This document shows positions 1 through 64,000 of a stretch of 64,000 bases of DNA, one piece after another (the first letter of the stretch is position 1; the number at the start of each line of letters is the position of its first letter). The notes below the pieces were generated by a model, which saw only the letters and a program-made list of their open reading frames with translations, was not told the DNA's origin and made no database searches. A program made the position numbers and the translations under genes. Location of the stretch: positions 62,001 to 126,000 of the forward strand of contig JAKLII010000008.1 of assembly GCA_022709695.1 (NCBI GenBank), read 5' to 3'. This DNA comes from Bacteroidota bacterium. GTDB taxonomy: Bacteria > Bacteroidota > Bacteroidia > Bacteroidales > SKPS01.

Positions 1-1
1 G

Positions 2-1339
2 CTCAGGCTGCCACAGGCCGATCTGGCCTATAACGACCCCAATTTCTTTCTGCGGCTCCAACCCATTATTGGGGGTGCATTTGTGTTCAACCTTCCGGAG
101 GAGGGGGCAAGGCCCATGCAGTTCAATCGCTTCAGTGGTGCCTCCATGGTGGCTTCCTACCGGAATAACTGGGGATTTTATGCCAGCCTCCGCGACCATT
201 ATACCTCCAACCTGACCGTAACCCCTGATTATCTCGTAAGTTCACCCGGCGGCCAGTATAAGCCCGGACAAGGTAATGAAGCGGAATTCAGTGAGATGCG
301 GGGAGGGATGGTTTGGCAAAATACACATATGACCTTCGCCCTGGTGAAGGATCATTTCGAATGGGGGAATCATTATGGCGGTGCTTCCATTTTTGCAGGT
401 CGTGAACCCTCAACGGTGCAGTTCCGTTTTCAGATGACTCCGGTTAAGTGGTTTGAATTCAATTATCTGCACGCATGGCTCAATTCTGCGGTCATCGACA
501 GTGCAAGATCCTATACCTATACCAGCGCCTATGGGAATGGCACCCGCCTGGTATACAGGCAAAAGTATCTGGCAGCCAATATGTTCACGATTAAACCATG
601 GAAACGCACCACCATCTCATTCGGCAATTCCATCATTTACGCCGATATGGGTGTTCATCCTGCCTATCTTATCCCTTTCTCGTTCTTTAAATCCATTGAC
701 CATACATTGAACGGGACCACCAACGATGCGGGCCAGAATTCACAGATGTTTGTGGATGTGAGTACCCGTCTGATCCCGCATACCCATGTCTTTGCAGTGC
801 TGTTTATCGATGAACTTGCAACTACGGTTATGTTCCAGCCTGAAAAACATTCCAATTGCCTGAGTTTCAAAGGGGGATTCCGCATATCGGATTTTCCGGT
901 GCCTGACCTGCATTTCACGGGCGAATACACCCGATCGAATCCCCTGGCATATAAGCACTTTGTCCCCACTACCACTTTTGAATCCAACCGGTACAACCTG
1001 GGTTATTATCTTACCGACAATGCTGAAGAAACGTATCTGGGCATAGCATGGGAGCCCTGGGGTGGATTGAAAGTGGAGTCCTCTTACCGATATGCCCGCA
1101 AAGGGCCTGATTACAATTCGCTTGGCGGGAAACGGCGCGGACTGCCCTTTATGAGTGAGGAACGATGGCACCGCAGCGATTTTGGTATTGAAGCCGGCTG
1201 GCAGTTCGCTGTAAATGCATATGCCCGACTGGGTTACCATTTCCTGCGCTCCGGCGGACCCGATGCTGAGCGCTACCTGCCTGAAGCCCTGCGCGGCCGG
1301 AAGCACCTTTTACAATGCGGGGTGAACCTTGGGTTGTAG
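2..1339 (+). CDS. Wzi-like outer-membrane beta-barrel protein (5' partial)
   Basis: The frame is open from base 2, so the N-terminus and signal peptide lie outside the window; 445 residues are visible, ending at TAG 1337-1339. An internal GTG at 83 is not a credible start because conserved-looking sequence continues upstream of it. The protein has many short amphipathic, aromatic-rich strands and ends on Leu after a strand, as outer-membrane barrels do. The stretch GGASIFAGREPST followed by a WFEFNYLHAWL strand resembles the Bacteroidota capsule-assembly Wzi family, a surface barrel that binds exported polysaccharide. The MBOAT and glycosyltransferase genes downstream suit a polysaccharide role. 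Barrel identity is fairly sure, the Wzi assignment less so. Confidence 0.6.
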   Translation, partial: LRLPQADLAYNDPNFFLRLQPIIGGAFVFNLPEEGARPMQFNRFSGASMVASYRNNWGFYASLRDHYTSNLTVTPDYLVSSPGGQYKPGQGNEAEFSEMRGGMVWQNTHMTFALVKDHFEWGNHYGGASIFAGREPSTVQFRFQMTPVKWFEFNYLHAWLNSAVIDSARSYTYTSAYGNGTRLVYRQKYLAANMFTIKPWKRTTISFGNSIIYADMGVHPAYLIPFSFFKSIDHTLNGTTNDAGQNSQMFVDVSTRLIPHTHVFAVLFIDELATTVMFQPEKHSNCLSFKGGFRISDFPVPDLHFTGEYTRSNPLAYKHFVPTTTFESNRYNLGYYLTDNAEETYLGIAWEPWGGLKVESSYRYARKGPDYNSLGGKRRGLPFMSEERWHRSDFGIEAGWQFAVNAYARLGYHFLRSGGPDAERYLPEALRGRKHLLQCGVNLGL

Positions 1340-1357
1340 GGTGCATTCCCACATTTT

Positions 1358-1443
1358 CATCCCGGATCGCTTCGCTCCCGGGACTCGCTGCGCTCGGCTT
1401 CGCCCAGCATTTTCACATTTACACATTTACACATTTTCACATT
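1358..1443. repeat. Interspersed repeat, copy 1
   Basis: A GC-rich block beginning CATCCCGGATCGCTTCGCTC, with the palindromic core TCCCGGGA, is followed by an AT-rich tail of CACATTTA-type octamers. The first 28 bases and the last 31 bases recur almost exactly at 36284-36352; the middle is longer here. It lies between the Wzi-like gene and mrp, just upstream of a TATCTTTA promoter-like element. No ORF is contained. Confidence 0.75.
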
Positions 1444-1455
1444 GATTTTTCGCTC

Positions 1456-1463
1456 TATCTTTA
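1456..1463 (+). promoter_or_regulatory. Predicted -7 element for mrp
   Basis: TATCTTTA differs from the Bacteroidota -7 consensus TAnnTTTG at one base. It lies 72 bp before the mrp ATG. The region where a -33 TTTG would be expected falls in the CACATTTT tail of the repeat and gives only TTTT-like matches. Confidence 0.4.
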
Positions 1464-1477
1464 CGCAATCTAAATTA

Positions 1478-1512
1478 GCATTGTTAGGGCCGCTCTGAAA
1501 ATCAGACAATGC
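1478..1512 (+). promoter_or_regulatory. Stem-loop in the mrp leader
   Basis: GCATTGT (1478-1484) pairs with ACAATGC (1506-1512). Inside lies a second small hairpin, TCTGA-AAA-TCAGA (1494-1506), which shares a base with the outer stem, so the two may be alternatives. It sits in the predicted mrp leader; function unknown. Confidence 0.3.
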
Positions 1513-1534
1513 CCAGATTAACAGTATTATAGAG

Positions 1535-2647
1535 ATGAAAACCAAAGTAGAAGAGGTTCTGGCAACCGTGAAACATCCTGAATTCCATAGTGACATTATA
1601 TCCCTTGGGATGGCAGAAGTTGAGCGCTGCGATGAGAAAACGATTGAAGTGCATGTACAGGGCAAAAAGTTCCCTGATCCATTTCTGAAATCAGTAGGAA
1701 AGGTTGCCGAGCAAAAGCTGAAGAATGCCTTTGCCGGTGCCGCCATCCATATACGCATTACGGAGGCTGAAAGGCCCGACCCGAAACCTGTACTTCCTGA
1801 ATCGCTGAAGCAGGTGAAACACATCATTGCTGTTGCCTCCGGAAAAGGAGGAGTAGGGAAATCCACAGTGGCTGTAAATCTTGCTGTTGGGCTGGCCCGC
1901 ATGGGTCAGAAGGTAGCCCTGGTGGATGCCGATATCTACGGCCCCTCGATGCCCCTGATGCTCGGGGCAAAAGACGCCAAACCGGGAGGGGTTCCCTATG
2001 GCGACCGTACCCTGATTAAGCCTGTGGAACGGTTTGGGGTGAAAATGCTTTCGGTAGGATTCTTTGTTGATCCCGAGAAAGCGCTCATATGGCGCGGGCC
2101 CATGGCATCCGGTGCGCTTCAGCAAATCATTTCTGACAGCTTCTGGGGCGAAATCGACTACATGGTGGTAGATCTGCCCCCCGGAACCGGCGACATCCAC
2201 CTTACACTCGTGCAGACCATCCCGGTAACCGGTGCCGTAATCGTCAGCACACCCCAGGAAGTGGCTGTTGCTGATGCCCGTAAAGGCGTAGCCATGTTCC
2301 GCCAGGATAAGATCAATGTGCCCGTACTCGGATTCGTGGAAAACATGGCCTGGTTCTCGCCACCCGATATGCCCGACAAACGCTACTTCGTGTTTGGTAA
2401 GGGTGGCTGTGATGCCCTTGCCTTAGAAACCGGTGTAGAGGTGATCGGAAGGATTCCGGTAGTTGAGGCGATCTGTACTTCCGGGGATATTGGTGTGCCG
2501 GTTGTACTGGATGAGAAATCGCCTCTGGCAGAGGCTTTTATGAAACTTGCCTCCAATGTGATCCGCAAAACGGAAGAGCGCCTCCAAACTGAAGACCCGA
2601 CCCGAATTGTGGAAGTAGAGTACAGGGACAACCCTCATAAACAATAA
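1535..2647 (+). CDS. mrp: Mrp/NBP35-family Fe-S cluster carrier ATPase
   Basis: Cytoplasmic P-loop ATPase that carries and transfers iron-sulfur clusters (ApbC/Mrp group), 370 residues. An N-terminal MIP18/DUF59-type domain spans about 5-78. A MinD-like deviant Walker A, SGKGGVGKST, lies at 102-111, then DADIYGPSMP and the DLPPGTGD switch. The C-terminal CxxC that bridges clusters in enterobacterial ApbC is absent: the matching stretch after ENMAWFS has no cysteine pair. My recollection is that Bacteroides homologues share this lack. The next gene is a NifU-like scaffold, which supports the Fe-S role. ATG 1535 gives the full DUF59 domain. Confidence 0.9.
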   Translation: MKTKVEEVLATVKHPEFHSDIISLGMAEVERCDEKTIEVHVQGKKFPDPFLKSVGKVAEQKLKNAFAGAAIHIRITEAERPDPKPVLPESLKQVKHIIAVASGKGGVGKSTVAVNLAVGLARMGQKVALVDADIYGPSMPLMLGAKDAKPGGVPYGDRTLIKPVERFGVKMLSVGFFVDPEKALIWRGPMASGALQQIISDSFWGEIDYMVVDLPPGTGDIHLTLVQTIPVTGAVIVSTPQEVAVADARKGVAMFRQDKINVPVLGFVENMAWFSPPDMPDKRYFVFGKGGCDALALETGVEVIGRIPVVEAICTSGDIGVPVVLDEKSPLAEAFMKLASNVIRKTEERLQTEDPTRIVEVEYRDNPHKQ

Positions 2648-2701
2648 ATCATCAAACCTATCAGAATATTTTAATCCCCAAAATTATCCAGGAGAACTAT
2701 T

Positions 2702-2962
2702 ATGGAAAACCAGAATTCACGTGACGAACTGACCAGGAAAGTCAACAATGTGATCAGCCAGATTCGCCCTTACCTCGAAGCCGACGGTGGTAACATTGCC
2801 TTTGTATCCCTAAGCGATGATAATGTGGTGCATGTGGAGTTGCAGGGCGCCTGTGCCGGCTGTCCCATGAGCATGATGACCCTGAAAAGCGGTGTTGAAG
2901 CTGCCATGAAAAAAGCCATCCCTGAAATCAAGTCTGTAGAAGCTACGAATTTTCACTTCTGA
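2702..2962 (+). CDS. NifU-like C-terminal domain Fe-S scaffold protein
   Basis: Small cytoplasmic protein of 86 residues made of just the NifU C-terminal (Nfu) domain. It starts with helical sequence running into IRPYLEADGG and carries the cluster-binding CxxC as C51-A-G-C54, followed by MMTLKSGVE. Nfu proteins hold a [4Fe-4S] cluster, often between two subunits, and hand it to apoproteins. It follows mrp by 54 bp on the same strand, so the two probably form a cluster-delivery operon. AGGAGA at 2690-2695 is a plausible ribosome site. Confidence 0.9.
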   Translation: MENQNSRDELTRKVNNVISQIRPYLEADGGNIAFVSLSDDNVVHVELQGACAGCPMSMMTLKSGVEAAMKKAIPEIKSVEATNFHF

Positions 2963-2976
2963 AAGTATAGGAGTAG

Positions 2977-3027
<51 letters not shown>

Positions 3028-3032
3028 TGACT

Positions 3033-4478
3033 ATGGTTTTCAACTCGCTGGAGTTTCTGCTGTTTTTTCCGCTGGTGGTTGCGGGATATTACCTGATACC
3101 CTTCCGCTTCCGCTGGATGCTGCTTTTGGCTGCCAGTTATTACTTCTATATGTGCTGGAAGCTTGAGTACGTATTCCTGATCCTCTTTTCAACCCTTGTG
3201 GATTATGTAGCAGGAATCATGATTGAGAAAAACCGGGGCAGGCGCCCTGTGATGACACTCTGGCTTATATTCAGTTTAGTCCTTAACCTTGGGCTGCTCT
3301 TTACCTTTAAATACTTCAATTTTTTCAATGAGAACCTGAGAATCCTGTTCAATGCCGTAAATATTGTCTGGCATGTTCCTTCACTGAATCTTCTATTGCC
3401 GGTGGGCATCTCGTTCTACACATTTCAGACATTGAGTTATACCATTGAGGTGTACCGGGGTAACTACCGTGCCGAGAAGCATCCCGGCTATTTTGCACTG
3501 TATGTGTCCTACTTCCCGCAACTTGTGGCAGGTCCGATCGAAAGGCCCGGAAACCTGTTGCCACAGCTCCGGCAGCAGCACTCATGGACTTATGATAATG
3601 TTACGGATGGGCTGAAGCTCATGGCGTGGGGGTTTTTCAAGAAACTGGTAATCGCCGACCGGATTGCCGTCTATGTGGATCCGGTATTTGCGGATCCGTC
3701 AGGATATTATGGCCTCAACATGCTGATTCCGGCCATGTTACTTCATATCAGGGTGTATTGCGACTTTTCAGCTTATTCCGATATTGCCATCGGAGCGGCC
3801 CGTATCATGGGAGTGCAGTTGTCGGTAAATTTCGACCGGCCCATGTTCGCCACTTCCTTCAGGAGTTTCTGGCGTAAATGGCACATCACCCTAACCCGGT
3901 TTGTGATGGATTATATTTTTAAACCATTAATTTCCAGAGTAAATCACTGGGGTACAGCAGGTCGTTTTTTTGCTATCGTTATGTCATTCAGCATCATTGG
4001 ATTATGGCACGGAGCAGCATGGGGGATGGTGTTGTTCGGGTTCTTCAACGGATTACTGGTGGCCTCCGAATCAGTGAAATGGCCCTGGCAGCGTTGGATG
4101 GATCGCTTTCTTCATCCGCGAATCGTTAATTTCCTTAACGGTGTTTTTGTTTTTGTAATGATATGTACCACTGTGGTATGTTTCGGCGCCGGATCGTTAC
4201 CCAAACTGTCGCTTATCTACCACAATATCTTTTCAGCACCCCTTACCCCTTTGACCATGCAGATGTTCAACGGCGACCTGTACAGTATGATGGTACTGCT
4301 GTTGTCAATTGCTCTGGTAGCCATCGTGGAGTTTGCCCAGAAGGATCAGCCCCTGATATCGGGCTGGATTAACCGTTTGCCATGGTACGGAAGGTGGCTC
4401 TTTTACCTGATGATTATCACACTAATGTTTAATTTTGGGCTCTATTCCAATAAGGCATATATCTACTTTCAATTCTGA
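3033..4478 (+). CDS. MBOAT-family membrane O-acyltransferase (AlgI-like)
   Basis: Polytopic membrane protein of 481 residues with about ten hydrophobic segments. The MBOAT landmarks are present: LPVGISFYTFQ, FPQLVAGPIERP, a YCDFSAYSDIAIG stretch, FWRKWHITL and the catalytic-type histidine in GLWHG (His326). AlgI-type members move acyl groups, usually acetyl, across the inner membrane for O-acylation of extracytoplasmic polysaccharides. The substrate cannot be read from the sequence. The stop overlaps the start of the next gene (TGATG), an arrangement typical of AlgI/AlgJ- or DltB/DltD-type pairs. Glycosyltransferases downstream fit exopolysaccharide acylation. Confidence 0.88.
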   Translation: MVFNSLEFLLFFPLVVAGYYLIPFRFRWMLLLAASYYFYMCWKLEYVFLILFSTLVDYVAGIMIEKNRGRRPVMTLWLIFSLVLNLGLLFTFKYFNFFNENLRILFNAVNIVWHVPSLNLLLPVGISFYTFQTLSYTIEVYRGNYRAEKHPGYFALYVSYFPQLVAGPIERPGNLLPQLRQQHSWTYDNVTDGLKLMAWGFFKKLVIADRIAVYVDPVFADPSGYYGLNMLIPAMLLHIRVYCDFSAYSDIAIGAARIMGVQLSVNFDRPMFATSFRSFWRKWHITLTRFVMDYIFKPLISRVNHWGTAGRFFAIVMSFSIIGLWHGAAWGMVLFGFFNGLLVASESVKWPWQRWMDRFLHPRIVNFLNGVFVFVMICTTVVCFGAGSLPKLSLIYHNIFSAPLTPLTMQMFNGDLYSMMVLLLSIALVAIVEFAQKDQPLISGWINRLPWYGRWLFYLMIITLMFNFGLYSNKAYIYFQF

Positions 4479-5554
4479 TGAGACACCGGGAGCTAATACT
4501 GAAGATGTGTGCCGGATTGATCCTGGTATTGCTGATCAATTTCGGAATCCGAAGAACCTTTGATCCTTCATGGTACTTTGGCAATGAAACCCTTGGTCAC
4601 AAGATGCAGCTTTACCTGCCGGTACAGGACTCTTTTAATACCCTCTTTGTCGGATCCAGCACTATATTCTACAATCTCGATCCACTGTATTTTGACAGCC
4701 TGATGCCAAGGGAATGGAATATCAGGAGCTTTAACCTGGGTGGCGGCGGTTCGCTTCCTCCTGAGACATACCGATTTGTAAAAGAACTGATTACACGGAA
4801 TCCGGGCAAAGTGAAAAATATCATTCTTGAGCTCCGCGATGTGGGAATATTTTCCGAAAATCACAGAAATACCCTCCGTAAAAGATATTGGTTAACACCT
4901 GCCTGGTACACATTTATGCTCAGAGCGCAATGGCATTCAGAATTGCCGGCAGATCTCAGGATCCGGACCTCATTGTTTACTACCGAATCTTTTCTGGAAA
5001 GGTCGTTGAACCTTGGGTATTTCAACGATTTGTATGCGCTTGATCCAATGGATGATAAAGTATCCGGAGATCGGCTGCAGGATATTGTCAGAGCCCGCAG
5101 GAACGGAATGCTTCCCGTTTCTGCTGAAAGGGAGCATGAACGCGGAGCATTGTTTTATCAGGATACATCCCGATTGTTGTTGATTGCCAACGCCTGTAAA
5201 TCGGAATTATCCCTGGAAAATCCACCCAGACCGAATCCCATTCACATGAAAGCACTGTCGGGGCTGATTGAAGAATGCAGGAAACACGGGATCCATCTCG
5301 TATTCCTACTTCATCCGAAGATGGAGAAAGTACAGGTATCGGAGACCCTTGCCCTGACCCGTGCATTGCCTGAAAACCATCTGATCAATCTCTCAGATCC
5401 TGACAGCTTCCCGGAACTTTATCTTGCCGAAAATTCATTGAATTACAACCATTTCAACCGTAAAGGAACCAGAGTTCTGACGGAACAGGCCGCAAAGGGA
5501 TTTTATAAGGTCCATACCGCATATCTCAATACAGCTGTATTCACGAATCGATAA
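4478..5554 (+). CDS. SGNH-like (DltD/AlgJ-type) partner of the MBOAT protein
   Basis: A 358-residue protein with one N-terminal membrane segment (about 8-24) and a presumably periplasmic domain. I do not recognise a named family with certainty. The LFVGSST stretch (Ser at 60-61) resembles the nucleophile block of SGNH esterases. Near the C-terminus NYNHFNRKGTRVL (about 325-337) resembles the block with the catalytic His. Such proteins commonly pair with MBOAT acyltransferases and complete acyl transfer to the acceptor. One-base overlap with the MBOAT gene implies coupled translation. Inference from architecture and context. Confidence 0.6.
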   Translation: MRHRELILKMCAGLILVLLINFGIRRTFDPSWYFGNETLGHKMQLYLPVQDSFNTLFVGSSTIFYNLDPLYFDSLMPREWNIRSFNLGGGGSLPPETYRFVKELITRNPGKVKNIILELRDVGIFSENHRNTLRKRYWLTPAWYTFMLRAQWHSELPADLRIRTSLFTTESFLERSLNLGYFNDLYALDPMDDKVSGDRLQDIVRARRNGMLPVSAEREHERGALFYQDTSRLLLIANACKSELSLENPPRPNPIHMKALSGLIEECRKHGIHLVFLLHPKMEKVQVSETLALTRALPENHLINLSDPDSFPELYLAENSLNYNHFNRKGTRVLTEQAAKGFYKVHTAYLNTAVFTNR

Positions 5555-5573
5555 ATAACCAATCATACCACAA

Positions 5574-6236
5574 ATGAAGAAATCAATCTGGTTTTTAGCT
5601 GCCATTATCGTTTTAGTGTCCTGTAAGGGGAAGAAGGGGGAAATACAGGAAGTTGCCGGAGACCAGCCATCGAATGGCTTTTCGACGGAGCAGGCGGCCC
5701 TGATCGACGAGCTGTCGGTGCTGGAGTGTGAAATCTACACAAAAATCTCAGCCGCCTTGGTTAATCCCCCTGATTCTGAGGCTGATTCAGCCATAAGAAA
5801 GCTCAGGACCCGGCGCATCGAATCTCTTGCCAGAGTTGCTTCCCTGTTTCCCGATTCTGCTTCAAAAGCAGCATTTACTGCAGAAATGGACAGGAGAAAA
5901 AGTGCAGATGATTATTGCCCGGGGATGAAGGAATTGCAGCGCGATTCGACGAAGGGAAAAACAGCCGCTGAACTGAATATCCGCGGGGATGCGAAGTTGC
6001 TTGCAGTGCTGAATTGCAGAATCCTGAAGGCAGATACCGATCTGAAGAGCAATCCGGCCAACAGAAAAGCGGCAGAAGCACTGAAGAAGATAAGGCTTGA
6101 AAAAAAGACCCTCATGGCGAAACTGGTTTCCATATATGGGCCTGAGATCTTGAAAGACAAATCTTTCAGGGCTTTGGTGAAGGATGCCCAGGATTCCACA
6201 TGCAATTTTACAGAAAAGGTATCTGGTAAATTGTAA
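5574..6236 (+). CDS. Hypothetical lipoprotein
   Basis: A 220-residue protein of unknown function. The N-terminus MKKSIWFLAAIIVLVSC is a lipoprotein signal with lipobox LVSC (Cys17), followed by a Lys/Gly-rich tether, so it is probably membrane-anchored in the envelope. The rest is charged and mainly helical, with three further cysteines (C32, C115, C147) and one near the end (C211). It starts 19 bp after the SGNH-like gene and probably belongs to the same transcript. Confidence 0.7.
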   Translation: MKKSIWFLAAIIVLVSCKGKKGEIQEVAGDQPSNGFSTEQAALIDELSVLECEIYTKISAALVNPPDSEADSAIRKLRTRRIESLARVASLFPDSASKAAFTAEMDRRKSADDYCPGMKELQRDSTKGKTAAELNIRGDAKLLAVLNCRILKADTDLKSNPANRKAAEALKKIRLEKKTLMAKLVSIYGPEILKDKSFRALVKDAQDSTCNFTEKVSGKL

Positions 6237-6272
6237 AATGAGTTACATTGCCTCCCCAAACCGGGATATAAA

Positions 6273-7385
6273 ATGAGAATTGCCATATTGGCTGATCCTA
6301 TTGATAACCAGTCTGCCGGTGTACATACCTTCACCCGCGAGATGATTCATTCCCTGTTGCGCAACGACAGGGAGAATGAGTACCTGCTGTTTCGTCGCAA
6401 AAAAAACCCTGCATTCGCTGGCGCCAGGAGTATCGCCATCCCTCTCCTTCGCTGGACCCTGATATTCCCGGCTTTACGGCTCTTCATGATTTTCGGGAGA
6501 CTGGCGGGCAGGTTAAAGGTGGATGTGGTCATTGAGCCTGCCCATTTTGGCCCCTTTTTTATGCCACGAAGGGTAAAAAGGGTTACGGTTATCCACGACC
6601 TTACCCCGCTGAAGTTTCCTGAACATCACCGGTGGCATAGCCAGGTGCTGCAAAACCTCTTCCTGCGGAGGATTATGAAAAAGGCGGATCTCATCATTAC
6701 CAACTCCGAAAACTCACGTCAGGACATCATCCGTCAGTTTCCCTTTACCGAAGAACGGGTGGAAAAGATTTATCTGGGATACGATGCTTCGTTCAGCCCC
6801 GATATCCGGCCTGAAGTCCTGGAGCAGTATGGTATCACGGTTCCATACTTTTTGTTTGTCAGTACCATTGAACCAAGGAAAAACCTTTCTCTGCTCCTCA
6901 GCGCCTACCTTCGGTTCAGAATGAACAACCCTATGCCGGTGCAGCTTGTGATCGTTGGGGCAAGAGGATGGAAATGCAGGCGCCTGTTCAGGGAGATCAG
7001 CCAGCACCATTTCCGTTCCGATATCATTATACCGGGCTATGTACCCCGGAGTGACCTCCCTGCGCTCTATTCACAAACAATGGCATTTGTGTATCCGTCT
7101 TATTACGAGGGATTTGGGTTGCCTGTGCTCGAAGCCATGGCCTGTGGGGCGCCATGCCTGGTGAGTAATGCCTCATCGTTGCCGGAAGTTGCCGGCAGAG
7201 CCGCACTGATGTTTAACCCTTTTGATGTGTCTGATCTTACGGATCAGCTGGAAGCAGTTGCCGGCAATCCCCAGCAGCGTATCGAGATGTCGGCCAGATC
7301 TATAAAACAGGCAGCCAAATTTTCATGGGATCGTTTTGCCGGCGAATTCCTTGACATCCTGAGCAGTCATAAGATGTTGTCATGA
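6273..7385 (+). CDS. GT4-family glycosyltransferase
   Basis: Predicted GT-B glycosyltransferase of 370 residues. It opens with MRIAILADPIDNQSAGVHTF, has a VTVIHDLTPLKFP acceptor-side block, and carries the GT4 donor-side motifs STIEPRKNL (about 200-208) and YYEGFGLPVLEAMACG (about 278-293), where the Glu contacts the nucleotide sugar. Such enzymes add a sugar to a lipid-linked or polysaccharide acceptor at the cytoplasmic membrane face. Donor and acceptor are not readable from sequence. The stop overlaps the next glycosyltransferase by 4 bp, so the two probably act in one pathway. Confidence 0.88.
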   Translation: MRIAILADPIDNQSAGVHTFTREMIHSLLRNDRENEYLLFRRKKNPAFAGARSIAIPLLRWTLIFPALRLFMIFGRLAGRLKVDVVIEPAHFGPFFMPRRVKRVTVIHDLTPLKFPEHHRWHSQVLQNLFLRRIMKKADLIITNSENSRQDIIRQFPFTEERVEKIYLGYDASFSPDIRPEVLEQYGITVPYFLFVSTIEPRKNLSLLLSAYLRFRMNNPMPVQLVIVGARGWKCRRLFREISQHHFRSDIIIPGYVPRSDLPALYSQTMAFVYPSYYEGFGLPVLEAMACGAPCLVSNASSLPEVAGRAALMFNPFDVSDLTDQLEAVAGNPQQRIEMSARSIKQAAKFSWDRFAGEFLDILSSHKMLS

Positions 7386-8524
7386 AACATGCTGCCGGGG
7401 AAGTCCTGTTCATTCTTGAACATTTCCATCCCTGTATCGGAGGAGTGGAAACCCTGTTTCTGCAACTTTCAGAAACCCTGGTAAAAAACGGGATACCGGT
7501 TACTGTGGTTACGCTGAAAACAAACCGGGAATCACCTGTATATGAGGCATACCATGGGGTACTTATCCGCCGGATCCGTGCCCTTAACCGCTTCTGGTTT
7601 GCACTTTGCGCCGTTCCTGCTGCAATCTGGTATGCCCGGAAAGCCTCCCTCATTCAGACCTCCACCTTTGCAGCTGGATTTACCGGATGGATTGCAGGCA
7701 GAATCACCGGAACAAAGGTGGTGATAACAGTTCATGAAGTGTGGGATACCCTGTGGCTCAGTTTCCCGTGGATGCAAGGAAATATAGCCAGGTTTTACCG
7801 TCTGCTTGAGCGGGTACTGCTGAAACTCCCCTTTGATCGGTATGTTGCAGTTTCTGAGGCCACTGCCCGGGCTATGGCAGGAATTGGAATACCTGAGGAC
7901 AGAACGATAACCATCAGAAATGGAGTGGATTACGATAGGCTTAAATCTTACCTTGCAACGGATGGGGTAAAAGACCGGGGGGAACAGTCAAGTCCCAGTT
8001 TTGTGTACTATGGCAGGCTCGGTCATTCAAAAGGGCTGGACCTGATTGTGGAGGGAGGCAGATTATTTCTGGAATCAAATCCTGATGGTTCCATCGTGCT
8101 GGTGGTTCCTGCTGCCCCTGCTACCTTCAGAAAAAGACTGGAAGGGGCCATTGCGGCTACGGGTCATCAAAACAGTTTCGTTCTGGTGCCGCCACTCCCG
8201 GAAGATGAGCTGTTTAAGCTCATCTCCTCCTGTACGGCAGTGTTGATTCCGTCCAGGAATGAGGGGTTTTCCTATGTGGCGGCTGAATGTACGGCAATTG
8301 GAATCCCCATGATTATCAGTGGGAAAGGAGCCTTGCAGGAAACAGCCGGCGGCAGGGTAGTGGAAATGGAGTCTTTTTCGGCTGAAGGTCTTTGTGCAGC
8401 TATGCACAAGGCCGCCTCCGGATTGTTCGGAGTCAGGCCCCGGGACCGCTTTCCTTTGCAGGAGCAGGCAGATCGGTACCTGCTTCTTTATCGCGATCTG
8501 ACCACCGGGCAACTTCCTCTTTGA
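7382..8524 (+). CDS. GT4-family glycosyltransferase
   Basis: A 380-residue GT-B enzyme. The N-terminal GGVE motif (Gly-Gly-Val-Glu near residue 20) is typical of GT4 acceptor-binding loops, and the C-terminal half has YYGRLGHSKGLDL and the donor-site motif PSRNEGFSYVAAEC. The start overlaps the preceding glycosyltransferase (ATGA). Its last 92 bp overlap, tail to tail, the 3' end of the DUF2304 gene on the other strand. Specific linkage unknown. Confidence 0.86.
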   Translation: MKHAAGEVLFILEHFHPCIGGVETLFLQLSETLVKNGIPVTVVTLKTNRESPVYEAYHGVLIRRIRALNRFWFALCAVPAAIWYARKASLIQTSTFAAGFTGWIAGRITGTKVVITVHEVWDTLWLSFPWMQGNIARFYRLLERVLLKLPFDRYVAVSEATARAMAGIGIPEDRTITIRNGVDYDRLKSYLATDGVKDRGEQSSPSFVYYGRLGHSKGLDLIVEGGRLFLESNPDGSIVLVVPAAPATFRKRLEGAIAATGHQNSFVLVPPLPEDELFKLISSCTAVLIPSRNEGFSYVAAECTAIGIPMIISGKGALQETAGGRVVEMESFSAEGLCAAMHKAASGLFGVRPRDRFPLQEQADRYLLLYRDLTTGQLPL

Positions 8525-8858
8525 GGGTCTCCAGTTCCAGTTTCAGCAGGGCGTATTTTTGTGCCATTACCCTGCTGCGATCTGAAAGCTGCGAAAGTAT
8601 CATCGAAAACTGTATAAGGATCAGCAGCATGCCCACCAGGAGGATGATAAAAAGGGCTGCAGGTGCATAGGCGACTCCCAGCAGATTTGCCATCATTTCG
8701 AGTCCCTGGCGCCATGCTGAAAATATCAGGAATACAATGCTCACCCCCAGCCAGAGCAGGGAGTACTCCTCTTTCAGGCTTTTCCGGCTGATGATTCTGA
8801 GGATATATGCCAATAATCCCAGACTGAAGAGGATGGCAATAATCTGCATGCGTGCCAT
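8433..8858 (-). CDS. DUF2304 small membrane protein
   Basis: A 141-residue protein with three hydrophobic segments (about 4-22, 34-50 and 64-86), then a coiled-coil-prone stretch (about 95-120) and a Pro/Ala-rich tail. DUF2304 proteins are commonly encoded next to DPM1-like GT2 enzymes, as here, and may anchor or modulate them at the membrane; that role is inference. The gene follows the GT2 gene by 18 bp. Its final 92 bp run antisense through the end of a GT4 gene; the extra tail past the coiled coil is the part that overlaps. Confidence 0.8.
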   Translation of the reverse strand: MARMQIIAILFSLGLLAYILRIISRKSLKEEYSLLWLGVSIVFLIFSAWRQGLEMMANLLGVAYAPAALFIILLVGMLLILIQFSMILSQLSDRSRVMAQKYALLKLELETLKEEVARWSDRDKEAGTDLPAPAKESGPGA

Positions 8859-8876
8859 AAGGTGCTGTTTTTTTGG

Positions 8877-9584
8877 TTAGGATTGATTTTTCCGGAGGGC
8901 TGCCATCCACATCGCAAGCAGCACCTTGGTCATATAGTAGGGCCCCTTGTGCAGGGGAATGGAGGAAACTCCTCCCTGCCTTTCAAACATCTGTGAAAAG
9001 GTCTCGCGAATCCTGAAACCTTTCCTTGCCATCATAATCACCACCTCAGGCTCAGGGAAATCAACAGGATAGTGAAACGCCAGAAATTCAAATGCTTTGC
9101 GGTTGTAAGCCCTGAATCCGCTGGTGTGGTCTGTGATTTTCTGGCCGGCAAGGAGCAAACTCACCATTTGAAAAATCCTGATACCCAATCGTCTGAGTCC
9201 GGTGGACCGAAAGCCTTCCATATCGCGGGCATTGAACCGGCTGCCGATGGCAATGTCCGCCTCCCCTTCGGCAACCATGGCGATGAGTTTTGCCAGGTCA
9301 GCGGCATTGTGCTGGCCGTCTGCGTCAAATTGAACGGCGATATCGTATCCTTTATCAACTGCCAGCTGAAAGCCGGTTTGTACGCTTCCCCCAATTCCCA
9401 GATTGCATGGCAGCGACAGTACCTTTACTCCAGGATGGTGGCGTGCAACCATTTCTGTACGATCGGCAGAGGCATCGTTCACTACCAGCAGGTCGTATCC
9501 GGGGCAGGTACCCTGCAGGGAATTCAGGACAGCACCAAGGGCAGATTCCTCGTTATAGGCCGGTATGATTACCAGTACCTTCAT
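8877..9584 (-). CDS. GT2 glycosyltransferase, polyprenyl/dolichyl-phosphate sugar synthase-like
   Basis: A 235-residue GT-A enzyme of the DPM1-like GT2 group. It begins with VIIPAYNEESALGAVLNSL, then VVNDASADRT, and the DADGQH block that carries the metal-binding acidic residues, followed by IGSRF. There are no C-terminal membrane helices, so it resembles the soluble DPM1 type that loads a sugar onto polyprenyl phosphate with help from a membrane partner. The DUF2304 product could be that partner. It starts 10 bp after the TPR gene's stop; the three genes look like one operon. Confidence 0.85.
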   Translation of the reverse strand: MKVLVIIPAYNEESALGAVLNSLQGTCPGYDLLVVNDASADRTEMVARHHPGVKVLSLPCNLGIGGSVQTGFQLAVDKGYDIAVQFDADGQHNAADLAKLIAMVAEGEADIAIGSRFNARDMEGFRSTGLRRLGIRIFQMVSLLLAGQKITDHTSGFRAYNRKAFEFLAFHYPVDFPEPEVVIMMARKGFRIRETFSQMFERQGGVSSIPLHKGPYYMTKVLLAMWMAALRKNQS

Positions 9585-9594
9585 CGGTGCAATT

Positions 9595-11583
9595 TTAGTT
9601 ATTGGAACAGTAACGCTGCATCAGTTGTATGCAGGGATTATGCTGTCTTGCAGCCCCTTTTTGCCAGTCGGAGCAGGCGTTTTCCCTCTGCCCCAGACTG
9701 AGATACGCCGATCCGCGGTACTGCAGGGCATTTACATGTCCGGGATTCAGGTTCAGCAGCCTGGAATACCAGAGGATCGCCTCCTCAAAATTGCCGGTAT
9801 TCATGTATGAACTTGCAAGGTTAAACAGAGCGTCCTGGTTGGCGGGGTCCTTTTCTGCAGCCAGCTTCAGGTCAGCAATGGCTGAGGGATAATCGCCAAG
9901 ATAGACATAGGCAACACCACGGTGGAACCAGGTCTGTGGCTCTGCTGTTCCGGTTTCGATGGCAGCTGAGAAGTCATTGACAGCGTTTAGGTAATCCTGC
10001 CTGCGGCTATAGGCAATCCCTCTGTTGAGCAATGCCAGATGGCGGCTCTCGGGCGATGTGCGCAGGATGGTATTGTAATCTGAAATGGCGCCTTCGAAAT
10101 CTCCGGTTACCAGCCGCAGATTACCCCGGTTATTCAGGGTAGTGGGATTCAGCGAGTCCAGCTCAAGAGACCGGTTGTAATGTTCCAGCGCTCCTGCCAT
10201 GTTGCCCTGTTGTTTAAGGCAGTCGCCAACTGCCAGCCAGGCCCGGGTATTGCCGGGAGCCTTTTGCAGCGTATCCTCCCACAAAGCACAGGTATCTTTC
10301 CAGATCCTGTTCCGGGCTACGGTGCCATACCCGAGTACAAGCAGATATACGGTTGCCAGTACAAGAGCAGCCTTCTGGTTCCAGTGATCGTAAAGCCATA
10401 ATGCCAGCGATGCCACCACAATAGCAAACCCGCTCAGCGACATATACATACGATGTTCAAATATCATATCGCGGATGGGAAATACGGTGGAGGTAACAGC
10501 CAGTGGCAGATAAAAAAGAAATATACCAAGGGAAATCAGGGGTCTTTTACGTCGCAGGGCCACAGCCAGAACCAACAGCGAAAGGTGTATCAGCAGGCTA
10601 ATGATGACGGGCAAACCCAGGGGAGAGGCTACCGGTTTCCAACCGTAGTCGACCATCTGATGGACCGGCAAAAAGGCAAGCTGGATATATTTTACGATAA
10701 CCACCATTTGGGTGGCAAGATAGTGCGGGACTGTCGGTGCCCCTTTTTCCGGGGGAATGATTCCTGTGGCCGCTGCAACAAGGCCTGTTGCTATCAGTAG
10801 GGTTGCTGCAGAGCCCAGCACCAGGTGACTGCGCTTTGTGCCTTGTTTCCCGAAAAGGATAAATTCAGCCGCGATCACCATCAGCGGCAATGATGCCGCT
10901 TCCTGCTTGCTCAGCATCCCGGCAACCCAGGTAAGGAAAGCACCTGTATACCAGAGGGTCTGTCTCAGACCGCGATGGGAAACCTGGGCTGATATGGTTC
11001 TTGCAGACAGATATAACCATAGTGCCAGCAGGCTGAAGAAGGCAGCTAGTGCACTCATCCGTTGTACGATGTAGGTGACTGCCTGGGTCTGAATGGGGTG
11101 CAGCGCAAAAACCAGTGCCGCAAACACCGCAACAGCGAATGCATATTTCTGTATTTGAGGGTTCCGGAGGGCAGGGGTGCGAAATGCCGTCCGGATGAAA
11201 AGATACAGTGCAATGGAGGCCAGCAGGTGTATCAGGATGTTGGTACGGTGGAACGGGGTCGTCGGTAATCCGTCCCGGTAATTCAGGGCAAGGGTAAAGT
11301 AGGAGAGGGGTCTGTTGTTGAGATCCGTCCAGTATGAAAGATCACCGAAAATACTGAAATCCCTGATCTGCTGGTTGTGCACAATGGCATGAGTATCATC
11401 GAAATGAAAGCTATGGGCATGGGTGTTGAGGTATACGCCCCAGGTTGCCAGGCTGATAATCACAATGGCAGCTATATGCCCTAAGGGTTTTCGGGTCACC
11501 GCTTTGTCTGGCTGTGGTTTTTTGGGTGAAACCCTGTTTTTGGATGTGGTACTGATCATGGGTTCAAAAGTACAGTTTTTCAT
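9595..11583 (-). CDS. TMTC-like GT-C membrane protein with C-terminal TPR repeats
   Basis: A 662-residue protein. A polytopic region (about 33-415, roughly ten hydrophobic segments) has a first periplasmic-type loop with the acidic pair F-D62-D63, as in GT-C glycosyltransferases. It also has blocks AVTYIVQRMSALAAFF and KQEAASLPLMV, typical of TMTC-like proteins. The C-terminal part (about 430-655) is a run of roughly six TPR units. In animals TMTC proteins O-mannosylate proteins using dolichyl-phosphate mannose; here the DPM1-like gene follows directly. Activity is inferred. The start is uncertain: ATG 11559 (residue 9) lies just after a TACTTTTG promoter-like element and may be the real start. 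Confidence 0.82.
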   Translation of the reverse strand: MKNCTFEPMISTTSKNRVSPKKPQPDKAVTRKPLGHIAAIVIISLATWGVYLNTHAHSFHFDDTHAIVHNQQIRDFSIFGDLSYWTDLNNRPLSYFTLALNYRDGLPTTPFHRTNILIHLLASIALYLFIRTAFRTPALRNPQIQKYAFAVAVFAALVFALHPIQTQAVTYIVQRMSALAAFFSLLALWLYLSARTISAQVSHRGLRQTLWYTGAFLTWVAGMLSKQEAASLPLMVIAAEFILFGKQGTKRSHLVLGSAATLLIATGLVAAATGIIPPEKGAPTVPHYLATQMVVIVKYIQLAFLPVHQMVDYGWKPVASPLGLPVIISLLIHLSLLVLAVALRRKRPLISLGIFLFYLPLAVTSTVFPIRDMIFEHRMYMSLSGFAIVVASLALWLYDHWNQKAALVLATVYLLVLGYGTVARNRIWKDTCALWEDTLQKAPGNTRAWLAVGDCLKQQGNMAGALEHYNRSLELDSLNPTTLNNRGNLRLVTGDFEGAISDYNTILRTSPESRHLALLNRGIAYSRRQDYLNAVNDFSAAIETGTAEPQTWFHRGVAYVYLGDYPSAIADLKLAAEKDPANQDALFNLASSYMNTGNFEEAILWYSRLLNLNPGHVNALQYRGSAYLSLGQRENACSDWQKGAARQHNPCIQLMQRYCSNN
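11565..11572 (-). promoter_or_regulatory. Predicted -7 element before the TMTC-like gene
   Basis: TACTTTTG matches TAnnTTTG exactly on the minus strand. Its 3' end is 5 nt before the in-frame ATG at 11559, so transcription would begin almost at that codon, giving a near-leaderless message. No good -33 TTTG is visible. Confidence 0.35.
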
Positions 11584-11644
11584 CCATGATGCGTTCTCCC
11601 TGCTGCCGGTTAAAAAAGAACATGTACATTATCTCAATAACCCG

Positions 11645-11652
11645 TATCTTTG
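11645..11652 (+). promoter_or_regulatory. Predicted secA -7 element
   Basis: TATCTTTG is an exact match to the Bacteroidota -7 consensus TAnnTTTG. It lies 33 bp before the secA ATG. The -33 position has only a poor match. An AGGAAAG ribosome site follows at 11674-11680. Confidence 0.55.
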
Positions 11653-11685
11653 TGGTGTTTTCAAATCAATCCCAGGAAAGTCCCC

Positions 11686-14600
11686 ATGAGCATTTTTGCA
11701 AAGTTTTTCGGTACCAAATCAGACAAGGATATTAAAGTTGTGATGCCGGTAGTGGACAAAATCCATGAGGCATACGAAAAGATAAAAACCCTTTCGAATG
11801 ATGATCTGCGCGGGATGACTGTCATCTTCAGGAGCCGTATCCGGGAGTATATTGCCGAAGAGGTTACCCGTATCGAATCGCTGCGAGGGCAGATCACTGC
11901 TGACCCTGAGATGGATCCCGAAACCAAGGAGGGTTTGTGGAGGGAGGTGGATCAGCTTGAGAAACGCAGGAAAGAGAAAACCGAAGAAATTCTCAACGAG
12001 ATTCTTCCTGAGGCCTTTGCGGTGATGAAAGATACAGCACGCCGCTTCAAGGAGAATGAGATGGTGGAGGTGCTGGCAAATGATTTCGACCGTGACCTGG
12101 CGGCCAGGATGGACAATGTGGAGATCAGGGGTACAAAAGCCCTGTATTTCAACAACTGGGTTGCAGGCGGCAACCGGATTACCTGGGATATGGTGCATTA
12201 CAATGTGCAGCTGATCGGAGGCATGGTGCTCCACCAGGGAAAAATCTCTGAAATGGCAACCGGTGAGGGGAAAACCCTTGTGGCAACCCTTCCCGTGTAC
12301 CTGAATGCCCTGCCGGGACGCGGGGTACATATCGTTACCGTTAACGACTATCTGGCAAAACGCGACTCGGAGTGGATGGGGATGCTGTTCAGATTCCATG
12401 GTTTGCAGGTGGATTGTATCGACAAGCATGAACCCAATTCAGATGCCCGTCGCAATGCCTATCTGGCTGATGTGACCTATGGCACCAACAATGAATTCGG
12501 ATTCGATTACCTGAGGGATAATATGGCAACCCATCCCGATGAACTTGTCCAGCGTGAGCACAACTACGCCATCGTGGATGAGGTGGACTCGGTGCTTATC
12601 GACGATGCCCGAACACCGCTTATCATCTCGGGGCCAACTGCCCAGGGCGACAAGCAGGAGTTTGAGCAGCTCAAACCCATTGTAAACAAACTGTTTAATG
12701 CCCAGAAGGACCTCGTAACCAAGATGCTGGCCGAGGCGAAAAAACTACTGGCCAACCCTGATCAGGGAGATAACGAAAAGGAAGGCTTCAAGCTGCTGTT
12801 CCGGGCATACCGCGGATTGCCGAAAAATAAAGCACTTATCAAATTCCTCAGCGAACCCGGCATGAAGACCGGTATGCAGAAAACGGAGAATTTCTTCCTG
12901 CAGGAGCAGCAGAAGAATATGCATATCATTGATGATGAGCTCTTCTTTGTGATTGAAGAGAAACAAAATACCGTGGACCTGAAGGAAAATGGGATCGAAA
13001 TCCTTACCCAGGAAACCGGGAATCCTGACTTTTACATTTTGCCTGATATAGGATCTGCTATCGCTGAGATGGAGCGATCAGAGCTCAGCCATCAGGAAAA
13101 GGTTCGCCGCAAAGGGGATATGATGCGCGACTATGCCATCATCTCAGAGCGTGTGCACACTATCAACCAGCTACTGAAGGCCTACTGCCTGTTTGAGATC
13201 GATGTGGATTATGTGGTGATGGACAACAAGGTGAAAATCGTGGATGAGCAGACAGGCCGTATCCTGGAGGGAAGGCGCTATTCCGACGGTCTGCACCAGG
13301 CCATCGAAGCCAAGGAAAATGTAAAGGTAGAGGCTGCCACCCAGACCTATGCCACCATCACCCTGCAGAATTACTTCCGGATGTATCACAAACTTGCTGG
13401 TATGACCGGTACTGCCGAAACTGAAGCAGGAGAGTTCTGGGACATCTACAAACTGGATGTGGTGGTGATCCCGACCAACCGGCCGGTGATCCGCGACGAC
13501 CAGCAGGACTATGTCTTTAAAACCCAGCGTGAAAAGTACAACGCTGTGATTCAGACGATCGATGAGATGGTCAAAGCCGGCAGGCCGGTCCTCGTGGGTA
13601 CCACTGCCGTCGAGAATTCAGAGCTTCTGAGCAGGATGTTGCAGCGCAAGGCCATCAGGCACAACGTGCTGAATGCCAAGCTTCACCAGCGTGAGGCCCA
13701 GATTGTGGCTGAAGCCGGTCAGGCCGGAACCGTTACGATCGCCACCAACATGGCAGGCCGTGGTACCGACATTAAACTTGGGCCGGGGGTTAAAGGCGCC
13801 GGTGGGTTGGCTATTATCGGCACCGAAAGACACGAATCGCGCCGGGTCGACAGGCAGCTGCGTGGCCGTGCAGGCCGCCAGGGAGACCCCGGGTCGTCCA
13901 TCTTCTTCGTTTCGCTGGAAGACAACCTGATGCGCCTTTTTGGCTCCGAAAGGATAGCCCGCGTGATGGACCGGCTGGGAATCAAGGACGGAGAGGTGAT
14001 TCAGCATTCCATGATCACCAAATCCATCGAAAAAGCACAGAAAAAAGTTGAGGAAAACAATTTCGGGATCCGGAAAAGGCTGCTGGAATATGACGATGTG
14101 ATGAACAACCAGCGCACCGCCATCTATTCCAAGAGACGCTCTGCACTTTTTGGCGACAGGCTCTCCATGGAGATCGATAATATGATGTATGACATCGCTG
14201 AAGCAGCCGTTACGGAGTTTCAGAAAGAGCGGGACTACGATGGGATGATGCTCGAGGTGATCCGTCATTACAGCATTGAACTGCCCTTCTCTGAAAAGGA
14301 ATTCTATGAGCTGCGCACTGAGGAACTCACCGAAAAACTCTACACGGCGGTTTTGGATCACTATCGCCAGAAGTCAGCCACACTCGCACTTACCGTGATG
14401 CCTGTGGTTCGCGACGTCTATCATAACAATACCCAGGGATTTAAAAGAATCGCCATTCCGGTAACCGACGGGGTAAAAACCATGAATATTCCGGTGGATC
14501 TGGAAGCCGCCTACCAGACCGATGGCCGTGAAGTGATCCGTGCGATCGAAAAAGTTGTTACACTGGCTATTATCGATGTGGCATGGAAGGAGCACCTGAG

Positions 14601-14976
14601 GGAAATGGACGACCTGAAACAATCGGTGCAGAATGCCACCTACGAACAGAAAGACCCGCTGCTGATCTATAAGTTCGAGTCGTTCAAACTTTTTGGCACG
14701 TTGCTGCAGCGCATCAACCGCGAGATCATTTCATTCCTGGTCAAGTCAGGTTTGCCCGGTCAGCAGGATATGAATATCCAGGAGGCACGCATCCGGAGAA
14801 GTGAAAACCGTGGGTTAAGGACACAAAAGGAGGACGTAGAAAAATTCGGGTTCCGTACGCAGCAGGAGGAGAAACCCCAGCCGGTTAAGGTGGAGAAGAA
14901 GGTGAGCCGTAACGATCCGTGTCCCTGTGGTTCTGGCAAGAAATACAAACATTGTCATGGCCATGATGCCGTCTGA
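11686..14976 (+). CDS. secA: Preprotein translocase ATPase SecA
   Basis: Motor ATPase that drives unfolded preproteins through SecYEG at the inner membrane; 1,096 residues from ATG 11686. That start is chosen over an upstream TTG because it restores the family N-terminus MSIFAKFFG and has AGGAAAG 6 bp upstream. Seen are Walker A (ATGEGKT, about 190-197), the [13 protein letters not shown]-type block, the MTGTAETE stretch, NMAGRGTDI and [10 protein letters not shown]. The C-terminal zinc motif [14 protein letters not shown] begins at C1079; it binds SecB or ribosomes in other bacteria. The extra length lies in the nucleotide-binding domain 1 region, as usual in Bacteroidota. Confidence 0.97.
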
Positions 14977-15919
14977 TATTGCCCGGTCCCGGCTGTATTT
15001 CGCAGCAGTCGTATTGCTGCCGTTGGTTTTCCTGATGCTTTCGGCCACTTCTGCCTTCGGGCAGGAGACCAAAGAAGAGGGGATGGTGATGCAGCCCGCT
15101 TCCCGGCCGGCCTTCACATCCCTCTGGAACAGGCAGCTTACCCTGTCAGTAGGTGTGCTCGGCTACAGACGCGTCGAGGAAACCGATCTGTTCAGCGTGC
15201 GTCATTTTAATCCTGACGGTTCTGATTTTACCACCTCCGAAATCGCCAGCCCATCCACAAAGCAGTATATGTTTGCCGTTGCTACGGCAGCAGTCCGGTA
15301 CCACAGGCTTTTTCCGTTGCTCACACAGGTGCGGATACCGCTGCACTTCGAGAGCTCAGCTGATCTTTTTCTGCAAAAGATCGTCATGCCCTCTATGGCG
15401 ATGAACCGGTTTACCATTGACTCCGGCTATTCAGTGCATTACAGCAATCTGCCGTTGCTTGCCAGCGGAGAGATGTTTGCAGGCATCTGGATGGGTGAAC
15501 GGGTATCGTTTGGTGCGTCGGGCTGGTACAGCCTCTGCCATGTGAAAACGAGCGATGACCGGGTGGTACAGCGTAAATATACCCTCAGGAATGCGGGAAT
15601 CGCTCCTTACATCCGCCTCTGGTTCCCGCTGGAATCAGCCGGATTGCAGCGCTGGTCAGTGCGGCTTGAGGGGTCCGCATATAATCTTTGGGACAAAGAA
15701 GCCCCTTTCAGGGCACTGAAAACGGAAGTGGCATTTTTCCGCCTGTCCACCGAGAAATCAGGAAGAGCTGCAGGGTTCTTTTTCCGGACCCTCCACCACT
15801 TTGCGGTGCCTACCCCCATGGAATTAAGCTCAAGTGTGTATGCCATCCACTCAGACGTGCAGTATGTGCTGGGATTCAGCATCGGAACAGGCGGACTTAA
15901 CCGGAAAGGAGGAAAATAG
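14957..15919 (+). CDS. Hypothetical secreted/outer-membrane protein
   Basis: About 320 residues, function unknown. Three Met codons (14957, 14963, 14966) precede a signal peptide ([19 protein letters not shown]...ATSAFGQ), so the exact start is uncertain and overlaps the end of secA. The mature part has alternating aromatic and polar strands resembling a small outer-membrane barrel, but no diagnostic motif was found. A lipoprotein gene follows 3 bp downstream, so the two are probably co-transcribed and may work together. Confidence 0.65.
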
Positions 15920-15922
15920 GAG

Positions 15923-16702
15923 ATGGAAATAAGATCTGAATGCCATAAGGATGCTCCTTTGTTTGCCGGTCGTTTTTGCAGGATCCCAAAACTCCGCCTA
16001 AGGTTATGGCTGATATCCATTCTTGCCTTACTGAGCGGTTGCAGCAAAGAGAAAACAACGGACTGGGAACCCTATTATGCCTATTTCCCCACAACAGCAG
16101 GGCATTGGGTCTTTTACAGGGTCGACAGTACCGCGTACAATGCCTTGCAGGATACGGTGATAGATTATACCTACTGGGTAAAGGAAACGATTCTGGATCA
16201 GTTTACTGACCTTGAGGGCCTTGAATGGCAAAGGATCGACCGGGAAATCTACACCGATACTGCCCAAAATCCAATGCAGGGGGAGATCGTAGCTCAAAGG
16301 AGGTCGAAAAATACCGCAGAAAGAATTGAGAACAACCTCCGTTTTATCAAGCTAAGCTTTCCGTTCAGAAAATTTTCCTACTGGCAGGGGAATAGCTATA
16401 TCCATTACGATGACCCATGGAACTGCAATTTCTGGGGTGAATGGGAATTTAAATATCAGGATCTCTTTTTTACCGGTAACATTGGCGTTAATAGCTTTGA
16501 TTCATTGGTCAGGGTGATGCAGGTAGCCGATTCAGGCCTGGTATGCAAGAACCTTTGGGAAGAGATTTATGCGCCCGGCATCGGGATGGTATATCGCCAT
16601 ACCGAACGTCTCACCACCCAGAAAAGCTCACCCGATCCATTTTACCTGAAGGCTGAAAATGGTTTTATCGTAACCTATACCTTAGTGGACCGAAAGCAGT
16701 AA
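15923..16702 (+). CDS. Hypothetical lipoprotein
   Basis: A 259-residue protein of unknown function. A hydrophobic stretch (about 30-36) precedes the lipobox LLSGC at about residues 37-41, so it is probably an envelope lipoprotein. The signal peptide is unusually late, suggesting the true start may lie downstream, although no Met is available between residue 1 and the hydrophobic stretch. The mature protein is rich in Trp and Tyr (TTAGHWVFYRVDST, NCNFWGEWEF) and looks beta-rich. A strong stem-loop follows its stop. Confidence 0.65.
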   Translation: MEIRSECHKDAPLFAGRFCRIPKLRLRLWLISILALLSGCSKEKTTDWEPYYAYFPTTAGHWVFYRVDSTAYNALQDTVIDYTYWVKETILDQFTDLEGLEWQRIDREIYTDTAQNPMQGEIVAQRRSKNTAERIENNLRFIKLSFPFRKFSYWQGNSYIHYDDPWNCNFWGEWEFKYQDLFFTGNIGVNSFDSLVRVMQVADSGLVCKNLWEEIYAPGIGMVYRHTERLTTQKSSPDPFYLKAENGFIVTYTLVDRKQ

Positions 16703-16721
16703 CTGCCTGCATCAAAGCAAA

Positions 16722-16749
16722 AAAAGACTGGTCTTCCGACCAGTCTTTT
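16722..16749. terminator. Bidirectional rho-independent terminator
   Basis: A perfect 12-bp stem, AAAAGACTGGTC / GACCAGTCTTTT, with a TTCC loop. The A-run on one arm and the T-run on the other would end transcripts from either side: the lipoprotein gene (plus) and the ftsZ operon (minus). Confidence 0.85.
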
Positions 16750-16785
16750 CAAGCCCAAATGAAAACAAAAACGCAGATGGATAGA

Positions 16786-16810
16786 AAAAGACCTCCGATC
16801 ATGCGGAGGT
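16786..16810 (-). terminator. Rho-independent terminator of the division operon
   Basis: On the minus strand ACCTCCG pairs with CGGAGGT around a 6-nt loop, followed by CTTTTTC. It begins 8 bp after the ftsZ stop, so it is the primary terminator of the cluster, backed up by the bidirectional stem beyond it. Confidence 0.8.
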
Positions 16811-16817
16811 TGAATTA

Positions 16818-18392
16818 TCAGTCGGTTTTGCTGTTGTAAAAAGGATTTTCAGAGATATTCGGATCATCTCCCGGATCCAGGGTATAGTTTGAGCTCTGCT
16901 GCTCATTGGAGGGGATGGTCTGGTCGAGGGTAGTATTTTTCCTTTTGAAAGCGGGTATGGATTCCACTTCCATAAGTCCTTCAAGGGTTCTGAGCTTTAT
17001 CCCGATTTGTCTCAGCCGTTCCTGTCGATGAGCCTGCCTGGGGTCATTTACCGAAAGGGGCCCATCGAGCGGGAGTGCGCCCGGAAAATCGCCGGGATTT
17101 GGAATACGTGTGATCTCCGGATCAGCAAGCGGGGTGATCAGCTGCGGCTCGGTTGAGCTGGAAGTTTTCTCTGCCACAGGACTATCGGAGGTGGTTCCTG
17201 CCAAAGGGGTATCAGTTATGGATGGATCTCCGGCTGCGGGCTTAAAGCCAAAAATCGGATCCTGAACCATTGGCGCAGGACGGTTGATCAGTTGAAGGTT
17301 ATCGACCAGTGGCTCAGCAACAACTCTTTGCGGGGTGTTTGAGGGAAGCGGGTCAATTTTGCCAACCACTACACTCTGTGCGGCAGGCTTGTCAACCATT
17401 CCCGGTAATTCCTGATGGGCATGAAAGCCTGTGGCGATAATGGTCACAGCGATCGCATCGCCGAGCTTATCATCCGTACCGCTTCCCCAGATGATGTCGG
17501 CCGAACTTCCGGCTTCCTTCTGGATGTAATCGGTGATCTCGGTAACCTCATCGAGCCTGACACCTTCATTTCCATAGGCAATGTAAAGAAGCACATTGCT
17601 GGCTCCTGTAATCTGGTTGTCGTTGAGAAGGGGTGAATTCAGGGCATCTTCCACAGCCTCGGTGGCGCGGTTTTCTCCTGATGCAACGCCGGTGCCCATG
17701 ATGGCTACCCCGCTGCTTTTCATTACCGTTTTTACATCTTCGAAGTCAACGTTAATATAGCCAACATGGGTAATGATCTCTGCAATACCGCGGGCTGCAT
17801 CGGTAAGGATATTGTCGGCTTTTGCAAAAGCCTCACCCAACTTCAGGTTCCCGTGCAACTCCCTTAGCTTGTCGTTGTTGATAACCAAAAGCGTATCCAC
17901 ATGATGACGAAGTTCCTGAATGCCGGTTTCAGCAAGCTGCCTTCTTTTACGCCCTTCGAACGAGAATGGAATGGTAACAATCCCAATGGTGAGTATGTCC
18001 ATTTCCCTGGCCAGTTTGGCAATAACAGGAGCTCCTCCCGTACCTGTGCCTCCTCCCATACCCGCAGTGATAAACACCATGCGGGTATCGCGTGCAAGGA
18101 CTTCACGGATGTCTTCAATGTTCTCAATCGCAGCATTCATGCCCACTTCGGGGTTTGAACCTGCACCGTTGCCGGCTGTGAGACTTTGTCCAAGCTGTAT
18201 CTTGACGGGTACCGGGCTCATTTCAATAGCCTGGGCATCCGTATTGCAAATCATAAAGTCAACGCCGTGAATACCCTGTTTGTACATATGGTTCACAGCA
18301 TTGCTCCCACCACCGCCTACGCCTATCACTTTTATGATAGAAGACTGTTCCTTAGGATGATCGAATTTCAGGAGCGTATCAGAATCTGCCAT
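16818..18392 (-). CDS. ftsZ: Cell division protein FtsZ
   Basis: Tubulin-like GTPase that forms the Z-ring; 524 residues, longer than the usual 380-ish because of a long C-terminal linker (about 330-470), normal for Bacteroidota. The GTP-binding signature GGGTGTG is at 113-119 and GGGGSN at 26-31; the T7-loop equivalent NVDFEDVK lies near 216-223. The conserved tail peptide IPAFKRKN and an acidic ENPFYNS end are present, the former being the likely FtsA-binding segment. It is the last gene of the cluster and is followed by terminators. Confidence 0.97.
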   Translation of the reverse strand: MADSDTLLKFDHPKEQSSIIKVIGVGGGGSNAVNHMYKQGIHGVDFMICNTDAQAIEMSPVPVKIQLGQSLTAGNGAGSNPEVGMNAAIENIEDIREVLARDTRMVFITAGMGGGTGTGGAPVIAKLAREMDILTIGIVTIPFSFEGRKRRQLAETGIQELRHHVDTLLVINNDKLRELHGNLKLGEAFAKADNILTDAARGIAEIITHVGYINVDFEDVKTVMKSSGVAIMGTGVASGENRATEAVEDALNSPLLNDNQITGASNVLLYIAYGNEGVRLDEVTEITDYIQKEAGSSADIIWGSGTDDKLGDAIAVTIIATGFHAHQELPGMVDKPAAQSVVVGKIDPLPSNTPQRVVAEPLVDNLQLINRPAPMVQDPIFGFKPAAGDPSITDTPLAGTTSDSPVAEKTSSSTEPQLITPLADPEITRIPNPGDFPGALPLDGPLSVNDPRQAHRQERLRQIGIKLRTLEGLMEVESIPAFKRKNTTLDQTIPSNEQQSSNYTLDPGDDPNISENPFYNSKTD

Positions 18393-18429
18393 GGCGAAAT
18401 TTTGCTAAAATTACTATTTCGTTATTAAA

Positions 18430-18446
18430 TACATACACCGTATGTA
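18430..18446. promoter_or_regulatory. Perfect dyad between ftsA and ftsZ
   Basis: TACATAC-acc-GTATGTA, 7-bp arms with a 3-bp centre, lies in the 98-bp AT-rich gap before ftsZ. It may be a protein-binding site or an mRNA hairpin adjusting the FtsZ:FtsA ratio. No proven function. Confidence 0.45.
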
Positions 18447-18490
18447 AATTTTTTTGAACATACTTTATGAACAATTGCAGGCCTGATTTT

Positions 18491-19762
18491 TTACTTGATA
18501 TTGTCGGCTTCGAAAAAGGTTTTACCCGATTTTACGATGGAATCAAAAAAGTTAAGCCTCCCTTTGGAAGTGGCTTCTTTCCCCTTTTTTACCACCTTGT
18601 TCTTTTTCTCTGTATGTTCAAAACCTTTAATTACCAGTCCAATACCTGTTGAATACATAGGGCTGCACAACTCATCCGGCATATTACCGGCCATATGTTC
18701 GTTCGGATAACCTATCCGGGTATTCATCCCGGTCAGGTATTCGGTCAGCTGGCGGATATGCTTGAGCTGTGCGCCCCCTCCGGTAAGGACGATCCCTGCG
18801 ATCAGTTTCCGCTCGTATCCCGAATTTTTGATTTCCCAGTATACCTGTCCGATAATCTCTTCCATTCTGGCCTGGATGATATTGGCCAGGTTTTTCAGGG
18901 ATATCTCACGCGGTGGTGTGCCCCTCAGCCCTGGTATTGAAACGATCTCCTCACTCTTGTTTTCCTCACTGAGGGCCGAGCCGAATTTTACCTTGATGGC
19001 TTCAGCCTGTGCCCGGATAATCGAGCACCCTTCCTGGATATCCTCAGTGATAATGTTCCCCCCTAGCGGAATTACTGCGGTGTGGCGGATAATTCCATCC
19101 TGGAAGATCGCAATATCGGTAGTGCCTCCCCCGATATCCACCAGGGCAACGCCGGCTTCCTTCTCATCCATACCCAGGACAGCTTCTGCCGAAGCCAGTG
19201 GTTCCAGGATCAGGTCTTCCACCTCCATCCCCGACATAAGTATGCACCGGTTGATGTTCTTGGCAGCACTTACCATTCCGGTGATGATGTGAAAGTTGGC
19301 CTCCAGACAGCTCCCTGTCATCCCTTTCGGATCCCTGATACCGCTCTCCTTATCCACAATAAAATCCTGCGGGATCACATGGATGATCTCTTCGCCAGGC
19401 TGCATCACCAGTTTGTACATATTCTCCACCAGTGTATCGACATCCTTGTGTGTGATAATGTCATCCACGCTGTTTCGGATAATACTCCCCCTGTGCTGCA
19501 AACTCTTGATATGCTGCCCAGCAATCCCGACATAAAGCCGTTTGATGTCAACGTTCGATTCCTGTTCCGCATGCCGGATCGCCATGCCGATGGACTCCAC
19601 CGTTTTTTCAATGTTGTTTACCACACCCCTTTTTACGCCGATACTATCGGCTTTTCCAGAGCCCAGGATCTCAATCTTTCCGTACTGGTTCCTGGTTCCG
19701 ACAATGACAGCAATTTTTGTGGTGCCAATGTCAAGTCCTACGATGATTTCTGAATTTGCCAT
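18491..19762 (-). CDS. ftsA: Cell division protein FtsA
   Basis: Actin-like ATPase that tethers FtsZ to the membrane; 423 residues. The first phosphate motif VGLDIGTTKIAVIVG is at about 8-22, the second ALVDIGGGTTDIAIF is central, and VLTGGGAQLKHI is the adenosine motif. The C-terminal part is Lys-rich and ends in an amphipathic stretch (LNFFDSIVKSGKTFFE) suited to membrane targeting. It lies 12 bp downstream of ftsQ and 98 bp upstream of ftsZ. Confidence 0.96.
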   Translation of the reverse strand: MANSEIIVGLDIGTTKIAVIVGTRNQYGKIEILGSGKADSIGVKRGVVNNIEKTVESIGMAIRHAEQESNVDIKRLYVGIAGQHIKSLQHRGSIIRNSVDDIITHKDVDTLVENMYKLVMQPGEEIIHVIPQDFIVDKESGIRDPKGMTGSCLEANFHIITGMVSAAKNINRCILMSGMEVEDLILEPLASAEAVLGMDEKEAGVALVDIGGGTTDIAIFQDGIIRHTAVIPLGGNIITEDIQEGCSIIRAQAEAIKVKFGSALSEENKSEEIVSIPGLRGTPPREISLKNLANIIQARMEEIIGQVYWEIKNSGYERKLIAGIVLTGGGAQLKHIRQLTEYLTGMNTRIGYPNEHMAGNMPDELCSPMYSTGIGLVIKGFEHTEKKNKVVKKGKEATSKGRLNFFDSIVKSGKTFFEADNIK

Positions 19763-19774
19763 ATGCTTTGAGTT

Positions 19775-20554
19775 TTATTTGGTTGTACAGATAACCTGAT
19801 TGCTGTGTTTTAGATTGATACTGCTGTAAACGTCCCAGCCTGTCCGCGACAGACCCTTGCGGTAGAATACGAAGAGCTTATGGAACTTATAGGCCAGGCT
19901 GTCGGCATTGCCGATCAGGATGGTGTGATCGTCGAGGGTGGAGACCAACTCGAGTTCCTGCGATGGATTCACGTAAATTTGTCCTGTCAGCATCCGGCTC
20001 AGGGAGTCCTGCTGCAGGTAAAGTGCAGTCTTGAAAATCTCCTGCAACACCGGTATTCTCCGCAGGGAATCCACCTTCATCCCCTCATATTTCGACAGGG
20101 TGTCTGGAATCCAGCCACTTACCACCGTAACCCGTCGCCCGGCACCCCGATCCGCCGGCATAAGCACCCCTTCCGAGGACAAAAACACGCTTTTACCGGT
20201 GTTATCGAAAATCCTTGCCACCGGTACCCGTTGTATAACTCTGATTTTCAGCATTCCCTGCGGAGTGAAATAAGCTTCTGCCGAAGCAATGTAGGGATGT
20301 TGCATAAGCCTTTTCTCGAGTTTTGAAACGTCAATGGTCGAAGGCTTCTTACCGGTTGCCTTATCCCCCTGCGGGAAAAGAAACTGGTGAATATCAGATT
20401 CAGAAAGGAAGTAATTGCTTCCATCTCTTTCGGTAAGGATAGTCACTCCTTTGCAGGTGATTTCCTGTTCCTGCTTCAGGGTAAGCAGAACCCCGCCCAC
20501 CACCAGAACCGGCAGCACAATCCAGAGCCATTTTATAATCCTTCGGGTTTTCAT
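19775..20554 (-). CDS. ftsQ: Cell division protein FtsQ/DivIB
   Basis: Bitopic division protein of 259 residues: short cytoplasmic end, one membrane helix (about 9-25), then a periplasmic domain. A POTRA-like region with KLEKRLMQHPYIASAEAYF is followed by LKIRVIQRVPVARIF, the usual POTRA-to-beta transition. It links the early ring to FtsL and FtsI. Its start overlaps the murGC stop by 4 bp, as in translationally coupled genes. Sequence conservation is low, so much of the call comes from position between murC and ftsA. Confidence 0.88.
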   Translation of the reverse strand: MKTRRIIKWLWIVLPVLVVGGVLLTLKQEQEITCKGVTILTERDGSNYFLSESDIHQFLFPQGDKATGKKPSTIDVSKLEKRLMQHPYIASAEAYFTPQGMLKIRVIQRVPVARIFDNTGKSVFLSSEGVLMPADRGAGRRVTVVSGWIPDTLSKYEGMKVDSLRRIPVLQEIFKTALYLQQDSLSRMLTGQIYVNPSQELELVSTLDDHTILIGNADSLAYKFHKLFVFYRKGLSRTGWDVYSSINLKHSNQVICTTK

Positions 20555-23058
20555 GGTTCTGTTTGTGTAAGGTACATGTGTTCAATTTCAGGAACCAGGG
20601 TGTCGATATCTCCGGCACCCAGGGTGATCAGAACCTCGGCGGGATGTTCCTTAAGCCATCCGGTAACCTCTCCTTTCGGCAACAGGATCTTTTCAGTTAG
20701 GCTTACTTTCCGGAACAATACCTCAGAAGTGACCCCCTCCATGGGTTCTTCTCTGGCAGGATAGATCGGGAGCAGGATTAGTACGTCAAGTTTGTCGAGA
20801 CTTATGGCAAATTCATCCATGAAATCCCTTGTTCTGGAGAATAAATGTGGCTGGAAGATGCCGGTGATTTTCCGGGTGGGCCATATTTTCCGCACCGCTG
20901 CGATACAGGCATCAAGCTCCCGCGGATGGTGGGCATAATCATCGATGTAGACGATACGGCCGGTATCAATTCTGATATCAAACCGCCGTACTACCCCTTT
21001 GAAGGTAGCCAGACCGGTACGCAGGGCATCTGTACCTACGCCGGCCCATCGGGCGGCGGCAGCAGCGGCCACTGCATTTTCGATATTATGCCGGCCCGGA
21101 ATCCCGAGTTTCACTTCCTGCAGGGTTTCATGGCCCAGCACGAGGTTGAAAACAGCACCGGAACCCACCTCCCTGATGTTTTCGGCCCGGTAAGGAACAT
21201 CCGACGGATCGGCAGAATAGCGGAGTACGGGCCTCCCGAAATCGGCGTTCACCGCTGGTCCTGCCAGTACAGGTTGCGCATCACCTGAAAGACGGCTGAA
21301 GGCAATAAAGGCCTCCTTCAGCTGGTTGTGATCATGATAGATGTCCAGATGATCTGCATCCGTTGAGGTAATGACGGAAAAATCGGGTCTTAGGTGCAGG
21401 AAGGAGCGGTCGAACTCATCAGCTTCCACCACCATGTGGGTACTGTTGGGGGTGTAGATAAAGTTGTTGCTGTAATTTTTTGTGATTCCCCCGACAAATC
21501 CTGTTACGGCAATTCCGCCGGTTTTCAGGAGATGGGTTACCAGCGCGGTTGTTGAGGTCTTTCCGTGGGTTCCGGCAATGGCAATGGTAGTGTGGCTTTT
21601 CGACAACAACCCCAGCAAAGCGGCTCGTTTGATCACAGGAACAGGACCTGCTTCCAGCACCTGACGCTCCTTAAGACTGGCAGGGATGGCCGGGGTAAGA
21701 ACCACCAGGCCTGTGTCGGCCGGGATGCGTGAGGGATCATCCACATAATGAATCACCATACCTTCGGTTTCCAGTGCATGGGTCAGCGGAGTGGGTGTTT
21801 TGTCATAACCGTGCACCTTTTTCCCCTTCAGCAGGAACCACCGTGCAAGTCCGCTCATACCAATACCTCCGGCACCAAGGAAATACACACTTTGCACTTC
21901 ATTGGGATCGGGAAATGCAGCAGTTGCAGCCATGGATGTTCTGCCTCCGGTTTTCAGGATGTGATTTGCGATGGTCCGGTCTGCATCCGGGAAGGCCAGC
22001 CCCCCTGCTTTATCTGCCATGACGGCGAGTTGTGAACCAGCCTTCAGAAGGTCCGTAAGGGTGGTGACAAGTTGCAGTTTCAGCTCATGGTCCTTCAGCA
22101 GCAGGGAAGCTCCCTGGTGCACCATCGCAGCAGCGTTATAGGTCTGATGGTCTTCGGCTGCAAAAGGGAAGGGCACGAGTACCGAGGGGCGGGCTGCCAG
22201 ACAGATCTCTGCAATGGCAAGAGCACCGGCTCTCGAAAGCACCAGATCTGCTGCACCGTATGCATACGCCATTTTCTCAATAAACGGTGTCGCAATCATG
22301 CCTTGTTCAGCGTAGGGTTTGGAAAGCAAAAGGGCTTCCTGATAAAAGGACATGCCCGTTTGCCAGATCACCTGGATCCCCTGTTCTGCCAATGTGGGCA
22401 GGATACCGGCCATTGCCCGGTTAATACTTCTGGCGCCCTGGCTGCCTCCTACCACCAGAAGGACGGGTTTTGCAGGATCCAGGCCGAACTGTCTGCACCC
22501 TTCTACCCTAAGGTGCCGGCTCTCTGCAATCTCCCTCCTTACCGGATTGCCCGTTAGATGCACAGGAACTCCCGGGAAATATTTCTCCATGTCCGGAAAT
22601 GCAGTACACACCATAGCTGCCCGTTTTGACATCCAGCGGTTCACTTTTCCGGGTATTGAGTTCTGTTCCTGGATCAGATAGGGAATCCCCATCACCCGGG
22701 CAGCCATGAGTGCAGGGGTACTGGCAAATCCTCCGACACCGGTCACCACAGTCGGTTTAAAGCTCCTGAAGGCCCTCATGGCCATTAAAACCGACCGCAA
22801 CAGACGAAACGGAAGCAGCAGGTTGCTGAGTGTAAACCTCCCCTTGATGCCGGTGATGGGAAGCGCAAGAATGCGGTACCCGGCAGCCGGCACTTTCTCG
22901 GTTTCCATCTTTCCCCTGGCTCCGACAAACAGGATTTGCTCCCTTCCGATATCCGGGGTTATGGCATTTGCAATGGCGATGGCCGGGAACACATGCCCCC
23001 CGGTTCCGCCGCCGGCAATTACCAGCCTGAAAGGTTTATTTTGAGGTTGCCGTTTCAT
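20551..23058 (-). CDS. murGC: MurG-MurC fusion: GlcNAc transferase / UDP-MurNAc:L-alanine ligase
   Basis: One uninterrupted frame of 835 residues covers two normally separate enzymes. Residues 1-366 are MurG, which adds GlcNAc to lipid I at the membrane: GGGTGGHVFPAIAIA, GGSQGARSIN and SRAGALAIAE. Residues about 376-835 are MurC, the ATP-dependent first ligase of the peptide stem: GAGGIGMSGLA, the P-loop GTHGKTSTT, DADHLDIY, DDYAHHP and FQPHLFSRT. The join LKTGGRTSMAAT has no stop codon. Met376 (ATG 21933) has GGAGG 10 nt upstream, so a separate MurC could also be made. Both parts are full length with all motifs. It overlaps ftsW and ftsQ. Confidence 0.93.
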   Translation of the reverse strand: MKRQPQNKPFRLVIAGGGTGGHVFPAIAIANAITPDIGREQILFVGARGKMETEKVPAAGYRILALPITGIKGRFTLSNLLLPFRLLRSVLMAMRAFRSFKPTVVTGVGGFASTPALMAARVMGIPYLIQEQNSIPGKVNRWMSKRAAMVCTAFPDMEKYFPGVPVHLTGNPVRREIAESRHLRVEGCRQFGLDPAKPVLLVVGGSQGARSINRAMAGILPTLAEQGIQVIWQTGMSFYQEALLLSKPYAEQGMIATPFIEKMAYAYGAADLVLSRAGALAIAEICLAARPSVLVPFPFAAEDHQTYNAAAMVHQGASLLLKDHELKLQLVTTLTDLLKAGSQLAVMADKAGGLAFPDADRTIANHILKTGGRTSMAATAAFPDPNEVQSVYFLGAGGIGMSGLARWFLLKGKKVHGYDKTPTPLTHALETEGMVIHYVDDPSRIPADTGLVVLTPAIPASLKERQVLEAGPVPVIKRAALLGLLSKSHTTIAIAGTHGKTSTTALVTHLLKTGGIAVTGFVGGITKNYSNNFIYTPNSTHMVVEADEFDRSFLHLRPDFSVITSTDADHLDIYHDHNQLKEAFIAFSRLSGDAQPVLAGPAVNADFGRPVLRYSADPSDVPYRAENIREVGSGAVFNLVLGHETLQEVKLGIPGRHNIENAVAAAAAARWAGVGTDALRTGLATFKGVVRRFDIRIDTGRIVYIDDYAHHPRELDACIAAVRKIWPTRKITGIFQPHLFSRTRDFMDEFAISLDKLDVLILLPIYPAREEPMEGVTSEVLFRKVSLTEKILLPKGEVTGWLKEHPAEVLITLGAGDIDTLVPEIEHMYLTQTEP
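21931..21948 (-). promoter_or_regulatory. Internal Shine-Dalgarno-like site and ATG at the MurG/MurC join
   Basis: On the minus strand GGAGG (21948-21944) precedes an in-frame ATG (21933-21931) by 10 nt. It is probably a relic, or still-active start, of a once separate murC that would encode 460 residues, a normal MurC length. Confidence 0.5.
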
Positions 23059-24220
23059 AGGTGGAATTTTCTGTAATGCTGTCTTCTTCCTCCTGATTGG
23101 CCGAACGGCTCACGCTCAGGATAATGCCGATGGAGATTGACGTGAACCAGATGGAGGTTCCGCCCATACTTACCAGTGGAAGCGGTTGCCCGGTCACGGG
23201 CATCAGCCCTGAAGCAACCGCCATATTGATCATCGCCTGGAAAACAAGGTTAAATCCTAGTCCTACCGCCAGCAGGGTGCCAAAGGTTCCGGGGCTTCCC
23301 AGCGCTGCCCTGATGCTGCGGAACAGCAGCGCCAGGTAGAGCAGTATCAGAATAACCCCTCCTGCAAGCCCGTATTCTTCAATGATGATCGCATAGATGA
23401 AATCGGAAAATGGGTTGGGAAGATAATTGCGCTGAATGCTGTTGCCCGGCATCCTGCCCAGAATCCCTCCTGATGCGATCGCGATTTTGGCCTGTTTTGC
23501 CTGGTACACCTCTTCCTGTTCTCCATCGCCACCGAAATTTTTAATCCTTTCCGACCAGGTTCCGACCCTTCCCTGACGGTCTTCCGGCATCATCGACATG
23601 ACCGCAATGAAAACCGCCAGGAAGGCAACTCCGGCGATTCCAAGGACAAGAATATGTTTGATTCTGGCTCTGCCAATGAACAGTAGCACCATACTGGAAA
23701 CGAACAGGATGGCTGCAGTGGAGAAATTCGACGGGAGAATCAGGCCGCAAACCACCAATATGGGTGCCAGCTGTTTGATAAATACATTCAGATTCCCTTC
23801 CTGTATCTCTTCCTGCTTCAGGGTGAGGCTTCGGGCAAGGAATATGGTGAGGGCAAGTTTGGCGAAGTCGGAGGTTTGAAAGGTGAGGTTGATAATAGGG
23901 ATGATCACCCATCTGCGGGCTTCGTTAACCGATGCCCCCCGGAGCAGGGTGTATAACAGCAGCAGGATGGCAGCCAGAAGCAATATACGTGCGAAGCGCG
24001 CATAAAAGGGATAGTTGATCAGGTGTGATACGTACATCAGGAAGAGCCCGAATAAGACGATGCCCAGGTGTTTCAGCAGATAAAATCCCCCGGAGCCTTG
24101 CTGGCTGAAGGCCAGGGTACGGGTGGAACTGTACACCGCCAGCAGCGAGAAGATGGTAAGAAACAATACCAGGATCCAGATGCCCCGGTCACCCCGAAAA
24201 GTAAGTTTTGGCGTTTTCAC
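23036..24220 (-). CDS. ftsW: Septal peptidoglycan glycosyltransferase FtsW
   Basis: SEDS-family polytopic protein of 394 residues with about ten membrane segments; it polymerises lipid II at the septum together with FtsI. Visible are the N-terminal FLTIFSLLAVYSSTR segment, the NFSTAAILF region, and the C-terminal block with MPVTGQPLPLVSMGGTS, a SEDS hallmark. The soluble tail is short and acidic. The last 23 bp overlap murGC. Placement between murD and murG supports FtsW over RodA. Confidence 0.94.
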   Translation of the reverse strand: MKTPKLTFRGDRGIWILVLFLTIFSLLAVYSSTRTLAFSQQGSGGFYLLKHLGIVLFGLFLMYVSHLINYPFYARFARILLLAAILLLLYTLLRGASVNEARRWVIIPIINLTFQTSDFAKLALTIFLARSLTLKQEEIQEGNLNVFIKQLAPILVVCGLILPSNFSTAAILFVSSMVLLFIGRARIKHILVLGIAGVAFLAVFIAVMSMMPEDRQGRVGTWSERIKNFGGDGEQEEVYQAKQAKIAIASGGILGRMPGNSIQRNYLPNPFSDFIYAIIIEEYGLAGGVILILLYLALLFRSIRAALGSPGTFGTLLAVGLGFNLVFQAMINMAVASGLMPVTGQPLPLVSMGGTSIWFTSISIGIILSVSRSANQEEEDSITENSTYETATSK

Positions 24221-24230
24221 TATCAGGTTT

Positions 24231-25568
24231 TTATAATTCCCTTACGGCATTTTTAAATTTCCTTCCCCGGTCTTCATAATTCTCGAACCGGTCGAAGCTG
24301 GCACAAGCAGGTGACAGGAGTACTACATCCCCGTCATCAGCCATCAGGTATGCTTTCTTCACAGCCTCCATCATTGTTGTGGCTTCTGTAATGGCCGGCA
24401 CAATACCCCCAAAGGCCTTATGCAGTTTTATGTTATCCACACCAAGGCAAACCAGCCCTTTAACCCTGGCTTTTACAAGCGGCAGAAGTTCGCTGTAGTC
24501 ATTCCCCTTGTCGGTGCCTCCTGCGATCCATATTACCGGGCGGCTCTGGCATTCAAGTGCGTACCAGGTCGAATTGACATTCGTGGCTTTTGAATCGTTG
24601 ATAAATTCGATCCCATGCACCCTGGCTACGTACTCGAGTCGGTGTTCCACATTCTGAAAGTCCGACAGGCTATCCCGGAGGGTCTCGCTGCGGACCGACA
24701 TGAGCTGTGCGGCAATGCCTGCCGCCATTGAATTGCAGGCATTATGCCTGCCCTGAAGCGCCAATTTTTCAAGAAACATATTCCATGGGGTTTTATGAAT
24801 ACGGGTCCATATCTGACCTTCCGAAATCCATGCACCATTCTCCTGGGGCACATCGGTAAGGGTAAAAGGGTAGCTTGCAGCCGCTATGCGGTGATGTTCC
24901 AGCCAGCCTGCAATCACAGGGTCATCAAGGAAATAAATGAAAGCATCATCAGGCCCCTGATTTTGGAGGATCCTGAACTTTGATGCGGTATATTTTTCAA
25001 AGCTGTAGTCGTATCGGTCCAGGTGATCAGGGGTGATGTTGGTAAGAATGGCAATATCAGCTTTAAAATCATACATATTATCAAGCTGAAAAGAGCTGAT
25101 CTCCAGTACATAACAATCATAATTCCCATTGGCTACCTGCAGGGCAAAGCTGTCGCCCACATTCCCTCCCAGACCCACATGGAGCCCGGCCTTTTTCAGA
25201 ATGTGCCAGATCAGCATGGTGGTGGTGGTTTTGCCGTTGCTACCTGTAATGCAAACCTTTCTGGCAGTGGTATACCGGGCGGCAAACTCCAGCTCGCTGA
25301 TCACGGGGATACCCGATGCGTAAATCTTCCGCACCAATGGAGCGGTTTCGGGGATGCCGGGGCTTTTAATGACCTCCGCTGCCTCCAGAACCCTGGATTC
25401 AGTATGCCCTCCTTCCTCAAAGGGGATTCCTTCAGACAGGAGCATCTCTCTGTAGGAGTCTTTCAGCTTTCCGCTGTCCGAGAGGAATACCTCAAACCCT
25501 TTACGGGCTGCCAGGACCGCCGATCCGACGCCACTTTCACCACCACCCAGTATCACAATCCGTGTCAC
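24231..25568 (-). CDS. murD: UDP-N-acetylmuramoyl-L-alanine--D-glutamate ligase
   Basis: Cytoplasmic Mur ligase of 445 residues that adds D-Glu to UDP-MurNAc-L-Ala. An N-terminal Rossmann-like UDP-binding region starts with IVILGGGESGVGSA. The central ATP site has GSNGKTTTTML, with NITPDHLDRY downstream. The C-terminal domain has HRLEYVARVHGIEFINDSKATN and WIAGGTDKGNDY, characteristic of MurD. It lies 2 bp after mraY and 10 bp before ftsW. Confidence 0.96.
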   Translation of the reverse strand: MTRIVILGGGESGVGSAVLAARKGFEVFLSDSGKLKDSYREMLLSEGIPFEEGGHTESRVLEAAEVIKSPGIPETAPLVRKIYASGIPVISELEFAARYTTARKVCITGSNGKTTTTMLIWHILKKAGLHVGLGGNVGDSFALQVANGNYDCYVLEISSFQLDNMYDFKADIAILTNITPDHLDRYDYSFEKYTASKFRILQNQGPDDAFIYFLDDPVIAGWLEHHRIAAASYPFTLTDVPQENGAWISEGQIWTRIHKTPWNMFLEKLALQGRHNACNSMAAGIAAQLMSVRSETLRDSLSDFQNVEHRLEYVARVHGIEFINDSKATNVNSTWYALECQSRPVIWIAGGTDKGNDYSELLPLVKARVKGLVCLGVDNIKLHKAFGGIVPAITEATTMMEAVKKAYLMADDGDVVLLSPACASFDRFENYEDRGRKFKNAVREL

Positions 25569-25570
25569 GG

Positions 25571-26818
25571 TTATCTGATTTTCAGGGTTATTACAGAGAA
25601 GACTGCCAGCATCACACTTACAATGATGAACCGCATTACAATCTTCGATTCGTGGTACCCCTGCTTCTGGTAGTGATGATGCAGGGGAGCCATTTTCAGG
25701 ATACGCCGCCCGGTGCCGTACCGTTTTTTGGTGAATTTGAACCAGGTCACCTGCATGACCACAGAAAGGTTTTCAACCAGAAAGATGCCGCAAAGGATGG
25801 GGATCAGCAGCTCCTTGCGCAGCATGATAGCGAGTACGGCTATTACGCCGCCGATGGCCAGGCTGCCCGTATCGCCCATAAAAACCTGGGCAGGATAGGC
25901 GTTGTACCAGAGAAATCCGATGCAGGCGCCCACAAAGGCACTGATGAAGATGGTGAGCTCCCCTGTTGCGGGAAGGTACATGATATTGAGGTAGTTGGCA
26001 AAAATGAAGTTACCTGACACCCATGCAAGGATACCCATGGTGGCTGCCGACACAGCCGATGTGCCGGTCGCAAGCCCGTCGAGCCCGTCTGTGAGATTTG
26101 TTCCGTTGGATACGGCAATGATGATGAACACCACAATGGGAATGAATACGATCCATGCCCATCTCCGGTAATCCGGCCCGATCCACCGGATCAGGCTGGC
26201 ATAGTCAAACTCATTGTTCTTGATGAAAGGGATGGTGGTTTTGGTGGATTTCACCGCCTCGGGATGGAAGTACCGGCTCGCCTGCACACGCGTCATTCCC
26301 GGGTCGGTAATTTCCTGGGCAGCAGGCTCATGAATTTTTTCCCTGATGACGATACTCTCTGAGAAAAGCATGGTAACCCCTACGGCCACCCCCAGAACCA
26401 GCTGTCCGATTACCTTAAACCGTCCGGCCAGCCCTTGTTTGTTTTTTCGGAATACCTTGATGTAATCATCGAGAAACCCCATCAGCCCCAGCCAGACGGT
26501 TGCGGCAAGGATCAATATGATGTAAATATTGGTAAGATTGGCAAACAGCAGTGTAGGGATCAGGATGGCGGAAAGGATGATGATTCCGCCCATTGTAGGG
26601 GTTCCCTGTTTCTGCACCTGCCCCTCCAGCCCAAGATCCCTGACGGTTTCTCCTACCTGTTTCTTCTTGAGAAAGTTGATGATTCTTTTTCCGAACAACA
26701 AAGTGATTACCAGTGAGGTAATCACCGATAAAGCGGCCCTGAAGGAGATATAATTGAACATTCCGGCACCCGGAATATCAAATGTGGCATCAAGATAACT
26801 GAAGAGATGGTATAGCAT
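25571..26818 (-). CDS. mraY: Phospho-N-acetylmuramoyl-pentapeptide transferase
   Basis: Integral membrane enzyme of 415 residues that joins the MurNAc-pentapeptide to undecaprenyl phosphate to make lipid I. Ten or so membrane helices and the diagnostic cytoplasmic loops are visible: [39 protein letters not shown] and the His-rich MAPLHHHYQ loop. It is longer than the 360-residue enterobacterial enzyme because of an insert around 150-215, usual in Bacteroidota. Confidence 0.97.
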
Positions 26819-26829
26819 TATTTCGCTTT

Positions 26830-28296
26830 TTAGGGTTGAATCATCTGATCAAGGAATTCGTGTAAAACTTCGGTGTCATCAAATGGGTAGCGTACCCCGG
26901 CGACCTCCTGATATTTTTCATGCCCTTTTCCCGCTACCAGCACCACATCGTTTGCGGCCGCCAGCATCACGGCAGTTCTGATGGCTTCTTTGCGGTTTGG
27001 GATCACCAGCACCCTGGAGGCATCTGATGGATTCACCCCTTCCCGGATCTGCTGCAGGATAAGCTCCGGATCCTCATCCCTGGGGTTGTCGCTGGTGAAA
27101 ATCACGCGGTCGCTCATTGCGGCAGCGATTTTCCCCATTTCAGGGCGTTTGAAGGGGTCCCGGTTACCTCCGGCGCCGACCACGGTAATGATCTTTCCAT
27201 CATCCGGGCAAACTTCACGCAGGGTTGAAAGTACGTTCTCCAGGGCATCCGGTGTATGGGCATAATCGACGATGGCGGTAATGCTGCCGGCTCCGCGGAT
27301 CATCTGGAATCTCCCCTCAACCGGTTCAAGTATGCTCATAATCTCCAGTACCTGGTCCTCATCCATGCCCAGTAGCATGGCAGCACCGAAAATGGCCGTT
27401 ATGTTCCTGGCATTGAATGACCCGGTAAGCCTGAGCCAGATCGCTTTGCCATTGATCTCCACGTGAAGCCCCTCGATGGTGTTTTCGATAATGCGCGTGT
27501 GGAAATCAGCCATGCTTTTCGTGCTGTAGGTGTGCACCTGGGCGCGGGTGTGCTGCACCACCACCATGCCGTTTTTGTCATCGCGTGTGGTAAGGGCAAA
27601 GGCACCTTTGGGCAGCAAATCGAAGAACCCCTGTTTGGCTTTCAGATAGGCATCAAAGGAGCCATGGAAGTCCAGGTGGTCGTGCGTAAGGTTCGAAAAG
27701 ATGCCGCCACCAAAGTGCAATCCCGCTATCCGCTTCTGACTTACGGAGTGGGAGCTGACCTCCATGAAGCAATAGTCACATCCGTCGTCGGCCATCTCCT
27801 TCAGCATCTTATGGAGCCTGATGGCATCAGGGGTGGTGTGTGTGGCGTCGGTACTTACCTGACCGGCAATGTACCGGATGGTGGAGATCAGGCCGCAACG
27901 GTACCCAAGAGCTGTAAACAGGTTGTACAGCAATGTGGCAATGGTGGTCTTTCCATTGGTGCCTGTCACCCCGATCAGCGACAGTGCATGTGAGGGGTGG
28001 TCGTAGAAGGCCGATGCGAGGTGCCCCAGCGCTGAAGCACTGTCAGGAACCCTGATCCATACTGCTTCAGGGGAAGGATTATCAGGCACTGTTTCGCATA
28101 ATACTGCCACAGCACCTGCCGTCACAGCCTGCGCAATGTACAGGTGCCCGTCGGTATGGGTTCCCCGGATGGCAGCGTACAGATCTCCGGGCGTCACTTT
28201 GCGGGAATCCATCACCAGATGGCCGATGGCAACCGCAGGATTGCCGGTGACTTCTGCATGGGGTAGTGAGGGAAGTATGTTTTTCAGAATCTTCAT
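26830..28296 (-). CDS. murE: UDP-MurNAc-tripeptide ligase MurE, meso-DAP type
   Basis: Mur ligase of 488 residues from ATG 28296, chosen over an upstream TTG (28317) that would overlap ftsI. It adds the third stem residue to UDP-MurNAc-dipeptide. Seen are [15 protein letters not shown], the ATP site [28 protein letters not shown] and the C-terminal SDNPRDEDP. The DNPR motif marks enzymes using meso-diaminopimelate, so the wall is probably DAP-type. The ATG follows the ftsI stop by 13 bp. Confidence 0.95.
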
Positions 28297-28309
28297 ATAC
28301 AATACACTG

Positions 28310-30412
28310 TTATTCAAGGGTTAAGTTGCATGGCTCACCGGGTTTCACGGCTGCGCCCGGTTCAGGGTACTCAAGCCTTACCCTGCCGCTTCCGCTGAAT
28401 TGCACTTTTAGTTTTCTCTGTTCGAGCACCCACAGTGCGTCCCTGATGACCATGCCGCGCACATCCGGCATAGTACCTGTTGATACAGGATGCGGTGCAA
28501 GCAAAAGGAGGTCTTTTCCGGGACGGCACCCTGCCCAGTCACCACTGGAACTGTCAAGATAGGAGATCCCTGTTGATTCGAGCAGAAGCTTCTTTTCATA
28601 GCGCAAACCGGCCCCCGGATCCGGAAAGGTGAATTCACGAAAAGCAAATCCGGCCTCATGCTGCATGTCCAGGTAGCTTCCATAGATCTTGTCAGCAATG
28701 GTTTTAAAAACCGGAGCTGCAATGGCAGATCCATAGAATGCCCCTGCCGGACGGTTGATCACGACAATGCAGGAATACCTCGGGTTATCGGCCGGAAAAA
28801 ATCCGGCAAAGCTGGCCACATATTCCGGAACCCCGTACCCTTCGGTACCGCGTGCAATCCTGGCGGTGCCTGTTTTCCCCGCTATCTTGTAGATGCTGTT
28901 ACGGATGTTGGTAGCCGTGCCATGGTCTACCACCCTCACCATCATCTCGTGTGCCTGCCTTATGGTCTCCTGTGATGCGATCCGTTCGATCATCACAATG
29001 GGTTCGTTCTTCTTTACCACCTCCCCGGTTTGGGTGATATGGCTGATAAACTGCGGCTTTACCATCTTTCCGTTGTTCGCAATGGCATTGTAAAAGGTGA
29101 GCAGCTGCAGCGGGGTCAGGGTTAGTTCATACCCGATCGACATCCACGGGAGGGAGGTCTTTGACCAGGAAGGGCTTTCGGGCGTTTTGATGTAACACCT
29201 ACCCTCACCGGGAACTTCGATTCCAAGAGGTTTCCCAAGTCCCATCCGGTGAAGCCGTTCACTGAACTTTTCAGGCCTGCCGGAATATGCCTTTACGAGT
29301 GATTTGCTGATGCCCACGTTCGATGATACTTCAAAAGCCCTTCTTACCGTGATTTTGCCGGAAACACTTCTGGATGCATCTCTCATCTCATTGCCGGCGT
29401 AAAACACAACCCCTCCACCTACATCCACAGTGTCATCAAGGGAAAGATACCCGTCTTCCAGGGCTGCAACAACGGATGCCAGTTTGAAGGTAGAGCCGGG
29501 TTCATAGCTTTCTCCGATCGCATGGTTGTATTGCTCGCTGTAGCCACTGTCGTTCGGGTTTTGCTGCAGGTTGGCAATCGCCCTGACGTACCCGGTGGAC
29601 ACCTCCATCACGATCACACATCCATGATGGGCACCCGACAGCTTCAGCTGGTTCAGCAGTGCCGTTTCGGCAATGTCCTGAATGTACATGTCAATCGTTG
29701 TATGTACATCCATCCCATGCTGGGGATCCATCAGATATCCTGTGGTTACGGGGCGCCATACCCCGTTCGGAAGGCGCTTGATGAGCTGGATCCCGTCAAC
29801 GCCACTCAGCTCCTTGCTGAATGCACCCTCGATACCCACATCCAGGTCTTTTCCCTTTTTATCCCAGCCAATGGTGCGGTACGCCAGCATCTGGTACGGC
29901 ATCACACGCACATCCCGGGGTTCGGTAATCAACCCCCCCTTGAATTTTCCTTTGCGGAGAATCGGAAAATTTCGTAAAACGGTGAGCTGTTCATAACTTA
30001 CCTTCCGTTTGATCAGCATATAACGGTTGCCCTGCTGGCGCCCGTTCTTCAATAGCTGCACGTACTCTTCTGCTGTCCGGTCGTTAAACAGCCGTGCAAA
30101 TCCCCGGGCCAGCGAATCTACTTTGCCGGTAAACTCCTCGTCAGCCACATGTGGATTGGCCACGTCCATAAAAATGTCGAACACTGGAACCGAAGTGGCC
30201 ATAAGTTTTCCGTCGGCTGAATAAATGGATCCCCTGTTGGCGGGAATTGTACGGTAACGCACACTGCTGCTGTCGTCTCCCGATGCGTTAAGGGCATCAG
30301 CCTCAAAGAACTGTACGCGGATAACCTGCGCGACGATGGCAATTCCCAGGAGCAGAATCAACCCGTAAATCACATAGATCCGTACCAGCATATTTTTTCT
30401 CTGATCCTCCAC
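28310..30412 (-). CDS. ftsI: Septal penicillin-binding protein (FtsI/PBP3) with PASTA domain
   Basis: Class B transpeptidase of 700 residues that cross-links septal peptidoglycan with FtsW. One N-terminal membrane helix (about 10-31) precedes a dimerisation domain, then the transpeptidase with SxxK in GSTFKLA, SxN in SSNVGIS and KTG in AGKTGTAR. A C-terminal PASTA-like domain (MPDVRGMVIRDALWVLE) follows; such a domain is common in Bacteroidota and Gram-positive division PBPs but absent from E. coli FtsI. It lies between ftsL and murE. Confidence 0.95.
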   Translation of the reverse strand: MEDQRKNMLVRIYVIYGLILLLGIAIVAQVIRVQFFEADALNASGDDSSSVRYRTIPANRGSIYSADGKLMATSVPVFDIFMDVANPHVADEEFTGKVDSLARGFARLFNDRTAEEYVQLLKNGRQQGNRYMLIKRKVSYEQLTVLRNFPILRKGKFKGGLITEPRDVRVMPYQMLAYRTIGWDKKGKDLDVGIEGAFSKELSGVDGIQLIKRLPNGVWRPVTTGYLMDPQHGMDVHTTIDMYIQDIAETALLNQLKLSGAHHGCVIVMEVSTGYVRAIANLQQNPNDSGYSEQYNHAIGESYEPGSTFKLASVVAALEDGYLSLDDTVDVGGGVVFYAGNEMRDASRSVSGKITVRRAFEVSSNVGISKSLVKAYSGRPEKFSERLHRMGLGKPLGIEVPGEGRCYIKTPESPSWSKTSLPWMSIGYELTLTPLQLLTFYNAIANNGKMVKPQFISHITQTGEVVKKNEPIVMIERIASQETIRQAHEMMVRVVDHGTATNIRNSIYKIAGKTGTARIARGTEGYGVPEYVASFAGFFPADNPRYSCIVVINRPAGAFYGSAIAAPVFKTIADKIYGSYLDMQHEAGFAFREFTFPDPGAGLRYEKKLLLESTGISYLDSSSGDWAGCRPGKDLLLLAPHPVSTGTMPDVRGMVIRDALWVLEQRKLKVQFSGSGRVRLEYPEPGAAVKPGEPCNLTLE

Positions 30413-30423
30413 TGTGCTGCTGC

Positions 30424-30891
30424 TTACTTTTGGTTTTCGTCTTTTTTTGAAAATATCTTCACCGGGGGTATGGTGCTTTCCCTGATCCCCGTTTCACGAA
30501 GTTTTTCGCTGATCTGGGAGGGATTGCTCTGATACATCACACCTGATTTTGTGCTGATATACTGGTACCGGAGCTCTTTGAGCTCTTCCGTCAGCCGGGC
30601 CAGGTTTCTCCGGTTGCGCTCTGCAACCGAAGAATTTCCGATATAGAGGATCCCAAGTCCGGCCAGAAACAGGATGAAAGGAAGGTTTTTCACCACCTTC
30701 TCGTTGGCGAAGAGTGAGCCGTCTAGCAACTGACGGAAGCTGAAGTGGATACCTGAACTTTTTTTCTGACGGCTCCTGGTCCCTTCCGGGCGCTGCTCCG
30801 TTCTTATCCCGGAATCCTGATTGCGTGGAGCTTCCGGCTTGCGAAACCGGTTCTCCCCGACATCTTTCTGTTTTCTGTTGAAGATTCCCAT
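30424..30891 (-). CDS. ftsL: FtsL-like division protein
   Basis: A 155-residue bitopic protein: charged cytoplasmic tail (1-70), one membrane helix (about 72-86), then a coiled-coil-like periplasmic stretch (ERNRRNLARLTEELKELRYQY). This matches the FtsL layout, though sequence conservation in this family is weak. Its place between rsmH and ftsI is the normal ftsL position. The cytoplasmic tail is longer than the E. coli one, as usual in this phylum. Confidence 0.85.
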   Translation of the reverse strand: MGIFNRKQKDVGENRFRKPEAPRNQDSGIRTEQRPEGTRSRQKKSSGIHFSFRQLLDGSLFANEKVVKNLPFILFLAGLGILYIGNSSVAERNRRNLARLTEELKELRYQYISTKSGVMYQSNPSQISEKLRETGIRESTIPPVKIFSKKDENQK

Positions 30892-30893
30892 AC

Positions 30894-31787
30894 CTATATT
30901 CTTTCTGCAACCCTGAGCCTGGCACTCCGGGCCCGGTTGTTACGCGTAATTTCCTGAGCGGTGGGAACAACCGCCTTCCGGGTGATAAGCCGGAAGGGCA
31001 GCGACCTGTTCCCGTAGAAATCTGCCTCGGGTTTATCCTCGAAGTTCCCCGACCGCATGAAGTGCTTTACCAACCGGTCTTCGAGCGAGTGGTAGGCAAT
31101 CACCACCAGCCGTCCGCCGGGCTTGAGAAGTGAAGGCACCTGCAGGAGCATCTCCTTCAGGGCTTCGATTTCGTCGTTTACAGCAATGCGAAGGGCCTGA
31201 AATACCTGTGCAAGGAATTTGTGCTCCTGGCCGGATGGGGTAAAGGGTTTTACTGCCAGCACAAGGTCCCCTGTGGTGGCAATAGGTCGTTCTGCCCTGA
31301 TCCTTATAATGCTGGCAGAGAGTTTACGGGCCGATGGCAGCTCGCCGTAATTTCTGAACACAGCCTCCAGTGCCTCAACAGTGTACTCGTTTACCACCCG
31401 TGCTGCATCTGACGTCATCTGCGGATCCATCCGCATATCCAGCCGGGCATCCGTCCGGGTGGAGAAACCTCTGCGCCCTTCATCAATCTGGTGCGACGAG
31501 ATGCCAAGGTCGGCCAGAATGCCGTCCAGAGGGATGGCTTTCAGGTAACGCAGGTATTGGGTGATATACCGGAAGTTGCCGTGTACCATGGTAAGCCGGT
31601 CATCAAGGGGGGCATGGGCATGCGCCTCCGGATCCTGATCCAGTGCGATAAGCCTGCCTCCTTTCAGCGCCGACAGGATGGCACGGGAATGTCCGCCACC
31701 GCCGAAGGTGAGGTCAGCATAGGTACCCCCTTCACGAAGGGAGAGCCCTTCCAGGCTCTCTTGCAGCATTACGGGATTATGGTACAT
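30894..31787 (-). CDS. rsmH: 16S rRNA (cytosine-1402 N4) methyltransferase
   Basis: SAM-dependent methyltransferase of 297 residues that modifies C1402 in the ribosomal P site. The start is ATG 31787, giving the family N-terminus MYHNPVMLQESLEGL; the longer frame upstream lies over mraZ. The SAM site is DLTFGGGGHSRAIL; DLGISSHQID and the C-terminal VVIAYHSLEDRLVKHF are diagnostic. It overlaps the mraZ end by 11 bp. Confidence 0.96.
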   Translation of the reverse strand: MYHNPVMLQESLEGLSLREGGTYADLTFGGGGHSRAILSALKGGRLIALDQDPEAHAHAPLDDRLTMVHGNFRYITQYLRYLKAIPLDGILADLGISSHQIDEGRRGFSTRTDARLDMRMDPQMTSDAARVVNEYTVEALEAVFRNYGELPSARKLSASIIRIRAERPIATTGDLVLAVKPFTPSGQEHKFLAQVFQALRIAVNDEIEALKEMLLQVPSLLKPGGRLVVIAYHSLEDRLVKHFMRSGNFEDKPEADFYGNRSLPFRLITRKAVVPTAQEITRNNRARSARLRVAERI

Positions 31788-32259
31788 CTTGCGGGGGGGT
31801 GGCTTCGGTGTTTTGCTGCCCCATGACCTCCTCTGCCAGTTCGGCAAACCGCTCTGCACCCTCCCCGATGAACCGGTTGTAACGGTTCTTATCCCAGATC
31901 TCAATCCGGTTTACCATCGATGTGAGTACCACTTCTCTGCCTACTTCGCCAAACTGCATCAGGTCCCTGGGGATCAGTATGCGCCCCGCTGTGTCCAATT
32001 CCACCGTCTTTACACCATCCATGAAGATCCGGATGAAGTCAGCGTTCTTCTTCACAAACCGGTTCAACCGGCTTACTCCGCTGCTCTCCTTCACCCACTC
32101 GGCCATCGGATATAGCTCAAGGCACTTGTGAAAAACGCTCTTCTTCATGATAAACCCCTGCTCAATGTGCGGCGACAGCTGCTTTTTGAAAGCAACCGGA
32201 AGCATGAGCCGACCTTTTTCATCGACTCTGCATTCGTACACACCAATCAGATTTACCAT
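31777..32259 (-). CDS. mraZ: Transcriptional regulator MraZ
   Basis: First gene of the division cluster; 160 residues from ATG 32259, where the conserved MVNLIGVYECRVDEKGR begins. Two AbrB-like DNA-binding repeats are visible: DEKGRLMLPVAFKK near the N-terminus and DTAGRILIPRDLMQ in the second half. In E. coli MraZ binds GTGGG repeats spaced 10 bp apart and represses its own operon. Here GTGGTAA pairs with the same 10-bp period lie just upstream of the predicted promoter, which suggests autoregulation with a slightly changed site. Confidence 0.95.
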   Translation of the reverse strand: MVNLIGVYECRVDEKGRLMLPVAFKKQLSPHIEQGFIMKKSVFHKCLELYPMAEWVKESSGVSRLNRFVKKNADFIRIFMDGVKTVELDTAGRILIPRDLMQFGEVGREVVLTSMVNRIEIWDKNRYNRFIGEGAERFAELAEEVMGQQNTEATPPQDVP

Positions 32260-32283
32260 ACTGCAGAAGCGCCTTTCGGGGTG

Positions 32284-32291
32284 TAAAGATA
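32284..32291 (-). promoter_or_regulatory. Predicted mraZ -7 promoter element
   Basis: TATCTTTA on the minus strand, one base from TAnnTTTG, lies 24 bp before the mraZ ATG. The GTGGTAA pair is 8 bp upstream, covering where -33 contacts would fall, a sensible place for a repressor. Confidence 0.5.
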
Positions 32292-32299
32292 GATCAGAA

Positions 32300-32316
32300 T
32301 TACCACTTTTTACCAC
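32300..32316 (-). promoter_or_regulatory. MraZ-box-like repeat upstream of mraZ
   Basis: Minus strand reads GTGGTAAAAAGTGGTAA: two GTGGTAA units with a 10-bp period, the geometry of the E. coli MraZ site (GTGGG with 5-nt spacers). Assignment is by analogy. Confidence 0.6.
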
Positions 32317-32443
32317 TATTTTGTCAAATGGTTACGTTTGTGCCCGTTTTTGTTCATAACTGAGGAAAGAAGCACGTCATTTGTAAATGGATAAAAGAAA
32401 TCAACATACAATAAATCAATAAAATAGATGGAATTATAATATA

Positions 32444-32460
32444 GTGGTAAAATGTGGTAA
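32444..32460 (+). promoter_or_regulatory. Second MraZ-box-like repeat, facing the aminolipid genes
   Basis: Plus strand reads GTGGTAAAATGTGGTAA, nearly identical to the pair before mraZ and with the same 10-bp period, but oriented toward the divergent acyltransferase gene. It lies 53 bp upstream of a TACCTTTG -7 element. Confidence 0.55.
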
Positions 32461-32513
32461 CTGTTTACAGATTGTTAATAAAAAAATCGATTTTTTCTGT
32501 GGATTTAATCCTT

Positions 32514-32521
32514 TACCTTTG
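32514..32521 (+). promoter_or_regulatory. Predicted -7 element of the acyltransferase operon
   Basis: TACCTTTG matches TAnnTTTG exactly; a T-rich stretch 19 nt upstream gives TTTT in place of TTTG. The ATG at 32543 follows 21 bp later, which favours this start over the TTG at 32534. Confidence 0.5.
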
Positions 32522-32542
32522 CCATGCTGAAAATTGAGAACT

Positions 32543-33421
32543 ATGCAGGATACTGCCGGTACCACTCCTTCCCGTGAAGGGGATGGTTTGGTCATTACAC
32601 GTAAAACCATTGACATCCGCAAGGTATTTGGCAGCAAGAACCAGAAACTTGCAGCACTGATGCCCGGCTTTGTCTTCAGGTATATCCGCAGGATCATCCA
32701 TGAGGATGAGTTGAACGATTTCCTGTGGAAAAACAGGGATAAATCCGGGCTGGACTTTGTGGAGGTTGCCCTGAAGAATTTTGAGGTGCAGCTTGAGGTG
32801 CACGGTCTGGAGAACCTGCCTGCGCAGGGCAGGTGTACCGTGGTATCGAATCACCCGCTGGGAGGGCTCGATGGGATTGCTCTGATGCACATCCTTGGGA
32901 ATGTCCGAAAAGATGTGGTAACACCCGCTAACGACCTCCTGATGTTTCTTCCCAACCTCCGTAGCCTCTTTGTGCCCATCAACAAGCACGGCCGCAACAA
33001 CGAGAATATCGCACTCATCAACAGCGCTTTCGGATCCGACAACCTGATGCTGTACTTCCCTGCCGGTCTCTGCTCCAGGAAACAAAAGGGAGGCGTCATC
33101 TGTGATCTGGAGTGGAAATCGACCTTCATCAGCAAGTCAGTACGCAATCAGCGTACGGTCATCCCGGTCCACTTTAAGGGAAATAATTCACAGTTCTTCT
33201 ATAACCTTGCCAGGTTGCGCAAGTGGCTGGGTATCAAGGCTAATATCGAAATGTTCTACCTGGTGAATGAAATGTTCAAACACCGCAAACGAAAATTTGT
33301 CATCACCATCGGCACCCCAATCCCCCCATCGTTTTTCGATCGCTCAAAAAAGCCGGCTGCATGGGCCGATTGGGTGAAAAGGGAGGTGTACCGGCTTGGT
33401 AATGAACCCATTGTCGGATAA
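32543..33421 (+). CDS. Lysophospholipid-type acyltransferase (GlsA/OlsA-like)
   Basis: A 292-residue acyltransferase of the PlsC-like group often labelled putative hemolysin. Block I reads SNHPLGGLDG, so the catalytic His104 and Asp110 are five residues apart rather than the textbook four. YFPAGLCSR matches the glycerol-3-phosphate-binding block. The next gene is an OlsB/GlsB-like N-acyltransferase. In Bacteroides thetaiotaomicron the adjacent pair glsA/glsB makes glycine lipids: GlsB N-acylates, GlsA O-acylates. That is the likely role here, though the head amino acid is not readable. A TACCTTTG promoter and an MraZ-box-like repeat lie upstream. Confidence 0.82.
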   Translation: MQDTAGTTPSREGDGLVITRKTIDIRKVFGSKNQKLAALMPGFVFRYIRRIIHEDELNDFLWKNRDKSGLDFVEVALKNFEVQLEVHGLENLPAQGRCTVVSNHPLGGLDGIALMHILGNVRKDVVTPANDLLMFLPNLRSLFVPINKHGRNNENIALINSAFGSDNLMLYFPAGLCSRKQKGGVICDLEWKSTFISKSVRNQRTVIPVHFKGNNSQFFYNLARLRKWLGIKANIEMFYLVNEMFKHRKRKFVITIGTPIPPSFFDRSKKPAAWADWVKREVYRLGNEPIVG

Positions 33422-33458
33422 TCTAACCTCACATCAACGACCAAAGGAACCCTGCTAT

Positions 33459-34388
33459 ATGTTTCAGGAAATCATACAACCCATATCCCCCGGCCTCATC
33501 GAAGAGGAGCTTTCCAGGGAGGTATTTGTGAAGAATACCAACAACGGGGAAAACCAGATCTACATCATTCACGACCTGAATGCACCCAACACACTAAAGG
33601 AAATCGGGCGACTCAGGGAAATCACCTTCCGGGATGCCGGAGGGGGCACCGGCCTGCCCCTCGACCTTGATGTGTTCGATTCCGGCGAAAAACCTTTCCT
33701 GCAACTCATTGTATGGAATCCTGCTGACCGCGACATTGTAGGGGGATACCGGTTTATCCACGGACGGAATATGCGCCGCGACGCAAACGGATACCCCCTT
33801 TCTCCTACCGCTGAGATCTTCCGCTTTTCCGAAAAGTTTATACGCGATTATCTGCCGGGAACCATCGAACTCGGGCGTTCCTGGGTGCAGCCCAAGTATC
33901 AGCCTTCCAACGATTTCAGAAAAGGGATCTACTCCCTCGACAACCTGTGGGATGGCCTGGGGGGGCTGATTACCGAATATCCTGATGTGGAGTATTTCTT
34001 CGGAAAAATCACCATGTATACCTCCTTTAACGTCAGGGCCCGCGACCTGATCCTTGGGTTTATGAACCATTATTTTGCTGATGACCAGAATCTTGTATGG
34101 CCTTTTGAAGAGTTGAAAGTTTTACCTGAAACCCCTTTCGAACAGCTCAGGCACCATTTTCTCTGCGACAATTACGAGCAGGATTACAAAGCCCTGGTGA
34201 GATATGTGCGCCATTACGGGGAGCAGGTTCCCCCGCTGGTGAATGCCTACATGAATCTCACCTCTACCATGAAAACCTTCGGCACTGCCCTCAATCCCCA
34301 CTTTGGCGATGTGGAGGAGACCGGTATTCTGATCCGCATCCCCGATATCTATCCCGACAAGAAAGAACGCCACCTCAGGCAGGACTGA
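33459..34388 (+). CDS. GNAT-type N-acyltransferase (GlsB/OlsB-like)
   Basis: A 309-residue protein from ATG 33459, which has AAAGGA 10 bp upstream; longer starts overlap the previous gene. The GNAT-like core contains LREITFRDAGGGTG, a VGGYRFIHG strand and ELGRSWVQPKYQ, typical of OlsB-like enzymes that transfer a 3-hydroxyacyl group from acyl carrier protein to an amino acid. With the preceding acyltransferase it would make an ornithine- or glycine-type aminolipid for the membranes. The C-terminal third (about 235-309) extends beyond short OlsB proteins. Confidence 0.82.
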   Translation: MFQEIIQPISPGLIEEELSREVFVKNTNNGENQIYIIHDLNAPNTLKEIGRLREITFRDAGGGTGLPLDLDVFDSGEKPFLQLIVWNPADRDIVGGYRFIHGRNMRRDANGYPLSPTAEIFRFSEKFIRDYLPGTIELGRSWVQPKYQPSNDFRKGIYSLDNLWDGLGGLITEYPDVEYFFGKITMYTSFNVRARDLILGFMNHYFADDQNLVWPFEELKVLPETPFEQLRHHFLCDNYEQDYKALVRYVRHYGEQVPPLVNAYMNLTSTMKTFGTALNPHFGDVEETGILIRIPDIYPDKKERHLRQD

Positions 34389-34393
34389 TCCTG

Positions 34394-35041
34394 ATGAAAA
34401 CCCCATTGCCTCCGGTAACCATCACAGAGGAACGACAGCCGCTTAGGGCCAGGTTCGTGGTCTCGGGGAGTGGCCTGAAGCACTGTCCGAAGCCCGACAA
34501 GCCCGAACACGCCTTCATCGGACGGTCCAACGTGGGGAAATCCTCCCTGATCAACATGCTTGTTGGACAGAAAGAGCTTGCACGCACCTCATCCCAGCCC
34601 GGAAAAACCCGCCTGATCAACCATTTTCTGGTGGAAGAGAGTTGGTACCTCACCGATTTACCGGGATACGGCTATGCCAGGGTTTCCAAAACCCAGCGGG
34701 AGCAGTGGCCCGAAATGATCAGGAACTACCTCCTGAAACGGCTTAACCTCCTGAATACATTTGTGTTGCTTGATGCCCGCCTTGAGCCGCAGGCGATCGA
34801 CCTGGCCTTTATCCGGTGGATGGGATCTTCAGAACTCCCCTTTTGCCTGGTGTTCACCAAATGCGATAAACCGAGGCAGTCGGATCTGATGGCCAATGTG
34901 AACCGTTATAAATCACTGCTGCTGGAGGAGTGGGAAGAGCTGCCGCCCATGATCCTGACCTCAGCGGTCAAAGGAACGGGGAGAGAGGAACTCCTCCGTT
35001 TTATTCAGGAAGCCAACCTGGTATTTACCCTGCACCCTTAA
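34394..35041 (+). CDS. engB: Ribosome biogenesis GTPase EngB (YsxC/YihA)
   Basis: A 215-residue GTPase needed for large-subunit assembly. G1 is GRSNVGKSS, G3 DLPGYGYA, G4 TKCDK and the G5-like TSAVKGTG. Length is normal. It begins 5 bp after the aminolipid gene and probably shares its transcript. Its last 4 bp overlap gldB tail to tail. Confidence 0.96.
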   Translation: MKTPLPPVTITEERQPLRARFVVSGSGLKHCPKPDKPEHAFIGRSNVGKSSLINMLVGQKELARTSSQPGKTRLINHFLVEESWYLTDLPGYGYARVSKTQREQWPEMIRNYLLKRLNLLNTFVLLDARLEPQAIDLAFIRWMGSSELPFCLVFTKCDKPRQSDLMANVNRYKSLLLEEWEELPPMILTSAVKGTGREELLRFIQEANLVFTLHP

Positions 35042-36054
35042 CCCGGCTTGTACCCCGATTCCTGCAGGATTTTGCGGGCATCGCGCTCATCCATCAGATC
35101 CTTAATGCTTTTGTCGGGATGTTTTCGCATGTATTTGCGTACAATCTGCCACCCGAACCACCAGCCGATCCTCCCCGGTGATGCCTCGGAAAAGGCAGGG
35201 GTAAAGGGGGCATCCTTGATCAGCAGCTTGCTGTGGTTCTGGTCGGAAGCATACAGCATCCGGTTGCTGACGATGTAGGCCCATACATGTTTCTGATGCT
35301 CCATGCACCAGTCGAGCTGGGCTTCCGTAAAACGGATCTTGAGCGAATCGGGGGTAGTCGGCATCATGGCATCTATAAAATAGAGCATCTTCCCGAAAAA
35401 TACCATCTGGCCCAGCAGATCATCACCTTCCCCATCACCGCCCAGGTGTAGTAATGCCAGCTGGCGTGCATACTCCACGGGCATCATCTCCGGAAACATC
35501 CATTTTACCTTGTACTCCGGAAATCCCACCAGTTTGTAGGGCGGGAAATCACCCCCGAAAAAGAGGTCGAGGTTTACGACCGAAAGGGTGTCGTTGACCA
35601 GCACCGGTGTCTCCAGAAACATCGGGTCAACGCCCGAGTACCTGAAGAAGATCCGGTGGTTTTTTTCTTCGGGGTAGTAGTACCGGTAATGCTTCAGCAC
35701 CTGCGTGATGGCAGCTTCCTGTAATTGCAGTGGATCCCTGAGCTGTTGCCTCCGTGCATGCAGCTCGGCAAACCCCGGCTCATGGCGGTATTGCAGCATA
35801 TCGGTGATAAACAGGCTGTCGCAGGTTACCCCCGGAAACAGGGGCGCATACGCAGGGAAGATTTTCGGAAGGGTTTCGAACAGCGCTGCATCCGGTATGG
35901 CAGCAAGTGTATCCTCGAAGTAATAAAAGCCGGGGTTAACGGTAATTTTATCCGTATCGATGCGGAGGGGGTCCCTGTGGCCGCAGCTGCTGATCATAAG
36001 AGCCATCACCAGCAATGCCACGGCAGCCATAGGAGCCGAAAAGGTCTTTTTCAT
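35038..36054 (-). CDS. gldB: GldB-like lipoprotein
   Basis: A 338-residue lipoprotein from ATG 36054, where a signal peptide begins (MKKTFSAPMAAVALLVMALM) and ends in the lipobox ISSC. The body resembles GldB, first found as a gliding gene in Flavobacterium johnsoniae but present in many non-gliding Bacteroidota. Supporting blocks are FRYSGVDPMFLETPVLVNDTL-like sequence, a FPPYKLVGFPEY stretch and the C-terminal GRIGWWFGWQIVRKYM. No other gld gene is present, so motility cannot be inferred. A TACTTTTG promoter element lies 25 bp upstream. Confidence 0.82.
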   Translation of the reverse strand: MKKTFSAPMAAVALLVMALMISSCGHRDPLRIDTDKITVNPGFYYFEDTLAAIPDAALFETLPKIFPAYAPLFPGVTCDSLFITDMLQYRHEPGFAELHARRQQLRDPLQLQEAAITQVLKHYRYYYPEEKNHRIFFRYSGVDPMFLETPVLVNDTLSVVNLDLFFGGDFPPYKLVGFPEYKVKWMFPEMMPVEYARQLALLHLGGDGEGDDLLGQMVFFGKMLYFIDAMMPTTPDSLKIRFTEAQLDWCMEHQKHVWAYIVSNRMLYASDQNHSKLLIKDAPFTPAFSEASPGRIGWWFGWQIVRKYMRKHPDKSIKDLMDERDARKILQESGYKPG

Positions 36055-36079
36055 CTGAATTGCGGTATCTGAGATCCTG

Positions 36080-36087
36080 CAAAAGTA
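36080..36087 (-). promoter_or_regulatory. Predicted gldB -7 element
   Basis: TACTTTTG on the minus strand matches TAnnTTTG exactly; TTCG lies 18 nt upstream as an imperfect -33. The gldB ATG is 25 bp downstream. Confidence 0.5.
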
Positions 36088-36150
36088 GAGGATTTCCGGC
36101 ACACCCGAACCCGATGGCCTCATTGCCTGATGGCTTCTTCAACTGGAACA

Positions 36151-36246
36151 CGGATAACGCGGATAACGCTGATCTTTACCATATAAGGCATAAAAGAATA
36201 TATAAGGTTCATATAAGCTTAAATGTCTTAAATGACTTCTTAAATG
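36151..36246. repeat. Composite of short direct repeats
   Basis: Two adjacent CGGATAACG nonamers (about 36151-36168) are followed by three ATATAAG units (36181, 36200, 36211) and three TTAAATG units (36219, 36228, 36240). It is AT-rich, has no ORF and directly precedes interspersed repeat copy 2. Confidence 0.6.
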
Positions 36247-36266
36247 ATCTTATAGGTTAAAAATCA

Positions 36267-36352
36267 ACACATTTACACATTTCCATCCCGGATCGCTTCG
36301 CTCCCGGGACTTCGCTTTGCTCAGCATTTTCACATTTACACATTTACACATT
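36267..36352. repeat. Interspersed repeat, copy 2
   Basis: Same element as at 1358-1443: the 28-bp GC-rich head with core TCCCGGGA and the 31-bp CACATTTA-type tail are shared; the middle is shorter here. A short CACATTT block also precedes the head. It again ends right before a TATCTT promoter-like element. Confidence 0.75.
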
Positions 36353-36473
36353 CTATCTTCGTCTGCAATTCGAGAAGCTTTCTAAATCCTGTAGCATCGC
36401 CGTTTGGAGGTTTTTTCCGATATTTGAACCCTGAACCCCAGGGCCTGCCACGGCCCGATATTAGACACCAACC

Positions 36474-37277
36474 ATGGCTCATCATACAGACCCCATCCTT
36501 CTTGCTTCTTACCCCCGGTCAGGAAACACTTTCCTCCGGCATATCTTCCATGATGTGTTCGGGCGCTACTCCTGGAACAGCTTCGAGCGGTACGCCTTCC
36601 TGAACAGGGCCATGCAGGATCCCGGCATCCGCGACAAAGACCTGTTTCACCTCGACGACCGGCACCTCTCGCCCGGGGAGATACGAAAGCTGTTGGAGAG
36701 TAAGATTTTTAAAACCCATGAGCTGCCGCAAAGTTGTGGGGAGTTGCTCGAAACAAGGCCCGTGGTGATCTATCTGGTCCGCGACGGCAGGGATGCGGTG
36801 GTAAGCGAGGCATGGCACCGGAAGAACATCACCGATCCCAAATCCCATTTCCGCGACAATCTCCGCGAGGCGGTACTTGCAGAAGGGGGCAGTCATTTCG
36901 GGGGCTGGACGGCAAATGTGGAGGCATGGCTGCCCCTGGCCGACCTGGTGCTCCATTTCGAACAACTCATCGCTGAACCGGAAAAGTGTATCAGGCGGAT
37001 CGTACAGATGATGCCGCACCTCACTCCCGATTTTTCCAGAATCCCCACCTTTCAGAGCCAGCGGAGCGGCCATGGCCTCTTTGTGTCGAACCGCAGGCAG
37101 GTGCAATACAGCAAGCCGTTTCCGGAGCTCTTCTTCCGCAAGGGGAAAGTGGGGGTATGGAAGGAGGAAATTCCGCAGGATATTCTCGACCGGTTCAATA
37201 TGTTGCATGGTGCCATGATACACAGCCTCGGATATGACGAACCGCTCAACCTGGATCATTTAACCTACAGGATATGA
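36474..37277 (+). CDS. Sulfotransferase-domain protein
   Basis: A 267-residue PAPS-type sulfotransferase. The 5'-phosphosulfate loop is YPRSGNTF (13-20) and the 3'-phosphate site LVRDGRDAVVS (about 101-111), followed by AWHRKN. These enzymes move sulfate from PAPS to hydroxyls of sugars, lipids or small molecules; the acceptor is not readable. It is cytoplasmic, with no signal peptide. Its stop overlaps the next, related gene by 4 bp. First of three sulfotransferase genes in a row. Confidence 0.88.
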   Translation: MAHHTDPILLASYPRSGNTFLRHIFHDVFGRYSWNSFERYAFLNRAMQDPGIRDKDLFHLDDRHLSPGEIRKLLESKIFKTHELPQSCGELLETRPVVIYLVRDGRDAVVSEAWHRKNITDPKSHFRDNLREAVLAEGGSHFGGWTANVEAWLPLADLVLHFEQLIAEPEKCIRRIVQMMPHLTPDFSRIPTFQSQRSGHGLFVSNRRQVQYSKPFPELFFRKGKVGVWKEEIPQDILDRFNMLHGAMIHSLGYDEPLNLDHLTYRI

Positions 37278-39442
37278 TCTGGCTTGCCTCCTTTCCCAGG
37301 TCGGGGAATACCTTTGTGCGGAATATCCTGTTTGAGGTATTCGGACTGGAGTCTTCCACCTTTGACATGCATGAAGGGCTGTTGCTGGAACCCGGCTACC
37401 TGGACTTTCCGGTGGTGAAGACCCACATGCTGCCCGGAGAGCTCATCCCTGATGACCCCGGCATCAAAGCGGTTTACCTCGTGCGCGACGGCCGCGATGC
37501 CCTGGTATCCATGGCGCACCACCGGAGCGACATCATCGCTCCCGGCTCCCCCTTTCGTGAAAACCTGCAGGCGGCCATCATGGCCGAAAAGGGGAGTTTC
37601 TTCGGGGGGTGGTCGCAGAATGTGAAGCAGTGGATCGGGAGAGCCGACCTCATCATCCGGTACGAGGAGCTGATAGTTAACCCTGCAGCCTGTATCGAGC
37701 GGATCAGGCTTCTGGCGGGCTGGCCCGAAGGGGATTACAGCCGTATCCCGACATTTGCCGGTCTGAAATTCGGCCTCCCCCGCTATGGCTCCGGAAGGGA
37801 CCGGTCGTTATCCGGGGAGGAAAGAAAGGCCCTTGCGGCCCGGAACTTCAGAAAGGGAGTTGCAGGGGCATGGCAGGAAGAGATGCCGGACGACCTTATG
37901 CACCTCTTCTGGAGCATGCACGGCGAAACCATGCTGAAACTCGGATACCACTATGGTACTCCGGTGCCTGTCTCCCCGGATCCGGATCTGGACTGGGAGG
38001 TGCTGCAAAAGCTTGGTCATGCCGCACCAGATGCACCGATAGGCCGTGAAAGGATCAGGGTACTGGTCGAAGCGGATAAACTCCTATCCCCGGTGAACGA
38101 CGGGGTAAAACGATACGAGGTCGCCCTCCTGAAAGAGTTTCTGCATGTGCACCGCAACCCGATGGGCAGGTGGCATTTCAGCCTGCTGGCAGGAAACCGC
38201 ATTCAACCCATCGACGCGATGGAGCCTTTGCTGGAAGAGCGGTTCTCAGGCCATAGCATGGCATCGGATCAGCCGGCGCCACTGCAGCTCTCCCTCAGCG
38301 CCCGGATCCAGTACCTCATGCTGAGGATGGTACCGGATGCCTGGAAAAAATGGCTCACCGACCACAATATTTACCTCTTTCACCACCTGTTCGATTTCGG
38401 GTGGCGCATCGTTTTTTTCCTCACAAACCAGATCCGCACCGGAGTGAAAAAACTCATGCGTATCGTACCCCGCACCCATCCCTTTGACTATATCCCCGGT
38501 GGTGCCAACGGAGAACATGACCCCGGAACCAGCGGTTTCAACCTTGCACACCTTCCCCTGCAGCATCACTACCAGCCATTTGTCAGTTCCCGTTTGCCCA
38601 AGGTGGTTACCCTGCACGATTTCACCCACAGGATCTATCCTGAGTACCATACCAGAACCAACATCCGGAATGCGGAAGCGGGCTGGAAATATGCCGTAAA
38701 GAACGCAGCAGCAATCATCTCTGTATCAGAATCAACCGCGAAGGATGCACAAAAATTCACCCACGGAGGACTTCGCACCGACATGGATGTGGTATATCAC
38801 GCGATCGACCGCGGAAGGTTCCATTTCCGCATCAACGGTGACGACCGCAGGAGGGTGTGCGGCAAATACGGAATACCCGAAGGAGTACCGTTCTTTTTAA
38901 CCCTTTCCTCCATTGAGCCCCGGAAAAACCTTCCGAATATCCTGCAGGCTTTCTTTGCCGTGCTGGCTGCCGACACCTCCATGCCCCTGATGCTGGTAGT
39001 GGCCGGCAAGCAAACCTGGGGCAGCTTCACCCCCCACAGCCTTGCAGGATTCAATCCACAAAGGGTGATCTTTACCGGATTTGTGGATGATGATGACCTC
39101 CCCTATCTCTATTCCGAAGCCCTCGCATACTGCTATGTAAGCCATTATGAAGGATTTGGCCTGCCTTTGCTGGAGGCAATGAACTGCGGAACCCCGGTGA
39201 TTTATGGCAACAACAGTTCGATGCCGGAAGTGGTTGGAAGTGCCGGGTTACCCGCCGATGCCGGTGATTTCCGCTCCATCGCCACGCAGATGAAGAGGGT
39301 GTACTATGATGAAGCGCTCCGGCTGGCACTCCGAAGCCAGTCGCTGAAGCAGGCCGCCCGGTTCAGCCTGCATCTGATGACCCGAAAAACCCTTGATGTG
39401 TATGAAAAGACTCTGGACACTGATTCTGAAAATCCGGTATAA
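37274..39442 (+). CDS. Sulfotransferase-GT4 glycosyltransferase fusion
   Basis: A 722-residue two-enzyme protein in one frame. Residues 1-245 form a sulfotransferase: FPRSGNTF (7-14) and LVRDGRDALVS (69-79), closely resembling the preceding gene's product. Residues about 255-722 form a GT4 glycosyltransferase: an N-terminal domain from RIRVLVEADKLL, VVTLHDFTHRIYP, then the donor motifs SSIEPRKNL (about 543-551) and HYEGFGLPLLEAMNCG (from about 624). Fusion implies that sugar addition and sulfation act on the same acceptor, such as a sulfated surface glycan or glycolipid. It overlaps both neighbours. Confidence 0.88.
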   Translation: MIWLASFPRSGNTFVRNILFEVFGLESSTFDMHEGLLLEPGYLDFPVVKTHMLPGELIPDDPGIKAVYLVRDGRDALVSMAHHRSDIIAPGSPFRENLQAAIMAEKGSFFGGWSQNVKQWIGRADLIIRYEELIVNPAACIERIRLLAGWPEGDYSRIPTFAGLKFGLPRYGSGRDRSLSGEERKALAARNFRKGVAGAWQEEMPDDLMHLFWSMHGETMLKLGYHYGTPVPVSPDPDLDWEVLQKLGHAAPDAPIGRERIRVLVEADKLLSPVNDGVKRYEVALLKEFLHVHRNPMGRWHFSLLAGNRIQPIDAMEPLLEERFSGHSMASDQPAPLQLSLSARIQYLMLRMVPDAWKKWLTDHNIYLFHHLFDFGWRIVFFLTNQIRTGVKKLMRIVPRTHPFDYIPGGANGEHDPGTSGFNLAHLPLQHHYQPFVSSRLPKVVTLHDFTHRIYPEYHTRTNIRNAEAGWKYAVKNAAAIISVSESTAKDAQKFTHGGLRTDMDVVYHAIDRGRFHFRINGDDRRRVCGKYGIPEGVPFFLTLSSIEPRKNLPNILQAFFAVLAADTSMPLMLVVAGKQTWGSFTPHSLAGFNPQRVIFTGFVDDDDLPYLYSEALAYCYVSHYEGFGLPLLEAMNCGTPVIYGNNSSMPEVVGSAGLPADAGDFRSIATQMKRVYYDEALRLALRSQSLKQAARFSLHLMTRKTLDVYEKTLDTDSENPV

Positions 39443-40238
39443 CTACGTGTTCCGAAGAGAGGAGGAATCCTTTGCCGGTGTGGAGAAATTTGTTCTGTTT
39501 GCTGGCTATCCCCGCAGCGGGCACAGTTTGGTGGGTGCCCTCATGGATGCCCACCCCGAGATCATCATCAGCCATGAGCTGGATGCGCTGGATAAGTTGA
39601 TCAGGGGGTTCAGCTACAAACAGATTTGGGCCATGATCCTCGAAAACAGCCGGAGTTTCGCCAGAAAAGGGAGGAAATGGAGTGGCTATTCGTATGTGGT
39701 GAAGAGGCAGTACCAGGGGCGTTTTACAAAACTCAGGGTGATTGGTGACAAGAAAGGGAGCCGCACTACCCTCCTGTTGACAGAACGTTTCAACCTGATT
39801 GAAAAGCTGAAGGAGGAGATGCCCGTTCCTGTGCGCATCATCCATGTGGTGAGAAATCCTTTTGACAATATTGTAACCAGGGCCCGGAAAGGGAATGATG
39901 TGCGCCGGGAGATCACACCGGATGGGATCAGGAACAACATCAGCAGGCACTTTGCCCAGGCAGAAGTCAACCACCGGATCATCAGCGAAAGCGGATGCCA
40001 TGTGCTCACCATCCGGCACGAAGAACTCATCGCCGGCCCAAGGGCTGTCCTGATTCAGATTTGTGATTTCCTGGAGCTTGAAGCCCCTGCTCCCTGGCTT
40101 CGGGCGTGTTCGGAAATTGTGTTTGAGAAACCCCACAAAACCCGGTTTGATTTCGATTATCCTAAAGAAATGATCGACGAAATCAACAAGCAAATGGGAA
40201 TGTTCCCTTTCTTCGAAGGGTACACCTACAACGATTAG
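39402..40238 (+). CDS. Sulfotransferase-domain protein
   Basis: A 278-residue sulfotransferase from ATG 39402 (ATG 39396 is possible), overlapping the fusion gene by 41 bp. The phosphosulfate loop reads GYPRSGHSLVGALMDAHP (35-52) and the 3'-phosphate site HVVRNPFDNIVTR. It differs from the two upstream proteins (SGH instead of SGN, RNPFD instead of RDGRD), so it belongs to another subgroup and may use a different acceptor. The stop overlaps nadE by 4 bp on the opposite strand. Confidence 0.85.
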   Translation: MKRLWTLILKIRYNYVFRREEESFAGVEKFVLFAGYPRSGHSLVGALMDAHPEIIISHELDALDKLIRGFSYKQIWAMILENSRSFARKGRKWSGYSYVVKRQYQGRFTKLRVIGDKKGSRTTLLLTERFNLIEKLKEEMPVPVRIIHVVRNPFDNIVTRARKGNDVRREITPDGIRNNISRHFAQAEVNHRIISESGCHVLTIRHEELIAGPRAVLIQICDFLELEAPAPWLRACSEIVFEKPHKTRFDFDYPKEMIDEINKQMGMFPFFEGYTYND

Positions 40239-41869
40239 CAGAGATATTTGCCTGTCACCGGCATGCGCCGTCCATATCCGAATGCTTTTGACGAGACCCT
40301 GAGCACCGGAGGTGCCTGGCGCCTTTTGTGTTCGTTGCTGTTTACAAGTTTGAGTACCCGAAGTACTGTTTCGCGCGGAAATCCCATGGCAATGATCTCC
40401 TCAGGTCCTTTGTGCATTTCGATATACTGAAACAGGATGGGATCCAGCACGGAGTAGGGGGGGAGGGAATCTTCATCCTTCTGGCCGTGGCGAAGTTCAG
40501 CGGAAGGGGCTTTCCGGAGGATATTTTCCGGAATGACCGTTTCCTTCCGGTTGATGTATCGGGCCAGTTCATATACTTCCGTTTTGTACAGGTCACCGAT
40601 CACTGATAATCCTCCGCACATATCGCCATACAGGGTGCCATATCCCACGGCAGCTTCACTCTTGTTGGAGGTATTCAGCAGCATGGGCCCGAATTTATTC
40701 GAGCAGGCCATCAGGATCACAGCCCTGCATCTGGCCTGGAGGTTTTCTTCCGTGATGTCCTCCGGCATTCCCCTGAATTTACCGGCCAGGGTTTGTTCAA
40801 ATGCCGAAAAACAATGCTCAATGGAGATCTCCTCACAGGAGACACCGAGGTGTGATGCCAGTGACAGGGAGTCGGATATGCTGTGGTCAGACGAATAACG
40901 CGAGGGGAGCATCAGTGCGCTCACATGATCTGACCCAAGGGCTTCGGCAGCCAGGGCAAGCACCACGGCCGAATCAATTCCCCCCGATAATCCCAGAATG
41001 ACATCCCGGATGCCGGTTTTTGAAAAATAATCCCGGATGCCGGTTACCAGAGCCTTATGGCAGGCTTCCATTTTGGACGGCTGTGTTTCGGGAAGCGGTT
41101 TCATTTCCGGCAGGGTATGGGTGTCAATCCATGCGAGTCCCTCTTCAAATGCAGGCAAACGGAGCACCACTTCACCCCTTGGATTCATCGCCAGCGAGCC
41201 TCCGTCGAAGATGAGTTCAGTCTGAGCTCCTACCTGGTTCACGTATATCAGGGGAAGATGGTACCGTTCAGCATTTTTGCGCAATACGCTTTCCCGGATT
41301 ACCGCCTGTTCGTGATGGAACGGGGAGGCGGCAATGTTCACCATCAGCGTGGGTTTCTGGAGGCGAAGCTCCTCCATCGGCCAACGGGTGTACATCTGAT
41401 CGTCACCCACATCCCAGAGGTCTTCGCAAATGGTAAGGGCAATACGTTCTCCCCTGAACGGGATCACCGAAAAAGAGGTATTAGGCTCAAAATAGCGGTA
41501 TTCATCAAAAATATCGTAATTCGGCAGAAGCGTTTTTCTTGCGGAACCGATGATGTCCCCTTCGTACAACAGGAAGGCAGCGTTGTAGAGGTTCTTTCCT
41601 TCAGGGGCAGGATTTTCAACGGGTAAACCCACAATCGCCCCAATGCCCTTGCACTCCCGGGTAAGCCGCAATGCGGTCTGGTAGCACTGTTCCACGAAAC
41701 TGCCGAATTCCAGAAAATCTGCAGGAGGATAACCACACACCGACATCTCCGGGAACACCACCAGGTCGGCTCCGGAGGCTTTCGCCCGTCTGATGTAATC
41801 TGCTATTTTCCGTTCATTGGCCGCGAAGTTGCCGATATGAAGGTTGCATTGGGCAAGAGCTATCTTCAT
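40235..41869 (-). CDS. nadE: Glutamine-dependent NAD+ synthetase
   Basis: Makes NAD+ from deamido-NAD+ using ammonia released from glutamine; 544 residues. The N-terminal nitrilase-like domain (1-260) has the Glu of FPEMSVCGYPP, the Lys of ARKTLLPNYDIFDE and the Cys of TICEDLWD. The C-terminal synthetase domain has the ATP-pyrophosphatase loop LSGGIDSAVVLALA. It follows the outer-membrane protein gene by 4 bp. In Flavobacterium nadE lies next to gldB; here the sulfotransferase island separates them. Confidence 0.96.
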   Translation of the reverse strand: MKIALAQCNLHIGNFAANERKIADYIRRAKASGADLVVFPEMSVCGYPPADFLEFGSFVEQCYQTALRLTRECKGIGAIVGLPVENPAPEGKNLYNAAFLLYEGDIIGSARKTLLPNYDIFDEYRYFEPNTSFSVIPFRGERIALTICEDLWDVGDDQMYTRWPMEELRLQKPTLMVNIAASPFHHEQAVIRESVLRKNAERYHLPLIYVNQVGAQTELIFDGGSLAMNPRGEVVLRLPAFEEGLAWIDTHTLPEMKPLPETQPSKMEACHKALVTGIRDYFSKTGIRDVILGLSGGIDSAVVLALAAEALGSDHVSALMLPSRYSSDHSISDSLSLASHLGVSCEEISIEHCFSAFEQTLAGKFRGMPEDITEENLQARCRAVILMACSNKFGPMLLNTSNKSEAAVGYGTLYGDMCGGLSVIGDLYKTEVYELARYINRKETVIPENILRKAPSAELRHGQKDEDSLPPYSVLDPILFQYIEMHKGPEEIIAMGFPRETVLRVLKLVNSNEHKRRQAPPVLRVSSKAFGYGRRMPVTGKYLC

Positions 41870-41873
41870 GGTA

Positions 41874-42596
41874 TCAGAATAGCACCCCGATTTTCAGTGC
41901 AACGATATTGCTGGTAAAAATCTGTTTCACCCTTGCCCCGGTGTTATAAACCAGAATTTCCGATTCTTTCCGGGTGATGTTTGTAAACCCGTTTATGTAG
42001 CTCACTTCAGCGAAAAGGACAGTAGTGCCGGCAACAATGTATTCTGTGCCTATACCCACGTTAAGTCCGAGTTTCATGAAGTTGACATCCTGCTGGATGG
42101 GTTCATTGTCATAGGTTCCGGTCATGCCTGTTTTGAGCTCCCGGAATGCATCATCGCTCAGGGCCCTCACCCTGAAACCGAGATCGAGGCCGAAATGGGC
42201 GGTATAGGTGAGATAGTTGATGCGCGGGGTGCGGAATTTGAGGGCAACCGGCAGCTCTACATACCGGGCCTTCAGTTTGCGGGAAGTGAACTGAACCGAA
42301 TCCTGATCTTTAAACCAAACCTGCTTATCGGTAGCAATATAATTGTAATTGCCGCCAAAATCGCTGATCAGGAATCCGGTGGAGATAACGGCCGTTTTTT
42401 TCAGGGTTTTTTCGACGATTCCTCCGTAACTCAGGTTGAGTCTGGGTTTGCCATTTTCAAACTCTTTCATGGTGGTGCTGAACCACGAAACAGTGGGCTG
42501 GATGTGGATCCCGAAACGCCATTCGGCTACCTCCTGGGAATTCCCTTTGAGTGCCATTCCCAGCAACAGCACAGCAACAAACAGTACTCTCTTCAT
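41874..42596 (-). CDS. Outer-membrane beta-barrel protein (PorT-like)
   Basis: A 240-residue protein with a signal peptide (MKRVLFVAVLLLGMALKGNSQ) and a mature part of alternating strands ending in Phe (LKIGVLF), typical of outer-membrane barrels. ARYVELPVALKF and FGLDLGFRV resemble the PorT/outer-membrane beta-barrel domain group common in Bacteroidota. Function unknown; some relatives act in type IX secretion but nothing here proves that. It is first in a two-gene unit with nadE. Confidence 0.72.
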   Translation of the reverse strand: MKRVLFVAVLLLGMALKGNSQEVAEWRFGIHIQPTVSWFSTTMKEFENGKPRLNLSYGGIVEKTLKKTAVISTGFLISDFGGNYNYIATDKQVWFKDQDSVQFTSRKLKARYVELPVALKFRTPRINYLTYTAHFGLDLGFRVRALSDDAFRELKTGMTGTYDNEPIQQDVNFMKLGLNVGIGTEYIVAGTTVLFAEVSYINGFTNITRKESEILVYNTGARVKQIFTSNIVALKIGVLF

Positions 42597-42609
42597 ATCA
42601 TTAACTGGT

Positions 42610-42617
42610 TAAAGTTA
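42610..42617 (-). promoter_or_regulatory. Possible -7 element of the barrel-nadE unit
   Basis: TAACTTTA on the minus strand is one base from TAnnTTTG, 13 bp before the ATG; no good -33 is seen. The small palindrome TTAAC-TG-GTTAA (42601-42612) overlaps it. Confidence 0.3.
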
Positions 42618-42766
42618 TGCAATAAATCCCGAAATCTTCTTATCCGGCAATACCTAACCACTTTAGGCTGATGACTTCTTCACCGGATACGCAAATATAC
42701 ACCATTTTGCCGGGATAACCTGCCCCGAAAAGAGCTGGTCTGATGCAATTTGTTCACAGCATCGTG

Positions 42767-44098
42767 TTAATCCCGAAGGCTTAGTTTCACCTGATGTTTC
42801 TTCCCGGGGAGGATGGGAACCTTGTTGTTTACCTTCCTTGCAGGGGAAAGGCTCCAGTCTGCACGCCCGGTCTTGGGGTCTCTCCGGATTGTTACCGGTA
42901 CCACAACCCCCGTTTGGCATGCAGGGGTATACATCCGTGACAGAAAGTTGCCCAGGGAGTAGCAAATCAGGGCTTTCCGGGGGATTCCCCGGGGATCGGT
43001 GAGGCGCCGGGGGCATGGGGCTGAGCTGTCTGACCCAAAACCCGGATATCCGTTCAGATACACCACCTCAAACGGCTGAACCACATGCGGATGATGCCCG
43101 ATTACAAGGTCCGCTCCGGCCTGCACCAGTTCAACAGCCATCCTGCAGATCAAAGAGTCCGGGTAATATTCATACTCGTAGCCCCAATGCATCAGCACGA
43201 TTTTCAGATCCACCCCTTCCTGCTCCATCCTGTGCAGTTGCTCCCTGGTTTCCGAAATGTCCAGAGGCCCCTCTCCCGGCGGGGCAATACCGCCCACCCG
43301 GTGTACCTGCACCAGTATGGTATCCCTGGCGAAAAGCTGATTCAGCCCCCAGGTGGCTGCACAAAAGCCAAGTCTGAAGCCATTTCTTTCAAGTATTTGA
43401 TAATCAATGCCTGCGGAGTCTTTGCGGCAGGCACCCACATAAGCGATGTTTCGCGCTTCCAGTACCTGAAAGGTTCTGAGTAACCCTGCCCCTCCCATAT
43501 CCAGGGCATGGTTGTTTGCCAGCGATACCAGTGTGAGCATATTTCTGTTACCGGCAACATCCCAGAAGGCATCGGACAGTTTTCCGCTGCTGTTGTACCG
43601 CATGTGATCGGGCAGCAGTGATTTTACACGCCGCAAGGTGTCCAGCGGTGTTTCAAGGTTGCCGACCACAAGGTCATGGCGGGAAAGAAAAGCCTGCAAT
43701 TCTGGTGAAAGCAGGGATGGATGAGGGGTCCCTGTCCACATGATATCGCCCAGAAAAGCAATGGATACTTTCACAGTGGTATCAGCAATAATGTCCGGGG
43801 ATCCGGATGCACTTTGAAATTGCTGGTAGCACAGGGTATCGCGGCAAAAAGGATCAGGCCGTTTGTTTCTGTATTTTCTCAGATACGGGACCAACCTCCG
43901 GGCAGCCTCCGACCGTGAAAGCCCTTCGAAACGGATGCTTTGATAGCTTTTTTTCCGATGGATTGAGTCACTATCGGAATGCATGGATGGCTCCTGACGG
44001 GTTTCAGCATGGTGCTTTTCCACCAGACACCCGGAGCCGGTGATGACCCAGAGGAGCAGGAGATAAAAAAGGCCGGCAAAAAATGTCGGCCTGTTCAT
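42767..44098 (-). CDS. CapA-family metallophosphatase-like protein
   Basis: A 443-residue protein from ATG 44098, chosen because the hydrophobic N-terminus (MNRPTFFAGLFYLLLLWVIT) begins there and the upstream gene ends 16 bp before. A Cys at residue 24 (GSGC) could be lipidated but the lipobox is poor. The CapA/PGA_cap pattern is clear: FLGDIMWTGTPHP, VVGNLETPLD, SLANNHALDMG, VLMHWGYEYE, GHHPHVVQPFE and YSLGNF. CapA relatives act in poly-gamma-glutamate or capsule handling, but most are of unknown substrate. The 170 bp after nadE's partner hold no gene. Confidence 0.82.
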   Translation of the reverse strand: MNRPTFFAGLFYLLLLWVITGSGCLVEKHHAETRQEPSMHSDSDSIHRKKSYQSIRFEGLSRSEAARRLVPYLRKYRNKRPDPFCRDTLCYQQFQSASGSPDIIADTTVKVSIAFLGDIMWTGTPHPSLLSPELQAFLSRHDLVVGNLETPLDTLRRVKSLLPDHMRYNSSGKLSDAFWDVAGNRNMLTLVSLANNHALDMGGAGLLRTFQVLEARNIAYVGACRKDSAGIDYQILERNGFRLGFCAATWGLNQLFARDTILVQVHRVGGIAPPGEGPLDISETREQLHRMEQEGVDLKIVLMHWGYEYEYYPDSLICRMAVELVQAGADLVIGHHPHVVQPFEVVYLNGYPGFGSDSSAPCPRRLTDPRGIPRKALICYSLGNFLSRMYTPACQTGVVVPVTIRRDPKTGRADWSLSPARKVNNKVPILPGKKHQVKLSLRD

Positions 44099-44114
44099 TA
44101 ACCGGTATGCCGGC

Positions 44115-44336
44115 TTAATATTCATCTTCGTGGAAGAAGAAATCTTCTTTGGTGGGATAATCGGGCCATATATCCTCGATGCTTTCATAAATCTCCCCCT
44201 CATCTTCTATCTCCCGGAGGTTTTCAATCACCTCCATCGGGGCACCTGACCTGAGCGCGTAGTCGATAAGCTCTTCTTTGGTGGCCGGCCAGGGTGCATC
44301 TTCCAGCTTTGATGCAAGTTCAAGGGTCCAATACAT
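44115..44336 (-). CDS. DUF2795 small acidic protein
   Basis: A 73-residue, strongly acidic cytoplasmic protein of unknown function, starting at ATG 44336 (MYWTLELASKLEDAPWPATK). The WTLELA...LEDAPWPATKEELIDYA pattern and the very acidic aromatic tail match the DUF2795 family, widespread in Bacteroidota. A well-formed promoter lies directly upstream. It ends 16 bp before the CapA-like gene, likely the same operon. Confidence 0.85.
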   Translation of the reverse strand: MYWTLELASKLEDAPWPATKEELIDYALRSGAPMEVIENLREIEDEGEIYESIEDIWPDYPTKEDFFFHEDEY

Positions 44337-44354
44337 AAGGCTGTGTTTTTTGTG

Positions 44355-44385
44355 CAAAAATAACGCAATAAACAGAAAAGTCAAG
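44355..44385 (-). promoter_or_regulatory. Predicted promoter of the DUF2795-CapA unit
   Basis: Minus strand: CTTG (-33, one mismatch to TTTG; 44385-44382), 19-nt spacer, then TATTTTTG (44362-44355), an exact TAnnTTTG. The ATG follows 18 bp later. It is one of the best-formed promoters in the window. Confidence 0.65.
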
Positions 44386-44401
44386 TTTTATAAAAAATAA
44401 T

Positions 44402-44950
44402 CTAACGCTTTGGCAACCAGGGTGTTTCAGTTCCTCCGTAAGTATATGTGATAAATCTGGCCAGTACAAACAGGTAGTCAGACAGCCTGTTAATGTATTC
44501 CAGGATGACCGGATTTACCGGTTCTGATCTGTGCAGTGCAATTACCCTGCGTTCGACCCTGCGGCAGATGGTGCGTGCCACATGGCACAGGGAGGCAGTG
44601 GCATGTCCACCTGGCAGGATGAAGGAACTGAGTGACGGGAGTGCTTCGTTCATCAGATCGATCTCCTGCTCAAGAATTTTTGCATGATCTGCACTGACGG
44701 GGGGAAGGTGGGTGGCTGCGGAAGGATTTTCGGCAGCCAGATGTGACTCAATGCTGAAGAGCCGGTCCTGAATATCGAGGAGGATTTTTTTAATGCGGAT
44801 ATCCTCTTCGTGATCCCGGATCAGTCCGATCCAGCATTTCAGCTCATCCATGTCGCCGTATGCCTCAATGCGGGGATGGTCTTTGGCAACACGCTTGCCG
44901 CCGATCAGCGAGGTTTCTCCCTGATCACCGGTTTTGGTATATATCTTCAT
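44402..44950 (-). CDS. PduO-type ATP:cob(I)alamin adenosyltransferase
   Basis: Converts cob(I)alamin to adenosylcobalamin; 182 residues from ATG 44950, where the family start MKIYTKTGDQGETSLIGG appears. GDMDELKCWIGL and the C-terminal ARTICRRVERRVIALH block, with the ATP-contacting Arg residues, are typical of the PduO (human MMAB-like) class. It implies a B12-dependent enzyme, such as methylmalonyl-CoA mutase, elsewhere in the genome. It lies 64 bp after the ABC ATPase gene. Confidence 0.93.
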   Translation of the reverse strand: MKIYTKTGDQGETSLIGGKRVAKDHPRIEAYGDMDELKCWIGLIRDHEEDIRIKKILLDIQDRLFSIESHLAAENPSAATHLPPVSADHAKILEQEIDLMNEALPSLSSFILPGGHATASLCHVARTICRRVERRVIALHRSEPVNPVILEYINRLSDYLFVLARFITYTYGGTETPWLPKR

Positions 44951-45014
44951 GTTTTTACGCTTTAAGGATTTCTCCTGAGGTTTCACAGAGGTAACAACCA
45001 AACAGGGGCGTTGT

Positions 45015-45743
45015 TTATTTAAGCGTTTTGTTTTGTATGTCAGATACTTTTCTGATATCCGGATTGATCTGGTCCGACTCCACAAGTCCGTCCTTTAACC
45101 GGATGATCCTGTGGGCATGCCGTGCAATCTCTTCTTCATGGGTAACTACAATGATGGTATTTCCTGCCGCATGGATATCTTCAAACAGCCCCATGATCTC
45201 CAGGCTCACCTTTGAGTCGAGGTTACCTGTCGGTTCGTCGGCCAGAATGATGGAGGGTTTGTTTACCAGCGCCCGGGCAATGGCAACCCGTTGGCGCTGT
45301 CCGCCGCTCAGTTCATTGGGTTTGTGGGCAACTCTGTCGGTAAGCTGAACCTTATCCAGTGCATCCATGGCCATACGCTGCCTGTCTGCTTTCCCATAAC
45401 CTGCATAGATCAGGGGAAGCATCACATTCTCCAGCGCTGAATTGCGGGGCAACAGGTTGAAAGTCTGAAACACAAATCCGATTTCCCGGTTCCGGATCTC
45501 AGCCAGGCGGTTGTCGGTGAGCCGGCTCACGTCACGTCCATTCAGCATATAGGTGCCACCGGTTGGGGAGTCGAGGCAACCCAGAATATTCATCAGGGTA
45601 GATTTTCCACTCCCGGATGCTCCCATCAGGGCCACGTATTCATTGGGAAAGATGCTGACAGTAACCGACTGCAGCGCCTTAACCACCTGGGAACCCACCT
45701 TGTAGAATTTCCTGATTTCGTTGGTCTGGATTACTTCATTCAT
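45015..45743 (-). CDS. ABC transporter ATP-binding protein (MacB/LolD type)
   Basis: A 242-residue ATPase. Walker A is GASGSGKST, the Q-loop VFQTFNLLP, the signature [15 protein letters not shown], Walker [14 protein letters not shown] and the H-loop VVTHEEEIA. The DEPTGNLDS version marks the MacB/LolD/FtsE group, whose members power extraction or mechanotransmission rather than solute import. No permease gene is adjacent, so its partner is elsewhere. Confidence 0.93.
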
Positions 45744-45754
45744 TGTCTGGCGTG

Positions 45755-46546
45755 TCAGTACCGTATTTTATGCCTGCCTTCAGGCATCGTTTGATCGAAG
45801 AACAGAATCCCCATCCCGAAAAGGTCCACTGAACATCGGATGCGGGGATGCTTCAGTATCTCGTCCCAGGCTGATTCCATCTGGTCCGACCAGCGGATAT
45901 CGTCAAAAACCATTACCGCTTTGTCGGAGATATGGTTGAGGGATTTCAGGAAATAGTTCAGGGTGGGTGCCATCCGGTGGTTCCCGTCGAAAAAGATATA
46001 ATCGATCGGATGATACAGTGACAGAACGCCATCCAGCACCTCTTCGAAAGGGCCTGTGACCTGCACGACAGCATCGCTGACGCCAAGGGTGCTAAAGTTT
46101 TTCTGCGCCAGACGGGCTGTGTTTTCGCATCCTTCAATGGTGATGATCCTTGCTTCAGGATGCGCCATGGAGAGTAAAGCAGTGGTTAGTCCGAGTGAGG
46201 TACCCAGTTCCAGTACGGTTGAGGGTCTGGTGAGTTGCATAAGCCGGTACTGCAACCGGGAGTATTTCTCTGGCTGGGTCGATTTCCGGGCAATGTTGCT
46301 GATCTTTCGCTTTGAAACCAGTCGTTCACCCGGTCCGGCCCCCAGGTCGTTTACTGTTATCTCAGTGTGGTCTTTCATCAGAGCGCTCCGCAGCCCCCTT
46401 ACGCGAAGTATCGCTTCATCACACCTCTCTCCGGCATGGGGGCTCTTTTTCAGGGCTTTCTGCAGCTCCGGCGGAAAGGCATTCCCCGATCTGTCAGCGG
46501 ATACGTTGAAGAATAGTCTGGAGATGAATTTTTGCACAGAATTCAT
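45755..46546 (-). CDS. Class I SAM-dependent methyltransferase
   Basis: A 263-residue protein from ATG 46546. The SAM-binding motif I is [17 protein letters not shown], followed by [15 protein letters not shown] and, further on, [18 protein letters not shown], as in O-methyltransferase-like enzymes. The substrate is unknown. A TACTTTTG element ends 4 nt before the ATG, so the message may be leaderless. It lies 11 bp upstream of the ABC ATPase gene and may be co-transcribed. Confidence 0.82.
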
Positions 46547-46550
46547 AATG

Positions 46551-46558
46551 CAAAAGTA
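46551..46558 (-). promoter_or_regulatory. Predicted -7 element of the methyltransferase gene
   Basis: TACTTTTG on the minus strand matches TAnnTTTG exactly. The ATG follows 4 nt later, placing the transcript start at or near the start codon. No clear -33. Confidence 0.45.
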
Positions 46559-46567
46559 TGCCTTATT

Positions 46568-46599
46568 ATTGCACCGTTTGAAAAAATCCGGTAGGTTTG
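46568..46599 (+). promoter_or_regulatory. Predicted promoter of the UbiA-family gene
   Basis: ATTG (46568-46571, one mismatch to TTTG), 20-nt spacer, TAGGTTTG (46592-46599, exact TAnnTTTG). The ATG at 46626 follows 26 bp later, with AGGAGA at 46601-46606. Confidence 0.55.
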
Positions 46600-46625
46600 C
46601 AGGAGATACCCCATGCCGCTGCAAC

Positions 46626-47483
46626 ATGATCGGGAACTACCTCAGGCTGGTAAAATTCAGCCATACACTTTTTGCCATGCCTTTTGCGCTGGCCTCCTTT
46701 TTTATGGCTTTGCAGGAAACAGAAAACCCCCTGAGCTGGAGGCTTCTGGTTCTGGTTGTGGCTGCCATGGTGTTCGCGCGCAATGCCGCCATGGCTTTCA
46801 ACCGGTATATCGACAGGGAGATTGACAGGAAGAATCCACGTACGCTCAAACGCGAAATTCCCGCGGGGATCCTCCGGGCCCGCGCTGTGCTGGTGTTTGT
46901 GGCTCTCAACAGCCTCCTGTTCATGGGAGCCGCATTCATGATCAACCCTTTGTGTTTTGCCCTGAGCCCGGTTGCCCTGGCGGTGATCCTCGGCTACAGC
47001 CTCACCAAACGTTTTACGGCACTCTGCCATCTGATCCTCGGGGTAGGCCTCTCTCTGGCCCCCCTTGGAGCCTGGCTGGCCGTTACCGGTACATTTCATC
47101 CTGTTCCTGTACTCCTCTCTTTTTCTGTCCTCTTTTGGGTATCAGGTTTTGACATCATCTATGCACTCCAGGATGAAGAATTCGACAAAGACTCCAGGCT
47201 GCATTCCATCCCGGCAACCATCGGAAAGAAACGGTCCCTGCAGGTTTCCTCACTGCTGCATGCAGCCAGCTTTGGTTTCCTTGTGGCTGTGACCATCCTG
47301 TCCGGCGCAGGAAAAACCGGCATAATCGGAACCTCCCTTTTTGGATTGTTGTTGCTCTACCAGCACCTGATCATTTCTCCCCGGGATCTCTCCCGGGTCA
47401 ATATCAGTTTTTTCACCACCAACGGCATAGCAAGCCTGCTGTGGGCAACCCTTTTCATTACAGGAATTCTTACGGGTACCTGA
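46626..47483 (+). CDS. UbiA-family polyprenyltransferase
   Basis: Membrane prenyltransferase of 285 residues from ATG 46626. The frame stays open far upstream, but that part is antisense to the methyltransferase gene; the predicted promoter and the family start MIGNYLRLVKFSHTLFAMPF set this start. Both Asp motifs are present: NRYIDREIDRKNPRTLKREIP and LQDEEFDKDSRLHS. About eight membrane segments follow. It attaches a polyprenyl chain to an aromatic ring in quinone synthesis; it resembles the type linked to the futalosine menaquinone route (MqnP-like), which I cannot confirm. Nuo and Nqr genes nearby use the quinone. Confidence 0.88.
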   Translation: MIGNYLRLVKFSHTLFAMPFALASFFMALQETENPLSWRLLVLVVAAMVFARNAAMAFNRYIDREIDRKNPRTLKREIPAGILRARAVLVFVALNSLLFMGAAFMINPLCFALSPVALAVILGYSLTKRFTALCHLILGVGLSLAPLGAWLAVTGTFHPVPVLLSFSVLFWVSGFDIIYALQDEEFDKDSRLHSIPATIGKKRSLQVSSLLHAASFGFLVAVTILSGAGKTGIIGTSLFGLLLLYQHLIISPRDLSRVNISFFTTNGIASLLWATLFITGILTGT

Positions 47484-47505
47484 CGAAAACAAGTTACTGA
47501 TTTAT

Positions 47506-48963
47506 TTATGGAAGGATTACGGCACTGCCGATCAGGCTGAGGATCCCGTTAGGGGAAATACCCAGATAGATGATGATGATGGCCAGCAAACCCAGAACTA
47601 TGTAACCAGCTGAAAAAGTGGAGGAGTTATCTGATGCAGGGGTTTTCTCCTTCGGAGCTGAAAACATCATAACCACAACCCTTAGATAATAATATACCCC
47701 GATAACACTGTTCACAGCCAGGAAGATCAGTAGCAGCCAGAGGTCAGCTTTTACTCCCGAAAGCGCCACAAAAAATTTACCTGCAAATCCAGCTGTCAGC
47801 GGGATTCCGGCAAGTGAAAACATGATAAGGGCCAAAAATGCCGCCAGTACTGGTTTCTTCCAGAAAAGCCCTTTGTATTTCTCAAGTTCTTCGGCCTCAC
47901 CCTGCGAATCGGAGAGGATGGAGATTACCCCAAAAGCCCCCAGGGTAGTGGCAAAATAGGCATAGAGATAGAATGTGGCTGCCTGTGTCCCGCCGTCACC
48001 AAACGCGATCAGGGAGATCATCAGATAACCCAGGTGTGCGATGGAGGAATAGGCAAGCAGCCTTTTCAGGTTATTTTGCCGGACCGCCAGAATATTCCCG
48101 ATAAGCATGGATGCGGCTGCAAGTATTGTCAGCACAAGTACAACCTGCTGGTATTCAGTGCCATGGATCATGGTAAAAAATCTGATTAGTGCACCCACCA
48201 TACCCCCCTTGGAAACGGTTGCGATAAAGGCAGTCACCGGGGCATTGGAACCCTGATAGACGTCGGAGGTCCACCAGTGAAAGGGGACCAGTGAGAGTTT
48301 GAAACCTGCTCCTGCAATGATCATCCCGATTCCCGCGACCAGCAGGGGGGAAAAGGTATGCTGGCTGAGGTAGGTCCCGATGGAACTGTAGCTGAGGCCC
48401 CCGGTTTCATAGTAAACCAGGGCTACCCCAAAAATGAGAACAGCTGAAGACAGGGCAGCAAGGATCAGATATTTCAACCCGGCTTCAATGGCTTTGCCGC
48501 TGCGATGGATATAGCTGATAAGCGCATAAAGGGAAATTCCAAGCAACTCCAGGCTCAGGAACAGGGATGCAAAACCGTTGGATGAAACCATCAGGGAAGA
48601 GCCCAAAGTGGCAAACAACAACAGCAGGTAAAATTCCTCCCGCCGTTCCGATAGGTTATCCAGGTATCTCTTTGCCAGCAGTGTCACCAGGAATCCGGCT
48701 GAAGCAAACATGCCTGTATAGAGAAGCGAAAAGCGGTCAATGGTTAGCAGGGGACTAACATAGGGCTCTTTGTCCATCAGATACACCGCAAAGGCAAGGG
48801 TCAGGGCAAAGCTCAGAAGGGTAAGGATCCAGGTAAAAGTGTGATTGCGCCGGATTGAAATCAAAAAAATCATCAAAACAGGTCCTGCCAGCATTGTGAT
48901 AAAGGGAAGGAGCTGCAGCAATTCACCGGAGGTTATCAGATTATTCATGGTGGGTTGTGTCAT
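47506..48963 (-). CDS. nuoN: NADH-quinone oxidoreductase subunit N
   Basis: Antiporter-like proton-channel subunit of the complex I membrane arm; 485 residues and about 14 membrane helices. The central KLSLVPFHWWTSDVYQGSNAPVT stretch, with the Lys used in proton transfer, and LKRLLAYSSIAHLGYL are typical of NuoN. Last gene of the operon, 31 bp after nuoM; it converges with the UbiA gene, with no clear terminator in the 22-bp gap. Confidence 0.96.
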   Translation of the reverse strand: MTQPTMNNLITSGELLQLLPFITMLAGPVLMIFLISIRRNHTFTWILTLLSFALTLAFAVYLMDKEPYVSPLLTIDRFSLLYTGMFASAGFLVTLLAKRYLDNLSERREEFYLLLLFATLGSSLMVSSNGFASLFLSLELLGISLYALISYIHRSGKAIEAGLKYLILAALSSAVLIFGVALVYYETGGLSYSSIGTYLSQHTFSPLLVAGIGMIIAGAGFKLSLVPFHWWTSDVYQGSNAPVTAFIATVSKGGMVGALIRFFTMIHGTEYQQVVLVLTILAAASMLIGNILAVRQNNLKRLLAYSSIAHLGYLMISLIAFGDGGTQAATFYLYAYFATTLGAFGVISILSDSQGEAEELEKYKGLFWKKPVLAAFLALIMFSLAGIPLTAGFAGKFFVALSGVKADLWLLLIFLAVNSVIGVYYYLRVVVMMFSAPKEKTPASDNSSTFSAGYIVLGLLAIIIIYLGISPNGILSLIGSAVILP

Positions 48964-48994
48964 TTAATCCAGAGATAAGTTTGTAACAAATGGT

Positions 48995-50470
48995 TTACAG
49001 GTTGCCGAGCACTGCAGTGATGACAGGTTTTACAGCATCCATCACCGGTTGCGGATACAGGCCGAGCCAAAGAATCACCATTACCAGGGAGCCAATGATG
49101 ATCACTTCGCGCCAGGATAGATCACTGAAATTCCACTCCTTGTTTTTAGGTCCCTGAAATACCCGCTGGAAGATGCGCAGAGAGTACACTGTGCCGAGAA
49201 CAAGTCCGATGGAAGCAATAGCAGTGATAATCATATTGGCCTGGAATGATCCTGAAAGCACCAGGAATTCAGCGATGAAGTTACCCAGGCCGGGGAGTCC
49301 GAGGGAGGCAAGTGCGAAAATGAGCATCATACTGGCAAGTTTCGGGACCGTAGCCCAGAGCCCTCCGAAGCTGTTGATATCGCGTGTATGGGCACGTTCG
49401 TACATAAAGCCCACCAGGATAAACAGAGCTCCTGTACTGATTCCGTGGGTTACCATCTGCATCACAACTCCCTGGTAAGCCAGCTGATTGAATGCAAATA
49501 CCCCAAGCATGACAAAGCCCATATGGCTGACGCTGGTGTAGGCTACCAGTCTTTTCAGGTCGGTTTGGGAGAAGGCGAGTTTAGCACCGTAAATGATCCC
49601 TATAGCTCCCAGGATCATCCCTGCCGGGGCAAAGGTATGCGCAGCCTGCGGGAACAGAGGAATGGCAAACCTGATGATACCGTAGGCTCCGGTTTTAAGA
49701 AGAAGTCCGGCAAGGATAAGGCTGCCTGCCGTGGGCGCCTGGGTATGGGCATCTGGCAGCCAGTTGTGCAACGGCACCACCGGAAGCTTAACGCTGAAAG
49801 CCATCAGAAAGCCTCCCATCAGGAGAAGGCCGGTTTTTGGATCAAACTGGGTCCCCAACAGGTCAGTATAATCAAATGAGTAAATCCCTGTGTTTCTGCC
49901 ATGGATAAAATAGAGGCTCAGGATCGCAAGAAACATGAGCAAACCACTTGCCTGCGTATAGATGAAAAATTTATAGGCTGCATACACCCTTTTTTCATGC
50001 CCCCATATCCCGATGAGAAAGTACATTGGGATGAGCATGATCTCCCAGAAGAAATAGAACAGAAAGAGGTCCAGTGCCGTAAAGACCCCGATAATACCTG
50101 CAAGGATCCACAAGAGGTTGAAGTAATAAAAGCCCTTCCGGTCCGTGATCTCCTTCCATGACACCAGAACGGAGAGCACGCCGAGGAACAGGGTAAGAAG
50201 GATCATAACAAGGCTTAATCCATCCATGGCAAAATGGACGCTGATGCCGAATGCGGGTATCCATGAAAAGCGGACCTCCTCCAGCCATGCCCCCGGAGAA
50301 GTTACGCCGATAGTGGAAAGGTTATTCGCCAGATATCCAAGTATCAGCAGGAATGCAAGCGAAACAGAAACCAGCGAAATACTCCTGGCCGCATGCGGGT
50401 GGAATCTGCTGCCAATCCATGCGGCGGTTCCACCCAGCATCAAAATTCCGATCAGATTGATGATTATCAT
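48995..50470 (-). CDS. nuoM: NADH-quinone oxidoreductase subunit M
   Basis: Antiporter-like membrane subunit, 491 residues from ATG 50470, which overlaps the nuoL stop by 4 bp; a longer frame upstream lies inside nuoL. The FSVKLPVVPLHNWLPDAHTQAPT block with channel Lys/His residues and LKRLVAYTSVSHMGFV are seen, plus the Glu of FFWEIMLIPMYFLIG in helix 5. Confidence 0.96.
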   Translation of the reverse strand: MIIINLIGILMLGGTAAWIGSRFHPHAARSISLVSVSLAFLLILGYLANNLSTIGVTSPGAWLEEVRFSWIPAFGISVHFAMDGLSLVMILLTLFLGVLSVLVSWKEITDRKGFYYFNLLWILAGIIGVFTALDLFLFYFFWEIMLIPMYFLIGIWGHEKRVYAAYKFFIYTQASGLLMFLAILSLYFIHGRNTGIYSFDYTDLLGTQFDPKTGLLLMGGFLMAFSVKLPVVPLHNWLPDAHTQAPTAGSLILAGLLLKTGAYGIIRFAIPLFPQAAHTFAPAGMILGAIGIIYGAKLAFSQTDLKRLVAYTSVSHMGFVMLGVFAFNQLAYQGVVMQMVTHGISTGALFILVGFMYERAHTRDINSFGGLWATVPKLASMMLIFALASLGLPGLGNFIAEFLVLSGSFQANMIITAIASIGLVLGTVYSLRIFQRVFQGPKNKEWNFSDLSWREVIIIGSLVMVILWLGLYPQPVMDAVKPVITAVLGNL

Positions 50471-52362
50471 AAGAATAGTGCGATGGTTAGTGTAATGATC
50501 AAACCTAAAGCTATGCCTGCGGCATACCACCGCAGGTTACCGTTCTGACTCCTCCTGGTGAGGTTGTGGAGCCATACCACCAGGTTGGAAGGAGCTATGC
50601 TGATGTAATCAACAATATCATTCTTGTTGATATTGGATAACCAGGTGAAAGGACGGATAATCAGCAGATCGTAAACCCAGTCGAAGCCCCAGCCTGTTAA
50701 CCACCAATGGTGGAGGGCGGCTCCCGCCCGGGTTTGCTTTAGCCTGAAAAGGAACCCCGGTTTTTTCATCCAGAAATGCCATGCCAGGTATATTCCGAAG
50801 AAGCCGGTTAACGCAGTAAGGACCTGAAGAATAAGCTCTGTGGATTCAGCTCCGCTGTGGAGGATGTGGACTTCAGGAAGCACACCGGACAACATCCCTG
50901 AAAACAGGGTAATGTGTCCCAGGTTATGGGGTGTTTCCAGAAACCCTCCGATGATGGAAAGTACCGCAAGCACCACCAGCGGAATCAGCATCGCTCTTCC
51001 GGGCCTGAGGTGGATGTGGGTCTTCATTTTACCCCAGAAGGTGATAAACACCATCCTGAAGGTGTAGATGGAGGTGATAAAGGCTCCAAGGAAGGCTGCA
51101 GCCCACAGAAAAAGACTCCCTTTTTCGGATGACCAGGAGTACCAGAGGATTGCATCTTTGCTGTAAAAACCTGCGGTAACCAGGGGGAGCGCTGCAAGTG
51201 CACCGGAACCTGCAAGAAAGGTCCAGAAAATGACTGGCATCTCTTTCCGGAGGCCACCCATCTTGAAAATATTTTGTTCGTGATGCAGTGCATGAATCAC
51301 GGCTCCTGCACCAAGGAACAGCAGGGCTTTGAAGAAGGCATGGATCATGAAATGGAAAATACCGGCCGACCAGGCACCCACACCCAGTGCAAGAAACATA
51401 TAACCGATCTGACTGATGGTGGAATAGGCCAGTACCCTTTTGATATCATACTGCACGACAGCTGCAAATCCGGCGATCAGCAGGGTGGAGGCTCCCACGA
51501 TGGCTACGGTTTTCATGGCGATGGGTGCGAGTTCAAATACAACATGGTTCCGGGCAATCAGATATACACCGGCAGTAACCATCGTGGCTGCATGGATCAA
51601 TGCGCTAACAGGCGATGGACCTGCCATTGCATCAGGTAACCAGGTCTGTAAAGGAAGCTGGGCCGATTTGCCGACCGCACCACCAAGTAACAGAAACGCA
51701 ATCCAAACAACCTTAGCCGAACCAGGGGTCCAATGGGCAGGAGCAGTCTCAAGGATACTTCTGATATCCAGTGTGTTGAATTCCGTGATGAGAAGAAATA
51801 ACCCGAGCGCCATGGCCGTATCTCCGACACGTGTTACGATAAAGGCTTTTCTGGCGGCTGCAGCATTGGCCGATTCCTTATACCAGAAACCGATTAGAAG
51901 GAAGCTGCAAAGTCCGACACCTTCCCAACCCAGATACATCAACGCAAGGTTGTCGGCAAGCACAAGAATCAGCATAGCACTGACAAAGAGATTCATGAAT
52001 GCCAGAAAACGGGCAAACCCCTCGTCATCACGCATATACTCGGATGAGTACACGTGGATCAGGAAACCCACAAAAGTAACTACAAAGATGAAGGCCAGGG
52101 ACAACCCATCCAGATAGAATGCAATGGAGGGGGAAAGTCCGCCGGAACTCATCCACGTCCATAGCTTCAGGGTAAACGCATTCCCGGCCGGAGGGGAGGT
52201 CAGAAACTCAATACCTATGAGTATTACAAGTAATGCTGACAACCCGACGGTTCCTGTTCCAATCAGGGTAATGATGCTTTTCCTGAGATTCCTGCCGAAA
52301 AAGGCAAGTACCAGGAAACCCAGCAACGGCATCACAGGAACTAACCATAAATAACGCATCAT
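50467..52362 (-). CDS. nuoL: NADH-quinone oxidoreductase subunit L
   Basis: Distal proton-channel subunit; 631 residues with about 16 membrane helices and the long lateral helix expected near the C-terminus. [21 protein letters not shown]-type sequence (here [15 protein letters not shown]) and [16 protein letters not shown] are diagnostic. Two consecutive Met codons open the frame (52362, 52359). Confidence 0.96.
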   Translation of the reverse strand: [631 protein letters not shown]

Positions 52363-52380
52363 AAGGTAATTATTTGATTT

Positions 52381-52716
52381 TTAATTTGATTCCGAAGCTT
52401 CTGTGATATCATTCATCTGCGTCATTTCGTCCGCGTCAATGGATTTCTGCAGATGGAAAAGTTTCAGGATGAGGGCGAGGCCGACAGCGACTTCTGCCGC
52501 AGCCATGGTGAGGATGAAAATGAACATCACCTGGCCGTCAGGCTGTGCCCATCGGGAACCGGCGATAATGAAAGCCATTCCTGCCGCATTGAGCATAATT
52601 TCAACAGACATCATCATCAGGATCATATTTTTCCTGATCAACACACCCACCAGCCCAATGCCAAAAAGCAGGGCTGCCAGTAAAAGGCTTTGTTCAACGG
52701 GTATCTGCTCCATCAT
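52381..52716 (-). CDS. nuoK: NADH-quinone oxidoreductase subunit K
   Basis: Small membrane subunit of 111 residues with three helices; the conserved membrane Glu residues sit in SVEIMLNAAG and MAAAEVAVGLAL. The C-terminal tail (IDADEMTQMNDITEASESN) is acidic and slightly longer than in E. coli. It starts 1 bp after nuoJ. Confidence 0.95.
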   Translation of the reverse strand: MMEQIPVEQSLLLAALLFGIGLVGVLIRKNMILMMMSVEIMLNAAGMAFIIAGSRWAQPDGQVMFIFILTMAAAEVAVGLALILKLFHLQKSIDADEMTQMNDITEASESN

Positions 52717-52717
52717 G

Positions 52718-53239
52718 TTATTCTCCTTTCAGAAATCTGTGTTTGCTTTTTCTTTTCGTATAACCGAGGTGAAACGCTCCGATAATACCTGCCATGAGCA
52801 TTACAGCTGCTATTTCCACCCCCAGCAGATACTGTGTATACAGGGAAATACCTACTGTTTTGGGTTCAACAATACTCAGGGAAGCCGTTGCGACTGGCTG
52901 GTTCAGGATCGCATAGGATAATATGGCAAAAAGGATAGCAGCCATCAGTGCAGGCCCGATCCATCTTTTCGGAACAAGCCATCGCTCTTTGGCCTTTTCG
53001 GTTTCACCGCCGATATTCAGCATCATGATCACAAAAACAAAAAGAACCATGATGGCCCCTGCATACACGATCACCTCCAGTGCCGCCGCAAAATGTGCCC
53101 CCAGAACAAAAAGCACCACCGCTGCTGCCAGGAAGGATACGATCAGATAAAGCAGAGCATGAACAGCATTCGAACGGGTAACAGCCATGATGGTCGACAC
53201 CACTGCTATAACCCCTGCTATGTAAAAAGCTATCAACAT
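52718..53239 (-). CDS. nuoJ: NADH-quinone oxidoreductase subunit J
   Basis: Membrane subunit of 173 residues with five helices. The helix-3 pattern ALEVIVYAGAIMVLFVFVIMM is characteristic; this helix carries the pi-bulge implicated in coupling. The C-terminus is Lys/Arg-rich. It lies 39 bp after nuoI. Confidence 0.94.
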   Translation of the reverse strand: MLIAFYIAGVIAVVSTIMAVTRSNAVHALLYLIVSFLAAAVVLFVLGAHFAAALEVIVYAGAIMVLFVFVIMMLNIGGETEKAKERWLVPKRWIGPALMAAILFAILSYAILNQPVATASLSIVEPKTVGISLYTQYLLGVEIAAVMLMAGIIGAFHLGYTKRKSKHRFLKGE

Positions 53240-53278
53240 AATTTCATCGGTTTACTTGATTCCTAATTAATACACTTT

Positions 53279-53794
53279 TCAGGGCATCAGGTCCCTGACA
53301 TCAACAGGAGCCAGTTCATTTTCAGCCTGTCCTTTGTCCTTGCCTCCGATTGACATGCCTGAAACCCGGTAAAAATTGTAACCGTGCTGTTTTCCTTCCC
53401 CTGAAATGAGCAGGTCATCCTTTTCATACACCAGATTGTTTCTGTTATACTCACCGATTTCATAATCGGGGATGAGCTGAATGGCATAGGTAGGACAGGC
53501 CTCTTCGCAATAACCGCAAAATATGCAGCGGGAGAAATTGATACGGAAAAACTCCGGGTACCTCCTGCCATCTTCATCATGGGTAGCCTGCAGGGAGATA
53601 CAATCTACCGGGCAGGCGGCTGCACACAGATAACAGCCCACACAGCGCTCCATCCCGTCCGGGTCGCGCGTCAGCACAATCCTTCCGCGGTATCTTGCCG
53701 CCAGGTTTACTTTCTTGTCAGGGTATTCGATCGTTTCCCTTTTGGCGAAGGTATGCTTAAGGGCTAAAGCGATGCTTCTGAGATGACTGTACAT
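53279..53794 (-). CDS. nuoI: NADH-quinone oxidoreductase subunit I
   Basis: Peripheral Fe-S subunit of 171 residues holding clusters N6a and N6b. Two ferredoxin-type motifs are seen, [16 protein letters not shown] and [16 protein letters not shown], each with three closely spaced Cys plus a fourth followed by Pro. The N-terminal helix ([16 protein letters not shown]) packs against the membrane arm. Confidence 0.97.
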
Positions 53795-53815
53795 GATTTG
53801 TATTTCTTTTTTCTG

Positions 53816-54769
53816 TTATGTACTTAGAATGATGGCTCCGGTGATAAGCAGGTTCAGGAGCGAGAGCGGCAGGAGGATCTTCCACCCGAAACCCAGCAGC
53901 TGATCGTACCGGGGTCTGGGCAATGCAGCACGGAGGAGGATGATAAAGGCAATCATCCCGAAGACTTTGATTAACAGCCAGGCGATGGGAGGAAGGAATG
54001 CCGGCCCGTTCCATCCTCCGAGAAACAAGGTGGCGGTTAGTGCGGAAATCAGTGTGATGCCAAGATATTCGCCGACAAAGAACATCCCGAACTTCATTCC
54101 TGAATATTCTGAGTGGAATCCGGCCACAAGTTCGCTTTCCGATTCAGGGATATCAAAGGGGATCCTGTGGGATTCTGCCAGTCCTGCAATGAGAAAGATC
54201 AGGAAACCTACGAACTGGGGGACAATGAACCATGTGTTTTTTTGAGCCTCCACGATGTCAACCATGCTGAAAGAACCGGTCATCATCACCACACCCATCA
54301 GCGATAATCCCATAAAAACCTCGTAACTCAACATCTGGGAAGCTCCCCTCATTGCCCCCAGCAGCGCATACTTGTTATTGGAAGACCACCCGGCCAGCAC
54401 CAGACTGTAGGCCCCAAGGGAGGAGAAACCAAAGAAAAAGAGCAGGCCTATATTCAGATCTGCCACCACGATACCGGGGGAAAGGGGTATTATGGCAAAG
54501 ACAATCATGGTGGTAATCATGACGATTGTTGGTGACAGGATGAAAATGCCCCGGTCTGCAAAGCGCGGAACCCAGTCCTCCTTCGTAAAGATCTTCACCA
54601 CATCGGCTACAACCTGCAGGATGCCGAAAGGTCCGACCCTGTTGGGCCCCAGCCGGTCCTGCCATAATGATAGCAGCCTCCTCTCGATGAAAATATTACC
54701 GGCTGCAATGGTCAGGGCTGCCAGGATCACACCGGCAATGACCAGTATGTAGGTCCATGTCTCACTCAT
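53816..54769 (-). CDS. nuoH: NADH-quinone oxidoreductase subunit H
   Basis: Membrane subunit next to the quinone site; 317 residues and eight helices. [23 protein letters not shown], the long acidic loop with [20 protein letters not shown] and the C-terminal [18 protein letters not shown] are all diagnostic. The last lines the quinone entry. Confidence 0.97.
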
Positions 54770-54772
54770 ACC

Positions 54773-57439
54773 TTATTTTTCTTTTTGATATTTGATGAAT
54801 GCAATTTCAGGATTGACACCGCAATACCCCATGGGGACACCTGCAAAACCTTTTCCAAGTGATTCTGTGTATTTTACCTCAAGAGAAGCGGGTTGTGCGC
54901 CGATCTGAACGATGACCCGGTCACCCTCTTTGATTCCTGCTTCAGCTGCTGTGGCAGGGTTCAGGAACAAACCTGCTGACTCCGCCTTTTCCTTTACCGG
55001 GGGTGACTTCCTGCTCAATTCCTCGGATCCGAAAATGTGATACACAGGAATCATGGTCCATCCATTGACGGAGGCTGCCAATGGCTGCGGGATGTCCTGG
55101 TAGTATGACAGCTGACCACCCGTCTGGTCAAACAGGCGCAATCCGGGGTCTCCTCCGTGGAGCGGGCCGCCCACTTCGATCTGGTATTTATTGATCGCCT
55201 GCACGGAATTCCAGCCCGGCGCCCAATATCCTGTAATCAGGGATGGGTCCGGATGACCCTGGTACCCTTCCATGGTAAATGACAACGGGGAATCGGGATC
55301 TTCGGGCGGTTTTTGTTCGTGGATATTCCGGTGAGCCTTCATGGAGGTACGGCCGCTGAAACGGTGAAACTCTCTTGGGATTCTTTGGTTCAGCATCCTG
55401 AAGTCGGGAGGAGGGGCCATGGTATCGATACCCGTGAATTCAGGGTTGCTTTTTGCAAGCCATGATGTGAACTCATGGAAATCATGTGCTTGAAAGGGCT
55501 TACCCATCAGCATGGAAATTTCGGCCAGCCTTCTCCATGGTTCAGGAGTATCACCTTCGGGCATAAAAACCTGATAGAAACGCTGGGCACGACCCTCCTG
55601 GCTCACCAGGGTGCCGTCCGATTCCGCAAATGATCCCACTGGAATCACCACCTGCGCATTGCTGGTGGTATGTGAGGCAATATGATCGATGGCAATCACC
55701 AATCCATAGCTTGCAAGCATCTTTTCAGCTTTGTCTGCACTCATGCGCCTGAAGAGGTCGTTTTCCTGCACAATCAGTACATCTGCGGCAGGAAGGTCTT
55801 CAAGGCCGGAGCCTCCGAGCATCAGTAGCCCGGCAGTATTGCATTCTTCAAAGGTCAGGCTCAGACTGACTGCTTTTCCTGCTTCGGACAATGCCAGCGC
55901 CACATCGGCGGAGGCCATGATCACCTCCTTGCTTTTGGAATGAACGCCACTGATAATCAATGGCTTGTCGCTGGCCATAAGGTCTTTTGCGATCCTTTGT
56001 GCCAGATCCAGGGCTCTCTTTTCCATTCCATCCGGAAGCCTGAGCCTCTGATTGATAAAATGGGCAACGGCGTAACCAAGGCGCGCAATTTCTGCGGGAG
56101 CATTGAAAAAGGTCGAGGTTGCAACATCATCAAGCCGTGTAGCCATGGTGGCTGCAATATGCAGAGGGCCGTGATCCTTTTGTAGGATCTGACGAACAGG
56201 AGCCTCATTCCAGTTGGGTATTCCGGCCTGGGAAGCCATGGGTTTCACCTGATTCCTGATGGACTGCCTGACTGAAAGTGCCATCATGGGAGCCGTTTGG
56301 GTCAGATCCTCTCCAAGAATGAACACGGAATCGCACTGCTCAATCTCCTTAAGGGAAGGCACTTTGATTTTTCCACTGGAAACAATGTCAAATGCAAGTT
56401 GAGCAACCTCCAGGTCATGGGTGTTCATGCCCAGTGAAAAATGGCTGTCACCCACAAGTTGCTTCAGGGCAAAATTTGTTTCCAGAGAGGCACGGGGAGA
56501 ACCGACAGCAGCAACAGATTTTCCTTTTAAAGCTTTTGCAAGATATTGCATAGCCTCCTCATGACCTGCAGGCTCAGTGGTGCCCGGAATTTTGAATGCA
56601 CGGATACGTTTGTCCGAATTTGTAAATTCATATCCAAACCGGCCCCTGTCACACAGGAAGTAGTTGTTTACCTCTCCGTTGTATCTGCTGTAAATACGGC
56701 GCACTATACCGTATCTTTCGGTGGCTATGGTGTTGCAGCCAACGGAGCAATGGTGGCAGATGGAGGGAGCAGCAGTAAGATCCCATTTACGCGTGGGATG
56801 ATCCATGAAGGTCTTGTCGGTAAAAACCCCTGTCGGGCAGATTTCCACCAGGTTTCCGCTGAATTCGCTCTCCAGGGCACCTTCGGCTGCGCGGCCAAAA
56901 TAGACTTTATTCCTCGATGAAAATACATTGAGGTCTGTACCGCCGGCATAATCCCTGTAAAACCGCACACAACGGTAGCACTGGATGCATCGGTTCATCT
57001 CATGGTTGATGAAAGGTCCGAGGTACTGATTATTATGGGTTCTCTTTCCAAATTCGTATCTGCGCACCTGATGCCCTGACATGACGGTCATATCCTGCAG
57101 ATGGCATTCCCCCCCCTCGTCGCATACCGGACAATCATGGGGATGATTGGTCATCAGGGATTCAATGATTCTGGCCCTGAACTCCGTGGCTGCCGGTGCA
57201 TTTGTAGAGATCACAGACCCATCAGAGGCAGGCTCCATGCATGCCATTACAATGCGGCCTGTGGTGTCATTTTCATCTTTATAGCGAACCACTGCGCATT
57301 GCCGGCATGCGCCCACCGATCCCATCTTTGGATGCCAGCAGAAATATGGCAAATCCTCTCCCGATGATAGGATGACCTCCAGCAGGTTTTTTCCGGCATC
57401 TGCCTCAACCTCTTTCCCGTTTAAAATTATTTTTGCCAT
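54773..57439 (-). CDS. nuoG: NADH-quinone oxidoreductase subunit G
   Basis: Large Fe-S subunit of the peripheral arm, 888 residues. The N-terminal 2Fe-2S domain has CWHPKMGSVGACRQC; then HPHDCPVCDEGGECHLQ binds N5 and CIQCYRCVRFYRD with CPTGVF binds N4. The extra cluster motif CHHCSVGCN...CDRGR (N7-type) is kept at about 228-270. A molybdopterin-oxidoreductase-like domain without cofactor residues follows. It starts 6 bp after nuoF's stop. Confidence 0.96.
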   Translation of the reverse strand: MAKIILNGKEVEADAGKNLLEVILSSGEDLPYFCWHPKMGSVGACRQCAVVRYKDENDTTGRIVMACMEPASDGSVISTNAPAATEFRARIIESLMTNHPHDCPVCDEGGECHLQDMTVMSGHQVRRYEFGKRTHNNQYLGPFINHEMNRCIQCYRCVRFYRDYAGGTDLNVFSSRNKVYFGRAAEGALESEFSGNLVEICPTGVFTDKTFMDHPTRKWDLTAAPSICHHCSVGCNTIATERYGIVRRIYSRYNGEVNNYFLCDRGRFGYEFTNSDKRIRAFKIPGTTEPAGHEEAMQYLAKALKGKSVAAVGSPRASLETNFALKQLVGDSHFSLGMNTHDLEVAQLAFDIVSSGKIKVPSLKEIEQCDSVFILGEDLTQTAPMMALSVRQSIRNQVKPMASQAGIPNWNEAPVRQILQKDHGPLHIAATMATRLDDVATSTFFNAPAEIARLGYAVAHFINQRLRLPDGMEKRALDLAQRIAKDLMASDKPLIISGVHSKSKEVIMASADVALALSEAGKAVSLSLTFEECNTAGLLMLGGSGLEDLPAADVLIVQENDLFRRMSADKAEKMLASYGLVIAIDHIASHTTSNAQVVIPVGSFAESDGTLVSQEGRAQRFYQVFMPEGDTPEPWRRLAEISMLMGKPFQAHDFHEFTSWLAKSNPEFTGIDTMAPPPDFRMLNQRIPREFHRFSGRTSMKAHRNIHEQKPPEDPDSPLSFTMEGYQGHPDPSLITGYWAPGWNSVQAINKYQIEVGGPLHGGDPGLRLFDQTGGQLSYYQDIPQPLAASVNGWTMIPVYHIFGSEELSRKSPPVKEKAESAGLFLNPATAAEAGIKEGDRVIVQIGAQPASLEVKYTESLGKGFAGVPMGYCGVNPEIAFIKYQKEK

Positions 57440-57445
57440 CTTAAT

Positions 57446-58717
57446 CTATTTCCATGAACATTTTTTATCCCTTATGTGCGTTATAAAATCGTCCCTAAAG
57501 TATTTCAGGGCACTTCCCAGCGGGGCTGTTGCTCCGGGTGCAAGAGCGCAGAAGGTGTTGCCGGGTCCCATAAACCGAACCATCGATTCGAGTTGATCCA
57601 GATCATTCATCTCACCCCGGCCATCTTCAATTTTCCGGAGAATTTTTTCTGTCCAGGGCAGCCCTTCCCGACAGGGGGTGCACCATCCGCATGACTCCTG
57701 GGCAAAAAAGTGGATCATATTCAGCACCATTCCCACCGGGCAGGTTTTGTCATCCAGGACAATCATCAGCCCTGTCGCTAGCCGGCTGCCGGCTGCTGCT
57801 ACCGAGTTATAGTCCATCTTCAGATCCAGATGCTGCTCAGTTAAAAAATCCGTCGAGGCACCTCCCGGTAGGCAGCCTCTGAATTTCAATCCGTCACGCA
57901 TGCCACCTGCATTTTCTTCAATAATCTGGCGCATGGGAATCCCGAACGGAAGCTCCCATACACCGGGCTTTTTCACCTTCCCCGAAGCTCCGAACAGCTT
58001 CGTGCCACCATCACCCGGGGTCAGGCTGAGCTGGTTGAACCATTCAGCCCCGTTGTTGATGATATGGGGTATGTTACATAGGGTTTCGATGTTGTTAACA
58101 ATGGTGGGCTGTCCAAACAGTCCGCTGACCTGCGGGAAGGGTGGTTTTGTTCGCGGATTGGCACGTTTCCCTTCCAGCGAATTCAGAAGTGCAGTCTCTT
58201 CGCCACAGATGTATCTGCCTACACTTGTATGAAGATGCAAATTGAAGTTAAAACCCGACCGGAGGATGTCGTTGCCAAGGTAACCAGCGGCTTTGGCTTC
58301 AGCCAGGGCTTTGGACATCACTTCGGCAGCATAGGTATACTCCCCGCGGATGAAAATGAACCCTTCATCGGCCTGGATGGCCCATGAACTTAAAATCATC
58401 CCTTCGATCAGCTGGTGCGGGTCGCCTTCTATCAGGAGCCTGTCCTTGTAAGTCCCGGGTTCCATTTCGTCACCGTTGGCCACCAGGTACTTGTGCCGGA
58501 AATCACCTTTTTTGGGCACAAAACTCCATTTCAGGCCGGTATTGAACCCGGCTCCCCCCCTCCCTTTCAGGTTCGATTTTTTGACCAGTTCAATAACTTC
58601 ATCCGGTTGCAGCTTCAGGGCCTTCGGCAGCGCTTTATATCCCCCTTGAGATTCATATTCTTTCAGGAATACCGGCTGCCCGTCGGTGCGTATGTTCTTG
58701 GTTAGTGGTCTCTCCAT
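57446..58717 (-). CDS. nuoF: NADH-quinone oxidoreductase subunit F
   Basis: NADH- and FMN-binding subunit of 423 residues. The NADH-binding loop is GRGGAGFNTGLKW, the FMN site includes ANGDEMEPGTYKDR, and the N3 [4Fe-4S] cluster uses ESCGWCTPCREG with a later Cys. The 62-bp gap to nuoE upstream is short, so co-transcription is likely. Confidence 0.97.
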   Translation of the reverse strand: MERPLTKNIRTDGQPVFLKEYESQGGYKALPKALKLQPDEVIELVKKSNLKGRGGAGFNTGLKWSFVPKKGDFRHKYLVANGDEMEPGTYKDRLLIEGDPHQLIEGMILSSWAIQADEGFIFIRGEYTYAAEVMSKALAEAKAAGYLGNDILRSGFNFNLHLHTSVGRYICGEETALLNSLEGKRANPRTKPPFPQVSGLFGQPTIVNNIETLCNIPHIINNGAEWFNQLSLTPGDGGTKLFGASGKVKKPGVWELPFGIPMRQIIEENAGGMRDGLKFRGCLPGGASTDFLTEQHLDLKMDYNSVAAAGSRLATGLMIVLDDKTCPVGMVLNMIHFFAQESCGWCTPCREGLPWTEKILRKIEDGRGEMNDLDQLESMVRFMGPGNTFCALAPGATAPLGSALKYFRDDFITHIRDKKCSWK

Positions 58718-58779
58718 GTTTCTTTGAGAAAGTTATCTGATTGTATATCATTCTTTTACAGCGATCATTTTCATGCTTT

Positions 58780-59286
58780 TCATGGGCAGGCCGCCAGGAT
58801 TGCGTCAATTTTTCCAGGAGTGAGATCACGGTGCAGGTCCCGGCCAACCATCATTGCCGGGGCATGATCACAAGTGCCCAGACAGGGTACTGTCAGGAGC
58901 GTGAACCGATCGTCAGCTGTGGTTTGTCCGAGGCCGATGCCAAGCTTGTTCTGCAGGTGATCCAGCATGGTTTCGGCACCCATAATGTAGCAACTCACGC
59001 TGTCACATACAAGTATCACATATTTGCCTACCGGTTTCCGGTAGATGAGGTTGTAAAAAGTGGCAACGCTGTCCACTTCAGCAGCCGACATTTCCAAATG
59101 CGCTGCAATATCTTCAATGCTTTCGTCTGAAACCCACCGACGGTACTTCTGCACTACCTTTAAAGCTTCGATGCAGGCTGCCTGTCTGTATGGGTACATC
59201 CCGATTTCTTCGTTTATTTCATGGATTTCCTCTGCTGTCAACATTGTATTCTCAGTGGTATGGTTATCAATTTCCTTTGGAATCAT
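58780..59286 (-). CDS. nuoE: NADH-quinone oxidoreductase subunit E
   Basis: Thioredoxin-fold 2Fe-2S subunit (N1a), 168 residues. Cluster ligands sit in CDSVSC and CLGTCDHAP. The ATG at 59286 overlaps the nuoCD stop (ATGA), which favours it over the Met 14 codons later. Confidence 0.95.
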
Positions 59287-61022
59287 TTATCAATATCAGC
59301 GAGTACAAAGTCCATTGCGCCCAGATTGGCGAGCAGATCAGCCACGCTGTATCCTTTCGAGATAAAGGGAAGCATCTGCATATGGGCGAATGACGGGGTC
59401 CGGATATAATTCCTGTAAATATTGGTATGATGGTCACTCACCAGGTAATAGCCATAGTTGCCCTTTGACGATTCAATGGGAATCATGGCTTCTCCTGCGG
59501 GCATGACCGGGCCCCAGGTCACCTTTACAAAGTGGTGGATGAGGGTCTCAATATCATGCATTGTGGCATTCTTGGGCGGTGGGGTTGTCAGCGGGTGGTC
59601 AGCTTTGTACGGGCCCGCCGGCATGTTATGGAGGCACTGTTCAATGATCCTCAGGCTCTGGCGCATCTCTTCTATTCGTACCATTCCGCGATCATAACAG
59701 TCGCCGTTGGCTCCTACCGGTATTTCAAATTCGAACTGATCATAGCCGCTGTAAGGCGTGGCTTTTCTGAAGTCATGCTCAAAACCCGTTGCCCTGAGGT
59801 TGGAGCCGGTGGCTCCCCATTCGATAGCCTCTTCAGTGGTGAAGATCCCGATGCCTTTTGTACGGGCTTTGATAATCCCGTTCTTCATCACCAGATTGTC
59901 ATATTCTTTCAGCCGCTTCGGGAAGTACGCCACAAAGTCCGAAACCATCTTTTCCCAGCCCTTGGGAAGGTCCATGGCCGTACCCCCAAGCCGGAACCAA
60001 CTCGGGTGCATTCTGGCTCCCGTTATAGCTTCCACGATTTCCAGCACCCTTTCACGGTCGGTGAACATGTAGAACACCGGTGAAAGCTGACCGATATCCT
60101 GTGCAAAGGTTCCGTACCAAACCAGGTGACTGGAGATGCGGAATAATTCCATCAGCATAATGCGGATCACCTTTGCTCTGTCGGGGACTACAATCCCTGC
60201 CAGCTTTTCTGCAGGCAGGAGGTAGGCCATGTTGTTGATCACCCCGCTCAGGTAATCGATGCGGTCGGTATAGGGAATATAGGAATGCCAGGTCTGCCTT
60301 TCTGCCATCTTTTCAGCACCACGGTGGTGGTATCCGATTTCAGGCACCAGGTCCACAATCTCTTCTCCCTCCAGCTGTGTGATCACACGGAGCACCCCAT
60401 GAGTTCCCGGGTGCTGTGGACCGATATTCAGGAACATGTACTCTGTGTCGCCCTCTGAAGGTTTCATCCCCCATTCCTCAGGATTAAAGGTCAGGGCATT
60501 CAGTTCTCTGTCCTGAAGTTCAGGAGTGAGGTTGTATACCCCCATTTCAGTAGCCCTCGCAGGATGTTCTTTCCTCAGAGGATGGCCTTGCCAGCTAACG
60601 GGCATCATCAGACGTGTCAGATGAGGATGGCCCTCGAACCTGATACCGAACATATCGTAAACCTCTCTTTCATACCAGTTGGCATTCATCCACATACTGC
60701 AGATGCTGGGTATGGAGGGGTATTCACCCTTCAGTGCCACCTTTAAACGAAGGTACTGGTTCCTGTTAAAAGAGAATACATGGTACACGACGGTGAAATC
60801 ACTTTCGGGCTGCCCTTCCCTGAACCTGCGCTGGCGTTCGTCAATGGCGGTGATGCTCTGGAGCATCCTGTACGGATCACTGACTTTATTCTTTACAAAA
60901 TGAAGCACCTCTTTCAGTTTTGAGGGGGAAACCCAGACAGTGGGAATGTCATCCATGGTTTTTTGGATGATAAACCCATCGGTTGCATATGCCCTGAATA
61001 TTTCTTCTGTGATGGGAAGCAT
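59283..61022 (-). CDS. nuoCD: NADH-quinone oxidoreductase fused subunit C/D
   Basis: A 579-residue fusion of the 30-kDa (NuoC, about 1-170) and 49-kDa (NuoD, about 190-579) subunits; the same fusion occurs in E. coli and many Bacteroidota. NuoC has [20 protein letters not shown]; NuoD has [25 protein letters not shown] and the C-terminal SPSFAH-like [10 protein letters not shown], which helps form the quinone pocket. ATG 61022 is chosen over a TTG at 61064. Confidence 0.95.
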
Positions 61023-61075
61023 GTATGTTGTTTTTCTTTGTACGATTATCCCTTTAACTGGCAATCCATCTGCAG

Positions 61076-61717
61076 TTATCTGATCCCTTTCTCATATCCT
61101 TCGTCGGTAGGGCGGAGGAGGGTGATACCTGTATGGGCCTCCCTGTTCAGATCACGCTGTGAGGTTTTTGGAGGTTTGATGATCTCCTGGGGGCCGGCTA
61201 CCCAACTCAACGGCCTGCGTTCTTTGCTGACAGAATCCCTGAGCAGCACCAAACCCTGCATGAATGCATCGGGGCGGGGAGGACACCCGGGCACATACAC
61301 ATCCACAGGCAGGATCTTATCAACCCCCTGTACCACACTATATATATCATACATCCCGCCTGAATTGGCACAGGAGCCCATCGAAATCACCCACCTTGGG
61401 GCCATCATCTGTTCGTATAACCTTTTTACAACCGGGGCCATCTTCATAAAAACAGTTCCTGCCACAATCATCACATCAGCCTCACGTGGTGTGTTCCTCA
61501 TTACCTCTGCACCAAACCTTGCCAGGTCGTATTTCGGAGTAAGGCTGGTGGCCATCTCCACGAAACAGCAGGAGAGCCCGAAACCAAAAGGCCAGAGTGA
61601 ATTGGCGCGTCCCCAGGCCAGCAACTCTTCAAGTTTGCCGAAAAGGATCGATCTCCTGATCTCCTCTTCCATAGATTCTCCAAGCCGGATTTCTTTCGGA
61701 TTAATTATTCTGCTCAT
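61076..61717 (-). CDS. nuoB: NADH-quinone oxidoreductase subunit B
   Basis: Carries cluster N2, the last before quinone; 213 residues. Ligands are the tandem Cys pair in LSCCFVEMA, the Cys of [11 protein letters not shown] and that of [13 protein letters not shown]. It overlaps nuoA by 17 bp. The C-terminus (about 175-213) is longer than in E. coli, rich in Arg/Lys. Confidence 0.97.
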
Positions 61718-62144
61718 CGATCACAGTTTGTTTCTTGATTTTTTCCCTGTAAGCACGAAGTATCTTTTTTCCGTCAGGTGCGAAATCCAGAGCACCTGAC
61801 CTCCAGATATATATAAGAATCACAACCAGTTCCACCACAAAAATAAGAACAGCTATATAACCCGCCCATCCAAGTTCTTTTACTGCGATTGCCCAGGCCA
61901 CAATGAAAGCAGTTTCAAGATCGAAGATCACGAAAAACATGGCGATCATGTAAAAATGGGCAGGAAATCGCAAACGGGAGGTGCCTGTGGCAATCATCCC
62001 GGATTCATAAACCTCATGGGTTGCCCTGTCTTCATGCCTTTCTCCGAGCAGGTGGGACAGCAGTACAATGATGCCCACCAATACAATGACCGATAAAATG
62101 TAGGCCACTAACGGCCAGTATATCGTCGCCAGAATCATATCCAT
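61701..62144 (-). CDS. nuoA: NADH-quinone oxidoreductase subunit A
   Basis: First gene of the complex I operon; 147 residues with three membrane helices. The loop [35 protein letters not shown]-type region, with the acidic DLE motif, is diagnostic. Between the helices and the C-terminal tail the order matches NuoA; the tail (about 120-147) is charged. A promoter with -33 and -7 elements lies 59 bp upstream. Confidence 0.96.
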
Positions 62145-62202
62145 TGTATTTAGTTAATTACATATCAACATTTTAGCATATATAAAATGAATTTTGCCGA
62201 CG

Positions 62203-62234
62203 CTAAGATATTGATTGCTTTCGATTGATGCAAA
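62203..62234 (-). promoter_or_regulatory. Predicted nuo operon promoter
   Basis: Minus strand: TTTG (62234-62231), 20-nt spacer, TATCTTAG (62210-62203), one mismatch to TAnnTTTG. It would give a leader of about 50 nt. Confidence 0.55.
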
Positions 62235-62427
62235 AAAAGAGGAAGACAAAACAAAAAAAAACTGCAAAAAAACACAAGTGTCCAGGGTATTTCTCTTTCA
62301 GAACAGACCCTGTTAAAGGATCAGACCGGAATTGATAAACCGATGAGAACCGTTATGTAAGCAGGATGCATGAACCGCATCTGTTTTTTTCAAATGCCGG
62401 AAACATTCCAGTTGTTGCTTTGTTATA

Positions 62428-62455
62428 ACTTGTTAAATCATTAACAATAACAAGT
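62428..62455. promoter_or_regulatory. Nested dyad upstream of nqrA
   Basis: TTGTTA-AATCAT-TAACAA (62430-62447) is an 18-bp perfect dyad; an outer pair, ACTTGTTA (62428-62435) and TAACAAGT (62448-62455), uses the same left arm. It is a candidate regulator site about 90 bp before nqrA. Function unproven. Confidence 0.4.
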
Positions 62456-62539
62456 ATTGACATATTACGCTGTCACGAATTAATTGATCGCATCTGAATA
62501 CTCAAATGTAAAAACCGTTTTCTGAATGAATTTATCCTT

Positions 62540-63889
62540 ATGACCAAAATTATCACCATCAGAAAGGGCTTGGATATCAAGCTGAAAGGTGAGGCTGAGC
62601 ACATTGTGGCAACAGCTGATGTCAATCGGTTTGCGGTGAAACCAACCGACTTCCATGGGGTGTTACCCCGGTTGCTGGTGGCAGAAGGAGATCGTGTACT
62701 GGCTGGCACACCTCTGTTTCTCGACAAAAACGACGATCGGATCCTATTTACAGCTCCGGTCAGCGGGACTGTTACCGAAGTCCGCAGGGGTGCACGGCGC
62801 CTGCTGGAAGCTATTGTGATCTCAGCAGATACGACCCCTGAGTACCTGCAGATGCAGATTCCGGACCTGGCAGCGGCAACTGCGGAGGAGATTATCGATG
62901 TTTTACTTAAGTCGGGTGCATGGCCGTTCATCCGGCAACGGCCGTATCAGGTGATTGCCCATCCGGATCACAAACCCAGAGCAGTGTTTATCAGCGCTTT
63001 CGATTCGTCACCTCTGGCCCCGGACCTCGATTTCCTGATCGGAAACCGCGGGAATGCCTTTCAGGTGGGTGTTGATGTGTTGAAAAAGATTTCCGGGGCA
63101 CCGGTACATCTGAATATCCATGCTGAACAGACAAGCGCTCCGGAGTTTCTGAAGGCTGCGGGTGTGCAGATCAACAGGTTCAAAGGGCCTCACCCTGCGG
63201 GTAATGTGGGAATCCAGATCCATCACCTGGATCCGGTTAACAAGGGAGAGGTGGTATGGACCCTGAACCCCCTGGATGTGGCCATGATAGGACGCCTCTT
63301 CCTGGAGAAGCGTTTCAACACCGAGCGGGTTGTGGCATTGGCCGGTTCTGAAGTGATGCACCCCAGGTACATCAGGACCCACATGGGGGCCTGCGTTGCC
63401 GAAATTACCGCCGGACAGGTCGCAGGGAACAATGTGCGCTATATTTCGGGAAATGTTCTTACCGGCACACGCATCGCCGCTGATGGCTTCCTCGGGTTTT
63501 ATGACCACCTGATCACCGTTATTCCCGAGGGAAATCATCACGAGTTTCTGGGATGGGCAAAGCCGGGACTTAAAGCCTTCAGCTTTTCCAATGCCTTCCC
63601 GTCGAAATTGCTCCACCGCAAACCGTTTGTACCCGATACCAACCTCCATGGGGGTGAACGGGCCTTTGTGGTAACCGGCCAGTATGAAAAGGTGCTTCCG
63701 ATGGATATCTATCCTGTGCAACTCCTGAAGGCCATTCTGGCAAAAGACATCGAGCTGATGGAAGACCTCGGGATCTACGAAGTTTGCGAAGAAGATTTTG
63801 CCCTGTGCGAAGTGATCTGCACCTCAAAAATCGAAGTGCAGTCGATTCTCCGCGAAGGCCTTGACATGGTAAGACAAGAGATGAGCTGA
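62540..63889 (+). CDS. nqrA: Na+-translocating NADH:quinone oxidoreductase subunit A
   Basis: Peripheral subunit of the Na+-pumping Nqr complex; 449 residues, the normal length. KGLDIKLKGEAEH near the N-terminus, GVLPRLLVAEGDRVLAGTP (barrel-sandwich/biotinyl-like fold) and TAPVSGTVTEVRRGARR are typical. The C-terminal half contains the conserved YPVQLLKAILAKD stretch. It begins the nqr operon, divergent from nuo. Confidence 0.96.
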   Translation: MTKIITIRKGLDIKLKGEAEHIVATADVNRFAVKPTDFHGVLPRLLVAEGDRVLAGTPLFLDKNDDRILFTAPVSGTVTEVRRGARRLLEAIVISADTTPEYLQMQIPDLAAATAEEIIDVLLKSGAWPFIRQRPYQVIAHPDHKPRAVFISAFDSSPLAPDLDFLIGNRGNAFQVGVDVLKKISGAPVHLNIHAEQTSAPEFLKAAGVQINRFKGPHPAGNVGIQIHHLDPVNKGEVVWTLNPLDVAMIGRLFLEKRFNTERVVALAGSEVMHPRYIRTHMGACVAEITAGQVAGNNVRYISGNVLTGTRIAADGFLGFYDHLITVIPEGNHHEFLGWAKPGLKAFSFSNAFPSKLLHRKPFVPDTNLHGGERAFVVTGQYEKVLPMDIYPVQLLKAILAKDIELMEDLGIYEVCEEDFALCEVICTSKIEVQSILREGLDMVRQEMS

Positions 63890-63909
63890 CCTTAAATACA
63901 CGGAACCCC

Positions 63910-64000
63910 ATGAATTCATTAAGAAATTTTCTGGATAAAGTCAAACCTGCCTTTCAGGAAGGGGGCAAGCTGCAAAAGCTTCATTCCACTTTCGACGCGT
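63910..64000 (+). CDS. nqrB: Na+-translocating NADH:quinone oxidoreductase subunit B (3' partial)
   Basis: The window ends 30 codons into this gene. The visible N-terminus, with MNSLRNFLDKVKPAF and EGGKLQKLHSTFDA, matches NqrB, the membrane subunit with covalently bound FMN and riboflavin. It starts 20 bp after nqrA, the normal operon order. Confidence 0.9.
   Translation, partial: MNSLRNFLDKVKPAFQEGGKLQKLHSTFDA

Follow-up and report, generated by a model that had tools for sequence, protein, structure and literature searches.

A murG-murC gene in the dcw cluster

In the window, by which we mean the whole stretch of 64,000 nucleotides analysed here, a single unbroken frame of 835 codons plus a stop encodes MurG followed by MurC (Table 1). 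It opens with an ATG at position 23058, closes with a stop at 20551 and contains no internal stop. The sequence-only reading had placed a whole MurG and a whole MurC in this frame without stating the strand; we confirm both enzymes and assign the frame to the minus strand. Here, and likewise in the congener genome G001, two enzymes share one uninterrupted frame, which is what defines a fusion.

The fused gene belongs to an ordinary Bacteroidota dcw cluster, also on the minus strand, with the order mraW/rsmH, an FtsL-like gene, a penicillin-binding protein gene (ftsI position), a murE-type ligase gene, mraY, murD, an ftsW-like gene, murG-murC, a gene in the ftsQ position, ftsA, and ftsZ. No promoter- or terminator-like site was found in the murG-murC junction. 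Two other features of the region were recorded. FtsZ (16818-18392, minus strand) has 524 residues, and its model covers only residues 15 to 329, leaving a long C-terminal tail. Near the dcw cluster, glsA and glsB (glycine lipid synthesis; 32534-34388, plus strand) are two overlapping separate genes, each of which also matches the bifunctional OlsF model.

Table 1. Positions of the murG-murC gene, its parts and its immediate neighbours in the window
Feature	Position	Strand	Evidence or remark
murG-murC fused gene	20551..23058	-	Unbroken frame; both equivalog models above cut-off; open likewise in congener G001
MurG part, residues 1-367	21958..23058	-	TIGR01133, 297 bits; aligned with 3s2u, 7d1i, 1f0k
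Linker, residues 368-387	21898..21957	-	Same length as the congener's, 0/20 identical
MurC part, residues 388-835 plus stop	20551..21897	-	TIGR01082, 347 bits; aligned with 2f00, 6cau, others
In-frame ATG of Met376, possible internal start	21931..21933	-	Leu in congener
GGAGG within the codons for Gly371-Gly372	21944..21948	-	Absent from congener
ftsW-like gene, upstream	23036..24220	-	Family match, below equivalog cut-off; 23-nt overlap with the fusion
Downstream gene, ftsQ position	19775..20554	-	No family match, named by position; 4-nt overlap with the fusion

Each half of the protein is recognized over nearly its full profile. Residues 7 to 367 match the MurG model TIGR01133 with 297.3 bits against a cut-off of 250.25 (profile 3-353 of 353), and residues 391 to 821 match the MurC model TIGR01082 with 347.1 bits against a cut-off of 335.1 (profile 2-444 of 449). 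The Pfam domains follow in the corresponding order, two GT28 domains and then three Mur ligase domains. The 25 best NCBIfam matches include models for MurC/Ddl and MurE/MurF fusions but none for a MurG/MurC fusion.

The presence of all catalytic motifs of both enzymes, claimed from the sequence alone, is borne out by alignment with known structures and by residue invariance, scored in an alignment that adds 13 relatives and reads through the stop separating the two genes. The MurG part has the GGTGGH, EQN and GGSQGA motifs and the Glu and Gln of the C-domain, and H22, E131, N133, G204-S206, E284, and Q305 are invariant among the relatives. The MurC part has the P-loop, the acidic and His residues of the centre, RRF, and DDYAHHP; K500, E545-E548, H570, H657, N658, R692, D706-D707, and H711 are invariant. 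The genome holds no second full-length murG and no second full-length murC; its remaining matches are weaker Mur ligases, and two of these fall where murD and murE lie in the window. A further weak Mur-ligase match (G000:C19:154499-154972, where G000 is the window's own genome) lies in an 832-residue open frame whose size fits a MurF/alanine racemase fusion.

Comparison with the congener

The congener G001 is the sole other genome of the family compared. Its frame is equally unbroken (844 amino acids) and shares 58% identity with the window's protein over residues 1 to 830, with 54% identity in MurG and 63% in MurC. In both domains, differences at third codon positions are about twice as frequent as those at first and second positions, an excess such as would be expected under purifying selection. 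The linker is of another kind: none of its 20 residues is identical between the congeners, while its length is equal, with neither gap nor stop, and on this comparison it behaves as an unconstrained spacer.

These data bear on whether the fusion is real and on how old it is. In many relatives the genes are in phase and a lone stop parts them, so a single wrong base from sequencing or assembly could mimic a fusion; the error would have removed the stop or the frame change from what are really two ordinary genes. The independently obtained congener genome is open too, however, with an unrelated linker, and because it has this same unbroken frame we consider such an error very unlikely. Likewise, because the congener frame is fused and the two linkers share 0 of 20 residues, the fusion would be older than the divergence of the genus, barring two independent origins within it. 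The earlier proposal that the stop was lost recently does not agree with this comparison.

Distribution and origins in the order

The search of related genomes proposed with the sequence-only reading returned the same two-domain layout in relatives, including the closest one, G001, rather than separate genes in all of them. Uninterrupted MurG-MurC was identified in 5 of the 393 genomes sampled in the order (G000, G001, G051, G196, and G192) by requiring a match that spans both enzymes without a stop at an E threshold of 1e-160, which very divergent fusions may escape. In f91, the family of G192, 9 of 39 genomes are fused, namely G192 and eight more. A phylum-wide sample of 395 genomes yielded the window's own fusion and none in the 394 others. 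Both the description of murG and murC as usually separate neighbours, true of most relatives, and that of the fusion as an unusual arrangement are therefore upheld. No relative was found in viral contigs, and a plasmid collection gave only low-identity matches in two pieces. Loci of Veillonella and other Bacillota that seemed to span both genes were discarded after a frame check, which placed murG and murC in separate frames.

In many relatives murG and murC share a frame, and often a single stop codon is all that parts the open frames. Among 60 relatives plus the window, 11 of 45 adjacent murG-murC pairs are in phase, three of the 11 being fused; this is not above the one third expected by chance. 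Because many relatives keep both genes in frame and one stop apart, loss of the stop in an in-phase pair would be a sufficient route to fusion. As a separate observation, four genomes of family f170 (G703, G764, G740, and G691) have open frames of 1150 to 1240 residues over murG-TGA-murC, sizes which suggest that murG or murC is fused there to a further domain.

To follow the fused state, a tree was built on the concatenated MurG and MurC domains (103 rows in the full version). It requires 8 changes under LG+G4, every one of them forced by starred branches, and 10 under a mixture model, 6 of them forced, in counts that do not separate gains from losses. In a 27-row test, a single clade of fused proteins is rejected (p-AU 1e-55), while joining the window's genus with G051 is not (p-AU 0.245). 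The linkers of the fused lineages have neither sequence nor length in common, and because they differ in both, several gains of the fusion are likely. At least three origins would be a cautious reading of these trees and linkers. In G806 (L169, 2133-2212) the junction of the fused gene carries a 7-nt tandem repeat of about 11 copies, and its linker reads as LHSSPFT-type repeats. Since the length of the 7-nt unit is not divisible by 3, gaining or losing copies would toggle between fused and out-of-frame genes, making the repeat a possible slippage switch.

Free MurC, tethering and known fusions

The sequence-only reading also pointed to a GGAGG before Met376 as a sign that a free MurC might be made. 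The GGAGG does lie exactly 10 nt before the ATG, and the bases upstream of Met376 do resemble those of starts; the weight placed on the GGAGG itself is the weak point. Bacteroidetes mRNAs are without Shine-Dalgarno sequences, which the ribosomes of the group do not recognise (PMC6847099, PMC9976891). With such sequences largely ignored by Bacteroidia ribosomes, the GGAGG is weak evidence for a free MurC, and the congener does not conserve it. In the window, 5-base Shine-Dalgarno-like sequences precede 11% of ATG starts versus 4% of internal ATGs. The upstream context of Met376 is A-rich, and its score, which no more than 1.7% of the window's internal ATGs reach, is typical of weaker starts in a simple position model, a small one trained on 47 unverified starts of the window.

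The frame could then be read both ways, giving the full MurG-MurC protein as well as a free MurC from Met376. Besides this context, such dual use would be in keeping with the congener, which has Leu at 376 and no GGAGG but an ATG at 382, close to the start point of separate murC genes. Yet neither the ATG nor the GGAGG keeps its position, the class does not use Shine-Dalgarno sequences, and a chance ATG in a linker of 20 codons is not rare. Furthermore, in 8 of 13 fused genes the 24 codons leading up to the MurC core contain no ATG, and in the fused relatives G051 and G806 the final 32 are free of ATG, GTG, and TTG alike. A free MurC is possible in the organism of the window and improbable in fused lineages that have no internal start; overall, we regard production of both forms from the frame as unlikely.

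We instead read the gene as a genuine MurG-MurC fusion, most likely bifunctional, that probably arose by stop loss before the genus split, and give this reading a probability of roughly 0.85. The stop between two adjacent in-phase dcw genes would have been lost, so that the old end of murG and the leader of murC became the linker. The two active sites would act independently on a tether that is presumably flexible. MurG is a peripheral membrane enzyme that converts lipid I to lipid II, whereas MurC adds L-Ala to UDP-MurNAc, and four steps lie between them (MurD, MurE, MurF, and MraY); that the fusion joins two non-consecutive steps, as previously pointed out, is thus supported. Because the product of MurC goes to MurD and the substrate of MurG comes from MraY, one would not expect direct channelling from one site to the other. 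At the inner face of the membrane, MurG would hold MurC in place at a 1:1 ratio, and this tethering may aid a membrane-near cluster of Mur enzymes.

Whether the genuine fusion brings any gain is a further matter. Loss of a stop in an in-phase pair may simply be tolerated and drift, with tethering of no consequence, and we give this neutral account a little less than an even chance. It agrees with linkers that are unlike in sequence and length among the fused lineages, with the scattered occurrence of the fusion, fused and separate genes being interleaved in one family, and with in-phase pairs at about the chance rate. It fits less well with a fusion that has several origins and was kept through deep divergence in the genus, although persistence may reflect only the loss of start signals, after which reversal would be difficult. 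A neutral origin and a benefit from tethering are about equally likely; the linker shows no visible constraint, and most relatives are unfused. The stronger proposal, that the fusion was repeatedly selected in Bacteroidales since anchoring MurC on MurG at the membrane improves the Mur enzyme cluster, is one we hold to be doubtful; if true, these natural fusions would speak for a complex scaffolded by MurG with MurC as a member.

Fusions of murG and murC have already been reported, with the actinomycete C. gilvus given in Fig. 3 of Laddomada et al. 2016 (PMC4929429), the relevant text of which notes that the two steps are not sequential, a remark repeated in the corresponding text of PMC6420597. 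By that published description, the C. gilvus fusion resembles that of the window in its enzyme pair, its place in the dcw cluster, where the two are neighbours, and its non-consecutive steps, and differs in belonging to another phylum than the Bacteroidota case (PMC4929429). The window's gene is a new occurrence of an already reported fusion type and a modest curiosity, not a new kind of system. We found no description of Bacteroidales MurG-MurC fusions, or of repeated origins, in the open-access literature. The wider interest of the fusion lies in the open question of whether the cytoplasmic Mur enzymes form one complex scaffolded by MurG. MurG has been proposed as the scaffold of a Mur complex in the pertinent section of PMC6420597, and the tether of the window fits that proposal as stated there. 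The joining of MurG to a ligase that acts several steps earlier is consistent with such a complex and is unexplained by simple product hand-over. Repeated origins within one order, some without an internal start codon, provide ready-made tethered pairs for biochemistry.

Other fusions offer partial parallels. MurE-MurF of Bordetella pertussis likewise joins dcw neighbours but, unlike MurG and MurC, performs consecutive steps; in the portion of PMC6420597 that deals with it, the protein is described as an elongated, flexible molecule whose active sites lie far apart, and as binding MurG. MurC is likewise joined to another pathway enzyme in MurB/C of Verrucomicrobium spinosum (PMC4803751), the gene for which complements both E. 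coli mutants, and in MurC/Ddl of Chlamydia. The partner differs in these two proteins and MurC is N-terminal, whereas in the fusion of the window MurC is C-terminal.

Follow-up and report, generated by a model that had tools for sequence, protein, structure and literature searches.

Paired, outward-facing and helically phased MraZ boxes at the mraZ promoter of Bacteroidia: a candidate looping operator

The region upstream of mraZ in a Bacteroidota genome carries two tandem pairs of GTGGTAA repeats that point away from each other, and comparison with relatives shows that both arrays are real, that they are conserved or recur, and that they face outward in helical phase. We posit that the two pairs probably constitute one two-site MraZ operator for mraZ and the dcw cluster behind it, with both sites acting jointly and most likely held together by a DNA loop. 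MraZ is among the most widely conserved bacterial regulators, and we know of no settled explanation of why it forms rings; a paired and phased operator suggests that the two DNA sites are joined by an MraZ ring or by a pair of rings.

In the window, the whole stretch of 64,000 nucleotides that was analyzed, mraZ (31777-32259, minus strand) is the first gene of the dcw cluster; it encodes a 160-aa protein (PF02381, 1.5e-23; TIGR00242) in which both DxxxR motifs are intact, D13/R17 and D89/R93 being invariant. Its divergent neighbors are glsA, for a lyso-glycine lipid O-acyltransferase (32534-33421, plus strand; NF053697, 3.4e-110), and glsB, for a glycine N-acyltransferase (33450-34388, plus strand; NF053696, 3.6e-132), which match the NCBI models of the GlsA and GlsB enzymes of glycine lipid synthesis in Bacteroides; engB follows this pair, and gldB is convergent behind. 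The divergent mraZ-glsA order (32259-32534) is old, kept in 105 of 152 distinct loci of the order. The proximal box, GTGGTAAAAAGTGGTAA (32300-32316, minus strand), consists of two GTGGTAA units, at 32300-32306 and 32310-32316, separated by AAA, and overlaps the -33 region of the mraZ promoter. The distal box, GTGGTAAAATGTGGTAA (32444-32460, plus strand), has the same unit, period and sequence, its two GTGGTAA units at 32444-32450 and 32454-32460 flanking AAT. Between them lie 127 bp (32317-32443), the proposed loop, equal in length in a congener. The first-pass annotation had given the positions, the letters and the 10-bp period of both pairs, correctly in every respect. These two are the only exact GTGGTAA-N3-GTGGTAA pairs anywhere in the genome of 3,386,724 bases, the window included. 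A wider MraZ regulon in this genome was considered and dropped, with no further exact pair in the 3.39 Mb and the two one-mismatch matches both inside long open reading frames.

By comparison across the class Bacteroidia, the identification of 32300-32316 as a canonical MraZ box of reduced length is well supported. We collected 152 distinct mraZ upstream regions from the window's own order, together with its glsA relatives, then 40 that came for the most part from other orders of the class, at roughly one per family, and a further 79 regions from other orders; family groups are program-assigned labels, and species kinship was handled by collapsing within families alone. Proximal GTGG arrays were present at mraZ in 133/152, 40/40 and 70/79 of these regions, respectively, or about 90% of the loci sampled in the class. 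They comprise two to four [AG]TGG units repeated every 10 bp exactly, in most cases 40-75 bp ahead of the start codon, with the unit consensus AAAGTGG[TG]AA; most relatives have three units and the window has two. Tandem direct repeats with a GTG core and a 10-bp period, placed at the mraZ promoter, are likewise what marks the MraZ boxes of the dcw promoter in E. coli, Burkholderia and Mollicutes, exemplified by the four 7-nt repeats with 3-nt spacers of the Burkholderia site (PMC7761207) and the AAAGTG[T/G] repeats of the Mollicutes sites (PMC8475190). The window departs from these known boxes in having two repeats rather than three or four, in the side of the core promoter element on which the box lies (upstream of the -7 element here, downstream of the -10 element in Burkholderia), and in carrying a second, outward-facing array 127 bp away. 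A TAnnTTT[AGC] motif, which we take to be the Bacteroidota type of -7 element, lies 8-33 bases after the last proximal unit in 84% of 276 loci; across the class a -7 element of the form TATnTTTA stands directly downstream of the arrays, and in the window the putative -7 element of the mraZ promoter, read from the sequence as a TAnnTTT type, is TATCTTTA (32283-32290, minus strand). Three loci (L046, L052 and L092) have their proximal box 150-260 bp before the mraZ start codon, which suggests long leaders or misplaced starts.

The proximal array is accompanied by a second conserved element. TTWT[CT]AACA lies no more than 45 bp from the first repeat in 219 of the 276 loci (79%), as against 13/276 (5%) in a control window, at a spacing of 11-12 bp (or 21 or 31) from the first proximal GTGG unit; TTATGAACA (32351-32359, minus strand), upstream of the proximal box, is a likely copy of TTWTNAACA. 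In 14 copies the sequence is a perfect DnaA box (TTWTNCACA), a hint that the MraZ operator may have a DnaA-like site fused to it. The TTWT[CT]AACA element is missing from distal boxes. The mraZ operator of Bacteroidia can be redefined as TTWT[CT]AACA followed by GTGGTAA repeats, a description that should help to annotate division control in Bacteroidota from the gut and the environment.

The distal box is recurrent rather than universal. Chance is ruled out as its source, because outward-facing GTGGN6GTGG occurs in 4 of 57 divergent mraZ-glsA regions when 0.04 are expected. Of 276 mraZ promoters with a proximal box, 43 have a second box facing outward at 59-127 bp from the first, and by batch the distal box accompanies the proximal one in 16/137 loci of the window's own order (11/132 when five loci obtained through a double-box search are set aside) and in 12/40 and 20/70 loci of other orders, shuffled sequences predicting 0.3 in the first set and 0.06 in the second. 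An additional array with the same orientation is seldom seen (3, 0, 0 and 1 cases); control patterns with other periods or letter order gave counts near zero at mraZ upstream regions. When 393 genomes were scanned for two outward-facing arrays, mraZ promoters were the only places where they occurred beyond a background equal to that of a reversed-pattern control. The pair is commoner than chance and has recurred at mraZ in evolution, across 21 or more families. Of mraZ promoters with a proximal box, just 12-30% carry the strict distal box, an undercount in that the strict pattern misses degenerate boxes, and from this frequency the distal box is dispensable in most species. Could it then be a functionless accident, or a relic of rearrangement or inverted duplication? 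Its absence from most relatives is what such an origin would predict; its frequency far above shuffles and controls, its phasing, and its conservation within the genus make this reading very improbable. In the one other species of the genus that was compared, the distal site reads GTGGTAAATAGTGGGG and the box-to-box gap is 127 bp, as in the window, despite a spacer that has no indels and an ungapped identity of 47%. The upstream regions of relatives bear out the earlier proposal that both pairs are MraZ sites: the proximal repeats are conserved class-wide and the distal ones form a recurrent, phased minority, which together make an MraZ-type identity well supported.

The same proposal had a second part, that one regulator would tie cell division and wall synthesis to aminolipid synthesis, and this part found no support in the comparison. 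A distal box dedicated to MraZ control of glsA-glsB, with engB behind, is suggested by its location between mraZ and glsA, facing glsA, by its conservation in the congener, by the frequency of the divergent gene order, and by family f99, in which the box abuts TAACTTTG before glsA (L075; similar in L176). We nevertheless consider it quite unlikely, and rejected the aminolipid regulon as the reason for the distal box. Five results agree that the second box belongs to mraZ and not to glsA, as far as comparison can tell. A second box is present in 10 of the 105 divergent glsA loci of the order and missing in the other 95, and none of the 57 glsA loci away from mraZ has one in the 450 bp upstream that were searched, so that the box is not kept with glsAB irrespective of position. 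Elsewhere, the neighbors of distal boxes are unrelated genes, encoding an alpha/beta-hydrolase, RuvB, a class-III aminotransferase, a FabI-type reductase, ribosomal protein L21 (rplU) and lipoproteins, and in L336 the distal box is present even though the upstream gene is co-directional with mraZ and there is no divergent gene at all. A -7 element follows 1 of the 43 distal boxes, under the background of 8-16%, as against 84% of proximal boxes. In the window, the distal pair does not overlap the promoter of the gene it faces: the putative glsA -7 element TACCTTTG (32514-32521, plus strand), read from the sequence, is 53 bp downstream of the distal box. The two species of the genus share the 127-bp gap between boxes but not the spacing of the distal box from the glsA promoter (56 vs 98 bp). 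The passages of a review (PMC11631085) that were consulted mention no MraZ regulation of GlsA/GlsB, and the comparison leaves the link to glycine lipids, attractive as it is, without support. As a separate observation on family f99, the distal box (L075, 160-190; L176, 158-190; outward-strand positions relative to the mraZ start) abuts a -7-like TATAACTTT before glsA, and there MraZ might touch the divergent promoter.

The spacing of the two boxes is what points to joint action. Measured between inner edges, the gaps cluster at about 59, 69-71, 82-84, 92-95, 102-105, 115-119 and 127 bp, the window's 127-bp gap being in phase with this ladder. When the period (11.2 bp) and the phase were set from the first 24 gaps, the last batch's 19 gaps agreed with the prediction (V = 0.78, P < 5e-6), and the helical phasing expected of a looping operator pair, at 11.3-11.4 bp, was thus replicated out of sample. 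Gaps within a family are related and were collapsed to 29 values from 21 families, for which the best period, found by scanning, is 11.4 bp (R = 0.65, P < 2e-4); one gap per family gives 11.3 bp (R = 0.70), and the period is unchanged under three definitions of the gap and three of the unit. We rejected the idea that the ladder is an artefact of the turnover of 10-bp units, with R of 0.24 at 10 bp as against 0.65 at 11.4 bp. Repressor loops formed at lac in vivo have 11.1-11.6 bp per turn (PMC1762422), and an in vivo helical repeat of about 11 bp has been given for the lac loop (PMC8501960); the ladder matches this in vivo range of 11-11.6 bp. Cooperative binding of MraZ on the same face of the DNA, through contacts between rings or through wrapping and with no closed loop, would be expected to give helical phasing equally well, and MraZ does assemble into rings and high-molecular complexes (PMC7761207). 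One ring on linear DNA would seem too small to span 59-127 bp, however, and a period of 11.4 rather than 10.5 bp fits looped, supercoiled DNA in vivo, so we regard binding without a loop as unlikely.

In the looped operator that we favor, an MraZ ring would bind the proximal array, which overlies the mraZ promoter, and, if E. coli and Mycoplasma (PMC8475190) are a guide, repress that promoter. The distal array, opposite in orientation and on the same helical face 127 bp off, would raise occupancy of the proximal array in the manner of an auxiliary lac operator, most likely with both sites joined through a short DNA loop, as their spacing suggests. The bridge could be (i) a single MraZ ring or (ii) two rings, which the opposite orientation of the boxes would suit if a two-fold axis related the rings to each other. 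A change in glsA expression, if there is one, would be a side effect. Extended to the class, the proposal is that MraZ rings bridge opposed operators and loop the DNA, giving phased autoregulation in a sizeable minority of Bacteroidia independently of the neighboring gene; here we lean toward the idea only slightly.

MraZ boxes are known, as are looping operators for LacI and other repressors, and the paired, phased MraZ operator would be the new part; the literature searched, covering few subscription papers, contained no description of a second outward-facing, phased MraZ site or of an MraZ loop. The lac operon offers the closest likeness, a main operator at the promoter and a remote one, with an in vivo spacing that repeats about every 11.1-11.6 bp (PMC1762422, PMC8501960); it differs in the protein family and in the ring architecture of MraZ, and the loop proposed here is read from comparative spacing. 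The ladder itself supplies ready natural variants for testing whether rings join the two sites.

A distal box may in some lineages make up for a short proximal array. Within the window's own order, the proximal array has two units in 11 of 16 loci with a distal box versus 25 of 121 without (p = 2e-4; p = 0.005 at the family level), and the first batch from other orders shows the same trend (7/12 vs 4/28, p = 0.008). The last batch shows none (3/20 vs 7/50, p = 1), and compensation is at best lineage-dependent. In the window, where the proximal array is of the two-unit kind, AAACGGG, AAACGTA and ATTTGAC stand at 10-bp spacing on the minus strand of 32317-32350, between the proximal units and TTATGAACA, and look like the remnants of decayed extra MraZ units.
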